From Adhaeribacter swui (lineage in GTDB: Bacteria > Bacteroidota > Bacteroidia > Cytophagales > Hymenobacteraceae), in assembly GCF_014217805.1 (NCBI RefSeq), contig NZ_CP055156.1, positions 2,176,585 through 2,240,584 on the forward strand: 64,000 nt of DNA. The letters run 5' to 3'. Under the pieces are notes generated by a model. That model did no database searches. It was given only the letters and a program-made list of their open reading frames with translations, and had not been told where the DNA came from. Of the stretch, positions 1 through 64,000 are shown one piece after another. A program made the translations under genes and the position numbers. How positions within the stretch are numbered: the first letter of the stretch is position 1; the number at the start of each line of letters is the position of its first letter.

Positions 1-1411
1 ACGACGGATCGCCTTTTCCTAAATCGCCCACCGGATTAGAAGTGGCCCAGATATCGGAGTTGTGATGCACGGCCCAGCCTTTGGCCTGGTAAAAGTTTTG
101 CGCAGTTTGCTTCCCCGTAACCGCTGCGTTTTTAATAAAATCGACCAGCGGCGTGTGCAGCTCCGAAAGGTTTACCATTTCGGCGGGCCAGTAATTCATT
201 TGCACGTTAATGTTGGTGGTAAAATTACTGCTCCAGGGCGCCCGCAAGATCGGGTTCCAGATGCCCTGTAAGTTAGCCGGAATACCGCCCGGCCGGGAAC
301 TGGAAATGAGTAAATAGCGGCCGTATTGAAAATACAAAGCTTCCAGGGCTGGGTCCGAGGCACCGTCGGTGTAGCGCATGAGCTGCTCCAGGGTAGGCGT
401 ATTTACCGGCGGGTTGTTGTTGAGCGATAAACTTACCCGGTTAAAATAACCTTGGTAGTCTTTCACGTGCGCTTTGCGGATACTATCAAAATCTTTGGTG
501 TAAGCCTTGTTGAGGTAACCTTGCGCCAGCGCCGATTCATCTTTGCCGTCTTTATCAGGGCATTTATCGAAACCGTTAAAACTGGTGGCGGCCGAGATAT
601 ACAGGACTACTTCGGTGGCGTTGGTTACGTGCAGGCCGGTGGCATCGGCGGTAACTTTACCATCTTTGTTTTTGGCTTTTAGCCGCAGTTCGTAACGCAT
701 GCCGCGGCAGTTGTCTTGGGCGTTGTAGATAACCGGTTCGGGGTTGTAGTTCACGTAATTGGGGTCTACGTGGCTGGGCGCTTTGCCTTTCATCACCAAC
801 TCGTTCGGGCCTCCGGCTGCATTTTTAAAATTTATTAAGCTTTTGGTAGTGGCATCAAAATTCAACTGGCCCTTTTTATCGGCGCGCAAGCGGATTAGAA
901 TTACCTGATCGGAGGCTGAGGCCAGAATTTCGCGGGTGTATTGCGTACCATTTATTTTAAAGCGGGTTAGAGCCGTGGCATTGGCAATATCTAAATCGCG
1001 GTAATAATCGGTGGGTTCGGCGGTAAAATTATGTTTGATAATTAAATCACCCAGCGGCAGGTACGATTCGGTGTACAAGCCCTGCATTTTTTTGCAAAGC
1101 TCGGCGGCCGTTTTGTAATCTTCTTTAAAAAGCGCTTCCCGGATCTGGGGCAAGTATTTCGGCGCTTCCGGATTAGGGTTGAGATTCGCCGGACCACCCG
1201 ACCACAACGTTTCTTCGTTTAAATGAATCAGTTCTTCCTGCGCCCGGCCGTATACCATGGCGCCTAACCGGCCATTACCCACCGGCAAAGCATCGGTCCA
1301 GATTGTGGCGGGTTGCTGGTACCATAGTTTTAAATCCTGCTGGGCGTAAATGGACGTAAGCGGGAGTAGCGCCACCAGAAAAGCAAACAAAGTAATTTTA
1401 ACGAATTGCAT
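1..1411 (-). CDS. GH95 alpha-L-fucosidase, secreted (5' part; truncated by window edge)
   Basis: About 470 codons are visible and the reading frame runs off the left edge. The ATG at 1411 opens a signal peptide (MQFVKITLFAFLVALLP, with SIYAQ at the cleavage site), so the enzyme is exported. Family signatures of glycoside hydrolase 95 follow in order: LPVGNGRLGAM and NEETLWSGGP near the N-terminus, then IPANLQGIWN and TNINVQMNYWPAE, and HHNSDIW close to the edge, where GH95 enzymes carry a catalytic Asn. The family removes alpha-1,2-linked L-fucose (some members L-galactose) by an inverting mechanism. The next genes look like an L-fucose/L-galactose oxidation set, which supports that substrate. 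The catalytic Glu and Asp expected further on lie outside the window. Family call is firm; exact linkage is inference. Confidence 0.93.
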   Translation of the reverse strand, partial: MQFVKITLFAFLVALLPLTSIYAQQDLKLWYQQPATIWTDALPVGNGRLGAMVYGRAQEELIHLNEETLWSGGPANLNPNPEAPKYLPQIREALFKEDYKTAAELCKKMQGLYTESYLPLGDLIIKHNFTAEPTDYYRDLDIANATALTRFKINGTQYTREILASASDQVILIRLRADKKGQLNFDATTKSLINFKNAAGGPNELVMKGKAPSHVDPNYVNYNPEPVIYNAQDNCRGMRYELRLKAKNKDGKVTADATGLHVTNATEVVLYISAATSFNGFDKCPDKDGKDESALAQGYLNKAYTKDFDSIRKAHVKDYQGYFNRVSLSLNNNPPVNTPTLEQLMRYTDGASDPALEALYFQYGRYLLISSSRPGGIPANLQGIWNPILRAPWSSNFTTNINVQMNYWPAEMVNLSELHTPLVDFIKNAAVTGKQTAQNFYQAKGWAVHHNSDIWATSNPVGDLGKGDPS

Positions 1412-1461
1412 CGGGCATGTTTAAGGTTAATTTTTTTAAATTTTTTGCGTTTTAAGGCAGG

Positions 1462-2478
1462 TTAATCCAACTCAATAATTGCTTTTATAACGCCATTGGC
1501 CGGATTCAGCCAGTTTTGAAATTCAGTCTTTACCTCGCTAAATAATACCCGGTGGGTAATGTACGTCGCCGGGTTTACCAAGCCTTGTTTTAAGCTGGAG
1601 ATAACGTGTTCAAAATCTTGCCGGGTAGCGTTGCGGCTGCTCATTAAGGTAGTTTCGCGTTTATGAAACTCCGGGTGGCTAAAGCTAATGTCGCCTTTTT
1701 GCAAACCAATAAGTACGTACCGGCCGCCGTGCGCCAGGTATTGAAAGGCATTGTTTATTGCTTTTAAGTTGCCGGTGGCATCTATTACTACTGTGGGCAT
1801 ATCGCCGTTGGTAATTTCTGACAATTGCGCCGTAACATCCTGGTTTTGGGCATTTATCGTGTAAGATATTTGCAGCTGGTTTTTACAAAATTGCAGGCGG
1901 TTTTCGTTCACGTCCATGGCAATTACCTGGGCCCCGGCAATGCGGGCAAATTCCATGGTGCCTAGGCCAATGGGGCCAGCGCCTATTATTAACACAAATT
2001 CGCCGGATTGCACCGCGGCCCTCCGGATGCCATGCGCACCAATGGCCAAAGGTTCTATTAAAGCTAACTCGTCAAAGCTTAAGCCTTCGCCGTGTACCAA
2101 ATGCGACTTTGGCACTGATAAGTACTCTACCATGCCGCCGTGGGCGTGTACGCCGCAAACTTTAAGCGTGGTGCAGCAATTGGGTTTGCCTTGGCGGCAA
2201 GCAATGCAGGTACCGCAGTTAAAGTACGGAATAAAGGTAACCGCTTCGCCGATTCTAAAATCAGTTTCTTCCTCAATCTCTACCAGCTCGCCCGCCAGCT
2301 CGTGGCCCAAAATGCGCGGGTATTCAAAGTACGGTTGAGTGCCTTCAAAAGCATGCAAATCGGTACCACAAACACCAATCCGTTTAATTTTGATAATGGC
2401 GTTGCCGGGAGTTAAAACGGGCTTTTGGCCGGTTGTATATTCTAAAAAGCCGGGAGCGGTACAAACCAGAGTCTTCAT
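1462..2478 (-). CDS. Zinc-dependent dehydrogenase, L-galactonate 5-dehydrogenase (LgoD/YjjN)-like
   Basis: A 338-residue medium-chain dehydrogenase. Catalytic zinc ligands are Cys37 (GVCGTD), His59 and Glu60 (LGHE); structural zinc cysteines are 88, 91, 94 and 102. The nucleotide-binding loop GAGPIGLG follows near residue 168. It resembles, as recalled, E. coli LgoD more than generic sorbitol or threonine dehydrogenases: shared stretches include QPYFEYPRILGHE, PNCC, EYLSVP, IDATGN and PEFHKRETTLMSSRNAT. LgoD oxidises L-galactonate at C5. L-fuconate is the 6-deoxy analogue, which fits the neighbouring GH95 and the divergent L-galactose dehydrogenase-like gene. It follows the GH95 start by 50 bp on the same strand, so it may be co-transcribed with it. 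Substrate is inference. Confidence 0.85.
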   Translation of the reverse strand: MKTLVCTAPGFLEYTTGQKPVLTPGNAIIKIKRIGVCGTDLHAFEGTQPYFEYPRILGHELAGELVEIEEETDFRIGEAVTFIPYFNCGTCIACRQGKPNCCTTLKVCGVHAHGGMVEYLSVPKSHLVHGEGLSFDELALIEPLAIGAHGIRRAAVQSGEFVLIIGAGPIGLGTMEFARIAGAQVIAMDVNENRLQFCKNQLQISYTINAQNQDVTAQLSEITNGDMPTVVIDATGNLKAINNAFQYLAHGGRYVLIGLQKGDISFSHPEFHKRETTLMSSRNATRQDFEHVISSLKQGLVNPATYITHRVLFSEVKTEFQNWLNPANGVIKAIIELD

Positions 2479-2605
2479 TCGTGTTTATTTACGAGCTATT
2501 TTTAAGAAATCTTAATATTAAAGAAAACTCAGCAAGATTGGTCGGTGTGCTACTAATATTTTTACCAGCCCGGAAATATGTTCGCTAAAAAGAAGAGCTA
2601 AATAA

Positions 2606-2639
2606 TTTTGTTCGGTCGGGAAAAAGTTAACTATCTTTA
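2606..2639 (+). promoter_or_regulatory. Candidate promoter for the aldo/keto reductase gene
   Basis: TTTTG at 2606-2610 and TATCTTTA at 2632-2639 are separated by 21 bp and resemble the Bacteroidota -33 and -7 elements (TAnnTTTG), with one mismatch in the -7. It sits in the divergent spacer 2479-2768, which holds nothing else I recognise. Confidence 0.3.
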
Positions 2640-2768
2640 AAATTATTCTTTGCTACACTACCGGCTGTTCGGAAGCCTTTACTGGCCTCCGGAAAAAGAA
2701 ATTTTTTAAAATCTTAGTGGCCGGCAAAATTGATACTAGGAAAACCAGCAACGCTGTACCAGAAAACT

Positions 2769-3722
2769 ATGAATTATCGCAAACTTGGTAAAACAAACTT
2801 AAATGTATCGGTTCTGGGCTTTGGCGCCTCGCCTTTAGGTAACGTGTTTGATGTAGCCGACGAAAAAGAAGGCGCAAGAGCCGTGCATTACGCCATTGAT
2901 CAGGGTATTAATTTTTTTGATGTTTCTCCTTTTTATGGTTTAACCCTGGCCGAAGAACGATTAGGCAAAGCATTGGAAGGGAAACGCCAGGAGATAATTT
3001 TAGCTACCAAATGCGGGCGTTATGGTTTACAGGATTTCGATTTTTCCTACAACCGAATTATTAAAAGCATCGACGAATCATTGACAAGGCTTAAAACCGA
3101 TTACGTGGATATTTTGCAACTCCACGATATTGAGTTTGTGGATAAAAGTCAGATATTAAACGAAGCTTTCCCGGCCATTCAGAAAATTAAAGAATCGGGC
3201 AAAGCCCGTTTTATTGGCATAACCGGTTTACCGGTGCGCTACCTCGCCGAAATTGCCCGGCAAGTGGAACTGGATACGGTGCTTTCGTGGGCACACTATA
3301 ATTTGCTAGAAGATGAAATTAACGACGAGTTAGTGCCGCTTTCCAAAGAAAAAAACTTTGGCTTAATGAATGCCGCCCCGCTTATGCAACGAATTTTATC
3401 GGATGCGCCTTTGCCCGATTGGCACCGCTCGCCGCAAGCTGTGAAAGACGTACAGCCCCAGTTACTACAATTGTGCGAAAGTTATGGCGTGAGATTAAGC
3501 GATGTGGCGATTAAATACGCCGTAGATCATCCGGATATCGCCACGACCATTGTGGGCATGTGGGAGGCGAAGCACGTAGAACAGAACATAAAGGCTTTGG
3601 ATTTAGAGATTCCGGCTGACTTAATGACGGAAATTTTAAAAATAGTAACTCCCCTTAAAAATCAGATGTGGTTTGAAGGTAAACCGGAAAATAATATTCC
3701 AAAACCATCTTCGGGAATTTAA
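2769..3722 (+). CDS. Aldo/keto reductase, L-galactose/L-fucose dehydrogenase-like
   Basis: A 317-residue AKR barrel. I place the start at the ATG at 2769 (MNYRKLGKTNLNVS, the normal AKR N-terminus) rather than at an in-frame TTG 39 bp upstream. It parallels plant L-galactose dehydrogenase closely from memory: GFGASPLG, SPFYG, ATKCGRYG, KSIDESLTRLKTDYVDILQ, HDIEF, FIGITGLP and IVGM. The tetrad Asp-Tyr-Lys-His is present (FFDVSPFYG, ATKCG, LHDIEF). Such enzymes oxidise C1 of L-galactose or L-fucose to the lactone with NAD(P)+. It is divergent from the LgoD-like gene and followed by a second dehydrogenase, an epimerase-like gene and a mutarotase. L-fucose is the best guess because of the fucosidase; L-galactose or another aldose remains possible. 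Confidence 0.85.
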   Translation: MNYRKLGKTNLNVSVLGFGASPLGNVFDVADEKEGARAVHYAIDQGINFFDVSPFYGLTLAEERLGKALEGKRQEIILATKCGRYGLQDFDFSYNRIIKSIDESLTRLKTDYVDILQLHDIEFVDKSQILNEAFPAIQKIKESGKARFIGITGLPVRYLAEIARQVELDTVLSWAHYNLLEDEINDELVPLSKEKNFGLMNAAPLMQRILSDAPLPDWHRSPQAVKDVQPQLLQLCESYGVRLSDVAIKYAVDHPDIATTIVGMWEAKHVEQNIKALDLEIPADLMTEILKIVTPLKNQMWFEGKPENNIPKPSSGI

Positions 3723-3822
3723 AAAATTTAAAAATCAGGTTAAGTAATAGCTACTCTGCTTTGCGCGGAAATACGCTTTAACAAACTTATAACCTTATAC
3801 TTACAACTTACTACTTGCTTAC

Positions 3823-4842
3823 ATGAAGGCTTTATATTTAGTAGAACCCGGTAAAACCGAAGTTAGAACCACTGAACCCGTAACCCCGGCACCCGAAGAA
3901 GTTTTGTTGCGGATTGGTATGGTTGGTTTCTGCGGCGGCGATTTGAATGGTTTTCGGGGCTTATTTGAATTGCAGGAGTACCCGAATATTCTGGGGCACG
4001 AAGTAGGAGCCACGATTGAGCAGGTAGGCAGCCAGGTGCCGACAGAGTTTAAGCCTGGCATGCGCGTTACGGTTTATCCTTACCTAAATTGCGGTACCTG
4101 CGTGTCGTGCCGGAAAGGCCGTCCTAATGCCTGCCAGGATAATAAAACCATGGGTGTTCGCCGACCGGGTGCCATGACGGACTACATCGCTATTCACTGG
4201 AAAAACCTGTTTACTTCCGATAAATTATCGCTTCGGGAACTGGCTTTAGTGGAACCGCTTACCGTTGGGTTTCACGCAGCGGTTCGCGGAAGGGTTTCCG
4301 AAAAAGATACCGTAGCCGTTATTGGCTGCGGCATTGTGGGCATGGGCGCTCTTGCCGCTTCCGTTAACCGGGGTGCCAAAGTAATTGCCATCGATATCGA
4401 CGACTCTAAAATGGAAATTGCCAAAATGATTGGCGTAGCGCATACCATCAACACCACCAAGGTAGATTTACACGAAGCTTTAAATGAGATTACCGATGGC
4501 GACGGCCCCGATGTTATTATAGAAGCGGTGGGAAGTCCGCAAACGTATCGGGCAGCGGTGGAAGAGGTAGCCTATACGGGCCGGGTAGTTTGCATTGGTT
4601 ACGCCAAAAAGCCAGCCGAATTTAATACGGGCGTTTTCGTACGAAAAGAAATCGAAATTCTGGGTTCCCGTAATTGCCTGGGCGAGTTCCCGGAAGTAAT
4701 CAGTTACCTGGAATCCGGTAAATTCCCGGTAGATGCCGTTATTTCAAAAACAGTTTCCATTGATGAAGCTGGCGCGGCCTTAGCAGCTTGGTCGGAAAAT
4801 CCGGGACCTATTACTAAAATAATGGTAGACTTTGACCGGTAA
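3823..4842 (+). CDS. Zinc-dependent alcohol dehydrogenase, sugar-acid/polyol type
   Basis: A 339-residue medium-chain dehydrogenase, a distant paralogue of the 1462-2478 gene. Zinc features are GFCGGDLNGF (catalytic Cys), LGHE, and a structural Cys cluster (NCGTCVSCRKGRPNAC). The Rossmann loop is GCGIVGMG, followed by the NAD-preferring acidic DIDDSK. The usual CGTDxH is changed to CGGDLN, so the residue after the catalytic Cys and the nearby His differ from the other copy, suggesting a different substrate. It lies 100 bp after the aldo/keto reductase and 146 bp before the TIM-barrel gene, all in the same direction, and so is probably one transcription unit acting on the same sugar. Substrate unknown. 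Confidence 0.85.
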   Translation: MKALYLVEPGKTEVRTTEPVTPAPEEVLLRIGMVGFCGGDLNGFRGLFELQEYPNILGHEVGATIEQVGSQVPTEFKPGMRVTVYPYLNCGTCVSCRKGRPNACQDNKTMGVRRPGAMTDYIAIHWKNLFTSDKLSLRELALVEPLTVGFHAAVRGRVSEKDTVAVIGCGIVGMGALAASVNRGAKVIAIDIDDSKMEIAKMIGVAHTINTTKVDLHEALNEITDGDGPDVIIEAVGSPQTYRAAVEEVAYTGRVVCIGYAKKPAEFNTGVFVRKEIEILGSRNCLGEFPEVISYLESGKFPVDAVISKTVSIDEAGAALAAWSENPGPITKIMVDFDR

Positions 4843-4988
4843 TTAAGTGGTAAGTTTTAGGCCATAAGTAATAAGTTATTCTATCATTAACTGTTAATAG
4901 AATGTTATAATAAATAGCCTACTTTTATTTTGTCCTGATACTTTGTATTTCATAAATCTATCCCTTATAACATAGAACTTACTACTTC

Positions 4989-5807
4989 ATGATAAAATCT
5001 GCCGTTACCATTGCCCTTGTTCCGCAAATAAAAACCGGACCCTGGATATATTGGGAAAATTTAGAGGCTAGCGTTACAAAAGCAGCTCAGTTAGGGTTTG
5101 ATGCGATAGAGTTTTTCACCGCTTCGGCCGATGCTGTAGATTCAACAGCTTTAACTCAATTACTGGAACGTTCTAACTTAAATTTAGCGGCGGTAGGAAC
5201 CGGTGCCGGCAAGGTTATTCAGGGGCTTACCTTAACCGATCCCAATCCGGAAATCCGAAAACAAGCCGTTGCTTTTATCTCGGATATGATTTTGTTTGGG
5301 GCAAAGTTTAAAGCGCCTGCTATTATTGGTTCCATGCAGGGCAATGTAGCGCCAGGCGGAGATCGGTCCCAAACGTTGGAATGGCTGGCAGAAGGCTTGA
5401 CTTCTTTAGGAAAAATAGCCGAAAGCAATGAAGTAAACTTAATTTACGAACCGCTCAACCGGTACGAAACCAATTTGATTAATAATTTAAACGATGGCAC
5501 CGAATTTTTAAATTCTTTAAAAACTCGGAACGTAAAATTATTAGCCGATTTGTTTCACATGAACATTGAGGAAAGCTCTTTGCCCGAAAGCATCCGGAAG
5601 AACGGAGTCGCTATTGGGCACATTCACTTGGCCGATAGTAACCGGCACCCAATGGGTTTTGGCCATACCGCCGTACTGGAAATTGCAGCAGCTTTAAAAG
5701 ATATCAACTACGAAGGTTATTTATCCGCCGAAGCTTTTCCCTGGCCTAATCCGGACGAAGCCGCCCAACAAACCATTAAGGCGTTTAACCAATTTTTTAA
5801 AAATTAA
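4989..5807 (+). CDS. Sugar isomerase/epimerase, xylose-isomerase-like TIM barrel
   Basis: A 272-residue protein of the AP endonuclease 2 / D-tagatose 3-epimerase / hydroxypyruvate isomerase fold. The metal-binding Glu-Asp-His-Glu set is visible: YEPLNRYET, LADLFHMNIEE, GHIHLADSNRHPMG and SAEAFPWP near the C-terminus. No signal peptide, so cytoplasmic. It is followed 26 bp later by a mutarotase, and with the upstream dehydrogenases forms a short sugar-oxidation set. A keto-sugar or keto-acid epimerase step is likely. It is too short, by recollection, to be the missing EboE of the neighbouring ebo genes. Confidence 0.82.
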   Translation: MIKSAVTIALVPQIKTGPWIYWENLEASVTKAAQLGFDAIEFFTASADAVDSTALTQLLERSNLNLAAVGTGAGKVIQGLTLTDPNPEIRKQAVAFISDMILFGAKFKAPAIIGSMQGNVAPGGDRSQTLEWLAEGLTSLGKIAESNEVNLIYEPLNRYETNLINNLNDGTEFLNSLKTRNVKLLADLFHMNIEESSLPESIRKNGVAIGHIHLADSNRHPMGFGHTAVLEIAAALKDINYEGYLSAEAFPWPNPDEAAQQTIKAFNQFFKN

Positions 5808-5833
5808 TCAGAATTTAACCCCCCTTCAAGAAT

Positions 5834-6187
5834 ATGCAGCGATTTTGCTTTGCCCTCGACTTAGTAGATGATCCGGAATTAATTCGGGAATACGAAAATC
5901 ACCACAGCCCCAGTAACGACTGGCCCGAAGTAACGAAAAACGATATAGATGCCGGCATTATCAATCTGCAGATTTACCGCACCGGTAACCGCATGTTCAT
6001 GATCATGGACACGGACGATGATTTTACCTTTGAGAAAAAAGCTGCTTTGGATGCTATGATCCCGAAAGTTCAGGAATGGGAAAAACTCATGTGGAAATAC
6101 CAGGTGCCTTTGCCTTGGGCCAAAGAAGGCGAAAAATGGGTTTTAATGGATCAAATATTTCAGTCCGGCGCAAAAAAGGCTAAGTAA
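5834..6187 (+). CDS. L-rhamnose mutarotase family protein (likely L-fucose/L-rhamnose mutarotase)
   Basis: A 117-residue protein of the RhaM/YiiL dimeric ferredoxin-like family. Conserved features are YENHHSP (position of the catalytic His), WPEV, GIINLQIYRTGNRMFMIM and the C-terminal KWVLMDQIF. It interconverts alpha and beta anomers of a 6-deoxy sugar and so supplies the anomer used by the pathway dehydrogenase. Close spacing (26 bp) to the TIM-barrel gene suggests coupling. The PKVQEWEKLMWKYQ segment is, as I recall, typical of the Bacteroidota branch found with fucose genes, but rhamnose cannot be excluded. Confidence 0.88.
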   Translation: MQRFCFALDLVDDPELIREYENHHSPSNDWPEVTKNDIDAGIINLQIYRTGNRMFMIMDTDDDFTFEKKAALDAMIPKVQEWEKLMWKYQVPLPWAKEGEKWVLMDQIFQSGAKKAK

Positions 6188-6291
6188 TTTTAAAATTTTG
6201 TTTTTTCGTTTTAGCAGTCGTTAACCACAAGTTTAAGAATACAATAACAAGATTAAGACGAAATCGTTATTTTAGTAAAAAGAAAGATGTT

Positions 6292-6528
6292 ATGAGTACG
6301 GAACAACTTAAAAATTTAGTTATTGACAAAATATCGGAAATTGAAGATGAAAACTTTCTTCAGGCGATAAAAACTATTCTTGATACTAATAAAGCAACTG
6401 CTGGCATTTATAAGCTAACAGAAGAACAAAAACAAAAAGTAAAAATTGGCTTAACTCAGCTCGATAACGGACAAATAATTAGTAATGAAGATTTAGAGAA
6501 AGAAGAAGATGAATGGTTAAGAAAATAG
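6292..6528 (+). CDS. Antitoxin of a type II toxin-antitoxin module
   Basis: A 78-residue acidic protein (many Glu, tail KEEDEWLRK) whose last 16 bases overlap the start of a RelE/ParE-like toxin gene, the usual arrangement for translationally coupled modules. It has an N-terminal helical segment (EQLKNLVIDKISEIEDENFLQ) and a C-terminal part predicted to wrap the toxin. No ribbon-helix-helix motif is obvious. Such proteins neutralise the toxin and usually autorepress the operon. Called from context and length rather than from a diagnostic motif. Confidence 0.75.
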   Translation: MSTEQLKNLVIDKISEIEDENFLQAIKTILDTNKATAGIYKLTEEQKQKVKIGLTQLDNGQIISNEDLEKEEDEWLRK

Positions 6529-6812
6529 TTTGGACCATTCAAGCCAAAGATGATCGCAGAGAAATTTTAACCTATTGGTTTGAAAGAACCGGCAATAAAA
6601 AGTATAGCCAAAAACTTGCGTATCAATTTAGAGAAACTGTAAAATATATTGCTACTCATAACTACTTAGGTCGTGCTACAGATACTGAAAATGTACGGGT
6701 TACAGTATCCGGAAATTACCTCATATTTTACAAATTATCAGACGAATTGGTTGAAGTGATTACTGTCTTTGATAGCAGAAGGAATCCGGAAGAACTAAAA
6801 ATAATAAAATAA
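6513..6812 (+). CDS. RelE/ParE family toxin
   Basis: A 99-residue protein with the RelE/ParE superfamily pattern: an N-terminal strand (IVWTIQAKDDRREILTYW), an amphipathic helix pair, then VRVTVSGNYLIFYKLSDELVEVITVFDSRRNPEEL, where the central Arg, the IFY strand and the C-terminal VFDSRRNP motif are typical. Family members inhibit translation (RelE) or gyrase (ParE); which applies here cannot be read from sequence. The start overlaps the antitoxin by 16 bases. It sits between the fucose-type cluster and the ebo genes and is AT-richer than both, suggesting acquisition. Confidence 0.85.
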   Translation: MVKKIVWTIQAKDDRREILTYWFERTGNKKYSQKLAYQFRETVKYIATHNYLGRATDTENVRVTVSGNYLIFYKLSDELVEVITVFDSRRNPEELKIIK

Positions 6813-6828
6813 ATGTGCCTAATACTGT

Positions 6829-6866
6829 ATCTGCAAAATCCTTACAGTATTATGGGTTTTGCAGAT
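6829..6866 (+). terminator. Stem-loop after the toxin-antitoxin genes
   Basis: ATCTGCAAAATCC (6829-6841) pairs with GGGTTTTGCAGAT (6854-6866) with one wobble and a 12-nt loop, starting 17 bp after the toxin stop. The following A-rich rather than T-rich tract makes intrinsic termination uncertain. It has some likeness to the REP-like hairpins described elsewhere in this window. Confidence 0.45.
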
Positions 6867-6968
6867 ATCAAAAATCATTAGCAACTATAAAGTCAATCTT
6901 CCTTTAAGTAAATTGCTTGGTTTTATTTGCTTGTTTAAATATCTGTAATCACAAAGAAAACAAATAAA

Positions 6969-7016
6969 AAAGCTGGTTAAACATCTCCAAGCTTCGGACA
7001 ATGCTTAACCAGCTTT
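6969..7016 (-). terminator. Terminator of the ebo gene group
   Basis: A 12-bp perfect stem (AAAGCTGGTTAA at 6969-6980 with TTAACCAGCTTT at 7005-7016) and 24-nt loop. On the minus strand a run of six Ts follows the stem, as expected for termination after the eboD-like gene. It can also stop plus-strand transcripts from the toxin-antitoxin genes. Confidence 0.75.
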
Positions 7017-7036
7017 ATAAAAGTTAAAAAATTTAT

Positions 7037-8212
7037 CTAAACAGTAGCCTCGGCGTGGTGGCGTAGTTGCTCGATGGCCGCAATCATTAATTCGTTATCG
7101 ATCTCGTGTACTTCCACGCCTTTACCGATTTTAGCCAGCAGCATAATCGTTAACTGACCGCCTAAGTGTTCGCGGAACTCCTGTAAACCCCGTAGTAAAC
7201 TTTTAGGATGGGTATCGTCTTCGAGGTGCGAAAGCATTTCGGGCGCAAATAACTCAAAGCCAACACCGGTAATTACTTCCAGAATTTGCTTTAATTCCTC
7301 CTCCGTAAGCATGCCTTTTAAATACGAATACGTCGAGTCCAGGGCAATGCCCATGGCTACGGCTTCGCCGTGGCGAATGCGGTAATTACTTAACTGCTCC
7401 ATTTTATGCGCCGACCAATGACCAAAATCCAAGGGGCGGGAAGAACCTTTCTCGAAGGGGTCGCCGCTGGCAATGTGCTGCACGTGCATTTCGGCGCACC
7501 GATGAATCAGATACTGCATGGCGGGCATGTCGCGCTCGGCCAGTTTGTGCGTATTTTCCTGAATAAATTTAAAAAATTCCGCGTCTTTAATGAGCGATAC
7601 TTTTATAGCTTCGGCAATACCGGCCCGCCACTCGCGGTGCGTTAAAGTCCGTAGAAAATGAAAGTCGTTGATTACGGCGAAAGGCGGGGTAAAGGTGCCT
7701 AGGAAGTTCTTTTTACCGTAGGCATTAATGCTATTTTTTACCCCCACTCCCGAGTCGTTTTGCGATAATACCGTAGTAGGAATGCGAATGTGACGGATAC
7801 CCCGGTGCGCAATTCCGCAAGCATAACCCACCATATCTAACAAAGCGCCACCACCAATGGCCAGTACGTACGAATGCCGGTCAATGCCTTTTTCGTTAAT
7901 GGCATCAATTACCTGTTCGGTGTAAATCGGATCGTTTTTACATTGCTCACCTCCCGGAATAACCATGGGCTCGGCAGCAAGCTGTAAAACGTCGGCGTAT
8001 TGCGACGTATAATTTTTAATATCGGAAATTAGCGTAGGCAGTGCTTCGGCTACGTGGTGATCCAGGACAAATAAAACCTTCCGGCCATCGCCCCCACCGG
8101 CGGCAATTACATCGCGCAATAAGGGGTTCCGGAGTGAAAATAGGTTTTCGGTAAAATGGACGGTATAATTATACGTTACCTGAAATGTTTGCTGAATGGG
8201 GTATATCTGCAT
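7037..8212 (-). CDS. eboD: EboD-like 3-dehydroquinate-synthase-family sugar phosphate cyclase
   Basis: A 391-residue protein of the AroB/sugar phosphate cyclase fold. The NAD-binding GGGALLDMVGYACGIAHRG matches the family pattern. Zinc ligands are visible as Glu in GIAEAIKV, His in LDFGHWSAHK and His in RHGEAVAMG. FGHW replaces the FGHT usual in true dehydroquinate synthases, and the divergent N-terminus argues against a shikimate role. Its place as last gene after UbiA-type, TatD-type and EboA-type genes is the gene content of the ebo cluster, which in cyanobacteria is linked to export of the scytonemin precursor to the periplasm. The cyclised product made by EboD is not known to me. Confidence 0.85.
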   Translation of the reverse strand: MQIYPIQQTFQVTYNYTVHFTENLFSLRNPLLRDVIAAGGGDGRKVLFVLDHHVAEALPTLISDIKNYTSQYADVLQLAAEPMVIPGGEQCKNDPIYTEQVIDAINEKGIDRHSYVLAIGGGALLDMVGYACGIAHRGIRHIRIPTTVLSQNDSGVGVKNSINAYGKKNFLGTFTPPFAVINDFHFLRTLTHREWRAGIAEAIKVSLIKDAEFFKFIQENTHKLAERDMPAMQYLIHRCAEMHVQHIASGDPFEKGSSRPLDFGHWSAHKMEQLSNYRIRHGEAVAMGIALDSTYSYLKGMLTEEELKQILEVITGVGFELFAPEMLSHLEDDTHPKSLLRGLQEFREHLGGQLTIMLLAKIGKGVEVHEIDNELMIAAIEQLRHHAEATV

Positions 8213-8351
8213 GAATAAAAATTCTAAAAAATGCCGTTTGCTTAACGGCTTGTTATTGTACAGATAACAAATTTAAAAATAAAAAAGTGGTTTTATAGGA
8301 AACGTTTTTTAATTAAATTTTAATCTGCTAACAACCGCTACAGGTTTACAG

Positions 8352-9272
8352 TTAAGTAACCGCAAATTGTTTAGCCATAAACCGCGATACCGGAAAAAGC
8401 AATAATACTGCCAGTCCGTATAACCAACCCGCAAAACCTGCCGCTAACGTAGCATCCAGGATAATTAAAGATAATACGCCCGCTTTTACCGCTAAACGTA
8501 TTTCTTTGGGCTGCAAGGTTTTTACCGCTTTTAACAAGGGCAGCATGATCAAGTAAGCAAAAAGCAAGGCAAAAGGCAAGGCCGTTACTATAGAAAAGTG
8601 GGGTAAAAACGTAAGGGCGCCAATACTTAAAAACACCAGCACGTATAAAGCCACCGCAGCCTGCAAAATAGGCCGGCTACCGCCGTGCACTTCGCCCCGA
8701 CTAATGACGGTAATGTTGGCAATGTACACAATCGGAATAAAGGCCAGGTACCAATAATGCTCCAGGCTGGCCGTAATAGCGCTCATGCCCAACAGTAAAT
8801 TGCCGCCCCGGCAAGCGCCCATGTTAATCGGCCCAAGAAAACCCTGGTGTTTGCCCCAGGCATCGTACAATAAAGCCAGAGCCGCCACCACTACCGCAAT
8901 AATACCGCTGGTAGCAGACACGATAAAAGCTGCCCCAATGCCAAGAATAAGTAATAAAGCACCCAGCGTAGTAGCGCTGGCTTTTGAGGCTGCCCCACTG
9001 GGAATGGGTCGCTCCGGGCGCTCTACTTTATCTAAATCTGCATCAAAAACATCGTTAAAAACTACCCCGCCGCCGTATAAACCAATGGTAGATAAAACCA
9101 ACCAGCCTAAATCCGAAGCCAGCGGGTGGTACAAAGAACCGTAAGCCGAACCAACTTCTTGCTGAATCAGGCGTACGGCGCCGGCCGCGGCAAAACCCGC
9201 CAGAATATCTGCCACAGCGGTAACAATATTAGCCGGGCGCATAAGCACCAAATGCGCAAAAATGCGGTTCAT
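8352..9272 (-). CDS. eboC: EboC-like UbiA-family prenyltransferase
   Basis: A 306-residue integral membrane protein with about eight to nine hydrophobic helices. The first Asp-rich motif is NDVFDADLDKVERPERPIPSG (NDxxDxxxD) and the second region includes LYDAWGKHQG. UbiA enzymes transfer isoprenyl groups to aromatic or other acceptors using a Mg2+-bound diphosphate. RPERPIPSG is typical of the family. It lies 139 bp from the eboD-like gene and 171 bp from the TatD-like gene on the same strand. The EboC assignment rests on this neighbourhood; acceptor and prenyl donor are unknown. A phytol/dolichol-kinase-like gene at 13117-13845 could supply polyprenyl phosphate (inference). Confidence 0.87.
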   Translation of the reverse strand: MNRIFAHLVLMRPANIVTAVADILAGFAAAGAVRLIQQEVGSAYGSLYHPLASDLGWLVLSTIGLYGGGVVFNDVFDADLDKVERPERPIPSGAASKASATTLGALLLILGIGAAFIVSATSGIIAVVVAALALLYDAWGKHQGFLGPINMGACRGGNLLLGMSAITASLEHYWYLAFIPIVYIANITVISRGEVHGGSRPILQAAVALYVLVFLSIGALTFLPHFSIVTALPFALLFAYLIMLPLLKAVKTLQPKEIRLAVKAGVLSLIILDATLAAGFAGWLYGLAVLLLFPVSRFMAKQFAVT

Positions 9273-9443
9273 AAGCGAAAAGAGTAAGAAGGTAGTACGT
9301 TCTAAGTAATAGGTTCTAAGTTCTAAGTAATAAGTTTTACGTTTACCCTATTCCGGCTAGCGTAAATTCATAATAAGCTTTATGTAAGTATGAAGTTTAT
9401 TTAAAAAAATTGAATACTTACAACATAAAACTTATTACCTGGC

Positions 9444-10379
9444 TTAGCGGATGATGTTAGAAGTAGGGGTGTTAGCTTCATCAATACGCGGCGTTTGGCC
9501 TCCGCGTAAAATTGAGCTTCCCGAAAACTTCTGGCTTTGGTCAATGGGTTGGGCTTCGAGCCAGTCACTTTCCGGCATTTGTCCGCTTTGGCCGAATGCC
9601 GCTAAGGCATTGCCGTAACTTACCAAACGTACCTGGTCTTCGGGTATGCCGCGCTCTAACATTAAGGCTACCGTTTTAGGTACCGCCAACGGATCACTAA
9701 TACCCCAGTCGGCTGCCGAGTTAATCATGATTCTTTCGGGGCCGTATTGTTTTACAATTTCTACCATGCGCTCGTTACCCATTTTGGTGTGCGGGTAAAT
9801 AGTAAAGGCCGCCCAGAAACCCCGGTCCAGCACATCTTTCACGGTTTCTTCGTTGTTGTGATCCACGATTACCATGCCGGGATCAATGCCGTGCTCCAGG
9901 GCTACTTCCATGCTGCGCAGGGTGCCTTTTTTCTTGTCGCGGTGCGGCGTATGAATTTGTACCGGCAGGTTTACTTCTTTGGCAATTTCGAGCTGCAGGC
10001 GGTAGTATTTATCTTCGGCGGCAGTTTGGTCGTCGTAACCAATTTCGCCCACGCCTACTACTCCTTCTTTCGCTACGTAAAGGGGCAGCAATTCCATTAC
10101 CTGTTCGGCCAAAGGCTCGTTATTGGCTTCTTTGGAATTTAAACCAATGGTGCAGTAATGTTTAATGCCAAACTGGCTCGACCGGAAACGCTCAAATCCA
10201 ATCAGGTGGCTGTAATAATCTTTAAAAGTTCCTGCTTCGGTACGTGGTTGCCCCATCCAGAAAGCCGGTTCAATAATCGCTACAATTCCGGCCCGGCGCA
10301 TGGCTTCGTAATCATCGGTAGTCCGTGAGGTCATGTGTACGTGGGGGTCAATCAGCGGGAAAGGACTAGTAGTATTCAT
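9444..10379 (-). CDS. eboB: EboB-like TatD-family metal-dependent hydrolase
   Basis: A 311-residue amidohydrolase-fold protein. Metal-binding features are DPHVHM near the start, GVGEIGYDD, IHTPHRDKKKG, VDHNNEET and SAADWGISDP, matching TatD-type HxH, Glu, His, His and Asp. Residues PLIDPHVHMTSRTTDDYEAM begin right after the ATG, so it is cytoplasmic and starts without a leader. TatD relatives are usually nucleases, but the version in ebo clusters has no proven substrate. The spacers on both sides (171 and 175 bp) contain only degenerate AT-rich text. The EboB name follows from the gene order. Confidence 0.87.
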   Translation of the reverse strand: MNTTSPFPLIDPHVHMTSRTTDDYEAMRRAGIVAIIEPAFWMGQPRTEAGTFKDYYSHLIGFERFRSSQFGIKHYCTIGLNSKEANNEPLAEQVMELLPLYVAKEGVVGVGEIGYDDQTAAEDKYYRLQLEIAKEVNLPVQIHTPHRDKKKGTLRSMEVALEHGIDPGMVIVDHNNEETVKDVLDRGFWAAFTIYPHTKMGNERMVEIVKQYGPERIMINSAADWGISDPLAVPKTVALMLERGIPEDQVRLVSYGNALAAFGQSGQMPESDWLEAQPIDQSQKFSGSSILRGGQTPRIDEANTPTSNIIR

Positions 10380-10554
10380 TTTATTTAGATTATAAAGATG
10401 ATTTATAGATACATATAGGATAAAATAACCAGTATTTTATCTCAAAATTTAAAATTAAGTACTTAGACGAAGATAAATTAGTCGTTTATTTTCAATGAAT
10501 GTTTGGATTTATAAACCTAAAAACGAACAACCAATAACGAGCAACGAACAAAAC

Positions 10555-11442
10555 TTATACAGTTTGCGCAGCTACGGCTTCGCCAATGGTATCCCAGGTA
10601 AGTTCATCGCTGGCAATTTTGGCTTTTAAATCGGGCACCGTGTCGAGCATGGTTTTCGCTTCCGGGTAATTGCTTTCGGCGCATACCAGGGCAGCGGCTT
10701 GTTGTTCCAGTTCGTTGGGTTGGGTGAACAATTTCTGAATATCGGGCCAAATAGATTCATCTACAAACGGTCCTACGTTGCGCCAAACTTCCGGGCTTAG
10801 CGTACGACCAGCCGCCCAGCGTTCATGAGCAAAATCCGACAGCGTTTGCGCTAATTTTAAATTCCGACGATTTTCTAAACCATAAATGCGGTACAAAGGC
10901 CGGCTGGTAAATATCGATTTTAATACCAACTGGTTCCAGGCTTCTTCGGGCAAATAATCGTGCGGATACGGGTTCTGCAGCGCTACGGCTTCAAAAACCA
11001 AAGTCATGTTGGTGCGCACGCCTTCCGCTATTCTTGGAATATGTTTTTCCGGGTACGGTAAAATGGGCAAAGCGGCGTATAGAGCTACCAATTCGTTTAC
11101 GTCGGCAGTGGCAAACAGTTTATCCAGCGTTCTTACGTATTCTTCCGGCGATTGGTGCGGCAACGACAACGCTAATAAAGTACGAGCGGCTTGGTCGGCG
11201 GTCCAACCTTGGGGGTTAAAACCCGGACGTAAAGCCTCGGCAGCGGCCAGATCGGCCTCGGTAATTTCTAATTTCTTTTTCCCGACAAAACGGGGTGCCA
11301 TACTAAAAGCCTGAAAAAATTTGCTTTCGGTTTGCGCTTCGGCTAATTGTTTTTCGAGCCAGGTTATTCCTTGAGGCGTAGTGGCGCGGGTAAGAAGTTC
11401 CGTTAAAAAGTTTTTTACAGATTCTTGGTCAGCTATTGGCAT
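10555..11442 (-). CDS. eboA: EboA-like metabolite traffic protein
   Basis: A 295-residue soluble alpha-helical protein without signal peptide or obvious catalytic motif. It starts the four-gene group (EboA, EboB, EboC, EboD in transcription order). Recognisable pieces include ARTLLALSLPH, LDKLFATADVNELVALYAALPILPYPE, GLENRRNLKLAQTLSDFAHERWAAGR and a C-terminal AAALVCAE helix. EboA proteins are annotated only as metabolite-traffic proteins; their helical repeat-like content suggests a scaffold (inference). The assignment relies both on overall resemblance and on the conserved order with TatD, UbiA and AroB-like genes. Confidence 0.83.
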   Translation of the reverse strand: MPIADQESVKNFLTELLTRATTPQGITWLEKQLAEAQTESKFFQAFSMAPRFVGKKKLEITEADLAAAEALRPGFNPQGWTADQAARTLLALSLPHQSPEEYVRTLDKLFATADVNELVALYAALPILPYPEKHIPRIAEGVRTNMTLVFEAVALQNPYPHDYLPEEAWNQLVLKSIFTSRPLYRIYGLENRRNLKLAQTLSDFAHERWAAGRTLSPEVWRNVGPFVDESIWPDIQKLFTQPNELEQQAAALVCAESNYPEAKTMLDTVPDLKAKIASDELTWDTIGEAVAAQTV

Positions 11443-11540
11443 ATCAGAAAAGAACAGTTTATAAGTGAAAGCAGCTTTTCAATGGTAATGGCATACGCAT
11501 TTTGCTACCTAAAAGGTACTGCTTATTTACTATAGCACTT

Positions 11541-11548
11541 CAAATGTA
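11541..11548 (-). promoter_or_regulatory. Possible -7 element upstream of eboA
   Basis: TACATTTG (minus strand) fits TAnnTTTG and lies about 100 bp before the eboA-like ATG. No clear -33 TTTG occurs about 20 bp upstream, so this is weak. Confidence 0.25.
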
Positions 11549-11723
11549 ATAATATTTACTTCTGAATGGTAAAATATTAGGTTTCTTTTATATTAGAAAT
11601 GATTTTTATCATTGTCTTTGGAACTGGATTGCTAAACCATTTAATTTTTAATTTTTTTTATTTTTGGAGGCTTCTGGCTAGTAAGCAGCGGAATTAGTTT
11701 TATGGTTACCTACTATGGCGCCT

Positions 11724-11943
11724 ACTATGGCGCGGAAGTTACTTCCGTGACTTTCAAATTCTCGTTCGCATAGCCACTGTCCTAGCTTTGATTGCCAATT
11801 GAAGTTGTTTCATTGTTGAGGTTCTGTTCTTTTTGTCTTGACACAAAGTAAGAGGGCCCCTACCCCCAGAACCAAAAAAGTCAAGACGCTAAAAACTCGC
11901 TGAACGCTCAAACAGTTTAGCGTCAATACTTGCACCTGGCTGA
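11724..11943 (+). repeat. Dispersed 220-bp hairpin-rich repeat, copy 1
   Basis: This block is the reverse complement of 47942-48151 over nearly its whole length, with long identical runs, and lies in the 657-bp gene-free spacer between eboA and the NIPSNAP gene. It contains GACGCTAAA (11885-11893) facing TTTAGCGTC (11916-11924) around a 22-nt loop. A second hairpin that is perfect in the other copy is broken here: after ACAAA about 20 bases rich in G and C replace two A residues. No protein is encoded by both copies. The rest of the spacer holds nothing else I recognise. Confidence 0.85.
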
Positions 11944-12020
11944 AGCTATTTGTTGCATAGTAAATTGACAAAATTTTAAAAATTCAAAATTTAAATAAAT
12001 GTTGGGTGGATAAAATAAAA

Positions 12021-12047
12021 AGCACTTACCCGAGGAGAGTAAGTGCT
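12021..12047 (-). terminator. Terminator of the NIPSNAP gene
   Basis: AGCACTTAC at 12021-12029 pairs with GTAAGTGCT at 12039-12047, with TTTTTATTTTA following on the minus strand, about 50 bp after the stop codon. Confidence 0.75.
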
Positions 12048-12099
12048 GAAAATTTAAATCTGACTAGAGAAATGTCTATACCAGATGGTAATTTTTTAA

Positions 12100-12909
12100 T
12101 TATTTGATAGGAGAGTAATCGGTAGGTTTCATGTAAACCGATTCTACTTTGGTGGTTAAAGAGCCGCCGCCTTTTACTTCGGAAGCTGCTTTTACTTTTA
12201 TCCATTCCGGATCGTTCCGGAAGGCTTCAAATGAAGCCAAACCAGCTTCCTGGCTTTTATGCGCTAAAATGTAAACCAAGGTGTTATCAGCGCCCGGCTG
12301 ACCGGCTACCGGATGAAAGTAAACAATGTTTTCCATGCCGTATTTACTAAATAAACCCATAGTGTGATCCCGGAAGCGAGCATCTAGATTCACTAAGTTA
12401 TTAGGAGTAGTGGTATAGGTACGCAGCTCAAAAGTACGCTCCGGGCTAGCTTGCTTTAATGTAATAGCCGGCGAATAATCGGTCGTTTCCATAAATAACT
12501 GGTCTACTTTGGCTACCAGTTTACCGTTTTCTTCGGATTTAGAAGCTACTGCTTTCCACTCCGGATCAGAGCCGAAAGCTTGCCAGGAAGCATCGCGCGC
12601 TTCGCGGTTGGGGTAAGCCAAAATATAAATTAATTTGTTATCCGGATTCTCCAGCGGTAACCAATAGCCAATATTGGTCATGCCGTGTTTTTCAAAAATC
12701 CGGGTAGTATTGGTCCGGAAGCGGTTTTCGAGGTCGGCTAATTTACCGGGGTGCGCGTAATAAACCCGCATTTCAAAAATCCGGGTATCGCGAGCCGCCG
12801 GAGTAGCCGAATTACCCGCAGAGGATTGAGCCCCAGAACCAGATTTACAACCAGAAACAATTAAAATACCAGCAAAAGCCAGTAGTAAAAAAGAGTGCAA
12901 TGTACGCAT
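12100..12909 (-). CDS. Lipoprotein with two NIPSNAP domains
   Basis: A 269-residue exported lipoprotein: hydrophobic leader LLLAFAGILIVSGCKSG with lipobox VSGC at about residue 21. Two tandem NIPSNAP (ferredoxin-like) domains follow: FEMRVYYAHPGKLADLENRF with IGYWLPLENPDNKLIYILAYP, and FELRTYTTTPNNLVNLDARF with IVYFHPVAGQ and LVYILAHKS. Each ends with a similar DPEWKAV/DPEWIKV helix and VDQLFMETTDYSP/VESVYMKPTDYSP strand, so the gene arose by internal duplication. NIPSNAP domains are small ligand-binding or dimerising folds; no catalytic function is known for bacterial members. It has its own terminator and is separated from the ebo genes by a repeat. Confidence 0.9.
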   Translation of the reverse strand: MRTLHSFLLLAFAGILIVSGCKSGSGAQSSAGNSATPAARDTRIFEMRVYYAHPGKLADLENRFRTNTTRIFEKHGMTNIGYWLPLENPDNKLIYILAYPNREARDASWQAFGSDPEWKAVASKSEENGKLVAKVDQLFMETTDYSPAITLKQASPERTFELRTYTTTPNNLVNLDARFRDHTMGLFSKYGMENIVYFHPVAGQPGADNTLVYILAHKSQEAGLASFEAFRNDPEWIKVKAASEVKGGGSLTTKVESVYMKPTDYSPIK

Positions 12910-13116
12910 ACGATTAAAAGTGTAGAAATTTAAAAAATGAGCAAGTTTTTAAGTGTGAGCAAATCAATTGCTTACTAAGATTTGGTCAAAAAACAATGAA
13001 CGGGTACAAGTATAGTAATTATTCTGTTAGAAAGCTTAAGCGCGTAACTGCGGTTTATACTGATTTTTTAAAATTTTTGAATAGAAGCAACCTGCGTCTT
13101 TTGTAAACAGGTAATT

Positions 13117-13845
13117 CTAGGCCAGGAGCCAGTAAGCCAGACCAGCCGCTGTGAGCTGCATGGTTAAATTATCGAGTCCGTGGTTGCTGACCGATTCAAC
13201 GGCGGCTCCGCCTAATCCGCAAACGAGCGCAGTTTTTAAAGAATCCGGCCACGGATAGCCAATAAAATAAAGGCCCAGAAAAGCCACTACAATGCTCACA
13301 CCGGCCACGGCTGCCGAACCTTCTACACTGCGGGTAGCTTTTACGCCGAGCAACGAGGGTACCTGGTAGCGGTGTTTGCCCCACCGCGAGCCTACGGGCT
13401 CCCCTACGGCATCGCCCCAGCCCCCTACTAAATACCCAACAAAAGCAAATTTTAAAAAAAAGAGGTTAGCTAGCACGCCCCCTAAAGCAGTAGTTAGTAA
13501 AGGAATAAGAATAAATAAAGTGCGATGCGGCCGGTCCGATTCCCGGGCCATTACTTCGTAAAAAGAGAAGTCCTCGCCTTGCACAACCGCAAACAGTACA
13601 AACAAACTTACAATGCTGCCAAACAAAATAACGGCCGGTAAACCATACTTTACCTGAAAAATACTGGCGGTAGAAAAAATTAAAAAATGGAATATTTTGC
13701 GGGTGTAAGCCGTACGAACCTGGTGCTGTTTTTTTAAATAAGAAACCAAAAGCGCAACTACCAATACGTAGCCCAATATAAATGGCCCCAGTTGCCTGAT
13801 TAATTCTACAGATGGTATTGCGCGGTTGATAAAGTTTTGCAGCAT
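13117..13845 (-). CDS. Phytol/dolichol-kinase-like CTP-dependent lipid kinase, integral membrane
   Basis: A 242-residue protein with about seven hydrophobic helices. Family marks of the VTE5/SEC59 (CTP:polyprenol kinase, CDP-alcohol-related) superfamily are RKIFHF, GGWGDAVGEPVGSRWGKHRYQVP, RSVEGSAAV and VESVSNHGLDNLTMQ. Such kinases phosphorylate phytol, geranylgeraniol or dolichol at the membrane. Its presence about 4 kb from a UbiA prenyltransferase could mean isoprenoid supply to the ebo-type pathway, or it may be an independent salvage kinase. The gene is monocistronic as far as I can see, with 207 bp between it and the NIPSNAP gene. Confidence 0.8.
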   Translation of the reverse strand: MLQNFINRAIPSVELIRQLGPFILGYVLVVALLVSYLKKQHQVRTAYTRKIFHFLIFSTASIFQVKYGLPAVILFGSIVSLFVLFAVVQGEDFSFYEVMARESDRPHRTLFILIPLLTTALGGVLANLFFLKFAFVGYLVGGWGDAVGEPVGSRWGKHRYQVPSLLGVKATRSVEGSAAVAGVSIVVAFLGLYFIGYPWPDSLKTALVCGLGGAAVESVSNHGLDNLTMQLTAAGLAYWLLA

Positions 13846-13921
13846 GATTAATTTGCTCGCGTAAGGGTGTATTTATCGAGTACTTATTATTTAAGTGAGA
13901 AGTTATAAGAAGAAATATCTA

Positions 13922-14135
13922 TTTGGCGCTGCTTGTCTTTGGAGCCTTTTCAAGTCTCCATGCTCGGGTGCTATCTAACTTGATACGGCTGAGTTTGCCT
14001 CCTGCCCGGCGGGCCTCGTTTGGCTCTTTCGGGCTGGTCTAAGCTTCCTTTCCTCCTGACGTCGGAATTCTGCTGCGCAGAACCGAAACCTTAGAAGGCC
14101 CTCAACAGCCAAACTGGTGTCAATTGCTCGTAGCT
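13922..14135. other. GC-rich unexplained intergenic block
   Basis: In an otherwise AT-rich 453-bp spacer this part is clearly GC-richer and contains short self-complementary pieces such as CTCCTGCCCGGCGGGCC and GAATTCTGCTGCGCAGAA. No frame gives a convincing protein. It looks like a remnant of a dispersed repeat or transferred fragment; no second copy is present in this window. Confidence 0.4.
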
Positions 14136-14181
14136 ACTGTATTTGGCCAAATTGGAAGTAATAGAGTTTGCCTTTAAAACG

Positions 14182-14215
14182 AAAAGGCAGGTATTCTGAT
14201 GGATACCTGCCTTTT
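14182..14215 (-). terminator. Terminator after metF
   Basis: AAAAGGCAGGTAT (14182-14194) and ATACCTGCCTTTT (14203-14215) form a 13-bp perfect stem with an 8-nt loop; T-rich sequence follows on both sides. It lies 84 bp after the metF stop. Confidence 0.8.
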
Positions 14216-14246
14216 GTAGTGTTATTTCGAAATAAATTTAAAAAAG

Positions 14247-14276
14247 CCAACGCCTTGGTTGGTGTCTTCACCAACC
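14247..14276 (-). repeat. REP-like hairpin element, single copy
   Basis: Read on the minus strand: GGTTGGTGAAGACACCAACC followed by AAGGCGTTGG. An 8-bp stem closes over the tetraloop AAGA. Same core and same tail as the cluster at 24978-25320 and the copy at 54343-54377. Confidence 0.75.
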
Positions 14277-14298
14277 TACTGTGCTCCCAAGAAAATTG

Positions 14299-15252
14299 TT
14301 AAAAAATCTCTTTGGCGATGGCAGCGGTAGCTTCCGATTTACTCATGGTATAAAAATGCAGGCAGGGTACGCCAAACTGTACTAATTCTTTACACTGCTG
14401 CGTAGCCCACTCAATCCCAACTTGGCGTACTGCTTGCGGTGTTTGAGCGCTATCAATAGCCTGTACTAAATCGTTGGGAATATCGATATGGAATAAGTTG
14501 GGCAGCATGCGTAGCTGGTTTTTCACCGTAAGCGGTTTTATGCCCGGAATAATGGGTACGTTGATGCCGTACTCACGACAAGCTTTTACAAAGTTGAAAT
14601 ACTTCTGGTTATCGAAAAACATTTGCGTAATAATGTACTGCGCGCCCATGTCTACTTTCATCTTCAAATACTTCAAGTCAATTTCCAGGTTGGGTGCTTC
14701 GCTGTGTTTTTCGGGGTAACCGGCTACTCCGGCACAAAAATTAGTAGGCACCGGATTGGCGATATCCTCGTCGAGGTAAATGCCCTGGTTTAAGTTGCAT
14801 ACTTGTTTTAGTAATTCAGAAGCGTACGCATGACCATCGGGGTGCGGCCGGAACTGGGCTTCTGTTTTAATAGAGTCGCCCCGAAGTACCAGCACGTTAT
14901 CAATGCCCAAAAAGTTAAGGTCCATAAGGGCATTCTCGGTTTCTTCCCGGCTGAAGCCGCCGCAGATAATATGCGGCACCGCATCTACATTATATTTATG
15001 CATAATAGCCGAGCAAATACCTACGGTACCCGGCCGTTTGCGGATGCTGATTTTTTCGAGTAAGCCATTTTCCCGTTCCTTAAACACGTATTCTTCGCGG
15101 TGATAAGTAACGTTAATGAATGGCGGCTTAAACTCCATGAGCGGGTCGATGCCATTGTAGATGGATTGAATACTGGTGCCTTTTACCGGCGGTAAAATTT
15201 CGAAAGAGAAAAGCGTTTTTTTCGCGTTTGCTATATGTTCCGTTACTTTCAT
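14299..15252 (-). CDS. metF: Methylenetetrahydrofolate reductase
   Basis: A 317-residue FAD-dependent TIM-barrel enzyme that reduces 5,10-methylene-THF to 5-methyl-THF, the methyl donor for the adjacent methionine synthase. Family marks: SFEILPPVKG near the start, NVTYHREEYV, PHIICGGFSREETENALMDL, NVLVLRGD, GVAGYPEKHSEAP, KVDMGAQYIITQMFFDN and PIIPGIKPL. Length is normal for MetF. It starts 118 bp downstream of the metH stop on the same strand, so it probably shares the SAM-riboswitch-controlled transcript. The spacer between the two genes is AT-rich and contains a long imperfect inverted repeat built from ATTAGAAATTAGAAAT and its complement. Confidence 0.97.
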   Translation of the reverse strand: MKVTEHIANAKKTLFSFEILPPVKGTSIQSIYNGIDPLMEFKPPFINVTYHREEYVFKERENGLLEKISIRKRPGTVGICSAIMHKYNVDAVPHIICGGFSREETENALMDLNFLGIDNVLVLRGDSIKTEAQFRPHPDGHAYASELLKQVCNLNQGIYLDEDIANPVPTNFCAGVAGYPEKHSEAPNLEIDLKYLKMKVDMGAQYIITQMFFDNQKYFNFVKACREYGINVPIIPGIKPLTVKNQLRMLPNLFHIDIPNDLVQAIDSAQTPQAVRQVGIEWATQQCKELVQFGVPCLHFYTMSKSEATAAIAKEIF

Positions 15253-15370
15253 GTCAGGAATTATGAATTAAAAATTAGAAATTAGAAATGGTCGAAATTT
15301 TTAAAATTTTACTCCGGAGCCACTTCTAATTTCTAATTGATAATTTCTAATTTTTTATTTTTTAATTCAT

Positions 15371-18300
15371 TTAAGCATTATACCCCAGGTTAGGAGCCAG
15401 CCAGCGTTCTACTTCGGATAAAGTCATGTTTTTACGGCGGGCGTAATCTTCGGCTTGGTCTTTATCAATTTTGCCGAGGCCAAAATAACGGGCTTTGGGG
15501 TGCGCAAAATACATTCCGGATACGGCGGCGGTTGGGTACATCGCCATGCTTTCGGTTAGGGTGATGCCGGTATGTTTTTCAACCTCAAGTAATTCAAATA
15601 AAGTAAGTTTTTCGGTGTGCTCAGGACAAGCCGGGTAACCGGGCGCTGGCCGGATGCCCTGGTACGCTTCGGCTATCAACTCGTCGTTGGTAAGTTGTTC
15701 ATGCGACGCGTAACCCCACAACTCTTTGCGTACTTTTTCATGCATTAATTCGGCAAAGGCTTCTGCTAACCGATCGGCCAAGGCTTTAATCATAATGCTG
15801 TTGTAATCGTCGTGGTCGGCTTCGTACTGGGCAATTAGTTTTTCAATACCAATACCCGCGGTTACCGCAAAACCTCCGATGTAATCGTTCAAGCCACTTT
15901 CCTGCGGAGCAATAAAATCAGCGAGAGCTAAATTGGGTACGCCCGGACCTTTTTTGCTTTGCTGCCGCAATGTGCGGAACGTTACCTGGCTCAATTGCCG
16001 GCTTTCATCGGTATATATTTCAATATCGTCGTCGTTTACGGTATTGGCGGGATAGATGCCCACTACAGCGTTGGCTTGCAGTAACTTTTCTTTTACCACT
16101 TTTTTAAGTAAAACCTGGGCATCCTCAAACAACCGTACGGCTTCGGCACCTACTACTTCGTCGCTGAGAATTTTTGGATATTTACCGTGCAGTTCCCATG
16201 CCTGGAAGAATGGCGTCCAGTCGATGTAATTAACAATTTCGCTGAGTGGGTAATCGTTAAAAACCTGAGTACCCAGAACTTTAGGGGTATACACCTCTTC
16301 GGCGCGCCACTCAATCGGGAATTTATTTGCCCGGGCATCGGCCAGGGAAATAAATTGCCGGTCTTGCTTACGGTTCAGGTAACTGTCGCGAAGTACGCTG
16401 TACTCCGCTTTTATATTTTTAGCGTAGGTTTCTTTTTGCTCAGGTTGCAATAAATTACCCACTACCGGCACGGTACGTGAGGCATCCAGGACGTGCACTA
16501 CCGGTCCGCTGTAATTCTGGTCAATTTTTACGGCAGTATGCGCGCGCGAGGTAGTAGCTCCACCAATCAGCAAAGGAGTTTTAAATTGAAGCCGCTCCAT
16601 TTCTTTGGCCACATGCACCATTTCATCCAGCGAAGGCGTAATCAGGCCGCTTAAGCCAATGATATCGGCGTTTATTTCCTGCGCGGTTTGTAAAATTTTA
16701 TCGGCGGGCACCATTACACCTAAATCCACAATCTCATAATTATTACAGGCCAATACCACGCCCACAATGTTTTTACCAATATCGTGCACGTCGCCTTTTA
16801 CAGTTGCGAGTAAAACCTTACCTGCATTTTTGCTTTCGTCACCGGGTTGCTTGGCGGCTTCGATAAACGGTAACAGATAGGCTACGGCTTTTTTCATCAC
16901 GCGGGCGCTCTTTACTACCTGCGGCAAAAACATTTTACCGGCGCCAAATAAATCACCCACCACGTTCATGCCGTCCATTAATGGGCCTTCAATTACTTCC
17001 AGCGGACGGTCGTATTGCTGACGGGCTTCTTCAATATCGGCATCAATGTAATCGGTAATGCCTTTTACCAGCGAATGCGTCAGGCGTTCCTGTACGGGAG
17101 CGTTGCGCCAGGCTTCATCTTTTACTACTTCTTTTCCTTTATTTTTAACTTTTTCGGCGTGTTCAATTAACCGTTCGGTCGCATCCGGACGCCGGTTTAA
17201 TAACACATCTTCGCAGAGTTCGAGCAAATCCTTAGGAATCTCTTCGTACACGGCAATCTGGCCGGCGTTTACAATGCCCATATCCAAACCCGCTTTAATG
17301 GCGTGGTACAGAAAGGCAGTATGCATGGCTTCGCGCACTAAATCGTTGCCCCGGAACGAGAAAGAAATATTACTCACCCCACCACTCACGCGCACGCCGG
17401 GCAAGTTTTCTTTAATCCAGCGGGTGGCATTTATAAAATCGACGGCGTAGTTATTGTGTTCTTCGATGCCGGTAGCTACCGTTAAAATATTGGGGTCGAA
17501 GATGATGTCTTCGGCGGGGAAACCTACTTCTTTGGTAAGAATATTATAAGCGCGCTCGCAGATCTGAATCCGGCGTTCGTAAGAATCAGCCTGGCCTTCT
17601 TCGTCGAAAGCCATTACTACTACCGCCGCGCCGTAGCTTAATACTTTGCGGGCAGTTTCTTTAAATTTCTCTTCGCCTTCTTTTAAGCTGATGGAGTTAA
17701 CAATGCTTTTGCCCTGCACACATTTTAAACCCGCTTCAATCACGCTCCACTTAGAAGAGTCAATCATGATAGGAACGCGCGAAATATCCGGTTCGGCGGC
17801 AATTAAATTTAAAAAATGAACCATGGCTTTCTCAGAATCGAGCATGCCTTCGTCCATGTTCACGTCAATAATCTGAGCGCCGTTTTCTACCTGCTCGCGG
17901 GCAATACTCAAAGCTTCTTCGTACTGCTCGTTTAAAATAAGGCGGGCAAATTTCTTGGAGCCAGTTACGTTGGTGCGTTCGCCAATATTTACAAATGTAG
18001 AACCTTCAAAAATAGTAAGCGGCTCTAATCCGCTAAGTTTGGGTACGGATGGTAATTTTGGAATTTCCCGGGGCGGATATTTAGCGGCTTCCTGGGCAAT
18101 AGCTTTAATGTGCGCTGGCGACGTGCCACAACAACCCCCGATAATATTCACGAAGTTATTTTCCAGGAAATCGTGGATATGCGCGGCCATTTGCTCCGGC
18201 GTTTCGTCGTACTCGCCGAAGGCATTAGGTAAACCCGCATTGGGGTGGGCGCTCACGTAAAATTTCGCTTCTTTCGCCAACGTTTGCAGGTGCGGACGTA

Positions 18301-19048
18301 ATTGTTTGGCGCCCAAAGCACAGTTTAATCCAACGCTTAATAAAGGTAAATGAGAGATGGAAAATAAAAACGCTTCCACGGTTTGTCCCGACAAAGTCCG
18401 GCCGCTGGCATCGGTGATAGTGCCCGATACCATTATAGGTATTCGTTTACCGGTGCGCTGCGAATATTGGTCAATGGCAAATAAGGCCGCTTTTGCATTA
18501 AGCGTATCAAAAATGGTTTCTACCAGCAAAGCATCTACGCCGCCGTCTACCAAACCTTCTATCTGGCCGGTATAAGCTTCTACTAATTCATCGAAAGTAA
18601 TTGCCCGGAAAGCAGGGTTATTTACGTCCGGCGACATAGAAGCGGTACGGTTGGTAGGGCCAATGGAACCCGCCACAAAACGCGGTTTATCTGGGTTAGC
18701 AGCAGTAAATTCATCGGCCACTTCCCGGGCAATCCGGGCCGACTCGTAATTGAGTTCGTACACCAGATCTTCCATGTGGTAATCGGCCATACCCACGGTG
18801 GTAGAGCTAAATGTATTCGTTTCGGCAATATCGGCACCGGCTTCAAAATATTTCCAGTGTATTTCCCGGATAATATCGGGCCGGGTAATGGATAGTAAAT
18901 CGTTGTTGCCTTTTAAGTCGTGCGGGAAATCCCGGAAACGCTCGCCGCGGTAATCGGCCTCGGTGAGCTTATAGCCTTGGATTTGCGTACCCATGGCGCC
19001 ATCCAGCACCAGGATGCGTTTTTTTACTTCTTCTTCTATGCGTGTCAT
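15371..19048 (-). CDS. metH: Cobalamin-dependent methionine synthase
   Basis: A 1225-residue, four-module enzyme transferring the methyl group of 5-methyl-THF via methylcobalamin to homocysteine. I start it at the ATG at 19048 ([20 protein letters not shown]); an upstream in-frame ATG at 19174 lies inside the riboswitch and is not used. Homocysteine-binding module at residues ~1-330 with zinc cysteines in VGLNCALG and GGCCGTSP; pterin-binding module ~350-620 ([22 protein letters not shown]); cobalamin cap and binding ~640-890 with [11 protein letters not shown], whose His ligates cobalt; reactivation module ~900-1225 ([12 protein letters not shown]). Full length. Followed by metF. Confidence 0.98.
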
Positions 19049-19055
19049 CGGTGTT

Positions 19056-19105
19056 ATAAGCAAAAAAAGTGTAGCCCTTCTGGAAGGGTATAATTTTTTG
19101 CTTAT
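19056..19105 (-). promoter_or_regulatory. Expression platform of the metH SAM riboswitch
   Basis: ATAAGCAAAAAA (19056-19067 on plus) and TTTTTTGCTTAT (19094-19105) form a perfect 12-bp helix. Its upstream half shares ATAAG with the 3' strand of riboswitch helix P1, so the two structures exclude each other. Inside lies a short CCCTT/AAGGG hairpin followed on the minus strand by CTACAC and seven Ts, a candidate terminator. The 3' half ends 8 bp before the metH ATG, so control of either termination or start-codon access is possible. Confidence 0.65.
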
Positions 19106-19256
19106 CAAGAGTTTTGAGCTGAGTTTTTCAGGCGTCGCGCCTTTTTTATCCTCATCTTCCCCCGCGGCGTGCACCGTATGGGGCTGGAAGTAGCACCCTG
19201 CCAGCCAGGGTTGCTAAGACATCAACGGGCCAAGTCCCTCCGTCTTTCTTGATAAG
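19101..19256 (-). promoter_or_regulatory. SAM-I (S-box) riboswitch upstream of metH
   Basis: On the minus strand the block begins CTTATCAAGA and ends CTCTTGATAAG (helix P1). It contains the conserved S-box pieces GGAGGGACTTGGCCCG, GATG..TTAGCAACC, GGTGCTACTTCCAGC and the expected helices between them. It lies immediately upstream of methionine synthase, the normal target: high S-adenosylmethionine stabilises P1 and shuts off expression. The predicted transcription start is within a few bases of the P1 5' strand. Confidence 0.95.
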
Positions 19257-19261
19257 TTTGG

Positions 19262-19293
19262 CAAAGATAACACGATGAATTTTATTGTGCAAA
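19262..19293 (-). promoter_or_regulatory. Promoter of metH leader
   Basis: Minus strand TTTG (19293-19290), 20-bp spacer, then TATCTTTG (19269-19262) match the Bacteroidota -33 and -7 (TAnnTTTG) elements exactly. Start of transcription falls about 6 bp later, at the first base of the riboswitch. The rest of the spacer up to 19487 holds no recognised signal. Confidence 0.85.
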
Positions 19294-19487
19294 TACCAGA
19301 TGTATTTATAAATATCAGCGGTTTCGGGTAGAATCTTGTGAAAAATTTAAAAATCAGGCTGGAATTGAAAAAATAAAAACCACCTCAGATTAGTGATTTT
19401 TAAAAAATTATCTTACCAGGTAAAAAATTAAACTTGGATGAGATGGATAAACCCGGAATGCTATTCAAGTAGCTTTTAAAATAGAAT

Positions 19488-19537
19488 AAATAAGCCCCGA
19501 ATTACCGGAAAAAGCTAAGGTAATTCGAGGCTTATTT
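19488..19537 (-). terminator. Terminator of the T9SS protein gene
   Basis: AAATAAGCCCCGAATTACC (19488-19506) pairs with GGTAATTCGAGGCTTATTT (19519-19537), one mismatch, 12-nt loop, 22 bp after the stop; a T-rich stretch follows on the minus strand. Confidence 0.8.
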
Positions 19538-19558
19538 TAAGGAAGGTTACAGAAGAAT

Positions 19559-20995
19559 TTACTCAATGAGGATCTTACCACTTTGCAGTACCTTGCCGCT
19601 GTCAGTTAAAATTTGGTAAAAATAAATTCCGGTGGCTACAGGCGGTAATTTAATGCGGGTAGTGCCGGCGTTTAGTTTGGTTTGCAGGATAACCTGTTGC
19701 AGCGCATTATACAGCCGGTACCGGGTCCGAGGAAATTCCCCTTTATTTTTCACCCAAACAAAGTCCCGGGCCGGATTAGGATAAGCCGTAAACAACCCAT
19801 TTGTACCCGGCTCGGAAACGCCCGGGCTTTCTCCAATACCACCGCTTACCAATGGGGGTTTAGCTACCAAGGTAAGAGTAAAGTCTTGTTGAATGAGGGT
19901 GCCATTTACTTCAGAAACACCGCGTAAAACCAATACATACGGTTGGCTGCGTCGCCAAGATTCTTCGGGAGTTAAGGTTATTTCGGCTAAAATTCCGTCT
20001 TGAGTAGCAATGGTGTCCATCGGAATAGTGGCAGATTTAAAAAATAATTCGGAGTACGCTTCCAGGTTTTTTGCCTGACCGGTAGTTTGGTATTTTACTT
20101 TTATTTTAACTGGTTGGCCAGCCGTCACGAATATTTGGTTTTCGTCGTTAATGGATAACTCCGAACGGTTTTCGATGGAGAAAGAATGCGTAAAATTATC
20201 TGGGTTTGGAACTACGGTAACCACAAAATCGCGCATCATGGTGCCCACCAGAATTTTGTTGCGGTAGCTATTTACGCGCACGGCAAAGCTGTATCGGCCT
20301 ACTTGTACCGGTTTATCCCAGATAAATTCGCCGGTTCTGGCGTTAATACTTACTTGTGGCGGTAAGGTGTAGCCTTTAACATTATCTATGAAGCGGATAT
20401 AATTATCGCCTGCCAGAATTCCTTTTAAAGGGGTTATGAGTTCGTATGCCAGACTATCGCCATCTAAATCAAAGGTAGCCAGACTGTGGCGGAAGGTTTG
20501 ATTTTGCGTTGCGCAGGGAATTGGGATCGCCAGAAAAGAATGAGGCCGGTTGATCGGATCAAAAGCATCAATCGTAAACGTGGCAGCAATGGTAAAAGCC
20601 TGCTCATCAGAATCCGGAAGATTAACTATATTGTTGGTACGGTTCGGGGAATGGTAAACTGCTCTGTATTGGCCAGGTCCGGGAAAAGTGTATTCAAAAT
20701 AATAAGTACTCAAAAAAATAACACCGCAAGAGTTACTTATTGTTACTTTGCTTACCCGTTCAGAAGTAACTTTCACCCCATCACCTAGATACAAAGTAGC
20801 CGAAGGTTCATCGGCGGCACTATTGGCATCGTGATAAGTTCTTAATTTAAAATAGTAGCGCAGCGGATTGGCTGAAGCGGTGGTATCGGATTGATACGTT
20901 AATTCGCCGCCTAAAAGGTGCGTGGCTTGTACGGGTTTAATTAATGCCAGCGAGAAGAACAAACAGCAAACCAGAGTAAAAATGGATTTAGCCAT
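19559..20995 (-). CDS. Secreted protein with type IX secretion C-terminal sorting domain
   Basis: A 478-residue protein with signal peptide (MAKSIFTLVCCLFFSLALIKPVQAT). The start of the mature chain, THLLGGELTY, is common in Bacteroidota surface proteins of the gliding/adhesin type. Central beta-rich domains include a cadherin-like segment (DLDGDSLAYELITPLKG, SINARTGEFIWDKPVQVGRYSFAVRV). The last ~80 residues form a type A sorting domain: FTAYPNPARDFVWVKNKG, YRLYNALQQVI, TRIKLPPVATGIYFYQI, SGKVLQSGKILIE. It should be exported through T9SS and anchored at the cell surface or released. No catalytic motif seen; a structural or adhesive role is inferred. Confidence 0.85.
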   Translation of the reverse strand: MAKSIFTLVCCLFFSLALIKPVQATHLLGGELTYQSDTTASANPLRYYFKLRTYHDANSAADEPSATLYLGDGVKVTSERVSKVTISNSCGVIFLSTYYFEYTFPGPGQYRAVYHSPNRTNNIVNLPDSDEQAFTIAATFTIDAFDPINRPHSFLAIPIPCATQNQTFRHSLATFDLDGDSLAYELITPLKGILAGDNYIRFIDNVKGYTLPPQVSINARTGEFIWDKPVQVGRYSFAVRVNSYRNKILVGTMMRDFVVTVVPNPDNFTHSFSIENRSELSINDENQIFVTAGQPVKIKVKYQTTGQAKNLEAYSELFFKSATIPMDTIATQDGILAEITLTPEESWRRSQPYVLVLRGVSEVNGTLIQQDFTLTLVAKPPLVSGGIGESPGVSEPGTNGLFTAYPNPARDFVWVKNKGEFPRTRYRLYNALQQVILQTKLNAGTTRIKLPPVATGIYFYQILTDSGKVLQSGKILIE

Positions 20996-21388
20996 TGGAG
21001 TATAGAGTTAAAGTTTCGCCAAATTTGTTTTAAGGTAATATTTAAAAAATTTAAAAATCAGTAACTCCTCTGATTTGCTCGTAGGAGCCACCGGCAATTC
21101 TTGAAATTTTAAAATTTTAAAAATGTTAGCTGTTTATTCCGGAGTAATGGTAAAACCGCCCAATAAATTAAAAAAGTAATAGCAAAGCGAAACGCCAGGT
21201 TTAAGCTTAAAGCCCAAAGGTGGGGCCTGAGCTAGTAAATTAAACGGCGCAAACCCATGCAATTATAAGAACTCTGTCGTGCAATGGGGTTTAGGTTTGT
21301 TAAACAAATTTTCCTTTTTACCGCAAGAGAAATGATGTAAGTAGGTAACGAGTAATTACCTAAAAATGAGGTAGGTTTTTAAAAAAAA
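20996..21388. other. Gene-free spacer
   Basis: 393 bp, AT-rich, with two copies of the AATTTAAAAATC-type word near 21042-21125 and no convincing reading frame, hairpin terminator or promoter. Confidence 0.5.
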
Positions 21389-22282
21389 TTATAAATAAGT
21401 AGGCTCCACGTGAATAAGCACATCGTACACCGACGGCTTCTGGCGCATTACCTCGGCTTTTACCGCGTGAGCAATATCGTGGCCTTCGCGCACCGATAAA
21501 TTGCCGTCCACGATAATGTGTAAATCTACGAAATACTCGAAGCCCATTTTCCGGACCAGACACTTATCCAGGCCTTGTACCTGGGGCACGGTAGCCGCAA
21601 TTTCCCGCACTTCGTTGGCTAAATTAGAGGGTGGCGCCGCATCCATAATCTCAGTGAACGCCGGCATAAAAATACGATAGGCATTTATCACAATAACCGC
21701 CGAAGCAATTAAAGCCGCCCAATCGTCGGCGCTTTCGTAACCAGGGCCGCCAACTAAGGCAATGGCAATACCTACGGCTGCTGTTAAAGAAGTAATGGCA
21801 TCGGAACGGTGGTGCCAGGCATCGGCTTTCACGGCAGCACTTTGTATTTCGGAGCCTACCCGGTTGGTATAGCGGTACATGCCTTCTTTCACCAAAATAA
21901 TTATTACCAAAATAATTAAGGTAAATGGCGCCGGAGCTACGTGCGGCGTTAAAATATGATCTACGCTTTGGATAGCAATAAATATGGCAGCGGCAATTAA
22001 TGATAAAGCCACCACAATGGCAGCTAAAGGTTCGGCCTTGCCGTGGCCGTACGGGTGATTTAAATCGGGCTCTTTAGAGGCGGCCCGTAAACCAATCCAA
22101 ACAATAAACGAGGTAAATACATCCGAAGCTGATTCAATGGCATCGGCGATGAGGGCGTAAGAATTACCAAAGTAGCCTGCCAGTGCTTTTATTGCTACCA
22201 TGCCCAAGTTAGCCCCAATGCCCAACAAGGTAGAGCGAATCCCTTTTTTGGCGGGGTGAGCTTCGGAACGTAATCGGGTCAT
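21389..22282 (-). CDS. Cation diffusion facilitator family transporter
   Basis: A 297-residue inner-membrane CDF exporter, normally moving Zn2+, Fe2+, Co2+ or Mn2+ out of the cytoplasm by proton antiport. About six membrane helices. Metal-site motifs are SYALIADAIESASDVF in TM2 (Asp residues), NHPYGHGKAEPLAA and DAWHHRSDAITS in TM5 (His/Asp pair). The C-terminal cytoplasmic domain (VRKMGFEYFVDLHIIVDGNLSVREGHDIAHAVK) is the ferredoxin-like dimerisation part. Metal specificity cannot be read with confidence. No adjacent metal regulator. Confidence 0.95.
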   Translation of the reverse strand: MTRLRSEAHPAKKGIRSTLLGIGANLGMVAIKALAGYFGNSYALIADAIESASDVFTSFIVWIGLRAASKEPDLNHPYGHGKAEPLAAIVVALSLIAAAIFIAIQSVDHILTPHVAPAPFTLIILVIIILVKEGMYRYTNRVGSEIQSAAVKADAWHHRSDAITSLTAAVGIAIALVGGPGYESADDWAALIASAVIVINAYRIFMPAFTEIMDAAPPSNLANEVREIAATVPQVQGLDKCLVRKMGFEYFVDLHIIVDGNLSVREGHDIAHAVKAEVMRQKPSVYDVLIHVEPTYL

Positions 22283-22903
22283 GGGTTAAATCTAATTAAT
22301 AAAAGCTGTTTGCCTTTGCTTTACTTTAAGGGAGCGCAAAGGTAAAGTTTTTACGGCTTATTTAATTATGCATACAAGTAGTTTTTAAACGCAGGCAAAA
22401 GGCGCTTCTGTTATTTTAAAACAGATAAATGAATAACTTTTTAAAAGGCAAGTGGTTGCATTTAAAACAAAATAACCAGTAAAGTAGCAGCTCCCGATCA
22501 GGAAACCGCGCACTAGCGGTTCACGAAAATTGAATAATAATTAAAAACCGCAGCGTCGAACAAAGTGGGGCAGAATAGTGGCTACAGCAAATCGGTGGGC
22601 TATAAATCAGGTGGCCGGATTATAGAAATTTTTAAAAAAAGCGGATTTAACAGAAGTAGATTACCAACACATGCACCAAGTTATTTCGTACATCGGCCGG
22701 CATTTGGCGCAGCAACCAGCGCTTCATATAGCAACCAGCAACTGGCTGTATTCTTTAAAAAGTTGGGGACACAATCCGCTGAAAAAATAAATTTGCGGGT
22801 AGTAAAAGTTGGCGGATTATTTATTGGGGAAAACCGGCGGGGTAAACCGGTAAAAATTAAAATTTTTAAAAATCCTTCTTCGGCACAAAAGAGAGAAAAT
22901 AGA
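22283..22903. other. Gene-free spacer with a possible -7 element
   Basis: 621 bp. TACCTTTG on the minus strand (22337-22344) fits the -7 consensus 55 bp before the transporter gene, without a matching -33. A small hairpin AACCGC/GCGGTT occurs near 22505-22522. A plus-strand frame 22565-22957 lacks any family feature and overlaps the rlpA end, so I do not call it. Confidence 0.4.
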
Positions 22904-23608
22904 TCAGGAGCCGGTATGAACTTGTTTGATCATGCCCGAAATGCCATTTTTCTCTAACTCGGCTTTTACTTGTTCGGCTGTGGTGCGATCCGTGAACTTG
23001 CCGGCTACTACCCGGTGTATTTTTTTACCGTTTACGGTATCTTCGTTCATTATAATGGGCAATTCCTGATGGAAGGATCTGATTTTATCGGAGTATAATT
23101 TAGCTTTGTTGGGGTCCGAGAAAGAACCGGCTTGAATTACAAAGTACGCATCCGTATAAAGCGGGCTGGCAATGGGGGTAAGCATTTCCTGGGTTTCTGG
23201 TTCTTCCAGGGCCATTAAATCATCGGCAGTGTTATTACTTAAAACCTGCACTTTAACTTTGGTGCCGCCGCCTACATTAATCCGGCGGGCTGCCGCTTCC
23301 GACAAATCAATTATGTGGCCTTTGCGCCGAAAAGCACCCCGGTCGTTTATTTTTACTACAACACTTTCCTGGGTAGCAATATTGGTTACTTTTACTTTGG
23401 TGCCAAAAGGTAGGTATTTGTGGGCCGCAGTCATTTGGTTTTTATTAAAAACCTCACCGCTGCTGGTTTTTTTACCATGGTGTTGCGACCCGTACCAGGT
23501 AGCCGAACCAGTTGTTGCGCCTGTTTTTTGCGCGAAACCTTGCTGGCTAAGGCTGCAAAATAAGAGGGCAATAAAGCTGAATACATAAGGTAGTTTTGAT
23601 AACATCAT
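22904..23608 (-). CDS. rlpA: RlpA-family septal ring lytic transglycosylase with SPOR domain
   Basis: A 234-residue exported protein with a signal peptide (LPYVFSFIALLFCSLSQQGFAQ). Residues ~35-120 form the double-psi beta-barrel: GSATWYGSQHHGKKTSSGEVF, MTAAHKYLPFGTKVKVTN, VVVKINDRGAF and GHIIDLSEAAARRI, carrying the Asp-Arg and His-Asp pairs of RlpA. The C-terminal ~80 residues are a SPOR domain (AYFVIQAGSFSDPNKAKLYSDK ... VVAGKFTDRTTAEQVKAELEK), which binds denuded septal peptidoglycan. Role: cleavage of naked glycan strands at division sites. A TATATTTG box (minus, 23632-23639) lies 24 bp before the start. Confidence 0.93.
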   Translation of the reverse strand: MMLSKLPYVFSFIALLFCSLSQQGFAQKTGATTGSATWYGSQHHGKKTSSGEVFNKNQMTAAHKYLPFGTKVKVTNIATQESVVVKINDRGAFRRKGHIIDLSEAAARRINVGGGTKVKVQVLSNNTADDLMALEEPETQEMLTPIASPLYTDAYFVIQAGSFSDPNKAKLYSDKIRSFHQELPIIMNEDTVNGKKIHRVVAGKFTDRTTAEQVKAELEKNGISGMIKQVHTGS

Positions 23609-23631
23609 GTCTTCATTGGTTGGTGGAAAAA

Positions 23632-23639
23632 CAAATATA
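23632..23639 (-). promoter_or_regulatory. Possible -7 element of rlpA
   Basis: TATATTTG on the minus strand matches TAnnTTTG; the -33 region is not convincing. The surrounding 312-bp divergent spacer 23609-23920 holds nothing else I recognise. Confidence 0.3.
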
Positions 23640-23920
23640 GAACAAAAAATTTAAAAAGCCACATTATAGCCCCTTGGCGCTCGTTTGGTTGCAGCGTAGT
23701 GGTAACTAGTACTCTTTTAAAATGATGCTTTGTAAGGGCTAAAATCCAATGTTTGTATTGGCGTAAATACTAATAAAACAGCGATTTTCATCTATTTTGG
23801 CCAAAGTGGCTGAATGTTACGTAATTAGTAAGTAGCCGGAAAAATTTTTTATAATTAGCAGAAAAAAATACAAAAGTCAGTGCCAAAACAGTAATTTAAT
23901 TTTTTATAAAGCTAAAGTTT

Positions 23921-24844
23921 ATGGATTTTGGTAAAGTACCTTATCTGGAAAAGATAGATTTTAACTTTCCGCCGGAGCCAGCGGCTAATCAGCAGGTGTT
24001 TTCCCGCCATAAACCAGTGGCCTATTTAAAACCGCAACTTTACTTGGGCTGCCCTACCTGGACGAATAAAAGCTGGTTGGGTACGTATTATCCGGCGGGT
24101 TTACCCGCTAAAGATTTTTTGCATTATTACAGCCAACAATTTAATACAATCGAGTTAAATACCACGCACTACCGCATTCCGGACGAAGCCACGGTAACTA
24201 AATGGTGCACCGCCGTTACACCCGATTTTAAATTTTGCCCCAAATGGCCTCAGCAAATCAGCCACGAACAAGAACTGCAAGGGGCCGAAAGCGCTACCGA
24301 AGCATTTTGCACCGCTTTGCTGGCTTTTAAAGAAAATTTGGGCATGTCTTTCCTGCAGTTATCGCCCACTTTTAGCCCCGATAAATTAACGGTATTGGAA
24401 AACTTTTTAACCCGTTTACCCCGCAAAATACCTTTGGCCGTAGAAGTGCGCCACCCCGCGTGGTTTTCTGATAAAACAGCTTTTGAAGAGTTAGCCGCTT
24501 TGCTGGAAGCTTGTGAGGCCAGCACCGTAATTACGGATGTAGCCGGTCGGCGGGATGTGTTACACCTGCGCCTGAGTAGCACTACGGCCTTTGTGCGGTT
24601 TAACGGCTACCGCCACGATGCCGTTGATTATGCCCGCACCGATGCCTGGCTAAAGCAACTCATTGCCTGGCTGGAACAAGGTTTGCAAACCGTTTACTTT
24701 TTTGTGCATTACGAAGATATCTTGCATTCGCCTAAAGTAATCCGGTACATGTTGGATAAACTGGCAGCCGCCACCAACATTCCGGTATCTGCAAATAGCG
24801 CCCGACCTATCCCGCAACCGGTGCAAGGTTCTTTGTTCGATTAA
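23921..24844 (+). CDS. DUF72 (YecE-like) domain protein
   Basis: A 307-residue TIM-barrel protein. Family marks: YLGCPTWTNKSWLGTYYP, FNTIELNTTHYRIPDEATV, FKFCPKWPQQISHE, MSFLQLSPTFSPDKL, PLAVEVRHPAWF, FVRFNGYRH and VYFFVHYEDILHSPK. DUF72 proteins are widespread and biochemically undefined; some are thought to act on nucleic acid or sugars, but I know of no settled function. It stands alone, divergent from rlpA, and is followed by the REP-like cluster. Confidence 0.9.
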   Translation: MDFGKVPYLEKIDFNFPPEPAANQQVFSRHKPVAYLKPQLYLGCPTWTNKSWLGTYYPAGLPAKDFLHYYSQQFNTIELNTTHYRIPDEATVTKWCTAVTPDFKFCPKWPQQISHEQELQGAESATEAFCTALLAFKENLGMSFLQLSPTFSPDKLTVLENFLTRLPRKIPLAVEVRHPAWFSDKTAFEELAALLEACEASTVITDVAGRRDVLHLRLSSTTAFVRFNGYRHDAVDYARTDAWLKQLIAWLEQGLQTVYFFVHYEDILHSPKVIRYMLDKLAAATNIPVSANSARPIPQPVQGSLFD

Positions 24845-24977
24845 AGCAATTTCTCAAAAGTTGTTTACTATTGATTCTAGGGCAACAGTTAGAATCTGGG
24901 TTTCTGGAAATGCAATTTTTTTAAAATTTTGCTTTCCTGAGTTGATTTATTAAACCACAGTATGGCCATTAAGGAAG

Positions 24978-25320
24978 GTGGTTTGTGAAGACACAAACCA
25001 CGGCGTTGTAGTGTTTTCCTCTGTATCGGCTTTGCCAAATTGTGGTAAGGCCATCGTCTTTGTCTGCATAAACCAATTGAAGAAAATAATGTCCTGTTTT
25101 GTATCTGCACAAACCGTTAAAAAAGCAGTTTTATTAAAAAGTGCAGCAGCAATAAAAAATTAAAAAGAGTTTGTTTTCGGTGAACACTCTTTTTCTAACG
25201 ACGTGGTTTATGTTTTCTTAAACTACTTCAAAGTTTTAGCAAAAGAGACAGGGTTACGAAAAACCAAAAAGGAGACTAAACAAGCTTCCAATGCCGTGGT
25301 TTGTGTCTTCACAAAACACT
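24978..25320. repeat. Cluster of REP-like hairpin elements (five copies, mixed orientation)
   Basis: Core GGTTTGTGAAGACACAAACC with tail ACGGCGTTG. The best copy, 24978-25009 (+), has a 10-bp perfect stem (GTGGTTTGTG/CACAAACCAC) and loop AAGA. Copies on the minus strand: 25289-25320 (nearly intact, tail GGCATTGG), 25195-25226, 25085-25115 and 25055-25083 (increasingly decayed). The 558-bp region 24845-25402 has no gene. Confidence 0.75.
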
Positions 25321-25343
25321 CTAAAGCAAAAGAGACAGGGTTA
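25238..25343. repeat. Direct repeat of a terminator-proximal segment
   Basis: AGCAAAAGAGACAGGGTTA occurs at 25238-25256 and again at 25325-25343, offset 87 bp, and similarity continues into the following AAAAGGAG. The second copy leads into the full terminator hairpin; the first has only its left arm. Confidence 0.8.
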
Positions 25344-25352
25344 TGCAAAACA

Positions 25353-25380
25353 AAAAAGGAGTCTGTTTAGACTCCTTTTT
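25353..25380 (-). terminator. Terminator of the M16 peptidase operon
   Basis: AAAAAGGAGTCT (25353-25364), loop GTTT, AGACTCCTTTTT (25369-25380): 12-bp perfect stem with T-run, 23 bp after the stop. Confidence 0.9.
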
Positions 25381-25402
25381 GGCACTCTAACTTTAAGGTT
25401 AA

Positions 25403-27469
25403 TTATAACTTAAATAAATCGTCTTTCAAGTTTTTGTTTACTTCTACACTTTGCACGGTGGTATTGATTAACTGATTCCCGGCCCGCAATTGTGTTAAGT
25501 AAGGTACTTTTATGCCGCTTACTTCGCGGTAATCTCTTACCTCGGTAACCTGGGTGGCATTGCCGAGTTCGGTAGCTGTAACCACTATTTCCCGGATTTT
25601 TAAGCCGGTTTCCAGATCGTAGTATTGTAATAACACCTGGCCGGTGGGTAATTCCAGTTCCAGGCGGTAAGCCCGGCGTCCTTCAATGCGCTCTAATGTG
25701 CTTAAGCTTTTCTTTACGCCAAGGGCGTTGTAGCGCAAAAAGCTGTTCAGGCCGTACTGGATTTTTTGCTCCTGCACTTCTTCAGGGCTCATTACTTTGG
25801 TGCCGTTCTGGCTGATAACTTTTCCTTTATTGCCGTTGATAATGGTTTTCTGAATTTCCAGGTCGCCTACTTTAATAGATTGTACCATTTTGTCGGGTCC
25901 CTTAAAGTACTGCGTATAAGATAAATTAGCACCCGACGAAGAAATAGTGCTCCGCACCGTTAAATCTTTTACTTTATCCAGATTGGCCCGGCCACCTACG
26001 GCTTGTATGTAGTTATCCAGTACTTTGTCGGCAGTGGCTCCGGCCGGTAAAGCCAAAGTAGTGCGTTCGGCTTTGTCGGCGGTGGCAGAGTAATATTCCA
26101 GGGTACCATCTTTATCGAAGCGCTTCAAGCGGTCTTCTATTTGGTCGGCGTTACCAATTACCAGAATAATGGCCTGCTCGGGGTTCACGTATTTCTGGGC
26201 TACCTGCTGAATGGCTTCCGGGGTAACCGCGGCCACTTTTTTCAAATAATCGCGGTAATAATCTTTGGGTAGATTATAGCGGGCCGTATTAATGGCGAAC
26301 AAAGCCACGGTATTCGGGTCTTCGAGGGAACGGGCAAACTCGCCGGTTACAATATTTTTAATTTTTTGCACTTCTTCGGCGGTCGCTTTTTCGGTGCGCA
26401 GCCGATTTAGTTCAAATAAAATTTCCTGTACCGCACTGTCAGTTACGGCATTGCGCACGTTGGTATTGGCCGCAAATTCTCCAATATATTTACTAGCCGA
26501 TAAATCAGAATAAGCGCCGTAGGTGTAGCCGTGTTTTTCGCGCAGGTTTTGCGTGAGCCGTGAGAAACTGCCCCCCAGCATGGTATTTAGAACCCGGGCC
26601 GTAATCGCATCGTCGGTGCCGGGCTTTAAATCGGCTACATTGGCAACAGATATTACACTTTGCACCGCAGCGGGTCGATCCACGATGGCTACCCGGGTGC
26701 CCGTAATTGGGGCTGGTTTAACTATTTCGCTGCGTTTAACGTCGCCTTTTTTCCAGGCGCCAAAGTGTTTTTTTGCCAGCGCTTTAGCTTCTTTCACGGA
26801 TATATCGCCCACAATGGCCAGATATCCTGCATTGGGTTTAAAATAAGTACCGTAATAACCTTGAATATCGGCTAAAGTAATGTTGTTAATGGTTTGCTCC
26901 GAAGGTACTTCGCCGAAGGGGTGATCTTTGCCGTAAAGCAGCGCGCTACGCACCAGGCTCTGAATCACGTTGGGGTTTTCCCGGGAAGCTGCCAGGCCCG
27001 ATAAAGTTTGTTTTTTAATTTTATCTAATTCTTCCTGTTTAAAATCAGGGTTTAGTACTACGTCGGCGGCTAGCTCCATTAATTTACCCACGTGTTTTTT
27101 TAACCCGGCAGCCACAAAGCCGCTGGCCGAAGGTTCTAGGTTGGCTCCGATGTAGTCAATTTCTTCGTCAAGTTTTTCTTTGCTGCGGGTTTTGGTACCG
27201 GTACGTAGCATGGTGCCTGCAATATTTACATAGCCATTTTTATCGCCTTGTACAATAGGATCATTATCCAGAACCAGCGACATGGAAACTACCGGCAATT
27301 TGTGATTTTCTACCACAAAAACTTTCAGGCCGTTTTTCAACTGAAAAGATTGGGCTTCGCCTACCTGAATACTGGGCGCCGGACCCGGCGGTGGTGGAGT
27401 TTGGTTTTGCGCCAAAAGCGCCAAGGGGTAGCAAAGGGTAAGCAGTAAACTATAATAGATACGTTTCAT
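25403..27469 (-). CDS. M16 peptidase, non-catalytic subunit fused to a LolA-like domain
   Basis: A 688-residue exported protein (signal peptide ending ALLAQ). Residues ~30-470 are two M16 (pitrilysin/insulinase) domains, but where the zinc motif HxxEH should be the sequence reads NIAGTMLRTGTKTRSKEKLDE, so it cannot bind zinc there. It retains the partner-subunit substrate residues (NLREKHGYTYGAYS, Arg and Tyr). The last ~190 residues (DNYIQAVGGRANLDKVKDLTV onward, with YFKGPDKMVQ and YYDLETGLKIREIV) resemble the LolA/LolB-like fold that binds hydrophobic ligands. It follows the catalytic M16 gene by 77 bp, so the two should form a heterodimeric periplasmic protease. Confidence 0.92.
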   Translation of the reverse strand: MKRIYYSLLLTLCYPLALLAQNQTPPPPGPAPSIQVGEAQSFQLKNGLKVFVVENHKLPVVSMSLVLDNDPIVQGDKNGYVNIAGTMLRTGTKTRSKEKLDEEIDYIGANLEPSASGFVAAGLKKHVGKLMELAADVVLNPDFKQEELDKIKKQTLSGLAASRENPNVIQSLVRSALLYGKDHPFGEVPSEQTINNITLADIQGYYGTYFKPNAGYLAIVGDISVKEAKALAKKHFGAWKKGDVKRSEIVKPAPITGTRVAIVDRPAAVQSVISVANVADLKPGTDDAITARVLNTMLGGSFSRLTQNLREKHGYTYGAYSDLSASKYIGEFAANTNVRNAVTDSAVQEILFELNRLRTEKATAEEVQKIKNIVTGEFARSLEDPNTVALFAINTARYNLPKDYYRDYLKKVAAVTPEAIQQVAQKYVNPEQAIILVIGNADQIEDRLKRFDKDGTLEYYSATADKAERTTLALPAGATADKVLDNYIQAVGGRANLDKVKDLTVRSTISSSGANLSYTQYFKGPDKMVQSIKVGDLEIQKTIINGNKGKVISQNGTKVMSPEEVQEQKIQYGLNSFLRYNALGVKKSLSTLERIEGRRAYRLELELPTGQVLLQYYDLETGLKIREIVVTATELGNATQVTEVRDYREVSGIKVPYLTQLRAGNQLINTTVQSVEVNKNLKDDLFKL

Positions 27470-27546
27470 TTTTTATGATGGAGTAAGGCGGCATTGCATT
27501 TGCTTGCTGCGGACAATGCCGGTTAACAGATAATTTTTTAAAAATT

Positions 27547-28866
27547 TTAATTATTAGACTTAGGTAGGTAGTGCAATACCACCCGGTTTTCGCGGGTAAA
27601 ATATTGGTTGGCTACCCGGGCTAAATCTTCTTTAGTTACTTTTAAAAAATTCTGCAGTTCGGTGTTAATTAAGTTGGTGTTTTTGTAGAAGGTATGGTAA
27701 TTAGCCAATTGCTCCGCGCGCCCAGCTGCTGTAAAGTTTTTTTGAATAAAGCTGTTTTCTATCTGGTTGCGCAATTTCTGAAATTCAACTTCGCTCACCT
27801 GTTCTTTCTTTACCCGTTCTATTTCGGCATCCATGCTGCGTTCTACTTCGTCAATGTTTACGCCGGCATTCGCTACCGCAAAAGCTAGAAACAAACCCGG
27901 ATCTTCGAGCTGCATCGGGAAAGAGCCCACGTAAACCGCTTTTTGTTGCTGATCTACCAAAGCTTTGTTCAGGCGGGCGCTTTCGCCACCCGTGAGCAGG
28001 TTGGTAAGCATGGTAATGGCGTAGTAATCGGGGTTGGTTTGCTCCGGAATGTGATAGGCTTGTACTACTGCCGGTAATTGAATGTTATCAAAAACAATTT
28101 CGCGTACTTCCTGGGTTTTAGGCGCTTCTTTTACGGTTGGTCGCGGTATTTCTTTGGTGCCTTTGGGGATAGTTGAGAAATACTTCTGAATTAATTCTTT
28201 AGCTTGGTTTACGTCGATGTCGCCGGCAATGCTCAAAGTAGCATTATTGGGCACGTAAAAAGTTTTATAAAAATCGACAAATTCTTCTAGCGAAGCTTGG
28301 TCGATGTACTGCGCCGAGCCAATGGGCACCCAGCGGTAGGGGTGTTCGGAGAAGGCGTTGCCAAAAGCTTTTTCCAGAATAGTTCCGTAAGGCTGGTTAT
28401 CAATGCGTTCTTTTTTCTCTTCTTTAATTACGTTGCGCTGCGTTTCTACCCCGGCCTGATCGATTTTAGCGCTGCGCATCCGCTCCGATTCCAGCCATAA
28501 ACCCAAAGCTAATTGGTTGGAAGGTAAAACTTCGTAGTAATACGTGCGGTCTTGCGAGGTATTGGCGTTTAAAGTGCCGCCGGCAGTTTGTACTAAGTTG
28601 GTGAATTGGCCTCGTTTAATGTTTTCGGAGCCCTCAAACATTAAGTGCTCAAAAAAGTGGGCAAAACCGGTACGGTTCGATTGTTCGTTTTTAGAGCCCA
28701 CGTGGTACATCACCGATACGGCCACAATAGGGGTAGTTTTATCGGGTTGCAGAATTACGTGCAAACCATTATCCAGGGTATATTCGATAAAATCAATCTT
28801 ATTGCTTTGCGCACGCGCCAAAAAAGCTGTGCAAAGCAACAGACAGGTAATTAATTTTCTTTTCAT
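27547..28866 (-). CDS. M16 zinc peptidase, catalytic subunit
   Basis: A 439-residue periplasmic protein with signal peptide (LITCLLLCTAFLARAQ). The inverted zinc motif HxxEH is HFFEHLMFEG (residues ~66-70) and the third ligand Glu is in the helix about 77 residues later (ERMRSAKIDQAGVETQRNVIKEEKKER). GTLNANTSQDRTYYYEVLP is the conserved strand after the active site. M16B proteases of this length work as pairs; the partner is the next gene, which lacks the zinc motif. Role: degradation of peptides in the periplasm. A TATATTTG box lies about 93 bp upstream. Confidence 0.95.
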   Translation of the reverse strand: MKRKLITCLLLCTAFLARAQSNKIDFIEYTLDNGLHVILQPDKTTPIVAVSVMYHVGSKNEQSNRTGFAHFFEHLMFEGSENIKRGQFTNLVQTAGGTLNANTSQDRTYYYEVLPSNQLALGLWLESERMRSAKIDQAGVETQRNVIKEEKKERIDNQPYGTILEKAFGNAFSEHPYRWVPIGSAQYIDQASLEEFVDFYKTFYVPNNATLSIAGDIDVNQAKELIQKYFSTIPKGTKEIPRPTVKEAPKTQEVREIVFDNIQLPAVVQAYHIPEQTNPDYYAITMLTNLLTGGESARLNKALVDQQQKAVYVGSFPMQLEDPGLFLAFAVANAGVNIDEVERSMDAEIERVKKEQVSEVEFQKLRNQIENSFIQKNFTAAGRAEQLANYHTFYKNTNLINTELQNFLKVTKEDLARVANQYFTRENRVVLHYLPKSNN

Positions 28867-28958
28867 AAAAGCGTTGGGAATAATTAAAAATTTAAAAGAA
28901 GGTTGCGTATAAATTAAAATAGTAAGAGGCTAGTGGTTTTACAGACTTGAGTTGAAAG

Positions 28959-28966
28959 CAAATATA
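28959..28966 (-). promoter_or_regulatory. Possible -7 element of the M16 operon
   Basis: TATATTTG (minus) matches TAnnTTTG, 93 bp before the catalytic subunit start; the -33 is not clear. The 339-bp divergent spacer 28867-29205 otherwise shows only an AT-rich TTTTTAAAATTTAAAAATC word at 29102-29119. Confidence 0.3.
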
Positions 28967-29205
28967 AGCAAAAGTGCCAGGAATTACGCGCTCTTTTAAC
29001 CAGGATAATCATTTAAAATGCCGTTGCGGTTGTTGCTTAATCCTGGTTATTTTGCTTTACAGACTTTATTATTTATACTGTTTATTTACCTTGTATCGGT
29101 ATTTTTAAAATTTAAAAATCTTCTGGAGCGTAGTTAATTTCGTTTACTAAACGATAATTCTTAATTTTCCTTGTTTTATGTCGGGAATAGTTGCCCGTAG
29201 GTATT

Positions 29206-30495
29206 ATGAAAAATAAAGTAAATCCAAATACAAGCTTATTTCCAAAGCCAAATTCTTTGTTTAATCTTAACCGCCGCGGCTTTATTTTTAAAACGGCGCA
29301 AATGGCCGGTTTAAGTTTAGGTTGGGGCTTGTTTGCAAAATCCTCAAAAGCAGCAACGCGCGCAGTTTATAATTCTGCCGCTTTGCCGGATAAATCGCCT
29401 TTGCCAGCTTGGAAACACCCGGACTTGATAATTTTGAGCGATAAACCTATAAATGCCGAAACCCCGCCGCACCTGCTCGACGATGCAATTACTCCGGCCG
29501 AAAAATTATTTGTTCGCAATAATGGGATAATGCCGGTAAATGTAGATGCAAAATCCTGGACCCTGACCATTGATGGCGAATCGGTGAAAAAGAAAACGGT
29601 ATTTACCCTGGATGAGCTGAAAAAGAAATTTAAACATTATACCTACCAGTTGGTGCACGAATGCGCTGGAAATGGCCGGGCCGAATTTTCGCCAGCTGGT
29701 CATGGCAATCAATGGGGGAATGGCGCCGTTGGTTGTTGCGAATGGACTGGGGTACGTCTGCGGGATGTGTTAGAAGCGGCCGGTATTAAAGATGATGCAG
29801 TATATATTGGATATTACGGCAAAGACACGCACCTGAACGGCAAACCCGGCGAAGTGCCCATCTCCAGGGGCGTACCCATGCGCAAAGCCTTAGAAGACGA
29901 AGCTTTAATTGCCTGGGCTATGAACGGAAAAGACATTCCGGCGGTTCACGGGTATCCGTTACGGGTATTGTTTGGTGGTTGGCCGGCTTCTACCAGCGGC
30001 AAATGGCTGGCCCGTATTTCTATCCGGAATAAAATACACGATGGCGCCAAAATGAACGGGATGGATTATCGGTTACCCATTCACCCGATTGCGCCAGGCG
30101 CTAAAATACCCCAGGATAATGAGCATTTCCGGATTATAGAAGCCATGCCGGTAAAATCGTTGATTACTTACCCCAAAACCGGGGCACAAGTAACTGCCGG
30201 CAAGCCCCTGGAAGTGCGCGGCCACGCCTGGGCCGGCGATTTAAAAATAAACGAAATGCACGTTTCTATTGATTTTGGTTCTACGTGGCAAAAATGCACC
30301 TTAAAAGAACAACGTAACCGCAACTGCTGGCAACAATGGAGCACCCAGATTAATTTTCCGGATAAAGGATATTACGAGGTGTGGGCCCGGGCTACCGATA
30401 GCAACGGCAAAATGCAGCCCATGCTGGTACCCGCCTGGAACCCGGGTGGTTATTTAAATAATGCCTGCCACCGCATTGCCGTAGAAATTATTTAA
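29206..30495 (+). CDS. Sulfite dehydrogenase, molybdopterin subunit (SorA/sulfite oxidase family)
   Basis: A 429-residue protein; start placed at the ATG at 29206 rather than an in-frame TTG 15 bp upstream. NRRGFIFKTAQMAGLSLGWGLFA near residue 23 is a twin-arginine leader, as expected for a folded molybdoenzyme. The molybdenum-binding Cys sits in VHECAGNGRAEF. Further marks: LFVRNNGIMP, WGNGAVGCCEWTGVRLRDVL, SRGVPMRKAL, DIPAVHGYPLRVLFGGW, and a C-terminal Ig-like dimerisation domain (VRGHAWAGDLKINEMHVSIDFG). Oxidises sulfite to sulfate in the periplasm. The next gene, 44 bp later, encodes a monohaem cytochrome c that would accept the electrons. No integral haem domain, unlike animal sulfite oxidase. 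Confidence 0.92.
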   Translation: MKNKVNPNTSLFPKPNSLFNLNRRGFIFKTAQMAGLSLGWGLFAKSSKAATRAVYNSAALPDKSPLPAWKHPDLIILSDKPINAETPPHLLDDAITPAEKLFVRNNGIMPVNVDAKSWTLTIDGESVKKKTVFTLDELKKKFKHYTYQLVHECAGNGRAEFSPAGHGNQWGNGAVGCCEWTGVRLRDVLEAAGIKDDAVYIGYYGKDTHLNGKPGEVPISRGVPMRKALEDEALIAWAMNGKDIPAVHGYPLRVLFGGWPASTSGKWLARISIRNKIHDGAKMNGMDYRLPIHPIAPGAKIPQDNEHFRIIEAMPVKSLITYPKTGAQVTAGKPLEVRGHAWAGDLKINEMHVSIDFGSTWQKCTLKEQRNRNCWQQWSTQINFPDKGYYEVWARATDSNGKMQPMLVPAWNPGGYLNNACHRIAVEII

Positions 30496-30539
30496 GCCAG
30501 GTTAAGGTAGAAAGAAGTGAAAATTTAAATTTTTAAAAA

Positions 30540-30980
30540 ATGAACAGAAAGATAGAGCAGGCGGACAGAATAAAATTAAAATGGGTAGTTTGGGCTATGG
30601 CGCTGCTGGTAGCTGTTATTACAGTTAACAATACCTATTCCCGCCCGGCTAAATCTGACCGGGCATTAGTAAATTGGGAGCGCCCCGCCAGTTTAAACGA
30701 TAGCATCGATAAAAAAACCGGTTTAATTATCGCGCCTGGTTTTGCCGTGGTAAGCACCACCTGCGTGCGGTGCCATTCGCCCAAATTAATTACCGAAAAA
30801 CGGGCTACACGCGAAGGTTGGCTGGCTACCATCCGGTGGATGCAGCAAACGCAAGGCTTATGGGATTTAGGCCCCCAGGAACCCGTAGTGCTGGATTACT
30901 TAGCTAAAAACTACGCCCCCAAAAACGAAGGCCGCCGCCCGTTATTAAAAACTACGGAGTGGTACAAACTAAATAACTAA
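30540..30980 (+). CDS. Monohaem cytochrome c, SorB-like electron acceptor
   Basis: A 146-residue protein with one N-terminal hydrophobic segment (WVVWAMALLVAVITV) that may be an uncleaved anchor or leader, then a single haem c site CVRCH (TTCVRCHSPKLITEKRATREGW). A downstream Met or His sixth ligand is not certain (WMQQTQGLWDLG holds candidates). It follows the sulfite dehydrogenase closely on the same strand, so it should take its electrons and pass them to the respiratory chain. Short for a cytochrome but normal for SorB-type proteins. Confidence 0.87.
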   Translation: MNRKIEQADRIKLKWVVWAMALLVAVITVNNTYSRPAKSDRALVNWERPASLNDSIDKKTGLIIAPGFAVVSTTCVRCHSPKLITEKRATREGWLATIRWMQQTQGLWDLGPQEPVVLDYLAKNYAPKNEGRRPLLKTTEWYKLNN

Positions 30981-31048
30981 GCAATTTTTTAAATTTTCTG
31001 AATTTAACATTAGATAATTAAAGTTGAACTCGTAACCTTGTATTGTTC

Positions 31049-31081
31049 AAACCCGGCAGGTTTTTAAAACCTGCCGGGTTT
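31049..31081. repeat. Perfect palindrome, likely terminator/REP
   Basis: AAACCCGGCAGGTTTT (31049-31064) and AAAACCTGCCGGGTTT (31066-31081) are perfectly complementary with a single central base. GC-rich core in an AT-rich spacer. It lies 68 bp after the cytochrome gene and may end that operon; sequences of this type recur in Bacteroidota genomes (recollection). Confidence 0.7.
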
Positions 31082-31161
31082 ATACCGCCATTGTTCAACC
31101 TTAATATTGGTAGAGAACCTCTAATTACTATTGGTTAAGTATAAAACTAAAAATAAAAACA

Positions 31162-31187
31162 AAAGGGCCTCTTGGTAGTGGCCCTTT
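31162..31187 (-). terminator. Terminator of the 116-residue protein gene
   Basis: AAAGGGCC (31162-31169) and GGCCCTTT (31180-31187), with ACAAAA and TGTTTT extending it, 26 bp after the stop codon at 31214. Confidence 0.75.
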
Positions 31188-31213
31188 GTTTTATGTATAC
31201 TACATACTTTTTC

Positions 31214-31564
31214 TTAATCAGCCGATGCTAAGGCCAGATACATTTTATGTTGTTTCGCCGATAAGGCGCCGGCTATTTGCTGGTTATATTCTTCGGTAAC
31301 TGCCTGCATTTTTTTCTGAAGCTGTTCCGGGCTTTTAGCGTAAGCTGCTTCTACTGCTTGTATCGCTACCAGTTTTTGAAAAATTATATTTTTCACGCGG
31401 ATATAGTCGGCCTCGTTTAAGCCAAGTTTTGTAGCCAGTTCGCGGGTTTGCTCAATGGCCTGCACTTTTAAGCGTTCTTCGTTGCCGCGATCCAGGTTTA
31501 AGGCGCTGGCTTGCGTAGTTACAAACGCAAGCATTAATAAGAAAAGGGTAAAAATCTTTTTCAT
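31214..31564 (-). CDS. Small exported helical protein, Spy/LTxxQ-like
   Basis: A 116-residue protein with signal peptide (FTLFLLMLAFVTTQASA) and a mature part that is almost entirely alpha-helical and charged (ERLKVQAIEQTRELATKLGLNEADYIRVKNIIFQK, SPEQLQKKMQAVTEEYNQQIAGALSAKQHKMYLAL). The LNEADYxRVKNI and LSAKQHKMY segments recall LTxxQ (CpxP/Spy) periplasmic chaperone proteins, where a helix-turn begins with Leu-Thr/Ser-x-x-Gln. No enzyme motif. Function unproven; envelope-stress chaperone is a guess. Confidence 0.75.
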   Translation of the reverse strand: MKKIFTLFLLMLAFVTTQASALNLDRGNEERLKVQAIEQTRELATKLGLNEADYIRVKNIIFQKLVAIQAVEAAYAKSPEQLQKKMQAVTEEYNQQIAGALSAKQHKMYLALASAD

Positions 31565-32171
31565 CTTAATAAGTATAAATGTTGGTTGGTAGTTAGATTG
31601 TTTAGAGCAGTTCGTGTACTTTATATTATTTCAAAAAAACAGTCCAGAGTAAATACATCAGGTATTGCTTCCGGGTAAGGGCAATGGTAGTTGTCATAAG
31701 CTTTAGTATATAATTTAATTTTAATTTATTTATCCTGTTTTTAGATCAATACCTTCAAAATATTGAATCATATAATATATTTAATAAATTATATAGTACA
31801 AATTAGATAAATAAAACTGATTTTGCCAAAAAATGTTTCATTAATTTAAGATAAAAAAGCATTAATTTAGGCTAACAGGTTGTTTAACCAGCTAAACCCT
31901 AGTTTTTACCGGATGAATAAATCCTAACTAAAATACAGGAAGTACTACTTATAAGAAGAAAGACCAGGTATTATCCCGCGTAGAAGCTTAAATGAAACGG
32001 AGCCATTTGCTTTTTTTAGCAATAAGTACTCTGGAAGTGAACACTGCATTAGCAGGTTATAAACAGAAGAAGTATTGTGGCCTATTTTTTAAATTTTTAA
32101 AATTTAGTGTCAGCTGTTTTTTTGTTTTTTATAATTTAAAAGCTCCCCACTAAATAAGTGATAAGCACTGT
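31565..32171. other. Gene-free spacer
   Basis: 607 bp between divergent genes, very AT-rich, containing TTTTTTAAATTTTTAAAATTTAG near 32087-32106. No reading frame, promoter with both elements, or hairpin that I can support. Confidence 0.5.
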
Positions 32172-34148
32172 ATGATAAAGTATATAATTGGTTGTTTTTT
32201 GCTGCTGCTAAGCGCAGAATTACTAGCGGCTGATTCCGAAACCATTTACTCGCCAGATGGTGCCATAAAAGTAGTGGTACAAAATAAAGATCGGCTTACT
32301 TACGCGGTGTATTACAAAGAGCAGCTAGTAATAGCGCCTTCAGCAATCCGGTTAAATGTAGCCCAGGGACTGGCTACATCTGAGCAGTTACGCATTCATA
32401 AAACGCGGATTGAGTTAAAGCACGCTACTATTATTTCGCCGATTCCCGAGAAAAGAAAAGTTATTCCGGATGTTTACCGCGAGCTTACCGTGGAGTTTAA
32501 GCAGCCGTTCCGTTTATTGGTGCGGGTTTACAACGATGGTGTAGCTTGGCGCTGGTGCACGCATTTTAAAAAATCCATTGAGGTTAACAGCGAAGTAGCG
32601 GAGTTTAATTTTCCGAGGGCCGAGATGGTTTACTACTCGCCGGTGCAAAAACGGCCAGATGCCGATATATATCATACTAGTTTTGAGGAACCGTACCAAA
32701 TTAAGCCACTGGACAGCGTTGCTGCCAATCAGTTAATTTTTACGCCTACTTTAATCGCCCCAGCCCAAGGGCCGCGCATTAGTATAACCGAGTCGGATTT
32801 AGAAGAATATCCGGGTATGTTTTTGCGGGGTACGGGTACCAAACAATTAACCGCCGATTTTGCCCCTTACCCCGCAGAAGAAAAAGTTTTAATCAGCGGC
32901 GAGTTTCCGCAGAAGATAGTTTCGCAGCGCAGCGCATTTATTTCCCGCACCAAAGGCAGTCGTTCTTTCCCGTGGCGGGTTTTACTCATAGTCCCGGAAG
33001 ACAAAGACTTACCCGGCAATGATTTGGTTTATCGCCTGGCTTCGCCTTCGCGCGTAGCCGATGTTTCCTGGATTAAGTCGGGCAAAGGCACCGATGAGTG
33101 GATTATTGGCATTAATTTGTTTAATGTGCCTTTTAAAGCGGGCATTAACACGGCTACCTACAAGTATTACGTTGATTTTGCCAAACGTTTCGGCTTCGAT
33201 CGGATAATGCTGGACGCTGGCTGGAGCGATTACCAGGATCTTTTTAAAATTAATCCAAACCTCAACATCCCGGAACTGGTGGCTTACGCCAAAGCGCAGG
33301 GTATAAAGTTAAGCATGTGGACGCTGGCTTTAACCTTGGAAAAACAACTGGAACCCGCCCTGGATCAGTTTAACAAATGGGGAGTAGATTTTATCATGAC
33401 TGACTTTATTGACCGGGATGACCAGAAAGCGGTAGATTTTTACCATAAAATAGCAGCCGCTTGCGCCCGGCACAAAATCATGCTTATGTTTCATGGGGCT
33501 TTTAAACCGGCCGGCTTTAACCGCACCTGGCCGCACGCCCTCACCCGCGAAGGCGTATTAGGGTCGGAGTTTAATATCTGGAGCCATAAACCTACTCCCG
33601 AACACAACGTGCAATTGCCTTTTATCCGGATGACGGCCGGACCTATGGATTACGAACCGGGTTTGCTGGATAATGCTACCGTTAAAACTTTCCGGCCTAT
33701 CGAAACCAAGGTTATGTCGCAGGGTACAAGGTGCCACCAGTTAGCCATGTTTGTGGTGTACGATAGCCCCATGCAGTTTTTCTCGGGTAATCCGGCGCAG
33801 GGATTACAGGAACCCGCTTTTATGGAGTTGCTGGGTAGCATACCCACTACCTGGGACACCACCCGGGTGCTGGAAGGAAAAGTAGGCGACTACATTATAA
33901 CGGCCCGTAAAAAAGGCAACGATTGGTACATTGGCGGAATGACCGACTGGACTAGCCGGGACTTTACTTTAGAGCTGGATTTTTTAAAGGCTGGTTCTTA
34001 CGAAGCTACTATTTGCCAGGATGGCGTAAACGCCGACCGCTACGCCTCGGATTATACGATTCTAACGCAAGCCATTACCCCAAACACGCCACTTACCATA
34101 ACGCTTGCCCCCGGTGGCGGATTCTTAGTACGATTAAAGAAAAAGTAA
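32172..34148 (+). CDS. Glycoside hydrolase family 97, exported
   Basis: A 658-residue protein with a short signal peptide (IIGCFLLLLSAELLAA). N-terminal beta-sandwich (TIYSPDGAIKVVVQNKDRLTYAVYYKEQ), central (beta/alpha)8 barrel with DRIMLDAGWSDYQD and FIMTDFIDRDDQKAVDFYH, then MFHGAFKPAGFNRTWPHALTREGVLGSE, and a C-terminal beta domain. The TDFIDRDDQ motif carries the Asp used as nucleophile in the retaining alpha-galactosidase-type branch (BtGH97b-like) rather than the SusB inverting branch, so alpha-galactosidase is the better guess. It is periplasmic, with no SusCD genes beside it in the window. Family firm, specificity tentative. Confidence 0.92.
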   Translation: MIKYIIGCFLLLLSAELLAADSETIYSPDGAIKVVVQNKDRLTYAVYYKEQLVIAPSAIRLNVAQGLATSEQLRIHKTRIELKHATIISPIPEKRKVIPDVYRELTVEFKQPFRLLVRVYNDGVAWRWCTHFKKSIEVNSEVAEFNFPRAEMVYYSPVQKRPDADIYHTSFEEPYQIKPLDSVAANQLIFTPTLIAPAQGPRISITESDLEEYPGMFLRGTGTKQLTADFAPYPAEEKVLISGEFPQKIVSQRSAFISRTKGSRSFPWRVLLIVPEDKDLPGNDLVYRLASPSRVADVSWIKSGKGTDEWIIGINLFNVPFKAGINTATYKYYVDFAKRFGFDRIMLDAGWSDYQDLFKINPNLNIPELVAYAKAQGIKLSMWTLALTLEKQLEPALDQFNKWGVDFIMTDFIDRDDQKAVDFYHKIAAACARHKIMLMFHGAFKPAGFNRTWPHALTREGVLGSEFNIWSHKPTPEHNVQLPFIRMTAGPMDYEPGLLDNATVKTFRPIETKVMSQGTRCHQLAMFVVYDSPMQFFSGNPAQGLQEPAFMELLGSIPTTWDTTRVLEGKVGDYIITARKKGNDWYIGGMTDWTSRDFTLELDFLKAGSYEATICQDGVNADRYASDYTILTQAITPNTPLTITLAPGGGFLVRLKKK

Positions 34149-34317
34149 GCTAATTGGGGGTACCAAAATATTCTTCCGGATTTTTAAAAATTTAAAAATC
34201 TTAGTAGCGGTTGACGATCAGAGCAAACCCAGATTATTCTGTGCGGGTATTAATAATATAATTAGCAGCAGTTTAACAACCAAATTATGCGCAATTACTA
34301 ATGGGTAACTACTTGGC

Positions 34318-36456
34318 TTACAAACGGGTAAACTTTTCGCGGTGAATCTGGCGGCCATCGTCGTACACTAATATGTAAGTTCCGGGGCGCAAATCAGTTA
34401 TATCCAAATCAATTAAGTCGTTGTTGGGTTGGTAGGCTCGGTTGTATGTCCTGTGTAAGCGGCCAACCACATCGTATAAGTAAATTTGCATCTGGCCACT
34501 GTCTTGGGTAATGTATTGCAGCCACAAGGTATTTTCGGTTACCGGGTTAGGGGCAATGGCGAAACCACTAGGTACTTCCCGCATGATGCGCACAATGGGC
34601 GAATAGCTAAACGTTTGATCGGGGTTAATTACTTTTAAGCGGTAATAGCTAATGCCCGGCAACGGCGTTACATCAGGGTACTGGTACGAATCGGTGGTTG
34701 GCGACGGGCTAACCGTGTTTAATTCTTGCCACGTAACCGCATCTTTGCTTCGTTCCAAAACAAAATAATTTACCAAATTACCACTGCTAATCGACCAGGT
34801 AGTCTGCACTTCGGTGTTGCTTGTTATTTCGGCGGTAAACAACAGCTCATCCGTAGAGGAGGTGCAATTAGCTACGGGTTGCGGAATCATCCGGCCGGGG
34901 CCGCACTGGTTCGAGATCACGTTTTGCGTCATGGTAAACTGGCCGCCGGCCACGTCGGTGCGGGCATTTAGCCGGCGACCTTCCTGGCCGCGGGTTATGG
35001 CGTAGTGCATTACGGTACCTGGTTTAATAACGTGGTTTAGCTGGTGGCCGTGACCCATTTCGTGCAAAGTCACGGTTTCAAAATCAACTTGGGTAGATTG
35101 GGGCGAGTTAATGCTGTAGTTCCACCGGGTAGTTTGACTAAAGATAACATCCATTTCGGCTACGCGCCACTGGTCAGCTATTTCGCTGCCGCAACCGGCA
35201 TACCGGCTAATGCAACGCGCCAGAATACCCCGGGGCAACTCGCCGGTTTCATCAAAACAAACCAAGTTTACGTTGTCTTCGGCTACGGCCGTAAGCGGCG
35301 AAGAATTACCGATGTTCCAATTAATGCCGGTATGGCACGACCACGTGTTTAAGGCGCGGGTAAAAGCTTGTTTAGCAGGATTATTCTGATCGAAATTGCT
35401 CGAAAACTGAAAAGTATAACCGCCTTGTTCGTTGGCATTTACTAAGCGGGGCGAATAAAGTGTTTCGTCGTAGAGTACCTGCGATACGGCATATTCTATT
35501 ACCAGTGCTTGGGTGCTTACCACCGAAAGTCCGCTATCGTTGGTAACCTGAATATCGCCGCTGCCGGGAGTGTTATTGCTGCTGTTTTTGCCGGGTATGC
35601 GCACCTGAATTTCATTATCGGTCCAGAAGATATAATCGGCATTGGTAATATCGATAAAGCTGGCGCCCCCGTTATCGGCATTCCGGAACTGAACAGAGCC
35701 CGTACCCCGGCTGCTGCCAAAACCGGAACCCCGGATGGTAAGCAAGCTGCCGGTACCCGCCGTTAGAGTATCCGGCGTAAAACTGCTAATCGCGGGAGTC
35801 GCTTTAGTTCGTTGGTTACCCTGCGCCTTGTTAATACCGGTTCCGGTAGCGGGATTTATAATTTTTACTGCCGGATTAGGGCGTAAATTTTTAAAATTTG
35901 GCGTAACCCGCCGGAGAACAGGATATAACTCGGTAGTAATGTTGGAATAGGTTTTAAAAGGCTCGACGGCTTGTTGGTTGGTGCTATTATACCGGATAAA
36001 ACCCTGCGAACTGCTATACACCATAAAATCTACGGCGCTGCGGCCGGCCGGCAACATTTTAGATTGGGCGGGCACCAGAAAAAAAATGCCCTGGTCTTTA
36101 TTTTTTAACTGCAAAGTGCCGGTAAATACGTGCATGGCCGCACCTACCCGGCCGCCTTCGGTAATAACGGTAATGGTTTCGGGAGCGGAGCCTTTTAAAA
36201 TTTTAAAAATTTGTAAAGTCTGGCGGGTATAAATATTCTGGTGGGTGGCGTTCCAGTACGATTCCTGATGAATTACCTCGGCTTCTACGATGAGTGTAGC
36301 CTCTTTAGCGCGTTCATTCAGGTCTACCGGTGATAATAAACAAGATTCCTGACTTAGGGCACGCAGGGGTGCTAAACAACTCAAACAAAAACAGAAGACT
36401 CCTGAAATAACAGTAAAAAGTAATTTTTTTATTTTACCTGAGCTAGATAGTGGCAT
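34318..36456 (-). CDS. T9SS-secreted matrixin-like zinc metalloprotease with IPT/TIG domain
   Basis: A 712-residue protein with a signal peptide (LLFTVISGVFCFCLSCLAPL). Order: N-terminal domain ~30-200; IPT/TIG Ig-like domain ~215-315 (SFTPDTLTAGTGSLLTIRGSGFG); metzincin protease ~330-520 with zinc site TLHEMGHGHQLNHV (three His) and downstream GTVMHYAI supplying the Met-turn; a fibronectin-like/beta region with SRSKD-type LERSKDAVTWQELN; and a C-terminal type A sorting domain (FAIAPNPVTENTLWLQY, IYLYDVVGRLHRTY, LRPGTYILVYDDG). It should be exported to the surface or medium. Two TTTTAAAATTTT words occur inside this gene. Substrate unknown. Confidence 0.9.
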   Translation of the reverse strand: MPLSSSGKIKKLLFTVISGVFCFCLSCLAPLRALSQESCLLSPVDLNERAKEATLIVEAEVIHQESYWNATHQNIYTRQTLQIFKILKGSAPETITVITEGGRVGAAMHVFTGTLQLKNKDQGIFFLVPAQSKMLPAGRSAVDFMVYSSSQGFIRYNSTNQQAVEPFKTYSNITTELYPVLRRVTPNFKNLRPNPAVKIINPATGTGINKAQGNQRTKATPAISSFTPDTLTAGTGSLLTIRGSGFGSSRGTGSVQFRNADNGGASFIDITNADYIFWTDNEIQVRIPGKNSSNNTPGSGDIQVTNDSGLSVVSTQALVIEYAVSQVLYDETLYSPRLVNANEQGGYTFQFSSNFDQNNPAKQAFTRALNTWSCHTGINWNIGNSSPLTAVAEDNVNLVCFDETGELPRGILARCISRYAGCGSEIADQWRVAEMDVIFSQTTRWNYSINSPQSTQVDFETVTLHEMGHGHQLNHVIKPGTVMHYAITRGQEGRRLNARTDVAGGQFTMTQNVISNQCGPGRMIPQPVANCTSSTDELLFTAEITSNTEVQTTWSISSGNLVNYFVLERSKDAVTWQELNTVSPSPTTDSYQYPDVTPLPGISYYRLKVINPDQTFSYSPIVRIMREVPSGFAIAPNPVTENTLWLQYITQDSGQMQIYLYDVVGRLHRTYNRAYQPNNDLIDLDITDLRPGTYILVYDDGRQIHREKFTRL

Positions 36457-36644
36457 GAGTAAGAAGCAGTAATAGAAAATTAAAATTAAGTACTAACCAT
36501 GGCAGCCAGAAAATCAAAGTTAATCCGTAATGCGCAAAGTATTGCTATTTTTAATACCCGGCAGGTACTATTTTACTGATAAAAGTAATAAACCGTTGTA
36601 AATAATAACGCAAGTAAGCAACAAAGTAAACCTGGCTACAATAA

Positions 36645-36672
36645 AAAAGGAGAAACCTAAGTTTCTCCTTTT
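36645..36672 (-). terminator. Terminator of the BlaI/M56 operon
   Basis: AAAAGGAGAAAC (36645-36656), loop CTAA, GTTTCTCCTTTT (36661-36672), 23 bp after the M56 gene stop. Confidence 0.9.
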
Positions 36673-36694
36673 CAGCTAGCTTACAAAATGCCGT

Positions 36695-38953
36695 TTAATT
36701 TTCGTCGGTTATGTTAATATTAATGCTATCGTTAAAAGAACCAGACCAATCCTGACGTTCCGGGAAAAACAATTTTTTGTATTTGTCAAAAACAGCGGCG
36801 GGTTGTTTTACGCCGTTAATGGTAAGCCCGTCCTGGTTTATTTGGATGGACATCTTTTTGGCGTCGGCTTCAATTAATTTATCCTTAATCAGTTCTTGCT
36901 TTATTTTCTCGAACTGGGCGGCCCGTTTTTCGTGTTCCTTCGCTCTTTTTGCATGTTCTTTGGCGCGCATTTCGTGCTCCTTAGCGCGCGCTTCGTGTTC
37001 CTTTAACCGGATTTCGTGTTCTTTGAGCCGTGCCTTATTCTGTAATTCAAAATTTTTCAGGCGCAACTCGTGTTCTTTGGCCAGTTGCTCCTGATTTTCG
37101 CGCAAATTTTTAAAAATTTCCTCTTGGCTTGTCTGGTCATCGCCGATCTCCTGCAGTAAAAAATTGTTCGGGTCGCTTACACCCGTTTTTATTACTACTA
37201 CGCCATCTTTCCCTTCGTCGCCAAAGCGCGATTTAGCCGCTTCAGCGTGGTAAATTTGCACACTGTTAATTTTATCGTCTTTTAATTTTGCCAGGGCGGC
37301 TTTACCGCTTTTACCCAGGTACTTCGTACCATCAATAATATATAAGGTGTTGGTGGGCAAATCCAGCGTTCTTAAATACTCCAACGGTTTTTTTGGCGGT
37401 ACAGGAGGCAAAGGAGGCATTGCGGGTATTGCTGGTACCCCTGGAACTGCGGGCATGGGTGGTATGGGTGGCATTTTTCCAAAACCATCTGCATTGCCGC
37501 TATAGCTAAAAGCGTAGGTTTTGTTTTCGGATTCTACTTCTTTCAGGGCTTCTTTGGTTTTGGCCAATTGCTGCGGAACTTCGCTTGCTTTTAAACGGGG
37601 TGCCCGTTGGGTGTTGGCGGTAGCCGCTTCAATTTCTTTGCGGAAATCGGCAATACTGGCTTTGGGGATTTTTTTTCCGTCCACGTACAATTCGGTGATG
37701 TCGCCTTTTTTATTTTTTATAATAATCAGGTCGCTCTTTTTGCCGGTTAATGAATCGGTAAGGTGGTAGATACTGGCTTTCAGGATATCTTCGGTTGGCG
37801 GCTTAACTACTGGGGCTGCTTTTACTGGAGTTGGTTTAATAGCCGCAGTTTTAACGGGTTTTGTTAGGTTACTTTCCGCCGAAAAGCCCGCAAAAGCACT
37901 AACCGAAATTACGGTAAGCCCCACTATTAGCACGCAGGCAGCCATAAAACCTTCGGAAAAAGTAGGCCTTAAATTCGGTTTTTGTACCAGGCGTTTTACG
38001 CGGCCCAGCAGCGAACCATCTTTACCGGCAAACGCCAGCGCCAGTTGGGGCGCGTTTACCGAAATAGCTTGCAAATGAGTTAAAGCGCGGGCGTAGGTTA
38101 GTGGGTTACCGCACCAGGCAATAGCCTGATCGTCGCAGCAGTTTTCGCGTTCTACCCGCACGTAATCGCTGATCCACCAGGTAGCCGGGTTATAGAAAAA
38201 TAAAATCTCGACTACAGTTTGCAGCATATTTAGTAAATAATCTTTCCGGTAAATATGCGCTAGCTCGTGGGCCAGAATAGCCTCTACCTGGTCGGGGCTT
38301 AAACCCGCAATCGTACCGAAAGGCAGTAAAATTACCGGTTTAAAGTAGCCGATTACCAGCGGGGTTTTTACTAATGTCGATTCAAAAAGTTGTATTGTTT
38401 GCGTTACGCCCAAGTTATGCGCAATGCTGGTTAACCGGTTGTGCCAGGCCTGGCCTAACGGATATATTTTGGTGTATTTTAAACGTTGTACGTAGGCCAA
38501 ACCGCCTAAAAATTTCAGTAGCATGGTTAACATGCCCAACAGCCACACCAGTACTACTGCCGGCAAATGCTTACTGAAATAATACTTAAAATTTACCAGA
38601 ATAGCCCCCCGCAGCACTGGTTTGGTACTGGTAGCTGCCGAAAGATCGGCTTTGGTTTTGTTTGATGCGGCAACTTCCGGTGTTGTAGTTATAGGATTAA
38701 CCCGGCTCGCTAAGGTTGCAGAAACAGATGCTTGCTGGTAAGTCCGGATAAAAGTGATACCGGCAATGAGTAAGGTAGCCAATAAGGCCGAAGTGGCCAC
38801 CGCGTACCGGAGGCGGGCGGAGTGCCGCTGCAGCAAAATCAGGAGAACCGATAAAACTACGGCTACCAGGGCACCCTGCCAGAGCGAGTGCAGAATAGTC
38901 CAGCCGAGGGCCTCTACCAGCCGGGGCGAGAGAAATGCGGGTAAGTAATTCAT
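36695..38953 (-). CDS. M56 (BlaR1/MecR1-like) membrane metalloprotease with Pro-rich and TonB-plug-like C-terminus
   Basis: A 752-residue protein. N-terminal membrane domain (~1-370) with four hydrophobic helices and the gluzincin zinc site AHELAHIYRKD near residue 230, and ENCCDDQAIAWCGNP supplying the third ligand region. The usual penicillin-sensor domain is missing. Instead residues ~493-523 are Pro-rich (PPIPPMPAVPGVPAIPAM), ~527-588 resemble a TonB-receptor plug (LYIIDG, INSVQIYHAEAAK, GDEGKDGVVVIKTG), and ~620-685 form a charged coiled coil made of KEHEMRA repeats. It overlaps the BlaI gene by 4 bases (ATGA). The protease probably relieves BlaI repression on an envelope signal. Confidence 0.9.
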   Translation of the reverse strand: MNYLPAFLSPRLVEALGWTILHSLWQGALVAVVLSVLLILLQRHSARLRYAVATSALLATLLIAGITFIRTYQQASVSATLASRVNPITTTPEVAASNKTKADLSAATSTKPVLRGAILVNFKYYFSKHLPAVVLVWLLGMLTMLLKFLGGLAYVQRLKYTKIYPLGQAWHNRLTSIAHNLGVTQTIQLFESTLVKTPLVIGYFKPVILLPFGTIAGLSPDQVEAILAHELAHIYRKDYLLNMLQTVVEILFFYNPATWWISDYVRVERENCCDDQAIAWCGNPLTYARALTHLQAISVNAPQLALAFAGKDGSLLGRVKRLVQKPNLRPTFSEGFMAACVLIVGLTVISVSAFAGFSAESNLTKPVKTAAIKPTPVKAAPVVKPPTEDILKASIYHLTDSLTGKKSDLIIIKNKKGDITELYVDGKKIPKASIADFRKEIEAATANTQRAPRLKASEVPQQLAKTKEALKEVESENKTYAFSYSGNADGFGKMPPIPPMPAVPGVPAIPAMPPLPPVPPKKPLEYLRTLDLPTNTLYIIDGTKYLGKSGKAALAKLKDDKINSVQIYHAEAAKSRFGDEGKDGVVVIKTGVSDPNNFLLQEIGDDQTSQEEIFKNLRENQEQLAKEHELRLKNFELQNKARLKEHEIRLKEHEARAKEHEMRAKEHAKRAKEHEKRAAQFEKIKQELIKDKLIEADAKKMSIQINQDGLTINGVKQPAAVFDKYKKLFFPERQDWSGSFNDSININITDEN

Positions 38954-39339
38954 TTTTGACCTCCTTCCAGTTTATCGAGTAAATTTCTAATTTGATTTAA
39001 TTCTTCTTCGGATGTGCGGTGGTTGCCCAGCGCCTGCATCACTAATTTCATGGCCGAGCCCCGGAAAGCCGTGTCCAGGAACTTGTCGAGCAGTTGCTTT
39101 TGGGTATCTTCTTCGGGCAGCAAAGCCTGGTAAACATGCGAGCGATTACTTTTGTCTGCCGATATAAAGTTTTTATCCGCCATAATCTGCATAATTTTCA
39201 GGGTGGTGGTGTAACCTACTTCTTTGGTTTCGTTTTGTTTGTCGTTTACAAAGCGCACCGTTTGCGGACCATGTTCCCAGAGAATCTGTAAAATCTCCAG
39301 TTCGGTTTCCGTTGGTTTTATTGGTTGAGTATCAGGCAT
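38950..39339 (-). CDS. BlaI/MecI/CopY-family transcriptional repressor
   Basis: A 129-residue winged-helix repressor. Start chosen at the ATG at 39339 (MPDTQPIKPTETELEILQILWEHG), the normal family N-terminus; an in-frame ATG at 39402 lies inside an operator. The winged helix (LEILQILWEHGPQTVRFVN, YTTTLKIMQIMADKNFISADKSNRSHVYQ) is followed by the dimerisation region (LDKFLDTAFRGSAMKLVMQALG), with the M56 cleavage site expected between them. Stop and the M56 start overlap as ATGA. GGAAGGAGGTCAAAA before that ATG is a strong Shine-Dalgarno sequence, rare in this phylum, though it is also coding. Two palindromes upstream are the likely operators. Confidence 0.93.
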   Translation of the reverse strand: MPDTQPIKPTETELEILQILWEHGPQTVRFVNDKQNETKEVGYTTTLKIMQIMADKNFISADKSNRSHVYQALLPEEDTQKQLLDKFLDTAFRGSAMKLVMQALGNHRTSEEELNQIRNLLDKLEGGQK

Positions 39340-39375
39340 AACTGTTGTATTTAAAGGTAATTGCTTAAGCTGGAT

Positions 39376-39407
39376 CAAACATATACGAAAAATTTCGTAC
39401 ATGCAAA
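39376..39407 (-). promoter_or_regulatory. Promoter of the BlaI/M56 operon
   Basis: Minus strand TTTG (39407-39404), a 20-bp spacer, then TATGTTTG (39383-39376) match the -33 and TAnnTTTG -7 elements exactly. The spacer contains operator 1, so repressor binding would block polymerase directly. Confidence 0.8.
39384..39399. promoter_or_regulatory. Operator 1 of the BlaI/M56 operon
   Basis: TACGAAAAATTTCGTA, a perfect 16-bp palindrome inside the promoter spacer. Confidence 0.8.
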
Positions 39408-39414
39408 TTTTTAT

Positions 39415-39430
39415 TACGAAATTTTTCGTA
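39415..39430. promoter_or_regulatory. Operator 2 of the BlaI/M56 operon
   Basis: TACGAAATTTTTCGTA, a perfect 16-bp palindrome with the same half-site TACGAAA; centre-to-centre distance to operator 1 is 31 bp, about three helical turns. The remaining spacer 39431-39737 to the divergent TonB-domain gene shows no clear second promoter. Confidence 0.8.
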
Positions 39431-39737
39431 GTTCTATGTAAAAAAATTTACTTAAGGCTAAAAAATCGCAGGACAAGATTTTGGAAAAAGAAGAGGGGTT
39501 GCCTTAGACTCTTAATGGAATTAGTTAAGTTTTTAAAATTATCAATCTTTATTAATCTGAAATCTAAATCTTGATTAAAGGTTAACAATAAATTAACAGC
39601 ATTGATCTACGTTTTGTGTAATACTTTAATTAAGCTTAGAAGTAATTTGAGGTTGTATTTTGAACCTAATTACAGGATGCAGCCGGGCTATTTTTAAAAT
39701 AATTAAATGTTACACACTTTTAACAACTACCAATATC

Positions 39738-40391
39738 ATGCATAAAACACTTTTACTTTTATTATTACTACTTCCTGATTACTTGTTCGGCCAGGAAACT
39801 AAAAAAGTTATCGACAAGAAAACGAATGAAATTTACTTTGTTCTAAATTCAGATAATTCTACCAGGCACGGGGAGTACAACAAATTTGGGTTTGGCAACA
39901 GATTAATGGTAAAAGGATTTTACAACCAGGGAGCAAAAGATAGTATTTGGGAGAGTTACGATTTTAAGGGACAGGTAAGCTTAAGATACGATTACACTAA
40001 TAACAAACTTTTGTTATACGTACCCAACGAACTAGCCAAAGAAAGGCAATACCACCTGGTGAACCCGCCCGCTTCGGCCGAGGCAAAATTAAGCCAGCCT
40101 CCTATTTTTCTGGAAGGCGATGATGGTATTTATGCGGTACTTGGTAAAGAAATGCGTTATCCCGCGGACGCTTCCCGCCGGGGGAAATCCGGGACAGTAT
40201 TCGTTTCCTTTATTGTAGATAAAAACGGCAACGCAAGGGACTTTCAGGTTAAAAATCCTCTTGGTTATGGCTTAGACCACGAAGCGCTTCGGGCTATGCT
40301 TTTGCTACCGCCTAATTGGTTGCCCGGGAAAGTAAATGCCGAACCCGTTGACGTAGAAGTGACTCTTCCGGTAAAATTTAAGCTGCAGTAA
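39738..40391 (+). CDS. Exported protein with TonB C-terminal domain
   Basis: A 217-residue protein; ATG at 39738 gives a proper signal peptide (MHKTLLLLLLLLPDYLFGQ), whereas a TTG at 39660 would add 26 unlikely residues. The middle part (NSTRHGEYNKFGFGNRLMVKGFYNQGAKDSIWESYDFKG) resembles MORN-like antitoxin-type repeats of toxin-associated YwqK proteins. Residues ~130-217 are a TonB C-terminal domain: MRYPADASRRGKSGTVFVSFIVDKNGNARDFQVKNPLG and ALRAMLLLPPNWLPGKVNAEPVDVEVTLPVKF. There is no N-terminal anchor typical of real TonB, so it is probably a periplasmic relative rather than an energy transducer. Divergent from the BlaI operon, perhaps co-regulated. Confidence 0.82.
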   Translation: MHKTLLLLLLLLPDYLFGQETKKVIDKKTNEIYFVLNSDNSTRHGEYNKFGFGNRLMVKGFYNQGAKDSIWESYDFKGQVSLRYDYTNNKLLLYVPNELAKERQYHLVNPPASAEAKLSQPPIFLEGDDGIYAVLGKEMRYPADASRRGKSGTVFVSFIVDKNGNARDFQVKNPLGYGLDHEALRAMLLLPPNWLPGKVNAEPVDVEVTLPVKFKLQ

Positions 40392-40500
40392 TCTGCAATT
40401 GAACTTTTCCGGGTAAACTGGTATTTGATGGAAAGAAGAATATTTAAAAAAAAATATCATTTAACCAGCGGAAAAGTAAAGTAGTAGCTCGCGTAACCTT

Positions 40501-41121
40501 ATGAAAAAAATTGTATTGCTCTTGGTTGTTATAGCGGTAATTGGTGGATACACGTATTACCACAATCTGGTAACTAGTCCGAAATACTCCTTGTTGCAAG
40601 CCCACGAAGCCATGCAAGACCACGACATGACGGCTTTTGAAAAGTACGTGAATATCGAAAGTATTACCACGGGATTGGTAAACGACATGTCGCAGCAAAA
40701 AGGCCTGATAAGTATGTTAAATCCGGGCAGTATGGTTCTAAAGCAAGCCATTCAGTTTATGAAACCGCAATTGGCCAGCGTGGTGCGCAAAGAAGTACAG
40801 AAATACGTAGAGACTGGTTCTTTTGCCAAAGACCCCAGCCGGGAAAAGAAAGTAGATATTTCGCTGAACGGTTTATGGAACAAGGTAGTAAGCGATAGCA
40901 GTCAATTTAAGGGCGTAAATTATACCCGCGAAGAAGGCGAAACCGCTTTTGTGGGTTTAGAGTTTACGCAACCCCGCTACGATACCACTTTTGTGCTCGA
41001 AGTAAAAATGCAGAACAAAGGCGACTACTGGCAAGCCACCGAAATAACCAACACCAGCGATATTTTTAAAGGCGTTGCCCGCTTGCAAAAACAAAAACTA
41101 CAGAAAAAACTGGTGGATTAG
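40501..41121 (+). CDS. DUF2939 domain protein, membrane-anchored
   Basis: A 206-residue protein with one N-terminal membrane helix (KIVLLLVVIAVIGGYTYY), then a domain beginning SPKYSLLQAHEAMQDHDMTAFEKYVNIESITTGLVNDM, which is the DUF2939 pattern of proteins that are anchored in the envelope with unknown role. The C-terminal half is beta-rich (YTREEGETAFVGLEFTQPRYDTTFVLEVKMQNKGDYWQATEI). It has its own strong terminator. Function unknown. Confidence 0.78.
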   Translation: MKKIVLLLVVIAVIGGYTYYHNLVTSPKYSLLQAHEAMQDHDMTAFEKYVNIESITTGLVNDMSQQKGLISMLNPGSMVLKQAIQFMKPQLASVVRKEVQKYVETGSFAKDPSREKKVDISLNGLWNKVVSDSSQFKGVNYTREEGETAFVGLEFTQPRYDTTFVLEVKMQNKGDYWQATEITNTSDIFKGVARLQKQKLQKKLVD

Positions 41122-41160
41122 AGTTAGAAAGCTACTAGTAAAAAAAGAAATAGCAAGTAA

Positions 41161-41198
41161 ACAAAAGCCCCTTACGGTAAAATGCAAGGGGCTTTTGT
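41161..41198 (+). terminator. Terminator of the DUF2939 gene
   Basis: ACAAAAGCCCCTT (41161-41173) and AAGGGGCTTTTGT (41186-41198): 13-bp perfect stem followed by TTTT, 39 bp after the stop. Confidence 0.9.
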
Positions 41199-41397
41199 TT
41201 TACCCATAACAAAAGCAATTTTTAAAATTGTTTAATTTCTAACGGGCAGAATCTTTGGAATATACTATATCTGGTTTTTTGGAAAGTAGCTGTTTTTATA
41301 ATGTCAGAATAGGTAAAGCAGTGGTCTGCAAAGGAACTTTAAAGCCGGGATTTTCCTTTAAAATAGATACCAAATCTATTAATTTAAGCAGAATCAA

Positions 41398-42618
41398 GTG
41401 AAAAAAAAGATAGGAATAGTAGGCTGGTTGCTGTTTGCGTATATGTTTGTAAGCGCCGGTTGCCAGAAGGAAGCTAATGAAACTGTAATACCTACAACCC
41501 CGGAAAAAGATTATTTTGTTTCGGCGGAACAATTAGCCGTAATTCCCCAAAACGTACTGCAAACGCTGGCTACCAGCCAAGGATATAGCAAATTTGTACC
41601 GCAGATTAAGTACGACGTAGCCATTTATAAGATGGTGTACACTACCACTTACAAAAATCAGGAAATTAAAGCATCGGGGTTATTAGCCATACCGCAAAAC
41701 ATGACTGCCCCGGCTGCGATACTCAGTACCCAGCATGGTACTTCTTTCCTGGATAGCGATGCGCCGACTAATTTCCCGAATACTTTCTCCGGGTTTGAGC
41801 TGTTTGCCTCTACGGGCTTTGTTACCCTTATTCCGGATTACATTGGCTATGGCATTTCCAAGGATATTTTTCATCCGTACTACGACCAGAAGCACTCTGG
41901 CCTGATGATAGTGGATATGATTAAAGCGGCTAAATCGTACGCCAAAAAACAAGCTATTAAGCTTAACGATAAGTTGTTTTTGGTGGGTTACTCCGAAGGC
42001 GGTTATGTAACAATGGCGGCCCAGAAAGAAATTGAAATGCATCCGGAGCATGGTTTAACGGTTACGGCGGCTGCCGAAGGCGCCGGTGGTTACGACTTAA
42101 CGGGTATGTTGTCGGCAGTAACTACTACGCAATCGTACGGCAATCCTTCGTACCTGGCTTTTGTGCTGCAATCGTATAATACCACTTACAACTGGAACCG
42201 TCCTTTAACCGATTTCTTCCAGGAACCTTATGCTGACCGTATTCCGGAATTATTTAACGGTACTAACGGTGCTGGTAAAATCAATAACAGTCTGGCAAAA
42301 AATCCGCAAGAGTTGTTTAATCCTAATTTCTACGCTAATTTAAAAAATCCGGCAGGAGAGCAAGCCTTAAAGCAAGCGCTGGTAGATAACAGCTTTTTAA
42401 ACTGGGTACCAAAAAGCCCAACCCGCTTGTACCACGGTACCGCTGATCAGTCAGTATTTTTTCAAACAAGCCAATCGGTTTACGATAAGTTTAAAGCCGC
42501 TGGCGCTACCAACGTGGAGTTAATCCCAATCCCGGGTGGTACCCACAGCAGCAGCCTGGAGCCCATGGTTTTATCCGTTATCCCTTGGATTCAAAGTCTG
42601 AATGCTCCGGTTAATTAG
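41398..42618 (+). CDS. Secretory-lipase-like alpha/beta hydrolase lipoprotein, copy 1
   Basis: A 406-residue lipoprotein starting at GTG (41398); the leader WLLFAYMFVSAGCQKE has lipobox SAGC. Alpha/beta-hydrolase features: oxyanion-side STQHGTSFLDSDAPTNFP, ELFASTGFVTLIPDYIGYG, nucleophile elbow GYSEGGYVT (Ser), DQSVFFQTSQ (Asp candidate), GGTHSSS (His). The fold matches fungal-type secretory lipases (LIP family) common in Bacteroidota. A homologue lies at 54632-55846 on the opposite strand, sharing most of its core. Likely an esterase acting on external acyl or aryl esters in the outer membrane; substrate unknown. Confidence 0.88.
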   Translation: MKKKIGIVGWLLFAYMFVSAGCQKEANETVIPTTPEKDYFVSAEQLAVIPQNVLQTLATSQGYSKFVPQIKYDVAIYKMVYTTTYKNQEIKASGLLAIPQNMTAPAAILSTQHGTSFLDSDAPTNFPNTFSGFELFASTGFVTLIPDYIGYGISKDIFHPYYDQKHSGLMIVDMIKAAKSYAKKQAIKLNDKLFLVGYSEGGYVTMAAQKEIEMHPEHGLTVTAAAEGAGGYDLTGMLSAVTTTQSYGNPSYLAFVLQSYNTTYNWNRPLTDFFQEPYADRIPELFNGTNGAGKINNSLAKNPQELFNPNFYANLKNPAGEQALKQALVDNSFLNWVPKSPTRLYHGTADQSVFFQTSQSVYDKFKAAGATNVELIPIPGGTHSSSLEPMVLSVIPWIQSLNAPVN

Positions 42619-42661
42619 TCGTTATTCTACGAACTACAGACCATAGTTCACAGTGGAAATT

Positions 42662-42702
42662 AAAAAGAGCCGCGCTGCACTTATAGCAACGCGGCTTTTT
42701 TT
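42662..42702. terminator. Bidirectional terminator between the lipase and MFS genes
   Basis: GCCGCGCTGC (42669-42678) pairs with GCAACGCGGC (42686-42695) with one mismatch; A-run before and T-run after serve both convergent genes. Confidence 0.85.
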
Positions 42703-42800
42703 AATTTTTTTATTTTTGAGGATATGTTTTGCTCGTTAGTTAGTCGATTGTCTAATTCCTATAACCTTCCAACCTTCAAACTTTCCAACCTTTCAACCAC

Positions 42801-44057
42801 CTAACTCACTACCTTCAACCGGGTTATAATAAACATACAAGCCACAGTAGCGATGCAGGCAATAATACCCACGGTATTAAAATGCAGGATTTCGCCGGTA
42901 GGGGTTTTTTGAATAATTAAACCCGAGATAAAGGCCGATAAACCCGAAGCTAACTGCTGCACCGACGATTGAAAACTCATGAAACTGCCGCGTAATCTTT
43001 TCTCGACGCTGGAAGTTAACAAAGACACGGCCGGTACAAAGCGGGCACCAAAACCAATAAAGAAGCTGGTGGTAATAATTAAAGCAATGTAATGCGGCAC
43101 CCGCGGCATGTTGGTAACCAGAATAATCGGAATAATAGAAAATAAAGCGGTGTAAATAAACATGCGCTGCTTGCCATATTTATCGGCTAGTTTACCGGCC
43201 AATTGCGAAGTTACTACTGAGGCCAAGCCCCCGCACAAGTAAATAAAAGCTAGCTCGGTTTCGGCAAAACCTATATTACCTACCATATACGGACTAATAA
43301 AAGGCACCACCGTAAAGCCGGCGAGCGTAAGTACAACCATTAAAGTTAAGGCCCAGAGTAAGTTGCGGTTGGTAAGTATATCCAGCACCAGTTGCACCGG
43401 TTTGGTTTTTACAGCGTTGGTTAAATGGCCGCGCATAGTTGGTAAAAACTTGATGGCTATAAATAATACCAGTACACTTAAACCCGCTAAGCCAAAAAAC
43501 GGTGCGTGCCAGCTACTCAAACTCGCCAGGTAAAGCCCCACCGGAATACCAATAATAGACGCTGCCGAAAAGGCCGCCATTACTTTACCGGTAGCGCTGC
43601 CCCGCCGGTGTTCGGGAACTACGTCGCCGATAATAGAAAATACCAACGCGCCAATAACTCCCCCAAAAGCCCCCGCCAATACGCGGGCCAACATTAAAAA
43701 CTGATAATTAGGCGCAATAGCGCAGCAAAACGTACCAATTATAAAACCTACGTATAAGGCCAGCAATGCATTTTTCCGGTCGAACTTATCAATAAAAAAA
43801 GTGCTGATAAACCCCGAAGTGGCGGCGGCAAACGTATACGCCGATACCAGCAAACCAAATTGTTTCGGGCCAATGGCAAATACCCGCATCAGTTGCGGAC
43901 CCAAGGGCATCATAATTACAAAGTCGATGATATGGGTAAACTGAACGGCGGCCAGAATAAATAACAACCAACCTTCCCGGATAACCGATTTTGGTACAAT
44001 GCTGTCGGGGTTATCTGGAGTTAAAGCGTACGTTTCAGGAGCGTTTGTTTCGGGCAT
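42801..44057 (-). CDS. Major facilitator superfamily transporter, DHA1-type efflux
   Basis: A 418-residue inner-membrane protein with 12 predicted helices. MFS marks: FVIMMPLGPQLMRVFAIGPKQFGLLVSAYTFAAATSGFISTFFIDKFDRKNALL (helices 1-2 and the loop 2-3 DRxGRR-like DKFDRKN), LARVLAGAFGGVIGALVFSIIGDVVPEHRRGSATGKV (motif C region) and a repeat of the pattern in the second half (LAGKLADKYGKQRMF). Closest to AraJ/sugar-efflux or multidrug DHA1 carriers; substrate not identifiable. Divergent from the small HNH gene. Confidence 0.92.
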   Translation of the reverse strand: MPETNAPETYALTPDNPDSIVPKSVIREGWLLFILAAVQFTHIIDFVIMMPLGPQLMRVFAIGPKQFGLLVSAYTFAAATSGFISTFFIDKFDRKNALLALYVGFIIGTFCCAIAPNYQFLMLARVLAGAFGGVIGALVFSIIGDVVPEHRRGSATGKVMAAFSAASIIGIPVGLYLASLSSWHAPFFGLAGLSVLVLFIAIKFLPTMRGHLTNAVKTKPVQLVLDILTNRNLLWALTLMVVLTLAGFTVVPFISPYMVGNIGFAETELAFIYLCGGLASVVTSQLAGKLADKYGKQRMFIYTALFSIIPIILVTNMPRVPHYIALIITTSFFIGFGARFVPAVSLLTSSVEKRLRGSFMSFQSSVQQLASGLSAFISGLIIQKTPTGEILHFNTVGIIACIATVACMFIITRLKVVS

Positions 44058-44200
44058 AAAACAAATAAATTTAAAAATCTAAAATAGAAGCAGATCAAAA
44101 TTACGTATAGAATAAGTAAGAGGTAATGAGGAAGTAAAAAGTTTTGCTGATGCGGTAAAAATTAAAAACCCAAAGGTAAAGCTTTTGTTCAGGATTATTT

Positions 44201-44494
44201 ATGGCTTCAGCAAAAGATACAAGTATTTGCCAACTATGTAATCGGCAGGTAGATGCCGTAACCCGGCACCACTTGCTGCCCAAGCAAGAAGGCGGCCGCT
44301 ACTCCGAAACTGTAGATTTATGCCAGCCCTGCCACAGTACCATTCACCGCACTTTTACTAACCGCGAACTGGCCCGGGGTTTTACGTCGGTAGAGGCGCT
44401 GCAACAAGCCGAACCTTTGCAAAAATACCTGAACTGGATTAAAAACAAGAACAACATTACCCGCATTTCTAATCGCCGGGGCAAACACCGGTGA
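44201..44494 (+). CDS. Small HNH endonuclease-like protein
   Basis: A 97-residue protein with a zinc-finger-like HNH pattern: ICQLCNRQ (CxxC), TRHHLLPKQEGG (catalytic His-His), DLCQPCHSTIHRTF (CxxCH and second His). Spacing is that of the HNH-McrA superfamily. Stand-alone short HNH proteins are widespread and of unclear role; no restriction, phage or CRISPR gene lies nearby. It is divergent from the MFS gene with 143 bp between them. Confidence 0.82.
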   Translation: MASAKDTSICQLCNRQVDAVTRHHLLPKQEGGRYSETVDLCQPCHSTIHRTFTNRELARGFTSVEALQQAEPLQKYLNWIKNKNNITRISNRRGKHR

Positions 44495-44668
44495 AAGGGT
44501 TGATCTATTTGTAAGAAACTTTTCAGTCCGATTAGAATCGCTCATCTTTGCTAAAATTTTAAAAAATTACCGTAGCTGGTAAAATAACCTGTGCTCGCAT
44601 TAGTTAATGCTAAATCATCAGAATACTTAATTCTGAAAAACCAATAAGGAGCAACCAACCACTAATCC

Positions 44669-45718
44669 ATGCTGAAGCAATTTATTCCGTTTACCCAAGT
44701 AAAGCACCAGCCCACCATTATCGTGGATAGCCTGTACCCCAAAGGTTTGATTCTGGCTCATTGGCGGGGCGCCGTAAACCCACCCGGAACTGACGATGAT
44801 ACCAGCGCCGGTATTGTGTTAAATGCCTTGCAGCAGCAAATTCCCGGATTAGAAGCTCCCTACGTGAGTGCTAACCATTTCGACGTGGATGGATTTGTGG
44901 GTGTGTGGAGTGTGTTAAACCCCGAAGTTGCTTTACAAAACGAGGCCGTGTTGCGGCAAATGGCGATTATTGGTGATTTTCGGGAACTGGATTTAAGCCA
45001 GCCAGCCGCCGATAAAGCTTTAAAATTGGTTTGCTGGATTAATAAAGTAGAAAAAGAAAAGTTTTACCCACCGTTTGGCGCCGATGAGGTCGAAGATAAT
45101 GAAATGGAAGCGTCGGTGCCCAAGTTCGCGTATTTTCTGGCAACTTTCGGCGACGTGCTGGCGCATCCGGAAGCGTACCAAGCTGATTGGGAAACGGAGT
45201 ATAACCAGGTTATAGCTGATTACCAGATAATCCATGGCCCGCAAACCCAGGTAACCCTTTTCCCCGAAATTGGATTGGTACAGATTCAAACGCCGCAACC
45301 TGTGCATTACTACGCTTTGTTCAGCCGGACTATTGGTTACGATATAGTATTGAGCCAATATGCAGATAACCGGTACGAGTTAGAATACAAGTACACCACT
45401 TGGGTGGATATCAGCTCGCGAACTACTTTACCCCGCGTTCCCTTAAAACCCTTAGCGCAAATTTTGCAAACTCAAGAAACTAGCAACTACCGCTGGACGG
45501 CCGAAAGTGTAACCGATACCGGGCCTATTCTGCGTTTAAACGGCAGTAAATTACCAAAAAAGCAACGCTACGCCAACCCTACAGAACGGCCTATCTATTC
45601 CTCAAGTATAGAGCCCACGGATTTAAATGCCCAGGTAATGGCGTATTTTCAGTCTAGGTACGCCGGTGTGAAACCCCAGCAACGCTGGACCTGGCCCGAA
45701 ATAAAAGCTTTTAAGTAA
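44669..45718 (+). CDS. Conserved hypothetical protein (possibly DUF6687)
   Basis: A 349-residue cytoplasmic protein without leader or membrane segment. Notable stretches: VDSLYPKGLILAHWRGAVNPPGTDDDTSAGIVLNAL, YVSANHFDVDGFVGVWSVLNPEVAL, IGDFRELDLSQPAADKALKLVCWINKVEKEKF and TTWVDISSRTTLPRVPLKPLAQILQ. The SANHFDVDG motif recalls the metal-binding DHH-type pattern but I cannot confirm it. I recall such proteins as DUF6687 in Bacteroidota, with uncertain naming. It stands alone; function unknown. Confidence 0.7.
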   Translation: MLKQFIPFTQVKHQPTIIVDSLYPKGLILAHWRGAVNPPGTDDDTSAGIVLNALQQQIPGLEAPYVSANHFDVDGFVGVWSVLNPEVALQNEAVLRQMAIIGDFRELDLSQPAADKALKLVCWINKVEKEKFYPPFGADEVEDNEMEASVPKFAYFLATFGDVLAHPEAYQADWETEYNQVIADYQIIHGPQTQVTLFPEIGLVQIQTPQPVHYYALFSRTIGYDIVLSQYADNRYELEYKYTTWVDISSRTTLPRVPLKPLAQILQTQETSNYRWTAESVTDTGPILRLNGSKLPKKQRYANPTERPIYSSSIEPTDLNAQVMAYFQSRYAGVKPQQRWTWPEIKAFK

Positions 45719-46052
45719 TCAGACAAAAGCATCAGGATAGTAGCTGCTGCCCTGTGTACAAAATAGCAATTCAATAGCAATGTACTTTGCCACCAATCTC
45801 AACTGCTACTGCACTATCATCTTTTTATTTAGTAGCTTATATGATGTATAGAAATATAAAAATTTAAAAATTGGCTTCTGATAACACAAGAATGGGATGC
45901 GCTGGCTGGTGATGGCTAGTGAGAATCAGTGCAGATAGCGAAAAATCAGGAAAATAGATGTGTTTAAAGCGTAATGAAAACATAATATGTTTTTAGCAGT
46001 AATAAATACGCAAAAAAGCTATATTTAAATTGTTCCCGACCGAAGCTGCTTT
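45719..46052. other. Gene-free spacer
   Basis: 334 bp between co-directional genes. AT-rich, with TATATTTA at 46019-46026 near the universal stress gene but no matching -33, and no hairpin I can support. Confidence 0.4.
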
Positions 46053-46889
46053 ATGAATAAGATTCTCTGCCCCACCGATTTTTCGAAAACGGCCGCCAAT
46101 GCTGTAGAAGTTGCCGCGATGGTAGCGCATTATTTACAAGTACCTTTAACCTTGTTACACGTGGTGCATTTACCTTTAATTGGTACCACCGAATCGGCGC
46201 TAGTAGCCGATGAAGCCCTGGAAGATCAGAAGCAAAACGCTACGGAAAAACTCTCCCGCATTTGCCAGCACCTAACCGCTCGATACGGCCATGGCTTTTG
46301 CGAATATAATTACCTGGTGAAAGAAGCTTTATTATCGGATGCGGTAAAGGATTTATGCCGGCACGAGCATTTTGATATGGTAGTGGTAGGTACTACGGGC
46401 GGCGGCAACTCCCTGGAAGAAATCTTAATCGGCAGCAACACCCAGGCGGTAATCGAAGGCGTAAAATGCCCGGTGTTGGCGGTGCCGGCCAAAACCCCGG
46501 TCGAGCCGTTCCGGCACTTGGTGTACGCCTCTAACTACCAACCCGAAGATGTAGAAGCTATTCAGCGGTTATTAGTGTTTGCGGCTATTTTTAAAGCCGA
46601 AGTAGAAATTGTGCACGTGAGCGAGGAGCAAAGTACCAGCACCGATTCTAAAGCGGCTAAGTTCCAGGAGAATCTTCGTGCTAACTTCCCTAACGCCAAC
46701 CTGCGCTTTCAGGAAATTGTTCATCCCGACGAAGTGGAAGGCTTAAAAGGTTTTTTAAGCACTACCCAGGCGGATGCACTGGTAATTTTAAAAAAGCACA
46801 AAGGTTTTCTGAGTAATATTTTCAGCCAGAGTTTATCGGAGCAAATGACTTACCAAACCAAACTGCCTTTATTGGTTTACCACGCCTGA
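46053..46889 (+). CDS. Universal stress protein, tandem UspA
   Basis: A 278-residue soluble protein made of two UspA-type alpha/beta domains. First domain: KILCPTDFSKTAANAVEVAAMVA, then VVVGTTGGGNSLEEILIGSNTQAVIEGVKCPVLAVPA, which contains the G2xG9xG(S/T) ATP-binding-type pattern. Second domain starts at FRHLVYASNYQPEDVEAIQRLLVFA and lacks the clean nucleotide motif (ALVILKKHKGFLSNIFSQSLSEQM). Tandem Usp proteins of this form respond to starvation and oxidative stress in Bacteroidota. No operon partner. Confidence 0.9.
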   Translation: MNKILCPTDFSKTAANAVEVAAMVAHYLQVPLTLLHVVHLPLIGTTESALVADEALEDQKQNATEKLSRICQHLTARYGHGFCEYNYLVKEALLSDAVKDLCRHEHFDMVVVGTTGGGNSLEEILIGSNTQAVIEGVKCPVLAVPAKTPVEPFRHLVYASNYQPEDVEAIQRLLVFAAIFKAEVEIVHVSEEQSTSTDSKAAKFQENLRANFPNANLRFQEIVHPDEVEGLKGFLSTTQADALVILKKHKGFLSNIFSQSLSEQMTYQTKLPLLVYHA

Positions 46890-47077
46890 GAATGTTACTC
46901 GTTTTAAGTTAAAGGTTGTAGGTGCCTATACAAGGATTTTTAAAAATACTCAAAGGCTGGATGCGAAAGCGTGCTTTTTTGAATGATGCACTATGCATTC
47001 TAAGTAGCAGGGCGTAAAAAAGACTAAATAGATTAGATTAGAAAAGAACAGCTTCGCCGAAGAAAAATTCTCTTTGC

Positions 47078-47158
47078 GTCATTCTAAACTTGTCGCAGAA
47101 TCTAACTAATACCGTTTGTTGCGGTACTCATTAAATCCCTTGACAAGCTCGGTATGAC
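47078..47158. repeat. MITE-like element with inverted 28-bp ends
   Basis: GTCATTCTAAACTTGTCGCA..TCTAA (47078-47105) faces TTAAATCC..AAGCTCGGTATGAC (47131-47158); the arms are largely complementary and the middle holds TACCG/CGGTA. The GTCATTC end recurs at 47871-47888 and 54598-54616 as GTCATTCnGGAGGAAnC. Confidence 0.6.
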
Positions 47159-47176
47159 TTGCAAAAATTTTAAAAA

Positions 47177-47731
47177 TTAAGCTTTTTTCCAGTGTCTTTC
47201 CAGGAAACCGGCGCGGCCTGAACCAACATTATACCGCTGGTAATGCATTGGGTTCTTTTTGTAGTAGTCCTGGTGGTAATTTTCGGCGGGGTAAAAAGGT
47301 TTAGCCGGTAAAATAGGCGTTACAATAGGCAATCCCCCAAAAGGCCCGTTTTGCTGTAAATCTTCTTTCGACTTTTCGGCGGCCGCTTTTTGTTCTTCGC
47401 TGTGGTAAAAAATAGCGGTTTTATACGACGAGCCCCGATCTCCGAACTGACCGCCCGCATCAGTAGGATCAATGGATTGCCAGAAAACCGTAAGAATCTC
47501 GTCGTACGAAATCAGGCTGGGGTCGAAGGTAATTTGTACGGCTTCGTAATGTCCGGTTAAGTCGGAGCAAACTTGTTCGTAAGTAGGGTTTTCCACGTGC
47601 CCCCCCGTATATCCCGAAACCACTTTTATCACACCCGGCCATTGGTCGAAAGGTTTTACCATGCACCAAAAGCAGCCCCCGGCAAAAGTGGCTAATTGGT
47701 ATTGTTTATTATCTTGTTTCTCGCTTTCCAT
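47177..47731 (-). CDS. msrA: Peptide-methionine (S)-S-oxide reductase
   Basis: A 184-residue cytoplasmic enzyme that reduces methionine S-sulfoxide in proteins using thioredoxin. Active-site motif [11 protein letters not shown] (reactive Cys near residue 17), [63 protein letters not shown] and [18 protein letters not shown], where the GSGR tail is usual. Length normal for stand-alone MsrA; no MsrB fusion. A repair enzyme that fits the stress gene on its left. Confidence 0.97.
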
Positions 47732-47941
47732 AATGCTAAACTATTTATAATGGTTTAACCTGAATAAAACGGTTTTGTTTTACAACAAACGGAAACCACA
47801 AGTAAAGCGGTTAACCGGATGGCCAGAGTAATTTCTGAAGCATCCAATTTGCTTCGAAGCTAAATAGGTTCCTCCTGAATGACATAGAAGATAATATTTT
47901 TAAATATTTAAAAATTTGGAAGCTATAGAACAAACAGCGTT

Positions 47942-48151
47942 GGCAAGGTGCAAGTTCTGACGCTAAACTGTTCGAGCGTTCAGCGAGTTTTTAGCGTCTT
48001 GACTTTTTTGGTTCTTTTTGTGTCAAGACAAAAAGAACAGAACCTCAGCTATGAAACAACTCCACTAAGCCATCAAAGCTGGTACAGCAGCTATGCGAAC
48101 GAGAACTTATTGCTCGAAACGAAAGGCACGGAAGTAAATCCGCGCCATAGT
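47942..48151 (-). repeat. Dispersed 220-bp hairpin-rich repeat, copy 2
   Basis: Reverse complement of 11724-11943. Here the second hairpin is intact: GTTCTTTTTGT (48011-48021), loop GTCAAG, ACAAAAAGAAC (48028-48038), and the first is GACGCTAAA (47959-47967)/TTTAGCGTC (47990-47998). Lies in the 465-bp spacer between msrA and the GH43 gene; the only gene-like frame here (47948-48169) is repeat-derived. Confidence 0.85.
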
Positions 48152-48196
48152 GTGCCATCAAAAATTTAAGAAATTACAACTTCTTTATCCAAATAT

Positions 48197-49309
48197 TTAT
48201 TCTTTATACGCCGTAATAGTTTCAATCGTACCATCCGGCTTATGCTTCAACTCGGTAATCTTAATGTTGCGCAAATGCGTTTGGCCTTTGGATAATTCGG
48301 TATCGTGGTAGAATAAATACCATTTATCCCGGAAAGGCACAATGGATTGGTGATTGGTCCAGCCGAGTACCGGGTTTAAAATAACGCCTTGGTAAGTAAA
48401 CGGACCGTAAGGGTTATCGCCGGTAGCATAAGCAATGTAGTGCGTGTCGCCGGTAGAGTAGGAGAAGTAGTATTTGCCGTTGTATTTGTGCATCCACGAC
48501 GCTTCGAAAAAGCGCCGGTCGTGGTCTTTGGTTAGGAGCGGCTTGCCTTCTTTATCTACAATCTGTACATCCTTCACAGGTTCGGCAAAGCTGTGCATAT
48601 CGGCGCTTAATTTTGCTACTTTCGGGCTGATAGCCGGTTCGTTTTCTTTACCAGAATCAGTTTTGGAGCCGTTCGGGTTAAATTTACCATTCTCCCATTT
48701 CTGCAACTGACCGCCCCAAATGCCGCCGAAATACATGTAATGCTGGCCATCGGTATCTTTAAAAACGGCGGGGTCAATGCTAAAGCTGCCTTCAATGGGT
48801 TTAGGGTCAGGTTTAAACGGACCAGTAGGCGAAGTAGAAGTAGCTACCCCAATCCGGAAAACATCGTTTTTATCTTTTACCGGAAAATACAGAAAGTAAG
48901 TACCATCTTTAAAAGCCGCATCCGGAGCCCACAATTGCCGGCCCGCCCAGGGAATATCTTTAATGTCTAGAGCAACGCCATGATCGGTAACCTTACCACC
49001 TACGCTATCCATGGATAAAATATGGTAATCGCGCATGGCAAAATGGTCGCCGTTATCGTTTTGCGGCACATTCGACTCAATATCGTGCGAGGGGTAAATG
49101 TAGATTTTGTTATTAAATACGTGCGCCGAAGGATCAGCCGTATAGATTTCGGTGATAAGCGGTTTATTTAAAAATTTCTGATTGCTATCCGGAGCAGCAG
49201 CTGTTTGTTCGGTATTGTTTTCGGCGGCTTGTTCGGGCTTTTTGCTCTGACAGGCATAATTTAAGCAACCGGCCATTAGGACTAGATAACAGGCGTAATG
49301 TTTGAGCAT
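48197..49309 (-). CDS. Glycoside hydrolase family 43 lipoprotein
   Basis: A 370-residue lipoprotein with leader MLKHYACYLVLMAGCLNYAC (lipobox LMAGC). Five-bladed beta-propeller family marks: ITEIYTADPSAHVFNNKIYIYPSHD (catalytic base Asp), RQLWAPDAAFKDGTYFLYF, SIDPAVFKDTDGQHYMYFGG (pKa-modulating Asp), FFEASWMHKYNGKYYFSYS (general acid Glu) and NHQSIVPFRDKWYLFYH. GH43 enzymes act on arabinan, xylan or galactan. It is surface or periplasmic; neighbours give no substrate hint. Family sure, specificity unknown. Confidence 0.94.
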   Translation of the reverse strand: MLKHYACYLVLMAGCLNYACQSKKPEQAAENNTEQTAAAPDSNQKFLNKPLITEIYTADPSAHVFNNKIYIYPSHDIESNVPQNDNGDHFAMRDYHILSMDSVGGKVTDHGVALDIKDIPWAGRQLWAPDAAFKDGTYFLYFPVKDKNDVFRIGVATSTSPTGPFKPDPKPIEGSFSIDPAVFKDTDGQHYMYFGGIWGGQLQKWENGKFNPNGSKTDSGKENEPAISPKVAKLSADMHSFAEPVKDVQIVDKEGKPLLTKDHDRRFFEASWMHKYNGKYYFSYSTGDTHYIAYATGDNPYGPFTYQGVILNPVLGWTNHQSIVPFRDKWYLFYHDTELSKGQTHLRNIKITELKHKPDGTIETITAYKE

Positions 49310-49419
49310 ACAAATAGTGGTTTTAGGTGAAGTAAAATCGGGCTTAAACTTGAAAGTTAATGGAAAAGAATAAGTAATACTCTTTTTTATTGAAAAATAA
49401 TTGTCAAAATAACAAATAT

Positions 49420-49824
49420 CTACAGAATAGCCAAAATATCCGGATCAATGCGTTTGGGGCGCATGGTAGCGGCATCGAGCAAACACCAGGTAGTTTTTGC
49501 CTGAGCCAGCAACTGATCGGAACCAGCCCGGTATAAGGTCACAAAGCGGTCGAACTTGGCACCCTGGTGCGCGCCCACCCAGGTAAAACCTTGAATCTGG
49601 TCGGTTAAAAAAGCAGGCCGCAGGTAATCGATTTCGTGGCGCAACACCACCCACAAGTACCGTGATTTTAAATTATCCGGCGCAGCGTAGTTCCAATGAG
49701 CCGTGGCTACTTCTTGCACCCAGCGCAGGTAAACCACGTTGTTAACGTGCCCCATCATATCAATGTCTTCGGGCTGAACCTGGAGCAGATGGCTGAACTT
49801 GGCCGGATTTTTATTTTCCATCAT
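49420..49824 (-). CDS. Acyl-CoA thioesterase, 4HBT (hot-dog) family
   Basis: A 134-residue hot-dog-fold protein with LLQVQPEDIDMMGHVNNVVYLRWVQEVATAHW, where the catalytic Asp and GHVNNVVY segment are typical of 4-hydroxybenzoyl-CoA/YbgC-type thioesterases, then VVLRHEIDYLRPAFLTDQIQGFTWVG and a C-terminal ATTMRP-type end. Hydrolyses acyl-CoA thioesters in the cytoplasm. Substrate unknown; no operon partner. Confidence 0.93.
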   Translation of the reverse strand: MMENKNPAKFSHLLQVQPEDIDMMGHVNNVVYLRWVQEVATAHWNYAAPDNLKSRYLWVVLRHEIDYLRPAFLTDQIQGFTWVGAHQGAKFDRFVTLYRAGSDQLLAQAKTTWCLLDAATMRPKRIDPDILAIL

Positions 49825-49921
49825 AAGCCCGATTACGGTCTTGATCCGGCAAAGTTTACAGGTTCTACGGTCTTAGGGTAAGCCGCAAGAGTTATTCTAA
49901 AAATTAAAATTTTTAAAAAAT

Positions 49922-49974
49922 AAAGGCCAGACTAAGCCAGATTAAAGTTTATAGGTCTGGGATAGCTGGCCTTT
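49922..49974 (-). terminator. Terminator of the response regulator gene
   Basis: AAAGGCCAG (49922-49930) with CTGGCCTTT (49966-49974), plus inner stem CCAGA/TCTGG (49937-49941, 49956-49960); T-run follows on either strand. Located 34 bp after the regulator stop. Confidence 0.8.
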
Positions 49975-50007
49975 TATAGAGTAAAACCGAGATAGTTGCG
50001 GCGTACC

Positions 50008-50649
50008 TTAATTTATTAAGTTATGTACTAAGGCGTATTTTATTAAAGCGGCAGTATTTTTAGAATGTGTTTTAGCCAATAAGTTTTGTCGATGCGATTC
50101 AATGGTACGTTTACTGTTAAATAGTTTTTCCGCAATTTCGGCATTGGTGTAACCTTCGGCAATGAGGCGGAGCACGTTTAATTCGCATTTGCTCAGGGTT
50201 TCGGAGGCAGTAGCTGTTTGCTCCGTAGCCAGTATACTTTCGGGAGTTTCCAGGAGTTTGTAGGCCAATTCCGAACAAATAAATTTATTACCGGCACCTA
50301 CGCTTTTTATCGCAAAAACTAATTCGTCGCGGCTGCAATTTTTAACTACGCAGCCTAAGGCCCCCGCCGCTAAAATCTGGCGGATGTAATATTCCTGGTC
50401 CAGCATCGATAAAGCTAAAACCCGGGTTTCGGGGTAATGCTCTTTTACATAAGCGGTAGCTTTATACCCGTCCATCACGGGCATATTAATATCCATAATA
50501 ATAACATCGGCCGGGTCGGTGGCTAAAAGCTCGATGAGCTCCTGGCCATTGGCAGCCTCGCCTATTACTTCAAAATCCTGTTCCTGGCGCAGTAAGGATC
50601 TAATTCCGTCCCGTATTATCTTGTGGTCGTCAGCAATTATAATTTTCAT
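50008..50649 (-). CDS. NarL/FixJ-family response regulator
   Basis: A 213-residue two-component regulator. Receiver domain ~1-120: IIIADDHKIIRDGIRSLL (Asp pair), VIIMDINMPVMDGYKA (phosphoacceptor Asp), LALSMLD, and GCVVKNCSRDEL with the conserved Lys. C-terminal LuxR-type HTH: TLSKCELNVLRLIAEGYTNAEIAEKLFNSKRTIESHRQNLLAKTHSKNTAALIKYA. Complete. No histidine kinase gene adjoins it, so the sensor is elsewhere. Targets unknown. Confidence 0.96.
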   Translation of the reverse strand: MKIIIADDHKIIRDGIRSLLRQEQDFEVIGEAANGQELIELLATDPADVIIMDINMPVMDGYKATAYVKEHYPETRVLALSMLDQEYYIRQILAAGALGCVVKNCSRDELVFAIKSVGAGNKFICSELAYKLLETPESILATEQTATASETLSKCELNVLRLIAEGYTNAEIAEKLFNSKRTIESHRQNLLAKTHSKNTAALIKYALVHNLIN

Positions 50650-50717
50650 CTTCGTGCGCTTTTAAAAGTAGAAATACCCTAATCTTTTTCAGGTAGTACC
50701 AGAATTAATGTTGGTTA

Positions 50718-50918
50718 CTAAGAACAATACTTAATAAAAAAATTATCGTTGTTAAATAATTCAAGTCCGTGTTGGCAAGCCTCGCTCCAGGTAGTAAAAT
50801 CACCAATTAATTTTTCGTCTTTAATTAATAGATACCGATTAGCGTAATTGTGTTTTAATTCATCCTGATTGGTTTGATAGTAAGAAATATTTCGGAACAT
50901 ATTCTTTTCCAACAACAT
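50718..50918 (-). CDS. Small protein, DUF5678-like
   Basis: About 66 residues if it begins at the ATG at 50918 (MLLEKN); an alternative ATG at 50900 (MFRNISYY) is equally good, and a longer upstream extension with hydrophobic residues is less likely. The body HNYANRYLLIKDEKLIGDFTTWSEACQHGLELFNNDNFFIKYC matches the pattern of short DUF5678 proteins (YANKYLAIKDG..VIG...TWEEA). Function unknown. It precedes the response regulator on the same strand by 68 bp and may share its transcript. Confidence 0.6.
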   Translation of the reverse strand: MLLEKNMFRNISYYQTNQDELKHNYANRYLLIKDEKLIGDFTTWSEACQHGLELFNNDNFFIKYCS

Positions 50919-51149
50919 AAGTAATAGGTTAGCTCTGTAAAATAATATAAGGGCATACACCAACTACCACTAAATGGTTCAATTAATAGTATCTAGGCTG
51001 TAATATTTTGCATATTTCCGTATTAATACAGCAATGTTTAAGTTTAATGAAATCTATTCAAAAAATTACACAGTTAATAGTGTTTAACGTTATTTTCCGC
51101 AAAAGCTAAAATCAAACGGCGCATTAATACGGATATTAACAGGAATAAA

Positions 51150-52463
51150 TTAATGTATAAACGTTTGAATAATTTGTTCGGCGGCTTTTTTGCCGCTGGC
51201 TAAGGCGGCTTCTACAGTGCCAATAGCTGTCCCTTCGTAGAGCGCTTCGCCGGCAAAATACAAAGTATTGGCTTCTGGAATATTTAAAATTTGCCGGGCT
51301 GTGGTGCCGCCCACGGTAGCATAGGCGTAAGCGCCCCGGGCGAAAGGATCGGCTGCCCAATTAAATACTTGTTGAGCCACCAACTGTTCCCGTAAATATG
51401 CGACTGAAGTATCGAAAAGCAAAGCTAAAGTAGTTAAAGCTTCTGAAAGCAGTTCGGTTGGAGTAGCATTCCGACGTATTTCTGCTTCGCTGCCGGCAAT
51501 CCAACCGGTAAGTACCGGCGCTGGATTAGGGAGCTGTGTCCACCAGGCGGCAATAGCTGAGGCATCGGTAAATAAAAAGGCTAGCTCGGGCATTTTTTGT
51601 GTTACGGCTGCATTGGTTTCATTTTCTTCCCAGAAAGCGCTTTTAAACTCCAGTACTATTTTAATTACCGGCCCAAATCCCAGCGTGGCCAGCGCTTGTT
51701 GCCGCTGGGGCAGTGCTGGCGTAAATTGAATAGAACCTTCGGCTGTGGGTTCGGCCTGGAGTACTCCCAGTGGTACAGTAATTAATACTTTGGGAGCTTG
51801 ATACGTTTTACCGGTGGTGCAGGTTACTTGAACTTGCTTGGGTTGCCAGTTTATTTCTTTTACCGGGGTAGTGGTTACTATAGTTCCGCCGTTGGCTTGT
51901 ACCTGATGGGCCAGTAAATCTATAATCTGGTGATAACCGCCTGTAGGATGGTAAGAGTTAGCGGCGCCATCAGTTTGCCACTCGTCGCGTAAGGCCAAAG
52001 AACTGGTCCGGTTGATATCGGCAGCATCGTACCCTTCGGCAAAGCGGGTAACGCCTTGCCGCAATTCGGCAAATTCATCGCCGGATAGGTATTTTTTTAA
52101 AAATTCGGCAAAGGGCATATCTTCTTCTAGTTCATTTAGCCGTGCGAGCAACTCATCAAAATGCTCGATAAATTCTTCCGATTCTTTTAAGATACCGTCG
52201 AGTATCTGGTAGTTTTTACCAGCCAGTAAATGCAAAGAAACCTGCGCTTCCTGGAATAAAACTTGTGTGAGTGGCAGGTCGCCGTGTACAAACTCGGCCC
52301 CGGCTTCTACGGGTACCGAAAAGTTATTTTCTTGCTGTGTAAAAATGCGGCCGCCCAGCCGGTGGCGGGCTTCCAGTATAGTTACTTTTAAACCTTGCTG
52401 GGTTAACTCCCGGGCGGCCATTAAACCGGCAGCTCCGGCGCCAATAATTAAAACATCTGTCAT
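51150..52463 (-). CDS. Flavin-containing amine oxidase family protein
   Basis: A 437-residue FAD enzyme. The N-terminal dinucleotide motif DVLIIGAGAAGLMAARELTQQGLKVTILEARHRLGGRI is complete and the C-terminal FAD-contact segment is RGAYAYATVGG..ILNIPEANTLYFAGEALYEGTAIGTVEAALASG. The substrate side includes VPVEAGAEFVHGDLPLT and PTGGYHQIIDLLAHQVQ. It oxidises an amine or related substrate to imine with release of H2O2 in the family; the substrate is unknown. The absence of a signal peptide suggests a cytoplasmic enzyme. Confidence 0.92.
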   Translation of the reverse strand: MTDVLIIGAGAAGLMAARELTQQGLKVTILEARHRLGGRIFTQQENNFSVPVEAGAEFVHGDLPLTQVLFQEAQVSLHLLAGKNYQILDGILKESEEFIEHFDELLARLNELEEDMPFAEFLKKYLSGDEFAELRQGVTRFAEGYDAADINRTSSLALRDEWQTDGAANSYHPTGGYHQIIDLLAHQVQANGGTIVTTTPVKEINWQPKQVQVTCTTGKTYQAPKVLITVPLGVLQAEPTAEGSIQFTPALPQRQQALATLGFGPVIKIVLEFKSAFWEENETNAAVTQKMPELAFLFTDASAIAAWWTQLPNPAPVLTGWIAGSEAEIRRNATPTELLSEALTTLALLFDTSVAYLREQLVAQQVFNWAADPFARGAYAYATVGGTTARQILNIPEANTLYFAGEALYEGTAIGTVEAALASGKKAAEQIIQTFIH

Positions 52464-52555
52464 GCACGCGGGTGTTTATTTCCTTACCCGTGTACTGGTA
52501 ATTACCGAAGAGGTTATTTTGTTTTTATAGAATACAAACAAGTAATAAAATTGCT

Positions 52556-52888
52556 TCAACTGGGTTTCTGCCAAACCAGGTTAGTTGGCTCGTAATGTTT
52601 CATTTCCTGAATGTGGGCGTAAAAGGGGCGGACTAAATTAAAAAATTGACCGAACGAAGCACTCTTCCGGAAGCCGTTCAGGTGGTCGTGCAGGGAAGTC
52701 CAGTAAATAGTGAGTAAGTAGTTTTGGGGTTCGTCTACGCCTTTAATCAGTTCGTAGCCTAAACAATAAGGAGCGTTTTGCAGGAGAATACCAGCCTCGG
52801 TATACGCTTGTTCAAAAATAGTTTGCTGCTCAGGAGGTATCGCGTACCGGATAATTTCGACGGAACAATCTTTGGTTATGGCGGTCAT
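52556..52888 (-). CDS. Antibiotic biosynthesis monooxygenase (ABM) domain protein
   Basis: A 110-residue dimeric ferredoxin-like protein. Marks: VEIIRYAIPPEQQTIFEQAYTEAGILLQNAPYCLGYELIKGVDEPQNYLLTIYWTSLHDHLNGFRKSASFGQFFNLVRPFY, with the conserved pattern of ABM strands and the W-x-S-x-x-x-H region. Many such proteins are small oxidases or haem-degrading relatives; none of the haem ligands of IsdG is evident. Follows the amine oxidase on the same strand with a gap of 92 bp. Function unknown. Confidence 0.85.
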   Translation of the reverse strand: MTAITKDCSVEIIRYAIPPEQQTIFEQAYTEAGILLQNAPYCLGYELIKGVDEPQNYLLTIYWTSLHDHLNGFRKSASFGQFFNLVRPFYAHIQEMKHYEPTNLVWQKPS

Positions 52889-52945
52889 ATATATGGTTAA
52901 GATGGTGACTGACTTAAACTTTCCGGTGTTCCAGAAAACTGATTT

Positions 52946-54103
52946 TTAAAAAATCCCCAGAAACTTACGGCGATACATATTCTTTAAATCTTTTTCGAAC
53001 AAGGTGTACGGATCGTGGTAAAATTTTAGAAAATTGGGTACGCTCACCTGCCCTGGGAAAGGTGCATAGTAGTGGGTGGAACTGCGGGTATCGTTACGCC
53101 AAACCAAGACGTAGCTTAAAGGCATCGGGTATGTTCGCATGGTTTTCAGTAAAGTGTTGGTCCACCAGGTAGTATCCGGAATGGATTCTAAGCCGGTTTC
53201 AGTAAAGGCGGCCAGCTTACCTGCTTTTTGGGCGTAGTCGCTGAGTACTTTAAGTTTTATGGCGGCGGTATCGGGGGCATAACGGTTGCGGCCCATATCG
53301 CCGTAATTGTCCATGCCTACCATGTCTACCCATTCGTCGTCGGGGTAACGTTCCAGGTACTGCACTTCGTTGATAAACTTATTGTCCGGCGAAAACGCGT
53401 AAATAAAGTTGTGCACATCCAGGCTATCGCGCAAGTAAGACACCGTGAAACGCCACAGGGCAATAAATTCTTCGCGCGAAGCGTGGGGTTTGCCCCACCA
53501 AAACCAACCGCCATCAAACTCATGGTAAGGCCGGAAAATAATGGGTACCAATTTCCCGTCTTTTCCTCTAACGCTGTGCGCCCATTCGCCCATGCCGCGC
53601 AAAATTTCTTTGTACTGGCCGTGCGCTTCGCCGCCCGGAATAAGGTACTTTACAGCCGGTTTCGACACCGAATCGACCCAGTTAAAACCACCCGGACTCA
53701 CCGGATTAGAAAAATGCCAGGCCGCCGTGACAACGCCGCCCCGGTTGTAAGTATCCACCGCAATTTTACGTACCCGCTCCTTGGCCGCCTGCATTGCTTC
53801 CGGCGACCGGCCCGAAAAACCGCTAAAATCAATGCCAATTACCGCTGGGTGCGAGCCCGTTACAGATTTTACATCCGAACGGTCAGGGTCGCCGTTCCAG
53901 CCGTGGCCATATTCGGTGGCGTGCTGGTGACCAAACAAGGTGTGTTTTTTAGCTACCCGGCGGAGGTTGTGGTATAAAGCCTTTGTTTGGCGCGTAGCTT
54001 TCCGGTCGATGGGTTTATTCCGTTGGGCTTTGGTTGTATGTAAGGCAGCTAAAATTAAAAACAAGGCCAGCAGAAACTTTGTAGACAGTTTAACCTTCAT
54101 CAA
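52946..54103 (-). CDS. GH26 endo-beta-mannanase-like glycoside hydrolase
   Basis: A 385-residue exported enzyme (signal peptide MMKVKLSTKFLLALFLILAALHTTKAQ). GH26 marks: LFGHQHATEYGHGWNG, AVIGIDFSGFSGRSPEAM, VTAAWHFSNPVSPGG, the catalytic acid Glu in IIFRPYHEFDGGWFWWG, and nucleophile Glu in AAFTETGLESIPDTTWWTN. WVDMVGMDNYGDM also fits. Cuts beta-1,4-mannan or related chains in the periplasm or outside. No signal for T9SS export. Start could also be the second Met. Confidence 0.95.
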   Translation of the reverse strand: MMKVKLSTKFLLALFLILAALHTTKAQRNKPIDRKATRQTKALYHNLRRVAKKHTLFGHQHATEYGHGWNGDPDRSDVKSVTGSHPAVIGIDFSGFSGRSPEAMQAAKERVRKIAVDTYNRGGVVTAAWHFSNPVSPGGFNWVDSVSKPAVKYLIPGGEAHGQYKEILRGMGEWAHSVRGKDGKLVPIIFRPYHEFDGGWFWWGKPHASREEFIALWRFTVSYLRDSLDVHNFIYAFSPDNKFINEVQYLERYPDDEWVDMVGMDNYGDMGRNRYAPDTAAIKLKVLSDYAQKAGKLAAFTETGLESIPDTTWWTNTLLKTMRTYPMPLSYVLVWRNDTRSSTHYYAPFPGQVSVPNFLKFYHDPYTLFEKDLKNMYRRKFLGIF

Positions 54104-54342
54104 TCTTGGTTGTCTAATAATAAAACATAGACTTGCTAGTTACAATCTGAAAACAGCAATGCCAAAATGTAAGCGTAATACGTTAAATAAGTACCTGAAA
54201 AGGATAAATAATTATTAGTCTTGCTTTAAAACAAAAATTTAGATCTGGAATAAACGATTAGTTTGTCAATCCAATAAGTGGGTTGAGTAGGCTTTCAGTT
54301 TATAAGAATTTTTTAAAATTATTTTTTCTTAGGCTTATTATC

Positions 54343-54377
54343 CTCTCGCCTTTGGGGGTGTCTCCACCACCAAAACG
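54343..54377 (-). repeat. REP-like hairpin element, diverged copy
   Basis: Minus strand TTGGTGGTGGAGACACCCCCAA with tail AGGCGAGAGG, matching the GGTTkGTGAAGACACmAACC..GGCGTTG core of the other copies. In the gene-free stretch 54104-54631. Confidence 0.55.
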
Positions 54378-54563
54378 GGATAGCTCCACAAAATACTTCT
54401 CCTAAATGCTTCTACCTGATTGTTTAATCATTACATTTTAAAATGCTAAACAGCTTCAGTGTTTGAAAAGGGTAGACTAGTAGTATTTTAAAATTTTAAA
54501 AAATTAATTATTTGCCGTATTCTTAAAATAAAGTAAGAACACGTATTCCTCTTAATAAGGGTT

Positions 54564-54612
54564 ATTCCGGAGGAATCTTATTGGTTATCTATGGAATAGA
54601 TTCCTCCGGAAT
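54564..54612 (-). terminator. Terminator of the second lipase-like gene
   Basis: ATTCCGGAGGAATCT (54564-54578) and AGATTCCTCCGGAAT (54598-54612): 15-bp perfect stem, 19-nt loop, 20 bp after the stop. Its arms belong to the GTCATTCnGGAGGAATC repeat family. Confidence 0.7.
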
Positions 54613-54631
54613 GACAGAATAAGATAGGACT

Positions 54632-55846
54632 TTACTTATTCAGCGACTCAATCCAGGGTAGGGCATCGGCCATCATGGGGGCTATGCTGGTACGGTGCAT
54701 GCCGCCTGGAATTGGAATAAACTCGACGTTGGTAGCGCCGGCGTTTTTAAACCGGTTAAAGGTAGATTCGGAAGTTTGATAAAAAACCGATTCGTCGGCG
54801 GTACCATGGTACAGACGCGTCGGGCTCTTGGGTACCCAATCCAGGAAACTATTATCGGTTAACGCTTTTTTAAGAACAGTTTCGCCGGCTGGGTTGGCTA
54901 AGTTAGTGTAGAAAGTAGGATTAAACAAAGCGGCTGGGCTAGTAGTTAAGCCTTGGTTAATGGCGTCAATATCTTTGGTTCCGTCTAATAAAGCTGGAAT
55001 ATTAGCAGCGTAAGGCTCCTGAAAAAAGTCGGTTAATGGGCGTTTCCAGTCGTAGGTGGTATTATACGCCTGTATGATAAAAGCCAGGAAAGCCGGGTTG
55101 GCGTAAGTGGTAGTGCTGGCTATGCCGGATAACATACCGGTTAGATCGTAACCACCAGCACCAGCCGCAGCGGCCGTTATAGTTAAATCATGGTCGGGGT
55201 TGGTTTCTATTTCTTTCTGAGCGGCCATGGTTACGTAACCGCCTTCGGAGTAGCCTACTAAAAATAAGTTATTATTGGTGGCAATGTTTTGGTTTTTTAA
55301 ATAATACTTGGCGGCCTTTAACATATCCACCACCGAAAGGGCCGATAGTTTCTGGTCGTAGTACGGGTGAAAGATTTCTTTAGAGATGCCGTAACCAATA
55401 AAATCCGGAATCAAGGTAACGTAACCAGCCGCAGCAAACAACTCAAAACCCGTAAAGCTGGCCGGAAAGTTAGAAGGCGCGTCGGTATCTTTAAACATGG
55501 TACCGTGTTGCGCGCTCAGCAAGGCCGGCGGTGTGGGCGTGTTCTGCGGAATGGCCAGCAACCCGGATACATTAATCAAATTATCGCGGTAGGTGGTTTT
55601 GTAGGTAAAGCGGTAAAAAGCAACATCGTACTTAATGAGTTGGGCAAACTGACCATAACCCGAAGTTGCGGCTAAACCTTGTAACACAATTTTAGGGACC
55701 GTACTTTTTACCTCAGCCGATACAAAAAGCTCACTCCCATCCGGCTTTGGATCTACCTTATCGCCCGAGTCATCGGATTCGCAACCAAACAAAACTAAAA
55801 CCTGCAGCAAAAGCCACCAACTGGCAATTTTTGTATATTTCTTCAT
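54632..55846 (-). CDS. Secretory-lipase-like alpha/beta hydrolase lipoprotein, copy 2
   Basis: A 404-residue homologue of the 41398-42618 gene, on the other strand. Leader WWLLLQVLVLFGCESD gives lipobox LFGC. Corresponding features: SAQHGTMFKDTDAPSNFP, ELFAAAGYVTLIPDFIGYG, nucleophile elbow GYSEGGYVTMAAQKEIE, SPTRLYHGTADESVFYQTSE and PIPGGMHRTS. The core aligns along most of its length and only the N-terminal tail differs. Likely a duplicated envelope esterase. The two copies are 12 kb apart and lie in different neighbourhoods. Confidence 0.88.
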   Translation of the reverse strand: MKKYTKIASWWLLLQVLVLFGCESDDSGDKVDPKPDGSELFVSAEVKSTVPKIVLQGLAATSGYGQFAQLIKYDVAFYRFTYKTTYRDNLINVSGLLAIPQNTPTPPALLSAQHGTMFKDTDAPSNFPASFTGFELFAAAGYVTLIPDFIGYGISKEIFHPYYDQKLSALSVVDMLKAAKYYLKNQNIATNNNLFLVGYSEGGYVTMAAQKEIETNPDHDLTITAAAAGAGGYDLTGMLSGIASTTTYANPAFLAFIIQAYNTTYDWKRPLTDFFQEPYAANIPALLDGTKDIDAINQGLTTSPAALFNPTFYTNLANPAGETVLKKALTDNSFLDWVPKSPTRLYHGTADESVFYQTSESTFNRFKNAGATNVEFIPIPGGMHRTSIAPMMADALPWIESLNK

Positions 55847-56034
55847 GAATTTTAAAGGGTAAAATAACTCAGAGAATAGGTAAGTTGCTTGTTTGCAAGC
55901 CTTTTAGCAAACATAGAACATTTATCGCAAAGAACAAGAAGAGTTACGGCGTAAATAATAGTTTGGCATCAACAGATTTTTAAATTTTTGCTTTTCTGAG
56001 TAAATCTGCTGGATTGGTATTGGTAGGTCTAACA

Positions 56035-56072
56035 AAAAAGCGGCTCGTAATCTACGTTAAGAGCCGCTTTTT
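56035..56072 (-). terminator. Terminator of the ammonium transporter gene
   Basis: AAAAAGCGGCTC (56035-56046) and GAGCCGCTTTTT (56061-56072), 12-bp perfect stem, 58 bp after the stop. Confidence 0.9.
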
Positions 56073-56129
56073 AAAATTTTAGAATTGTGCAGTAATTAAT
56101 CTGCTAGTTAATTTGGTGCTATTTTACAG

Positions 56130-57464
56130 TTATACGCTAGCTAGTACTTGCTCGCCGTGCTGGGTTAAATCCAAGCCGGCAATTTCTTCTTCGCGGGTAA
56201 CCCCCAGCGGCGAAATTAAATCGGTAATTTTTAAAAGAATTAACGAACCGACAAACGAAAATCCGATTACAATACCTAAGGCAGCCAGGTGCATTAAAAA
56301 CAGCTTGGTTTCGCCGTATAATAAACCATTACCGGTAGTATTGGCTGGGTTAATGGCCTGATGGGCAAAAACGCCCGTTAAAAGCGTGCCCACAATAGCG
56401 CCTACCCCGTGGCACGGAAAAACATCTAAAGTATCGTCGATAGACGATTTGGTGCGCCAGGCTACTACGGTATTGCTAATGATGCTGGCCGCCGTACCAA
56501 TAAAAATGCTGTTCGGAATAGTTACAAAACCAGCCGCCGGTGTAATTGCCACCAATCCTACTACCGAGCCAATGCAAAAACCCATAGCCGAAGGCTTTTT
56601 ACCTTTCACGGCATCAAACAAAATCCAGGCAATACCCGCCGAAGCTGCCGCGGTGTTAGTGGTAGCCAGTGCAATTGCCGCCAGAATGTTAGCGCCTACT
56701 GCCGAACCCGCGTTAAAGCCAAACCAGCCAAACCACAACAAACCAGTACCAATTAATACGTAAGGTATGTTAGCCGGAGTAGTATGCATCTGGCCGGTTT
56801 TACGTTGGCCTAAGTATAAAGCCGCTGCTAAGGCGGCACAACCCGCCGAAATATGCACTACCGTGCCACCAGCAAAGTCCAACACTCCCATTTTAAACAA
56901 AATGCCATCGGGGTGCCAGGTCCAGTGCGCAATAGGGGCGTAGATAAACATGCTGAACAAACAAACGAACAATATGTAAGAAGTAAACTTAATGCGTTCT
57001 GAGAAAGAACCGGTAATTAAAGCCGGCGCAATAACCGCAAACTTTAGCTGAAAAAAAGCAAACAATACCAGCGGAATAGTGCTGGCCAAGGTCCAGGGTT
57101 TGCTTTCTAAGATGCCACGGAACATAAAGTACGTCCGCGGGTCGCCGATTAAACCGCCAATGGAATCGCCGAAAGCCAGACTAAAGCCTACCACTACCCA
57201 CAGAATACTGATAATACCCATGCAAATAAAACTTTGCAGCATGGTCGAGATCATGTTCTTGGCACTTACCATGCCCCCATAAAAAAGGGCAAGTCCGGGT
57301 GTCATGAGTAAAACCAAACCGGCCGCGCCCAGCATCCAGGCTACGTCACCCGCTACAATTCCATCCGTCGACATAGGTTTTGTGGGTATATCGGCTAAAA
57401 ACACCCCCAAAATACTGATGGTAACTAAAATTAAGAAGGGAATAATGGATAACCGTTCTTTCAC
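56130..57464 (-). CDS. amt: Ammonium transporter
   Basis: A 444-residue membrane protein of the Amt/MEP/Rh family with about 11 helices. Family marks: WMLGAAGLVLLMTPGLALFYGG, APIAHWTWHPDGILFKMGVLDFAGGTVVHISAG (first pore His and ammonium-binding Trp region), WFGFNAGSAVGANILAAIALATT and DVFPCHGVGAIVGTLLTGVFA (second pore His). It conducts ammonium across the inner membrane. The P-II regulator gene glnK, commonly beside amt, is not visible here. The 564-bp region 57465-58028 up to gyrB is AT-rich with a diverged TAACTTTA box at 57989-57996 and nothing firmer. Confidence 0.96.
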   Translation of the reverse strand: MKERLSIIPFLILVTISILGVFLADIPTKPMSTDGIVAGDVAWMLGAAGLVLLMTPGLALFYGGMVSAKNMISTMLQSFICMGIISILWVVVGFSLAFGDSIGGLIGDPRTYFMFRGILESKPWTLASTIPLVLFAFFQLKFAVIAPALITGSFSERIKFTSYILFVCLFSMFIYAPIAHWTWHPDGILFKMGVLDFAGGTVVHISAGCAALAAALYLGQRKTGQMHTTPANIPYVLIGTGLLWFGWFGFNAGSAVGANILAAIALATTNTAAASAGIAWILFDAVKGKKPSAMGFCIGSVVGLVAITPAAGFVTIPNSIFIGTAASIISNTVVAWRTKSSIDDTLDVFPCHGVGAIVGTLLTGVFAHQAINPANTTGNGLLYGETKLFLMHLAALGIVIGFSFVGSLILLKITDLISPLGVTREEEIAGLDLTQHGEQVLASV

Positions 57465-58019
57465 GAGAGTAAAAATTTAAAAATCCTTTAATTTTTTATG
57501 GTATCACGAAGTATTTATGCAAATGTTTTATAAATATCTGTAAAAAGAAAGACCTAAGTAAATATTTTGTGTAAAAATTTTAAAAAGCACTTCAAAATAC
57601 ATGGTGCAAGGGCGTATTTTGATTAAAATTGATGATACAGGGCTGATTTGACGGGACGTTTTGCAGATTTTAGGTTAGATTTTGCCTGAGCCAGCTTATA
57701 AGATGTGGTTGGTAAGTGTTGTACAGAAGCTCTATGGTAAAATTGGCATTGAGCCTTACAAGTAAAATTTAATTTTAAGCAGAAAGTAACTGGGAATTTG
57801 GGGTAAATATGGTGCGCCAGGAAGCAGGCAGGCAGTAATAAGCCTTTGTTACAATTATTTTAAGAGAATTAAGTGTTTATAAATTAATAGCTTGGTTTAT
57901 ATAAATTTTTTTAAAAAAATATTTGTTATATTATCAAAGTTATAGATAGAGGTTGTATTTAATTCTGGTAAAAGATAAATAAAAAAGGTAACTTTACCGA
58001 TTAAGCACAGACTGCATAA

Positions 58020-59984
<1,965 letters not shown>

Positions 59985-60015
59985 CAAGCTTATATTAAGG
60001 CAAAATTAAATCTTT

Positions 60016-60043
60016 AAAAAAGCTTGCTCCGGCAAGCTTTTTT
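60016..60043 (+). terminator. gyrB terminator
   Basis: AAAAAAGCTTGC (60016-60027), TCCG loop, GCAAGCTTTTTT (60032-60043), 31 bp after the stop. Confidence 0.9.
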
Positions 60044-60180
60044 GTTTTTTATTTTACCCGATTTTTTTAAATAAATTCGTAATTAGCACGTTCAAAACAG
60101 CACAAACCCGCCGGCTTTTTAAAGCGTATCTTGTTTATAGAACACGCTAATAAGGCAGACATATACTTGTTGAATCAGCA

Positions 60181-62460
60181 ATGAATCCGAATAAAGTTTC
60201 CGACCAAATCCGTAAAAGTAAATACATTAGCCGCGATTTAAGCTGGCTACGGTTTAATTACCGGGTGCTCGACCAGGTAAAAGATGCTTCCAAAAGCATT
60301 TTCGACCGGCTCAAGTTTTTGGCGATTACATCTTCTAACCTCGATGAGTTTTTCATGATCCGGGTAGGGAGCTTGTATAACTACATCGATTACGGCAAAG
60401 AGCGGGTAGATTATTCGGGTTTACGGGAGCTACCTTTCCGGAAAAAGCTGTTTGAGTTTGCGCACCGGTTCGTAAACGATGCGTACTTTACCTACAACAA
60501 CGAGTTAGTGCCGCTTTTCAACAAAAACGGTTTCGATATTTGCAAAATTGATAGTTTAACGGAAGTAGAGCAAAAAAAAGTAGACCGGTATTTTAAAGAT
60601 ACCATTTACCCTTTGCTCACCCCCATGATGTACGACAACTACCATGGGTTTCCGTTGCTCATGAACCAGATTCTTATTTTTGGCGTGGTTACCAAAACCA
60701 ACGACGAAAATAAGCTGCAGCAACGCCTTACGTTTGTACAAATTCCGCAGAATTTGGCCCGCTTTTTTGAAATCCAGCGCAAAGACAAAATCATATTTGT
60801 GCCCATCGAGGAAATTATTCGCTGGCGCATTGGTAAGCTATTCCGAAACGTAGAAATTGTTTCCATCGACCTTTTCCGGATTACCCGTAACGGCGATTTT
60901 ACCCTTGAAGAAAGCGATGATATTGATGCGGACTTTATTCAGGAAATAAAATTAAAATTAAAAACCCGGAAAAAAGGCCGGGTAGTGCGGCTGGAAATTG
61001 AAAAAAATCCGTCGCCGTACATGATGAAGGTTTTAAAGGAACGCTGGGCCATTGATAACAGCAACATTTTTACCCTGAACAACCTCGTAGACCTGAAAGG
61101 CTTATGGCAAATTATTAAACACAATCAATTCCGGGATAAGCTTTTCCGGCAACCTTCGCCGGTGTCGCCTTTTTCGTTACCCGTAGAGGAAGTAAACGAA
61201 GACTTATTCGATTATTTAAAAGACCACGATGTGCTGCTGCACCATCCGTACAACAGCATTGAGCCCGTGGTAAGCCTCCTGGAAAAAGCGGCCGAAGACC
61301 CGTACGTATTGGGAATTAAGCAAACCATTTACCGATTAGCCGATCAGTCGCGGGTATCGGCGGCTTTACTTAAAGCTGCTGAAAACGGGAAAAACGTGTC
61401 GGTGTTGTTTGAAGTAAAAGCCCGTTTCGACGAAGAACGAAACATTAAAGAAGGCGAACGGCTGGAAAAAGCCGGGTGCTTTGTTATCTATGGGGTGAGT
61501 AAATACAAAACGCACACCAAAATGATGATGATCATCCGGAAAGAAGGGGAGAAGGTAACGCGGTACGTGCACATTGGCAGCGGTAATTACAACGAACAAA
61601 CCAGCAAGTTGTACACCGATATTAGTTTGCTAACTACCAACGAAACCTACGCCCACGATGTGTCGGAATTTTTTAACGTTATTACGGGCCATTCTTTACC
61701 CAACGATTACGAATACCTGATTACTGCTCCCAAGGATATGCGCCTGCAAATAGCCGAACTTATCCGGTCGGAAGCGCGCAATGCCCGCCGCGGTTTGCCG
61801 AGTGGTATTGTGATGAAAATGAACTCGCTGGAGGATAAAGAAATTATTGATGAATTGTACCGGGCATCCAAAGCAGGTGTGCCGATAAAGTTAATTGTGC
61901 GGGGCATTTGCTGTTTGCGGCCGGGCCGGAAATCGCTGAGCGAAAATATTTCGGTTTCGTCGATTGTGGGTGAGTACCTGGAGCATACCCGGTTATTTTA
62001 CTTCCATAATAACAACGAGCCCAAAGTTTTTGGCGGCAGCGCCGACATGATGGTGCGCAGTTTCGATCGCCGCATTGAAGCTTTGTTTTTAATCGTAGAT
62101 GAACAACTCAAAAAAGAAGCGATTACAATTTTAAAATATAATTTAAAAGACAACAAAAACACTTACGTGATGCGCGAAGATGGGGCCTACATTAAAAAAC
62201 AGGAACCCGGAGATACCTTTAACCTGCACCAGGAGTTTTATAAGCTAACCCCTGAAAAATTAGAAGATAGCGTATCGTTGCACCAGTACTTGCAGCAGAA
62301 AACCGTTATTCCGGCTTATCCCCGAGCCGCTGATGGCAAAAACATTTCTCACGCAGATGATATCACAGACGAAGGCTCAGAGCCAGATGATGAAGTAGAC
62401 TTAACCGACGAAGAACTGGAGGCCGTTTCTAACCCAGAGCCGGAAGCCGGGTTAGAGTAA
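60181..62460 (+). CDS. ppk1: Polyphosphate kinase 1
   Basis: A 759-residue enzyme polymerising the gamma-phosphate of ATP into polyphosphate. N-terminal domain (SKYISRDLSWLRFNYRVLDQ, LKFLAITSSNLDEFFMIRVGSL), head and two phospholipase-D-like catalytic domains. Catalytic His in YKTHTKMMMIIRKEG and second His-containing VHIGSGNYNEQTSKLYTDISLLTTN; FFNVITGHSLPNDYEYL and ETRSL-type Arg/Asp region follow, with a C-terminal acidic tail (DDITDEGSEPDDEVDLTDEE) not common in the family. It converges on ppx at 62530, so synthesis and breakdown genes are adjacent. Full length. Confidence 0.97.
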   Translation: MNPNKVSDQIRKSKYISRDLSWLRFNYRVLDQVKDASKSIFDRLKFLAITSSNLDEFFMIRVGSLYNYIDYGKERVDYSGLRELPFRKKLFEFAHRFVNDAYFTYNNELVPLFNKNGFDICKIDSLTEVEQKKVDRYFKDTIYPLLTPMMYDNYHGFPLLMNQILIFGVVTKTNDENKLQQRLTFVQIPQNLARFFEIQRKDKIIFVPIEEIIRWRIGKLFRNVEIVSIDLFRITRNGDFTLEESDDIDADFIQEIKLKLKTRKKGRVVRLEIEKNPSPYMMKVLKERWAIDNSNIFTLNNLVDLKGLWQIIKHNQFRDKLFRQPSPVSPFSLPVEEVNEDLFDYLKDHDVLLHHPYNSIEPVVSLLEKAAEDPYVLGIKQTIYRLADQSRVSAALLKAAENGKNVSVLFEVKARFDEERNIKEGERLEKAGCFVIYGVSKYKTHTKMMMIIRKEGEKVTRYVHIGSGNYNEQTSKLYTDISLLTTNETYAHDVSEFFNVITGHSLPNDYEYLITAPKDMRLQIAELIRSEARNARRGLPSGIVMKMNSLEDKEIIDELYRASKAGVPIKLIVRGICCLRPGRKSLSENISVSSIVGEYLEHTRLFYFHNNNEPKVFGGSADMMVRSFDRRIEALFLIVDEQLKKEAITILKYNLKDNKNTYVMREDGAYIKKQEPGDTFNLHQEFYKLTPEKLEDSVSLHQYLQQKTVIPAYPRAADGKNISHADDITDEGSEPDDEVDLTDEELEAVSNPEPEAGLE

Positions 62461-62515
62461 GTTATTTATTATTTTTTAAATTTTTACATTTCGGAATAAC
62501 TCATCTACCATAATG

Positions 62516-62550
62516 GCCGAAGTAAATCCTTAAATGGGAGTTACTTCGGC
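62516..62550. terminator. Inverted repeat between ppk1 and ppx
   Basis: GCCGAAGTAA (62516-62525) pairs with TTACTTCGGC (62541-62550). The ppx stop codon (62530-62532) lies in its loop and one arm is coding, so it may end both convergent transcripts. Confidence 0.55.
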
Positions 62551-63417
62551 TTTGTGCTTTTCGTACAGGGCTTGCAACATACCATCTTTTAAACCCACGG
62601 TAGGTACCAGCATGCTCTCTACCCGGGCCCATTGCATCGCCGACAAATAAATCCGGGCCGCCGGTACAATCACATCGGCCCGGTCGGGGTTTAAAAGCAA
62701 AATGGTTTGCCGTTCTTCCATGGTCATGTTTTCCAGCTGGTCTACAATTTCTTCTATTTGCTTTTTAAAGATGGGTTTACCGGCCATTTTACCGGCTAGC
62801 TCGTAAATCTTGTTAATGTTACCACCGGTGCCTACGGCGCGGGTTACGTTGTTTTTACGGGCATTTTCTTTTACCCATTCTTTCATAACGCCCCATATTT
62901 CGCTGCGGCCATCTTGTTGCAATTGCCGGATAGAACCTAACTCAAACGATTGCGAGGCTACTTTTTGGTGGTTCACGTACACGTTAAACTCGGTGCTACC
63001 GCCACCCACATCAATGTGCAGGTAATTTTTATCGTCGAGTAAGTTATGTATTACTTTGTTAATGTACTCCGCTTCGCTAAAACCATCAATTACTTCAATC
63101 CGCATATCCAGTAAATCGTAAACGCGTTTAATTACCTCCGGGGCGTTTTGCGCCATACGCATGGCCGAGGTGGCACAAACCAGATAATGGTCTACTTCGT
63201 GTACCTCCATAAGCAGCTTCAGGGCGTGCAAAAATTTAATAAATTTAGTTTCGCGGGCTTCCGAAATTACCCCGGTGGCAAACACATCCTGGCCCAGCTT
63301 CATGGGATACCGGATGTATTCGATGCGTTTAAATACCGGATTATTGTGGTAAATAAAAACGTTGGAAATCTGGCACCGGATCGCATTGGACCCAATATCT
63401 ATAGCGGCTAATTTCAA
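62530..63417 (-). CDS. ppx: Exopolyphosphatase / Ppx-GppA family phosphatase
   Basis: A 295-residue ASKHA-fold protein. Marks: LAAIDIGSNAIRCQI (phosphate-1 loop), ATSAMRMAQNAPEVI, IDGFSEAEYINKVIH, YLHIDVGGGSTEFNVYV (phosphate-2), ELGSIRQL and VGTGGNINKI. At ~295 residues it is the short Ppx/GppA type, lacking the C-terminal HD-like domain of the enterobacterial protein. It removes terminal phosphate from polyphosphate or (p)ppGpp-type nucleotides; the neighbouring ppk1 makes polyphosphate the likely substrate. Confidence 0.95.
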   Translation of the reverse strand: MKLAAIDIGSNAIRCQISNVFIYHNNPVFKRIEYIRYPMKLGQDVFATGVISEARETKFIKFLHALKLLMEVHEVDHYLVCATSAMRMAQNAPEVIKRVYDLLDMRIEVIDGFSEAEYINKVIHNLLDDKNYLHIDVGGGSTEFNVYVNHQKVASQSFELGSIRQLQQDGRSEIWGVMKEWVKENARKNNVTRAVGTGGNINKIYELAGKMAGKPIFKKQIEEIVDQLENMTMEERQTILLLNPDRADVIVPAARIYLSAMQWARVESMLVPTVGLKDGMLQALYEKHKAEVTPI

Positions 63418-63693
63418 GCGTAATGTAGATTATATGGTTAAAGTGCCGTAAAGATAATAAATGGCCTATAAATTTATTTAGACGTGGCAAGCCTGCTGCA
63501 GATTTAAGTGGTTTATCTCTAAACTTTAATTTAGGTTGTGCATAGCTACTGGAATTTAAAATTTTTAAAAAATAGGTCTTACAAGTAGTTACATTAAAGG
63601 CTAAAACTTTAAAAAGAGGAAGCGTAAATTTTAGAAAGGCTTATTTGTCCGGGTTCTTACTTTATAGTAACTTACTAAATCTAACACCGCCCC

Positions 63694-64000
63694 ATGAAAC
63701 TAATTGAATGCCCCCGCGATGCCATGCAAGGGTTTTTTCGTAACATTCCTACTGCCACTAAAATTAGCTATTTGCAGCAATTACTGGCCGTTGGTTTTGA
63801 TACCCTGGATTTCGGGAGTTACGTTTCGCCGAAGGCTATTCCGCAAATGGCCGATACGCCGCAGGTGTTAGAAGCTTTAAATTTAAGCGCCAGCACTACC
63901 CAATTATTAGCCATTGTGGCCAACGTACGCGGTGCCGAACAAGCTGCTCTGCAGGAAAAAATCACCTGCCTCGGTTATCCTTTATCTTTATCCGAAACTT
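63694..64000 (+). CDS. Hydroxymethylglutaryl-CoA lyase-like protein (5' part; cut by window edge)
   Basis: About 102 codons are visible. The start ATG at 63694 gives MKLIECPRDAMQGFFRNIPTATKI with the aldolase-type (HMGL) N-terminus, then LQQLLAVGFDTLDFGSYVSPKAIPQMADTPQVLEAL and TTQLLAIVANVRGAEQAAL. The CPRDAMQG block holds the Arg-Asp pair near the metal site and SYVSPKAIPQMAD is characteristic. The family cleaves HMG-CoA to acetyl-CoA and acetoacetate (leucine breakdown). Truncated, so completeness cannot be judged. No second gene is visible. Confidence 0.85.
   Translation, partial: MKLIECPRDAMQGFFRNIPTATKISYLQQLLAVGFDTLDFGSYVSPKAIPQMADTPQVLEALNLSASTTQLLAIVANVRGAEQAALQEKITCLGYPLSLSET

Follow-up and report, generated by a model that had tools for sequence, protein, structure and literature searches.

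A GCC-tagged family of REP-like hairpins and its probable cognate RAYT in Adhaeribacter swui

The hairpins that cluster within the window (the whole stretch of 64,000 nucleotides analysed here) belong to a family of short, tagged palindromes, here type A, that is dispersed through the Adhaeribacter swui genome. We consider it very likely that this is a GCC-tagged REP family, made up of non-autonomous single-stranded DNA elements that a dedicated RAYT, with a single gene located between two inverted REPs, copies or moves in trans. A first-pass annotation made from the letters of the window alone had called the cluster REP-like, and that identity stands: the elements are short tagged palindromes, they are dispersed and intergenic, they lie partly in inverted clusters, and their structure is kept through compensatory change.

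By analogy with the E. coli RAYT and with IS200/IS605 elements, the enzyme would most likely bind the folded hairpin in single-stranded DNA, for example on the lagging-strand template, for which it may have a preference. It would most likely read the GCC foot as a guide and the stem as an identity mark, and cut and rejoin the DNA beside the hairpin via a single tyrosine; the mode of insertion is presumed from the same two systems. Copies would settle between genes and outlast the enzyme, and once placed they may act passively on transcripts.

Repeat copies in the window and across the genome

We scored the copies in the window with a covariance model trained on 30 copies of the hairpin taken from the genome (Table 1). 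The cluster lies between two convergent reading frames (23921-24844, +; 25403-27469, -), and GTGGTTTGTGAAGACACAAACCACGGCGTTG at 24978-25008 has an inverted copy at 25289-25319 that is 94% complementary to it. At least five copies, in both orientations and in different states of decay, had been counted here from the letters alone. The orientations and the decay are borne out by two near-intact inverted copies and two decayed ones within 24970-25327, but the covariance model recovers four copies and the fifth is recognised by eye only. The model also finds the single relative that had been placed near 14247, whereas the relative proposed at 54343-54377 has a GCC foot and pairs at nine of ten positions by eye and is absent from the model matches at E<=5 in the window scan. 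Because a 40-nt direct repeat adjoins two of the REP copies, the arrangement suggests that the cluster grew partly by local tandem duplication of REP plus flank. Within the window alone the excess of the core over chance is modest, with four matches to the 10-nt core at one mismatch versus 1.4 expected, a count that 1 of 100 shuffles reaches. Rfam at gathering thresholds returned no family for the hairpin in the window; its sole match there is a SAM riboswitch at 19149-19258 (-, 69 bits).

Table 1. Type-A copies, possible relatives and adjoining direct repeats in the window
Feature	Position	Strand	Score or basis
REP copy, near intact (GCC foot, 10-bp stem, TCTT loop)	24970..25009	-	48.7 bits
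Possible fifth copy, strongly decayed	25049..25074	-	by eye only; missed by covariance model
REP copy, decayed	25086..25125	+	14.5 bits, E 0.03 in 82 kb
REP copy, decayed	25195..25234	+	20.8 bits
40-nt direct repeat, copy 1, 3' of a REP	25238..25277	+	90% identity to copy 2
REP copy, near intact, inverted relative to 24970..25009	25288..25327	+	47.4 bits
40-nt direct repeat, copy 2	25325..25364	+	pairs with 25238..25277
Lone REP copy, stem variant TTGGTG/CACCAA	14247..14286	+	26.9 bits
Possible diverged relative (GCC foot, TCTC loop)	54348..54374	+	one-mismatch core match; 9/10 pairs by eye

The genome-wide search that the first-pass annotation had proposed shows the core to be commoner than chance, with 59 matches to the 16-nt core at up to two mismatches in the 6.2-Mb genome (G000) versus two for a reversed control. 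The covariance model returned at least 68 matches at E<=1 and 55 at E<=0.001, in a scan that scored 150 of 2041 candidates and may therefore miss weak copies. Subtracting one second-strand match on the same palindrome leaves the 67 copies analysed below.

On the element strand, which we assigned as the strand with 5'-GCC, a 10-bp stem and a TCTT loop, type A reads 5'-(T/C)GCC, NNNG TTTGTG, TCTT, CACAAA CNNN, often followed by TTT, and there is little conservation beyond about 35 nt among 30 aligned genome copies. These 30 were chosen by an exact or near-exact core, and this selection accounts for part of the constancy of the inner stem; the outer stem pairs, which it leaves unaffected, covary in the same alignment. 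Across the 67 copies, pairing holds in 91.5% of stem cells and both sides have changed in 100 cells, against 38-43% and 13-28 cells, respectively, in a control in which the partner was slid by 1-2 columns, and the compensating stem changes reported from the window are thereby upheld. Inner stem variants include TTGGTG/CACCAA and GTTGTG/CACAAC. Two finer points of the earlier description have to be corrected: the loop given as a fixed AAGA, which is TCTT on the element strand, occurs in that form in 53 of 67 copies and is not strictly constant, and the GGCGTTG tail is conserved as GGC only (GCC on the other strand, at the foot of 58 of the 67 copies). In 54 of 67 the foot is TGCC (36) or CGCC (18), which is not the GT[AG]G or CGTC tag of the known REP super-families. 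Type A otherwise has what is looked for in a REP, namely a palindrome of 20-40 nt, many intergenic copies and a short unpaired tag at the 5' foot.

With gene calls taken from a simple coding-score gene finder, 65 of the 67 copies are intergenic, and the other two lie inside one weak reading frame of 67 aa. The intergenic copies are spread over 48 regions, 26 of them tandem, 16 convergent and 6 divergent; the difference between convergent and divergent regions (16 vs 6) is not significant (p 0.052). At least two copies occur in 12 of the 48 regions, and nine of these 12 hold an inverted pair, the clustering expected of BIME- or REPIN-type repeats. A check of gene ends, also suggested in advance, found that 59 copies adjoin a gene 3' end, 29 of them within 100 nt. 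Relative to that gene 3' end, 41 of the 59 copies and 26 of the 29 are antisense, counts in which the copies of a cluster are not independent.

Partial repeats of the left arm upstream of the copies were also considered and rejected as a feature; although striking to the eye, they occur at 7 of 67 copies, and the control (flanks of other loci) averages 3.4 and reaches 7 at most. As a separate observation, one of the 67 copies lies in G000:C3:3851900-5319500, a stretch of 1.47 Mb or a quarter of the contig (binomial 1.4e-7 for a stretch picked post hoc); the scarcity of copies there may reflect replication geography or a different history.

Placement of this kind could also be read as that of host RNA elements, terminators or 3'-end stabilisers, whose link to a RAYT would be incidental. 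The intergenic position of 65 of 67 copies, the transcript-strand bias near gene 3' ends and the compensatory stem changes all fit such a role, as does the persistence of a second repeat, type B, in genomes with no detected RAYT (below). We nevertheless judge it improbable. In the biased orientation the hairpin is followed by the GGC tag and by no U-run, and a terminator-like hairpin (25353-25380) already belongs to the M16 gene next to the window cluster; this hairpin is also found in G003 and G005, where the site is without a REP. Moreover, sister genomes that lack this RAYT type have no type A, and copies bracket RAYT genes far outside the host genus.

The probable cognate RAYT and the repeats of related genomes

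The remark that no RAYT is present here is true for the window, since none of the RAYT or Y1 transposase genes found in the genome falls within it (its reading frames are partly annotated), but the genome has a RAYT that is bracketed by copies. This cognate gene, of 173 codons, lies at G000:C3:1708981-1709499, 0.49 Mb from the window cluster. It is framed by inverted type-A copies at 1708861-1708900 (+) and 1709496-1709535 (-) with their tags outward, and its stop codon almost touches the second of these hairpins. The HxH motif (NHLH; H53 and H55) and the tyrosine (YIHNNP; Y129) are invariant in both of our RAYT alignments, which supplies the HUH motif and the single catalytic tyrosine of a RAYT. 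The first alignment holds 23 sequences, with 7 of 30 family RAYT loci left out (six with short or interrupted frames, plus L133), and the second holds 34, with 12 of 46 sequences left out after a stop had appeared in one of them.

Standard models miss or under-score the gene. NCBIfam NF047646 (REP_Tyr_transpos) matches it at 69.5 bits (E 2.7e-19), below the curated cut-off of 80, and all 34 of its relatives match at E<=0.001, among them one from Arcicella at 73.5 bits. The three genes of the genome picked up by Pfam Y1_Tnp do not include the cognate RAYT, which was recovered only via a search with RAYT-1, a second RAYT of the same genome. Annotation by these models could therefore overlook it.

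By sequence, the sole relative of solved structure at E<=0.1 is the E. coli RAYT 4er8 (E 0.0057). The fold was assessed on a predicted model of the Arcicella relative (pLDDT 96) and not on the protein itself. The top match of this model is 4er8, the E. coli RAYT with its REP hairpin (Foldseek E 1.3e-8), and structure comparison gives Z 14.0 for 4er8 versus 10.4 for the next. Thg1-like enzymes, also among the fold matches at Z 6-8, are taken to reflect a shared common fold.

A fold in common, together with the presence of IS200-type transposase genes (L031 and L032) in the genome, is what would favour reading the hairpins as ends, or small MITE-like relics, of an IS200/IS605 element and not as REPs. 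Such an origin is extremely improbable: the 1.5-kb flanks of L031 and L032 have no type-A match (E<=1), so that the hairpins do not terminate a TnpA-bearing unit, the gene that has copies at its sides is of RAYT type, and the best structural match is the RAYT and not IS608. L032 (G000:C3:1534980-1535318) carries two internal stops, and its stop-free relative L031 lies elsewhere.

The reading as REPs with a dedicated RAYT can be compared with the distribution of both partners among 204 genomes of the host family, which we searched with the type-A core, allowing one mismatch. Copies number 35 in G000, 20 in G004, 16 in G005 and one in G183, and the other 200 genomes have none; the reversed core gives four single matches, and the G183 match is thus at chance level. 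RAYTs at least 77% identical to the cognate RAYT occur in exactly G000, G005 and G004. Type A is hence confined, in numbers, to genomes with the matching RAYT type. The gene is intact in G000, its first codons are apparently out of frame in G005 (L107), and in G004 (L132) it is a 62-residue match in a short frame beside two type-A copies. Dozens of REPs persist in G004 and G005 despite the relic and the apparently frameshifted RAYT, and broken RAYTs in two of the three genomes rich in type A count against any claim of current activity.

RAYT-1 (G000:C3:1878486-1879013) has an open frame and scores above the NCBIfam cut-off. At 78% identity or more it is found in G000, G003, G004, G005 and G006, the same five genomes in which the GCGAGCGTCCTCGCTCG hairpin occurs (37, 63, 28, 53 and 3 copies, respectively); this hairpin is absent from G001, G002 and G007, and its copies adjoin RAYT-1 in G000 and G003. 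In the host, the GCGAGCGTCCTCGCTCG family is itself REP-like, lying at G000:C3:1878252 and 36 other places, often as inverted pairs about 120 nt apart, and it is absent from the window. Since RAYT-1 is present in all three genomes rich in type A and appears sound by its frame and score, it might be asked whether it moved the type-A copies, alone or together with the cognate RAYT. We find this highly improbable, as G003 has RAYT-1 (84%), 63 copies of GCGAGCGTCCTCGCTCG and no type-A RAYT, and shows one weak type-A match; the two systems therefore come apart. In addition, no type-A copy lies within 1.5 kb of RAYT-1, and the 18 kb around it contain one 15-bit match about 6 kb off.

Matches to the type-B core TTGTTGGTG are present in 48 of the 204 genomes, and the reversed pattern has none. 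Counting a match at E<=1e-25 as a RAYT relative, in the two genera that account for most of type B all 21 genomes with a relative have the repeat (median 18 matches), versus 23 of 45 without one (median 1). Family-wide, 24 of the 48 type-B genomes have no RAYT relative at this threshold, and nine of them carry at least 10 copies (G009, G131, G133, G137, G138, G139, G142, G178 and G191). G008 and G135 have type-B copies, and the hairpins at their own RAYTs have another stem. This persistence counts against a tight link between repeat and RAYT and means that copies outlast or outspread the detected enzyme; enzyme loss, RAYTs below the threshold or another spreading agent would explain it.

RAYT loci across Bacteroidota and known systems

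We scanned 110 RAYT loci for hairpins within 600 nt, 30 of them from the host family and 80 named; the latter are the best 80 of 514 confirmed loci and are nearly all Bacteroidota by title, one being labelled Ignavibacteriae. The 110 are not all independent, the same species being present in L207/L124, L182/L116 and L180/L118. At least two like hairpins were found at 85 of the 110 loci, and at 64 of these 85 they form an inverted bracket with feet outward, so that matched pairs exist phylum-wide and bracketing of the RAYT gene by copies extends from type A to related hairpins. At 25 of the 110 no hairpin pair was called by this criterion, and the host's own locus is among these although the covariance model finds both of its copies. 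Restricted to loci with full flanks, like hairpins are present near the gene in 53 of 65 cases, at 1380-2000 nt in 0 of 65 and in shuffled flanks in 1 of 65. The foot of the flank hairpins is CC in 194 of 263 copies (GCC in 128) and lacks CC in 69; the strand was assigned here from the pyrimidine-rich loop, independently of the foot. At L191, the locus labelled Ignavibacteriae, no hairpin pair was called; its RAYT is of the same branch and its flank has GCC GTTGTTGGTG.

RAYT and stem diverge jointly, with a Mantel r of 0.31 between RAYT distance and stem distance (0 of 5000 permutations; 75 distinct loci, one hairpin each), a correlation with which host kinship is confounded. Stem types include GTTGTTGGTG in Rufibacter and Pontibacter (same family as the host, named Hymenobacteraceae by NCBI for Pontibacter; genera by identity of the loci), GTGTCAGGTG in G006 and G007, GTGGTCTGTC in G135, and GGTTCGTG and GGTCTGTG at other RAYT loci. 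One case parts RAYT kinship from host kinship: among the best 80 of 514 loci, the nearest RAYT (63%) is that of Arcicella rosea, of a different family (Flectobacillaceae), and its locus has two type-A stems (TTTGTG-TCTT-CACAAA) together with two one-pair variants (TTCGTG), whereas G006 and G007, of the same genus as the host and with RAYTs 53-54% identical to its own, have stems different from type A. Within the Arcicella rosea locus, the pair nearest the RAYT is TTCGTG and not type A, which counts against a tight match.

We regard it as an evenly balanced proposition that the tagged REPs of Bacteroidota include a third class, marked by a CC or GCC foot, a 10-bp stem mostly closed by GTG/CAC and a loop of 3-6 nt, and served by a RAYT branch of its own. 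In this class the stem, and not only the tag, would set the pairing of RAYT and repeat, and stems would be re-invented as RAYTs diverge, so that several independent hairpin systems could share one genome.

In kind, the REP/RAYT pair is ordinary. As in the E. coli REP/BIME system with its RAYT (TnpA_REP, 4er8), a tagged hairpin is present in many intergenic copies and inverted clusters, and a RAYT gene of the same protein fold is framed by copies. Unlike E. coli REPs, which carry GTAG, type A carries GCC, and the hairpins here have a 10-bp stem without a bulge, a 4-nt loop and stem turnover between lineages. The GTAG- and CGTC-tagged super-families outlined by Di Nocera 2013 (PMC3733652) resemble type A in being palindromes with a conserved unpaired motif at one end that lie mostly downstream of genes, and differ from it in the tag, which for type A falls outside both super-families as outlined there.

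In the outline given by Quentin 2018 (PMC6006769), TnpA_REP subclass 2.6, or RAYT group 5, occurs in Bacteroidetes, and its flanks carry 'atypical secondary structures' that lack GT[AG]G, are called weaker there and have copies elsewhere in the genome. By motifs (NH[LIV]H, WQ, YIH[QN]NP) and phylum the RAYTs studied here agree with subclass 2.6, as they do in length and in flank structures that lack GT[AG]G. That account, as outlined, is without a consensus, whereas the present analysis measures the foot, the stem length, the loop and the joint divergence; table S1 of the same paper may list some of these hairpins. PMC6006769 also describes IS200/IS605 ends as a hairpin with guide bases 5' of the foot, served by an HUH tyrosine enzyme. 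Type A is like these elements (IS608, ISDra2) in the 5' foot bases and the enzyme, and unlike them in consisting of dispersed single hairpins, with no element seen to move as a unit. Supplements and subscription papers aside, the RAYT/REP literature on Bacteroidota and on the genera of the family (PMC12306157 included) describes, in its accessible text, no CC- or GCC-tagged REP family.

Now that tag, stem length and loop are defined and RAYT-hairpin pairs are available by the dozen, the choice of repeat by a RAYT becomes experimentally tractable by swaps. The family also provides a possible origin for intergenic hairpins of these genomes that might otherwise pass for regulatory RNA.

Empty and shared sites

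Sites were compared between species as intergenic stretches and not to base-level junctions. The window site is free of copies in G003 and G005, where the intergenic stretch is short, and holds a single copy in G004. At site 1645266 the intergenic stretch of G000 measures about 136 nt and contains the REP, against 29-42 nt without it in G001, G003, G005 and G006; another insertion is present in G004. No clean empty-site comparison was obtained for site 3622436. A larger inverted repeat, GCACTTTCG ... CGAAAGTGC (L008, about 1471-1545), encloses the REP at site 1645266 and was not seen in the sister species' empty stretches; the moved unit may therefore exceed the hairpin. Flanks homologous to G000 REP sites were clear at 10 of 27 G004 loci and found at 12 of 18 G005 loci. 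Many sites are thus common to the species, and much of the type-A family is inherited and not recently moved.
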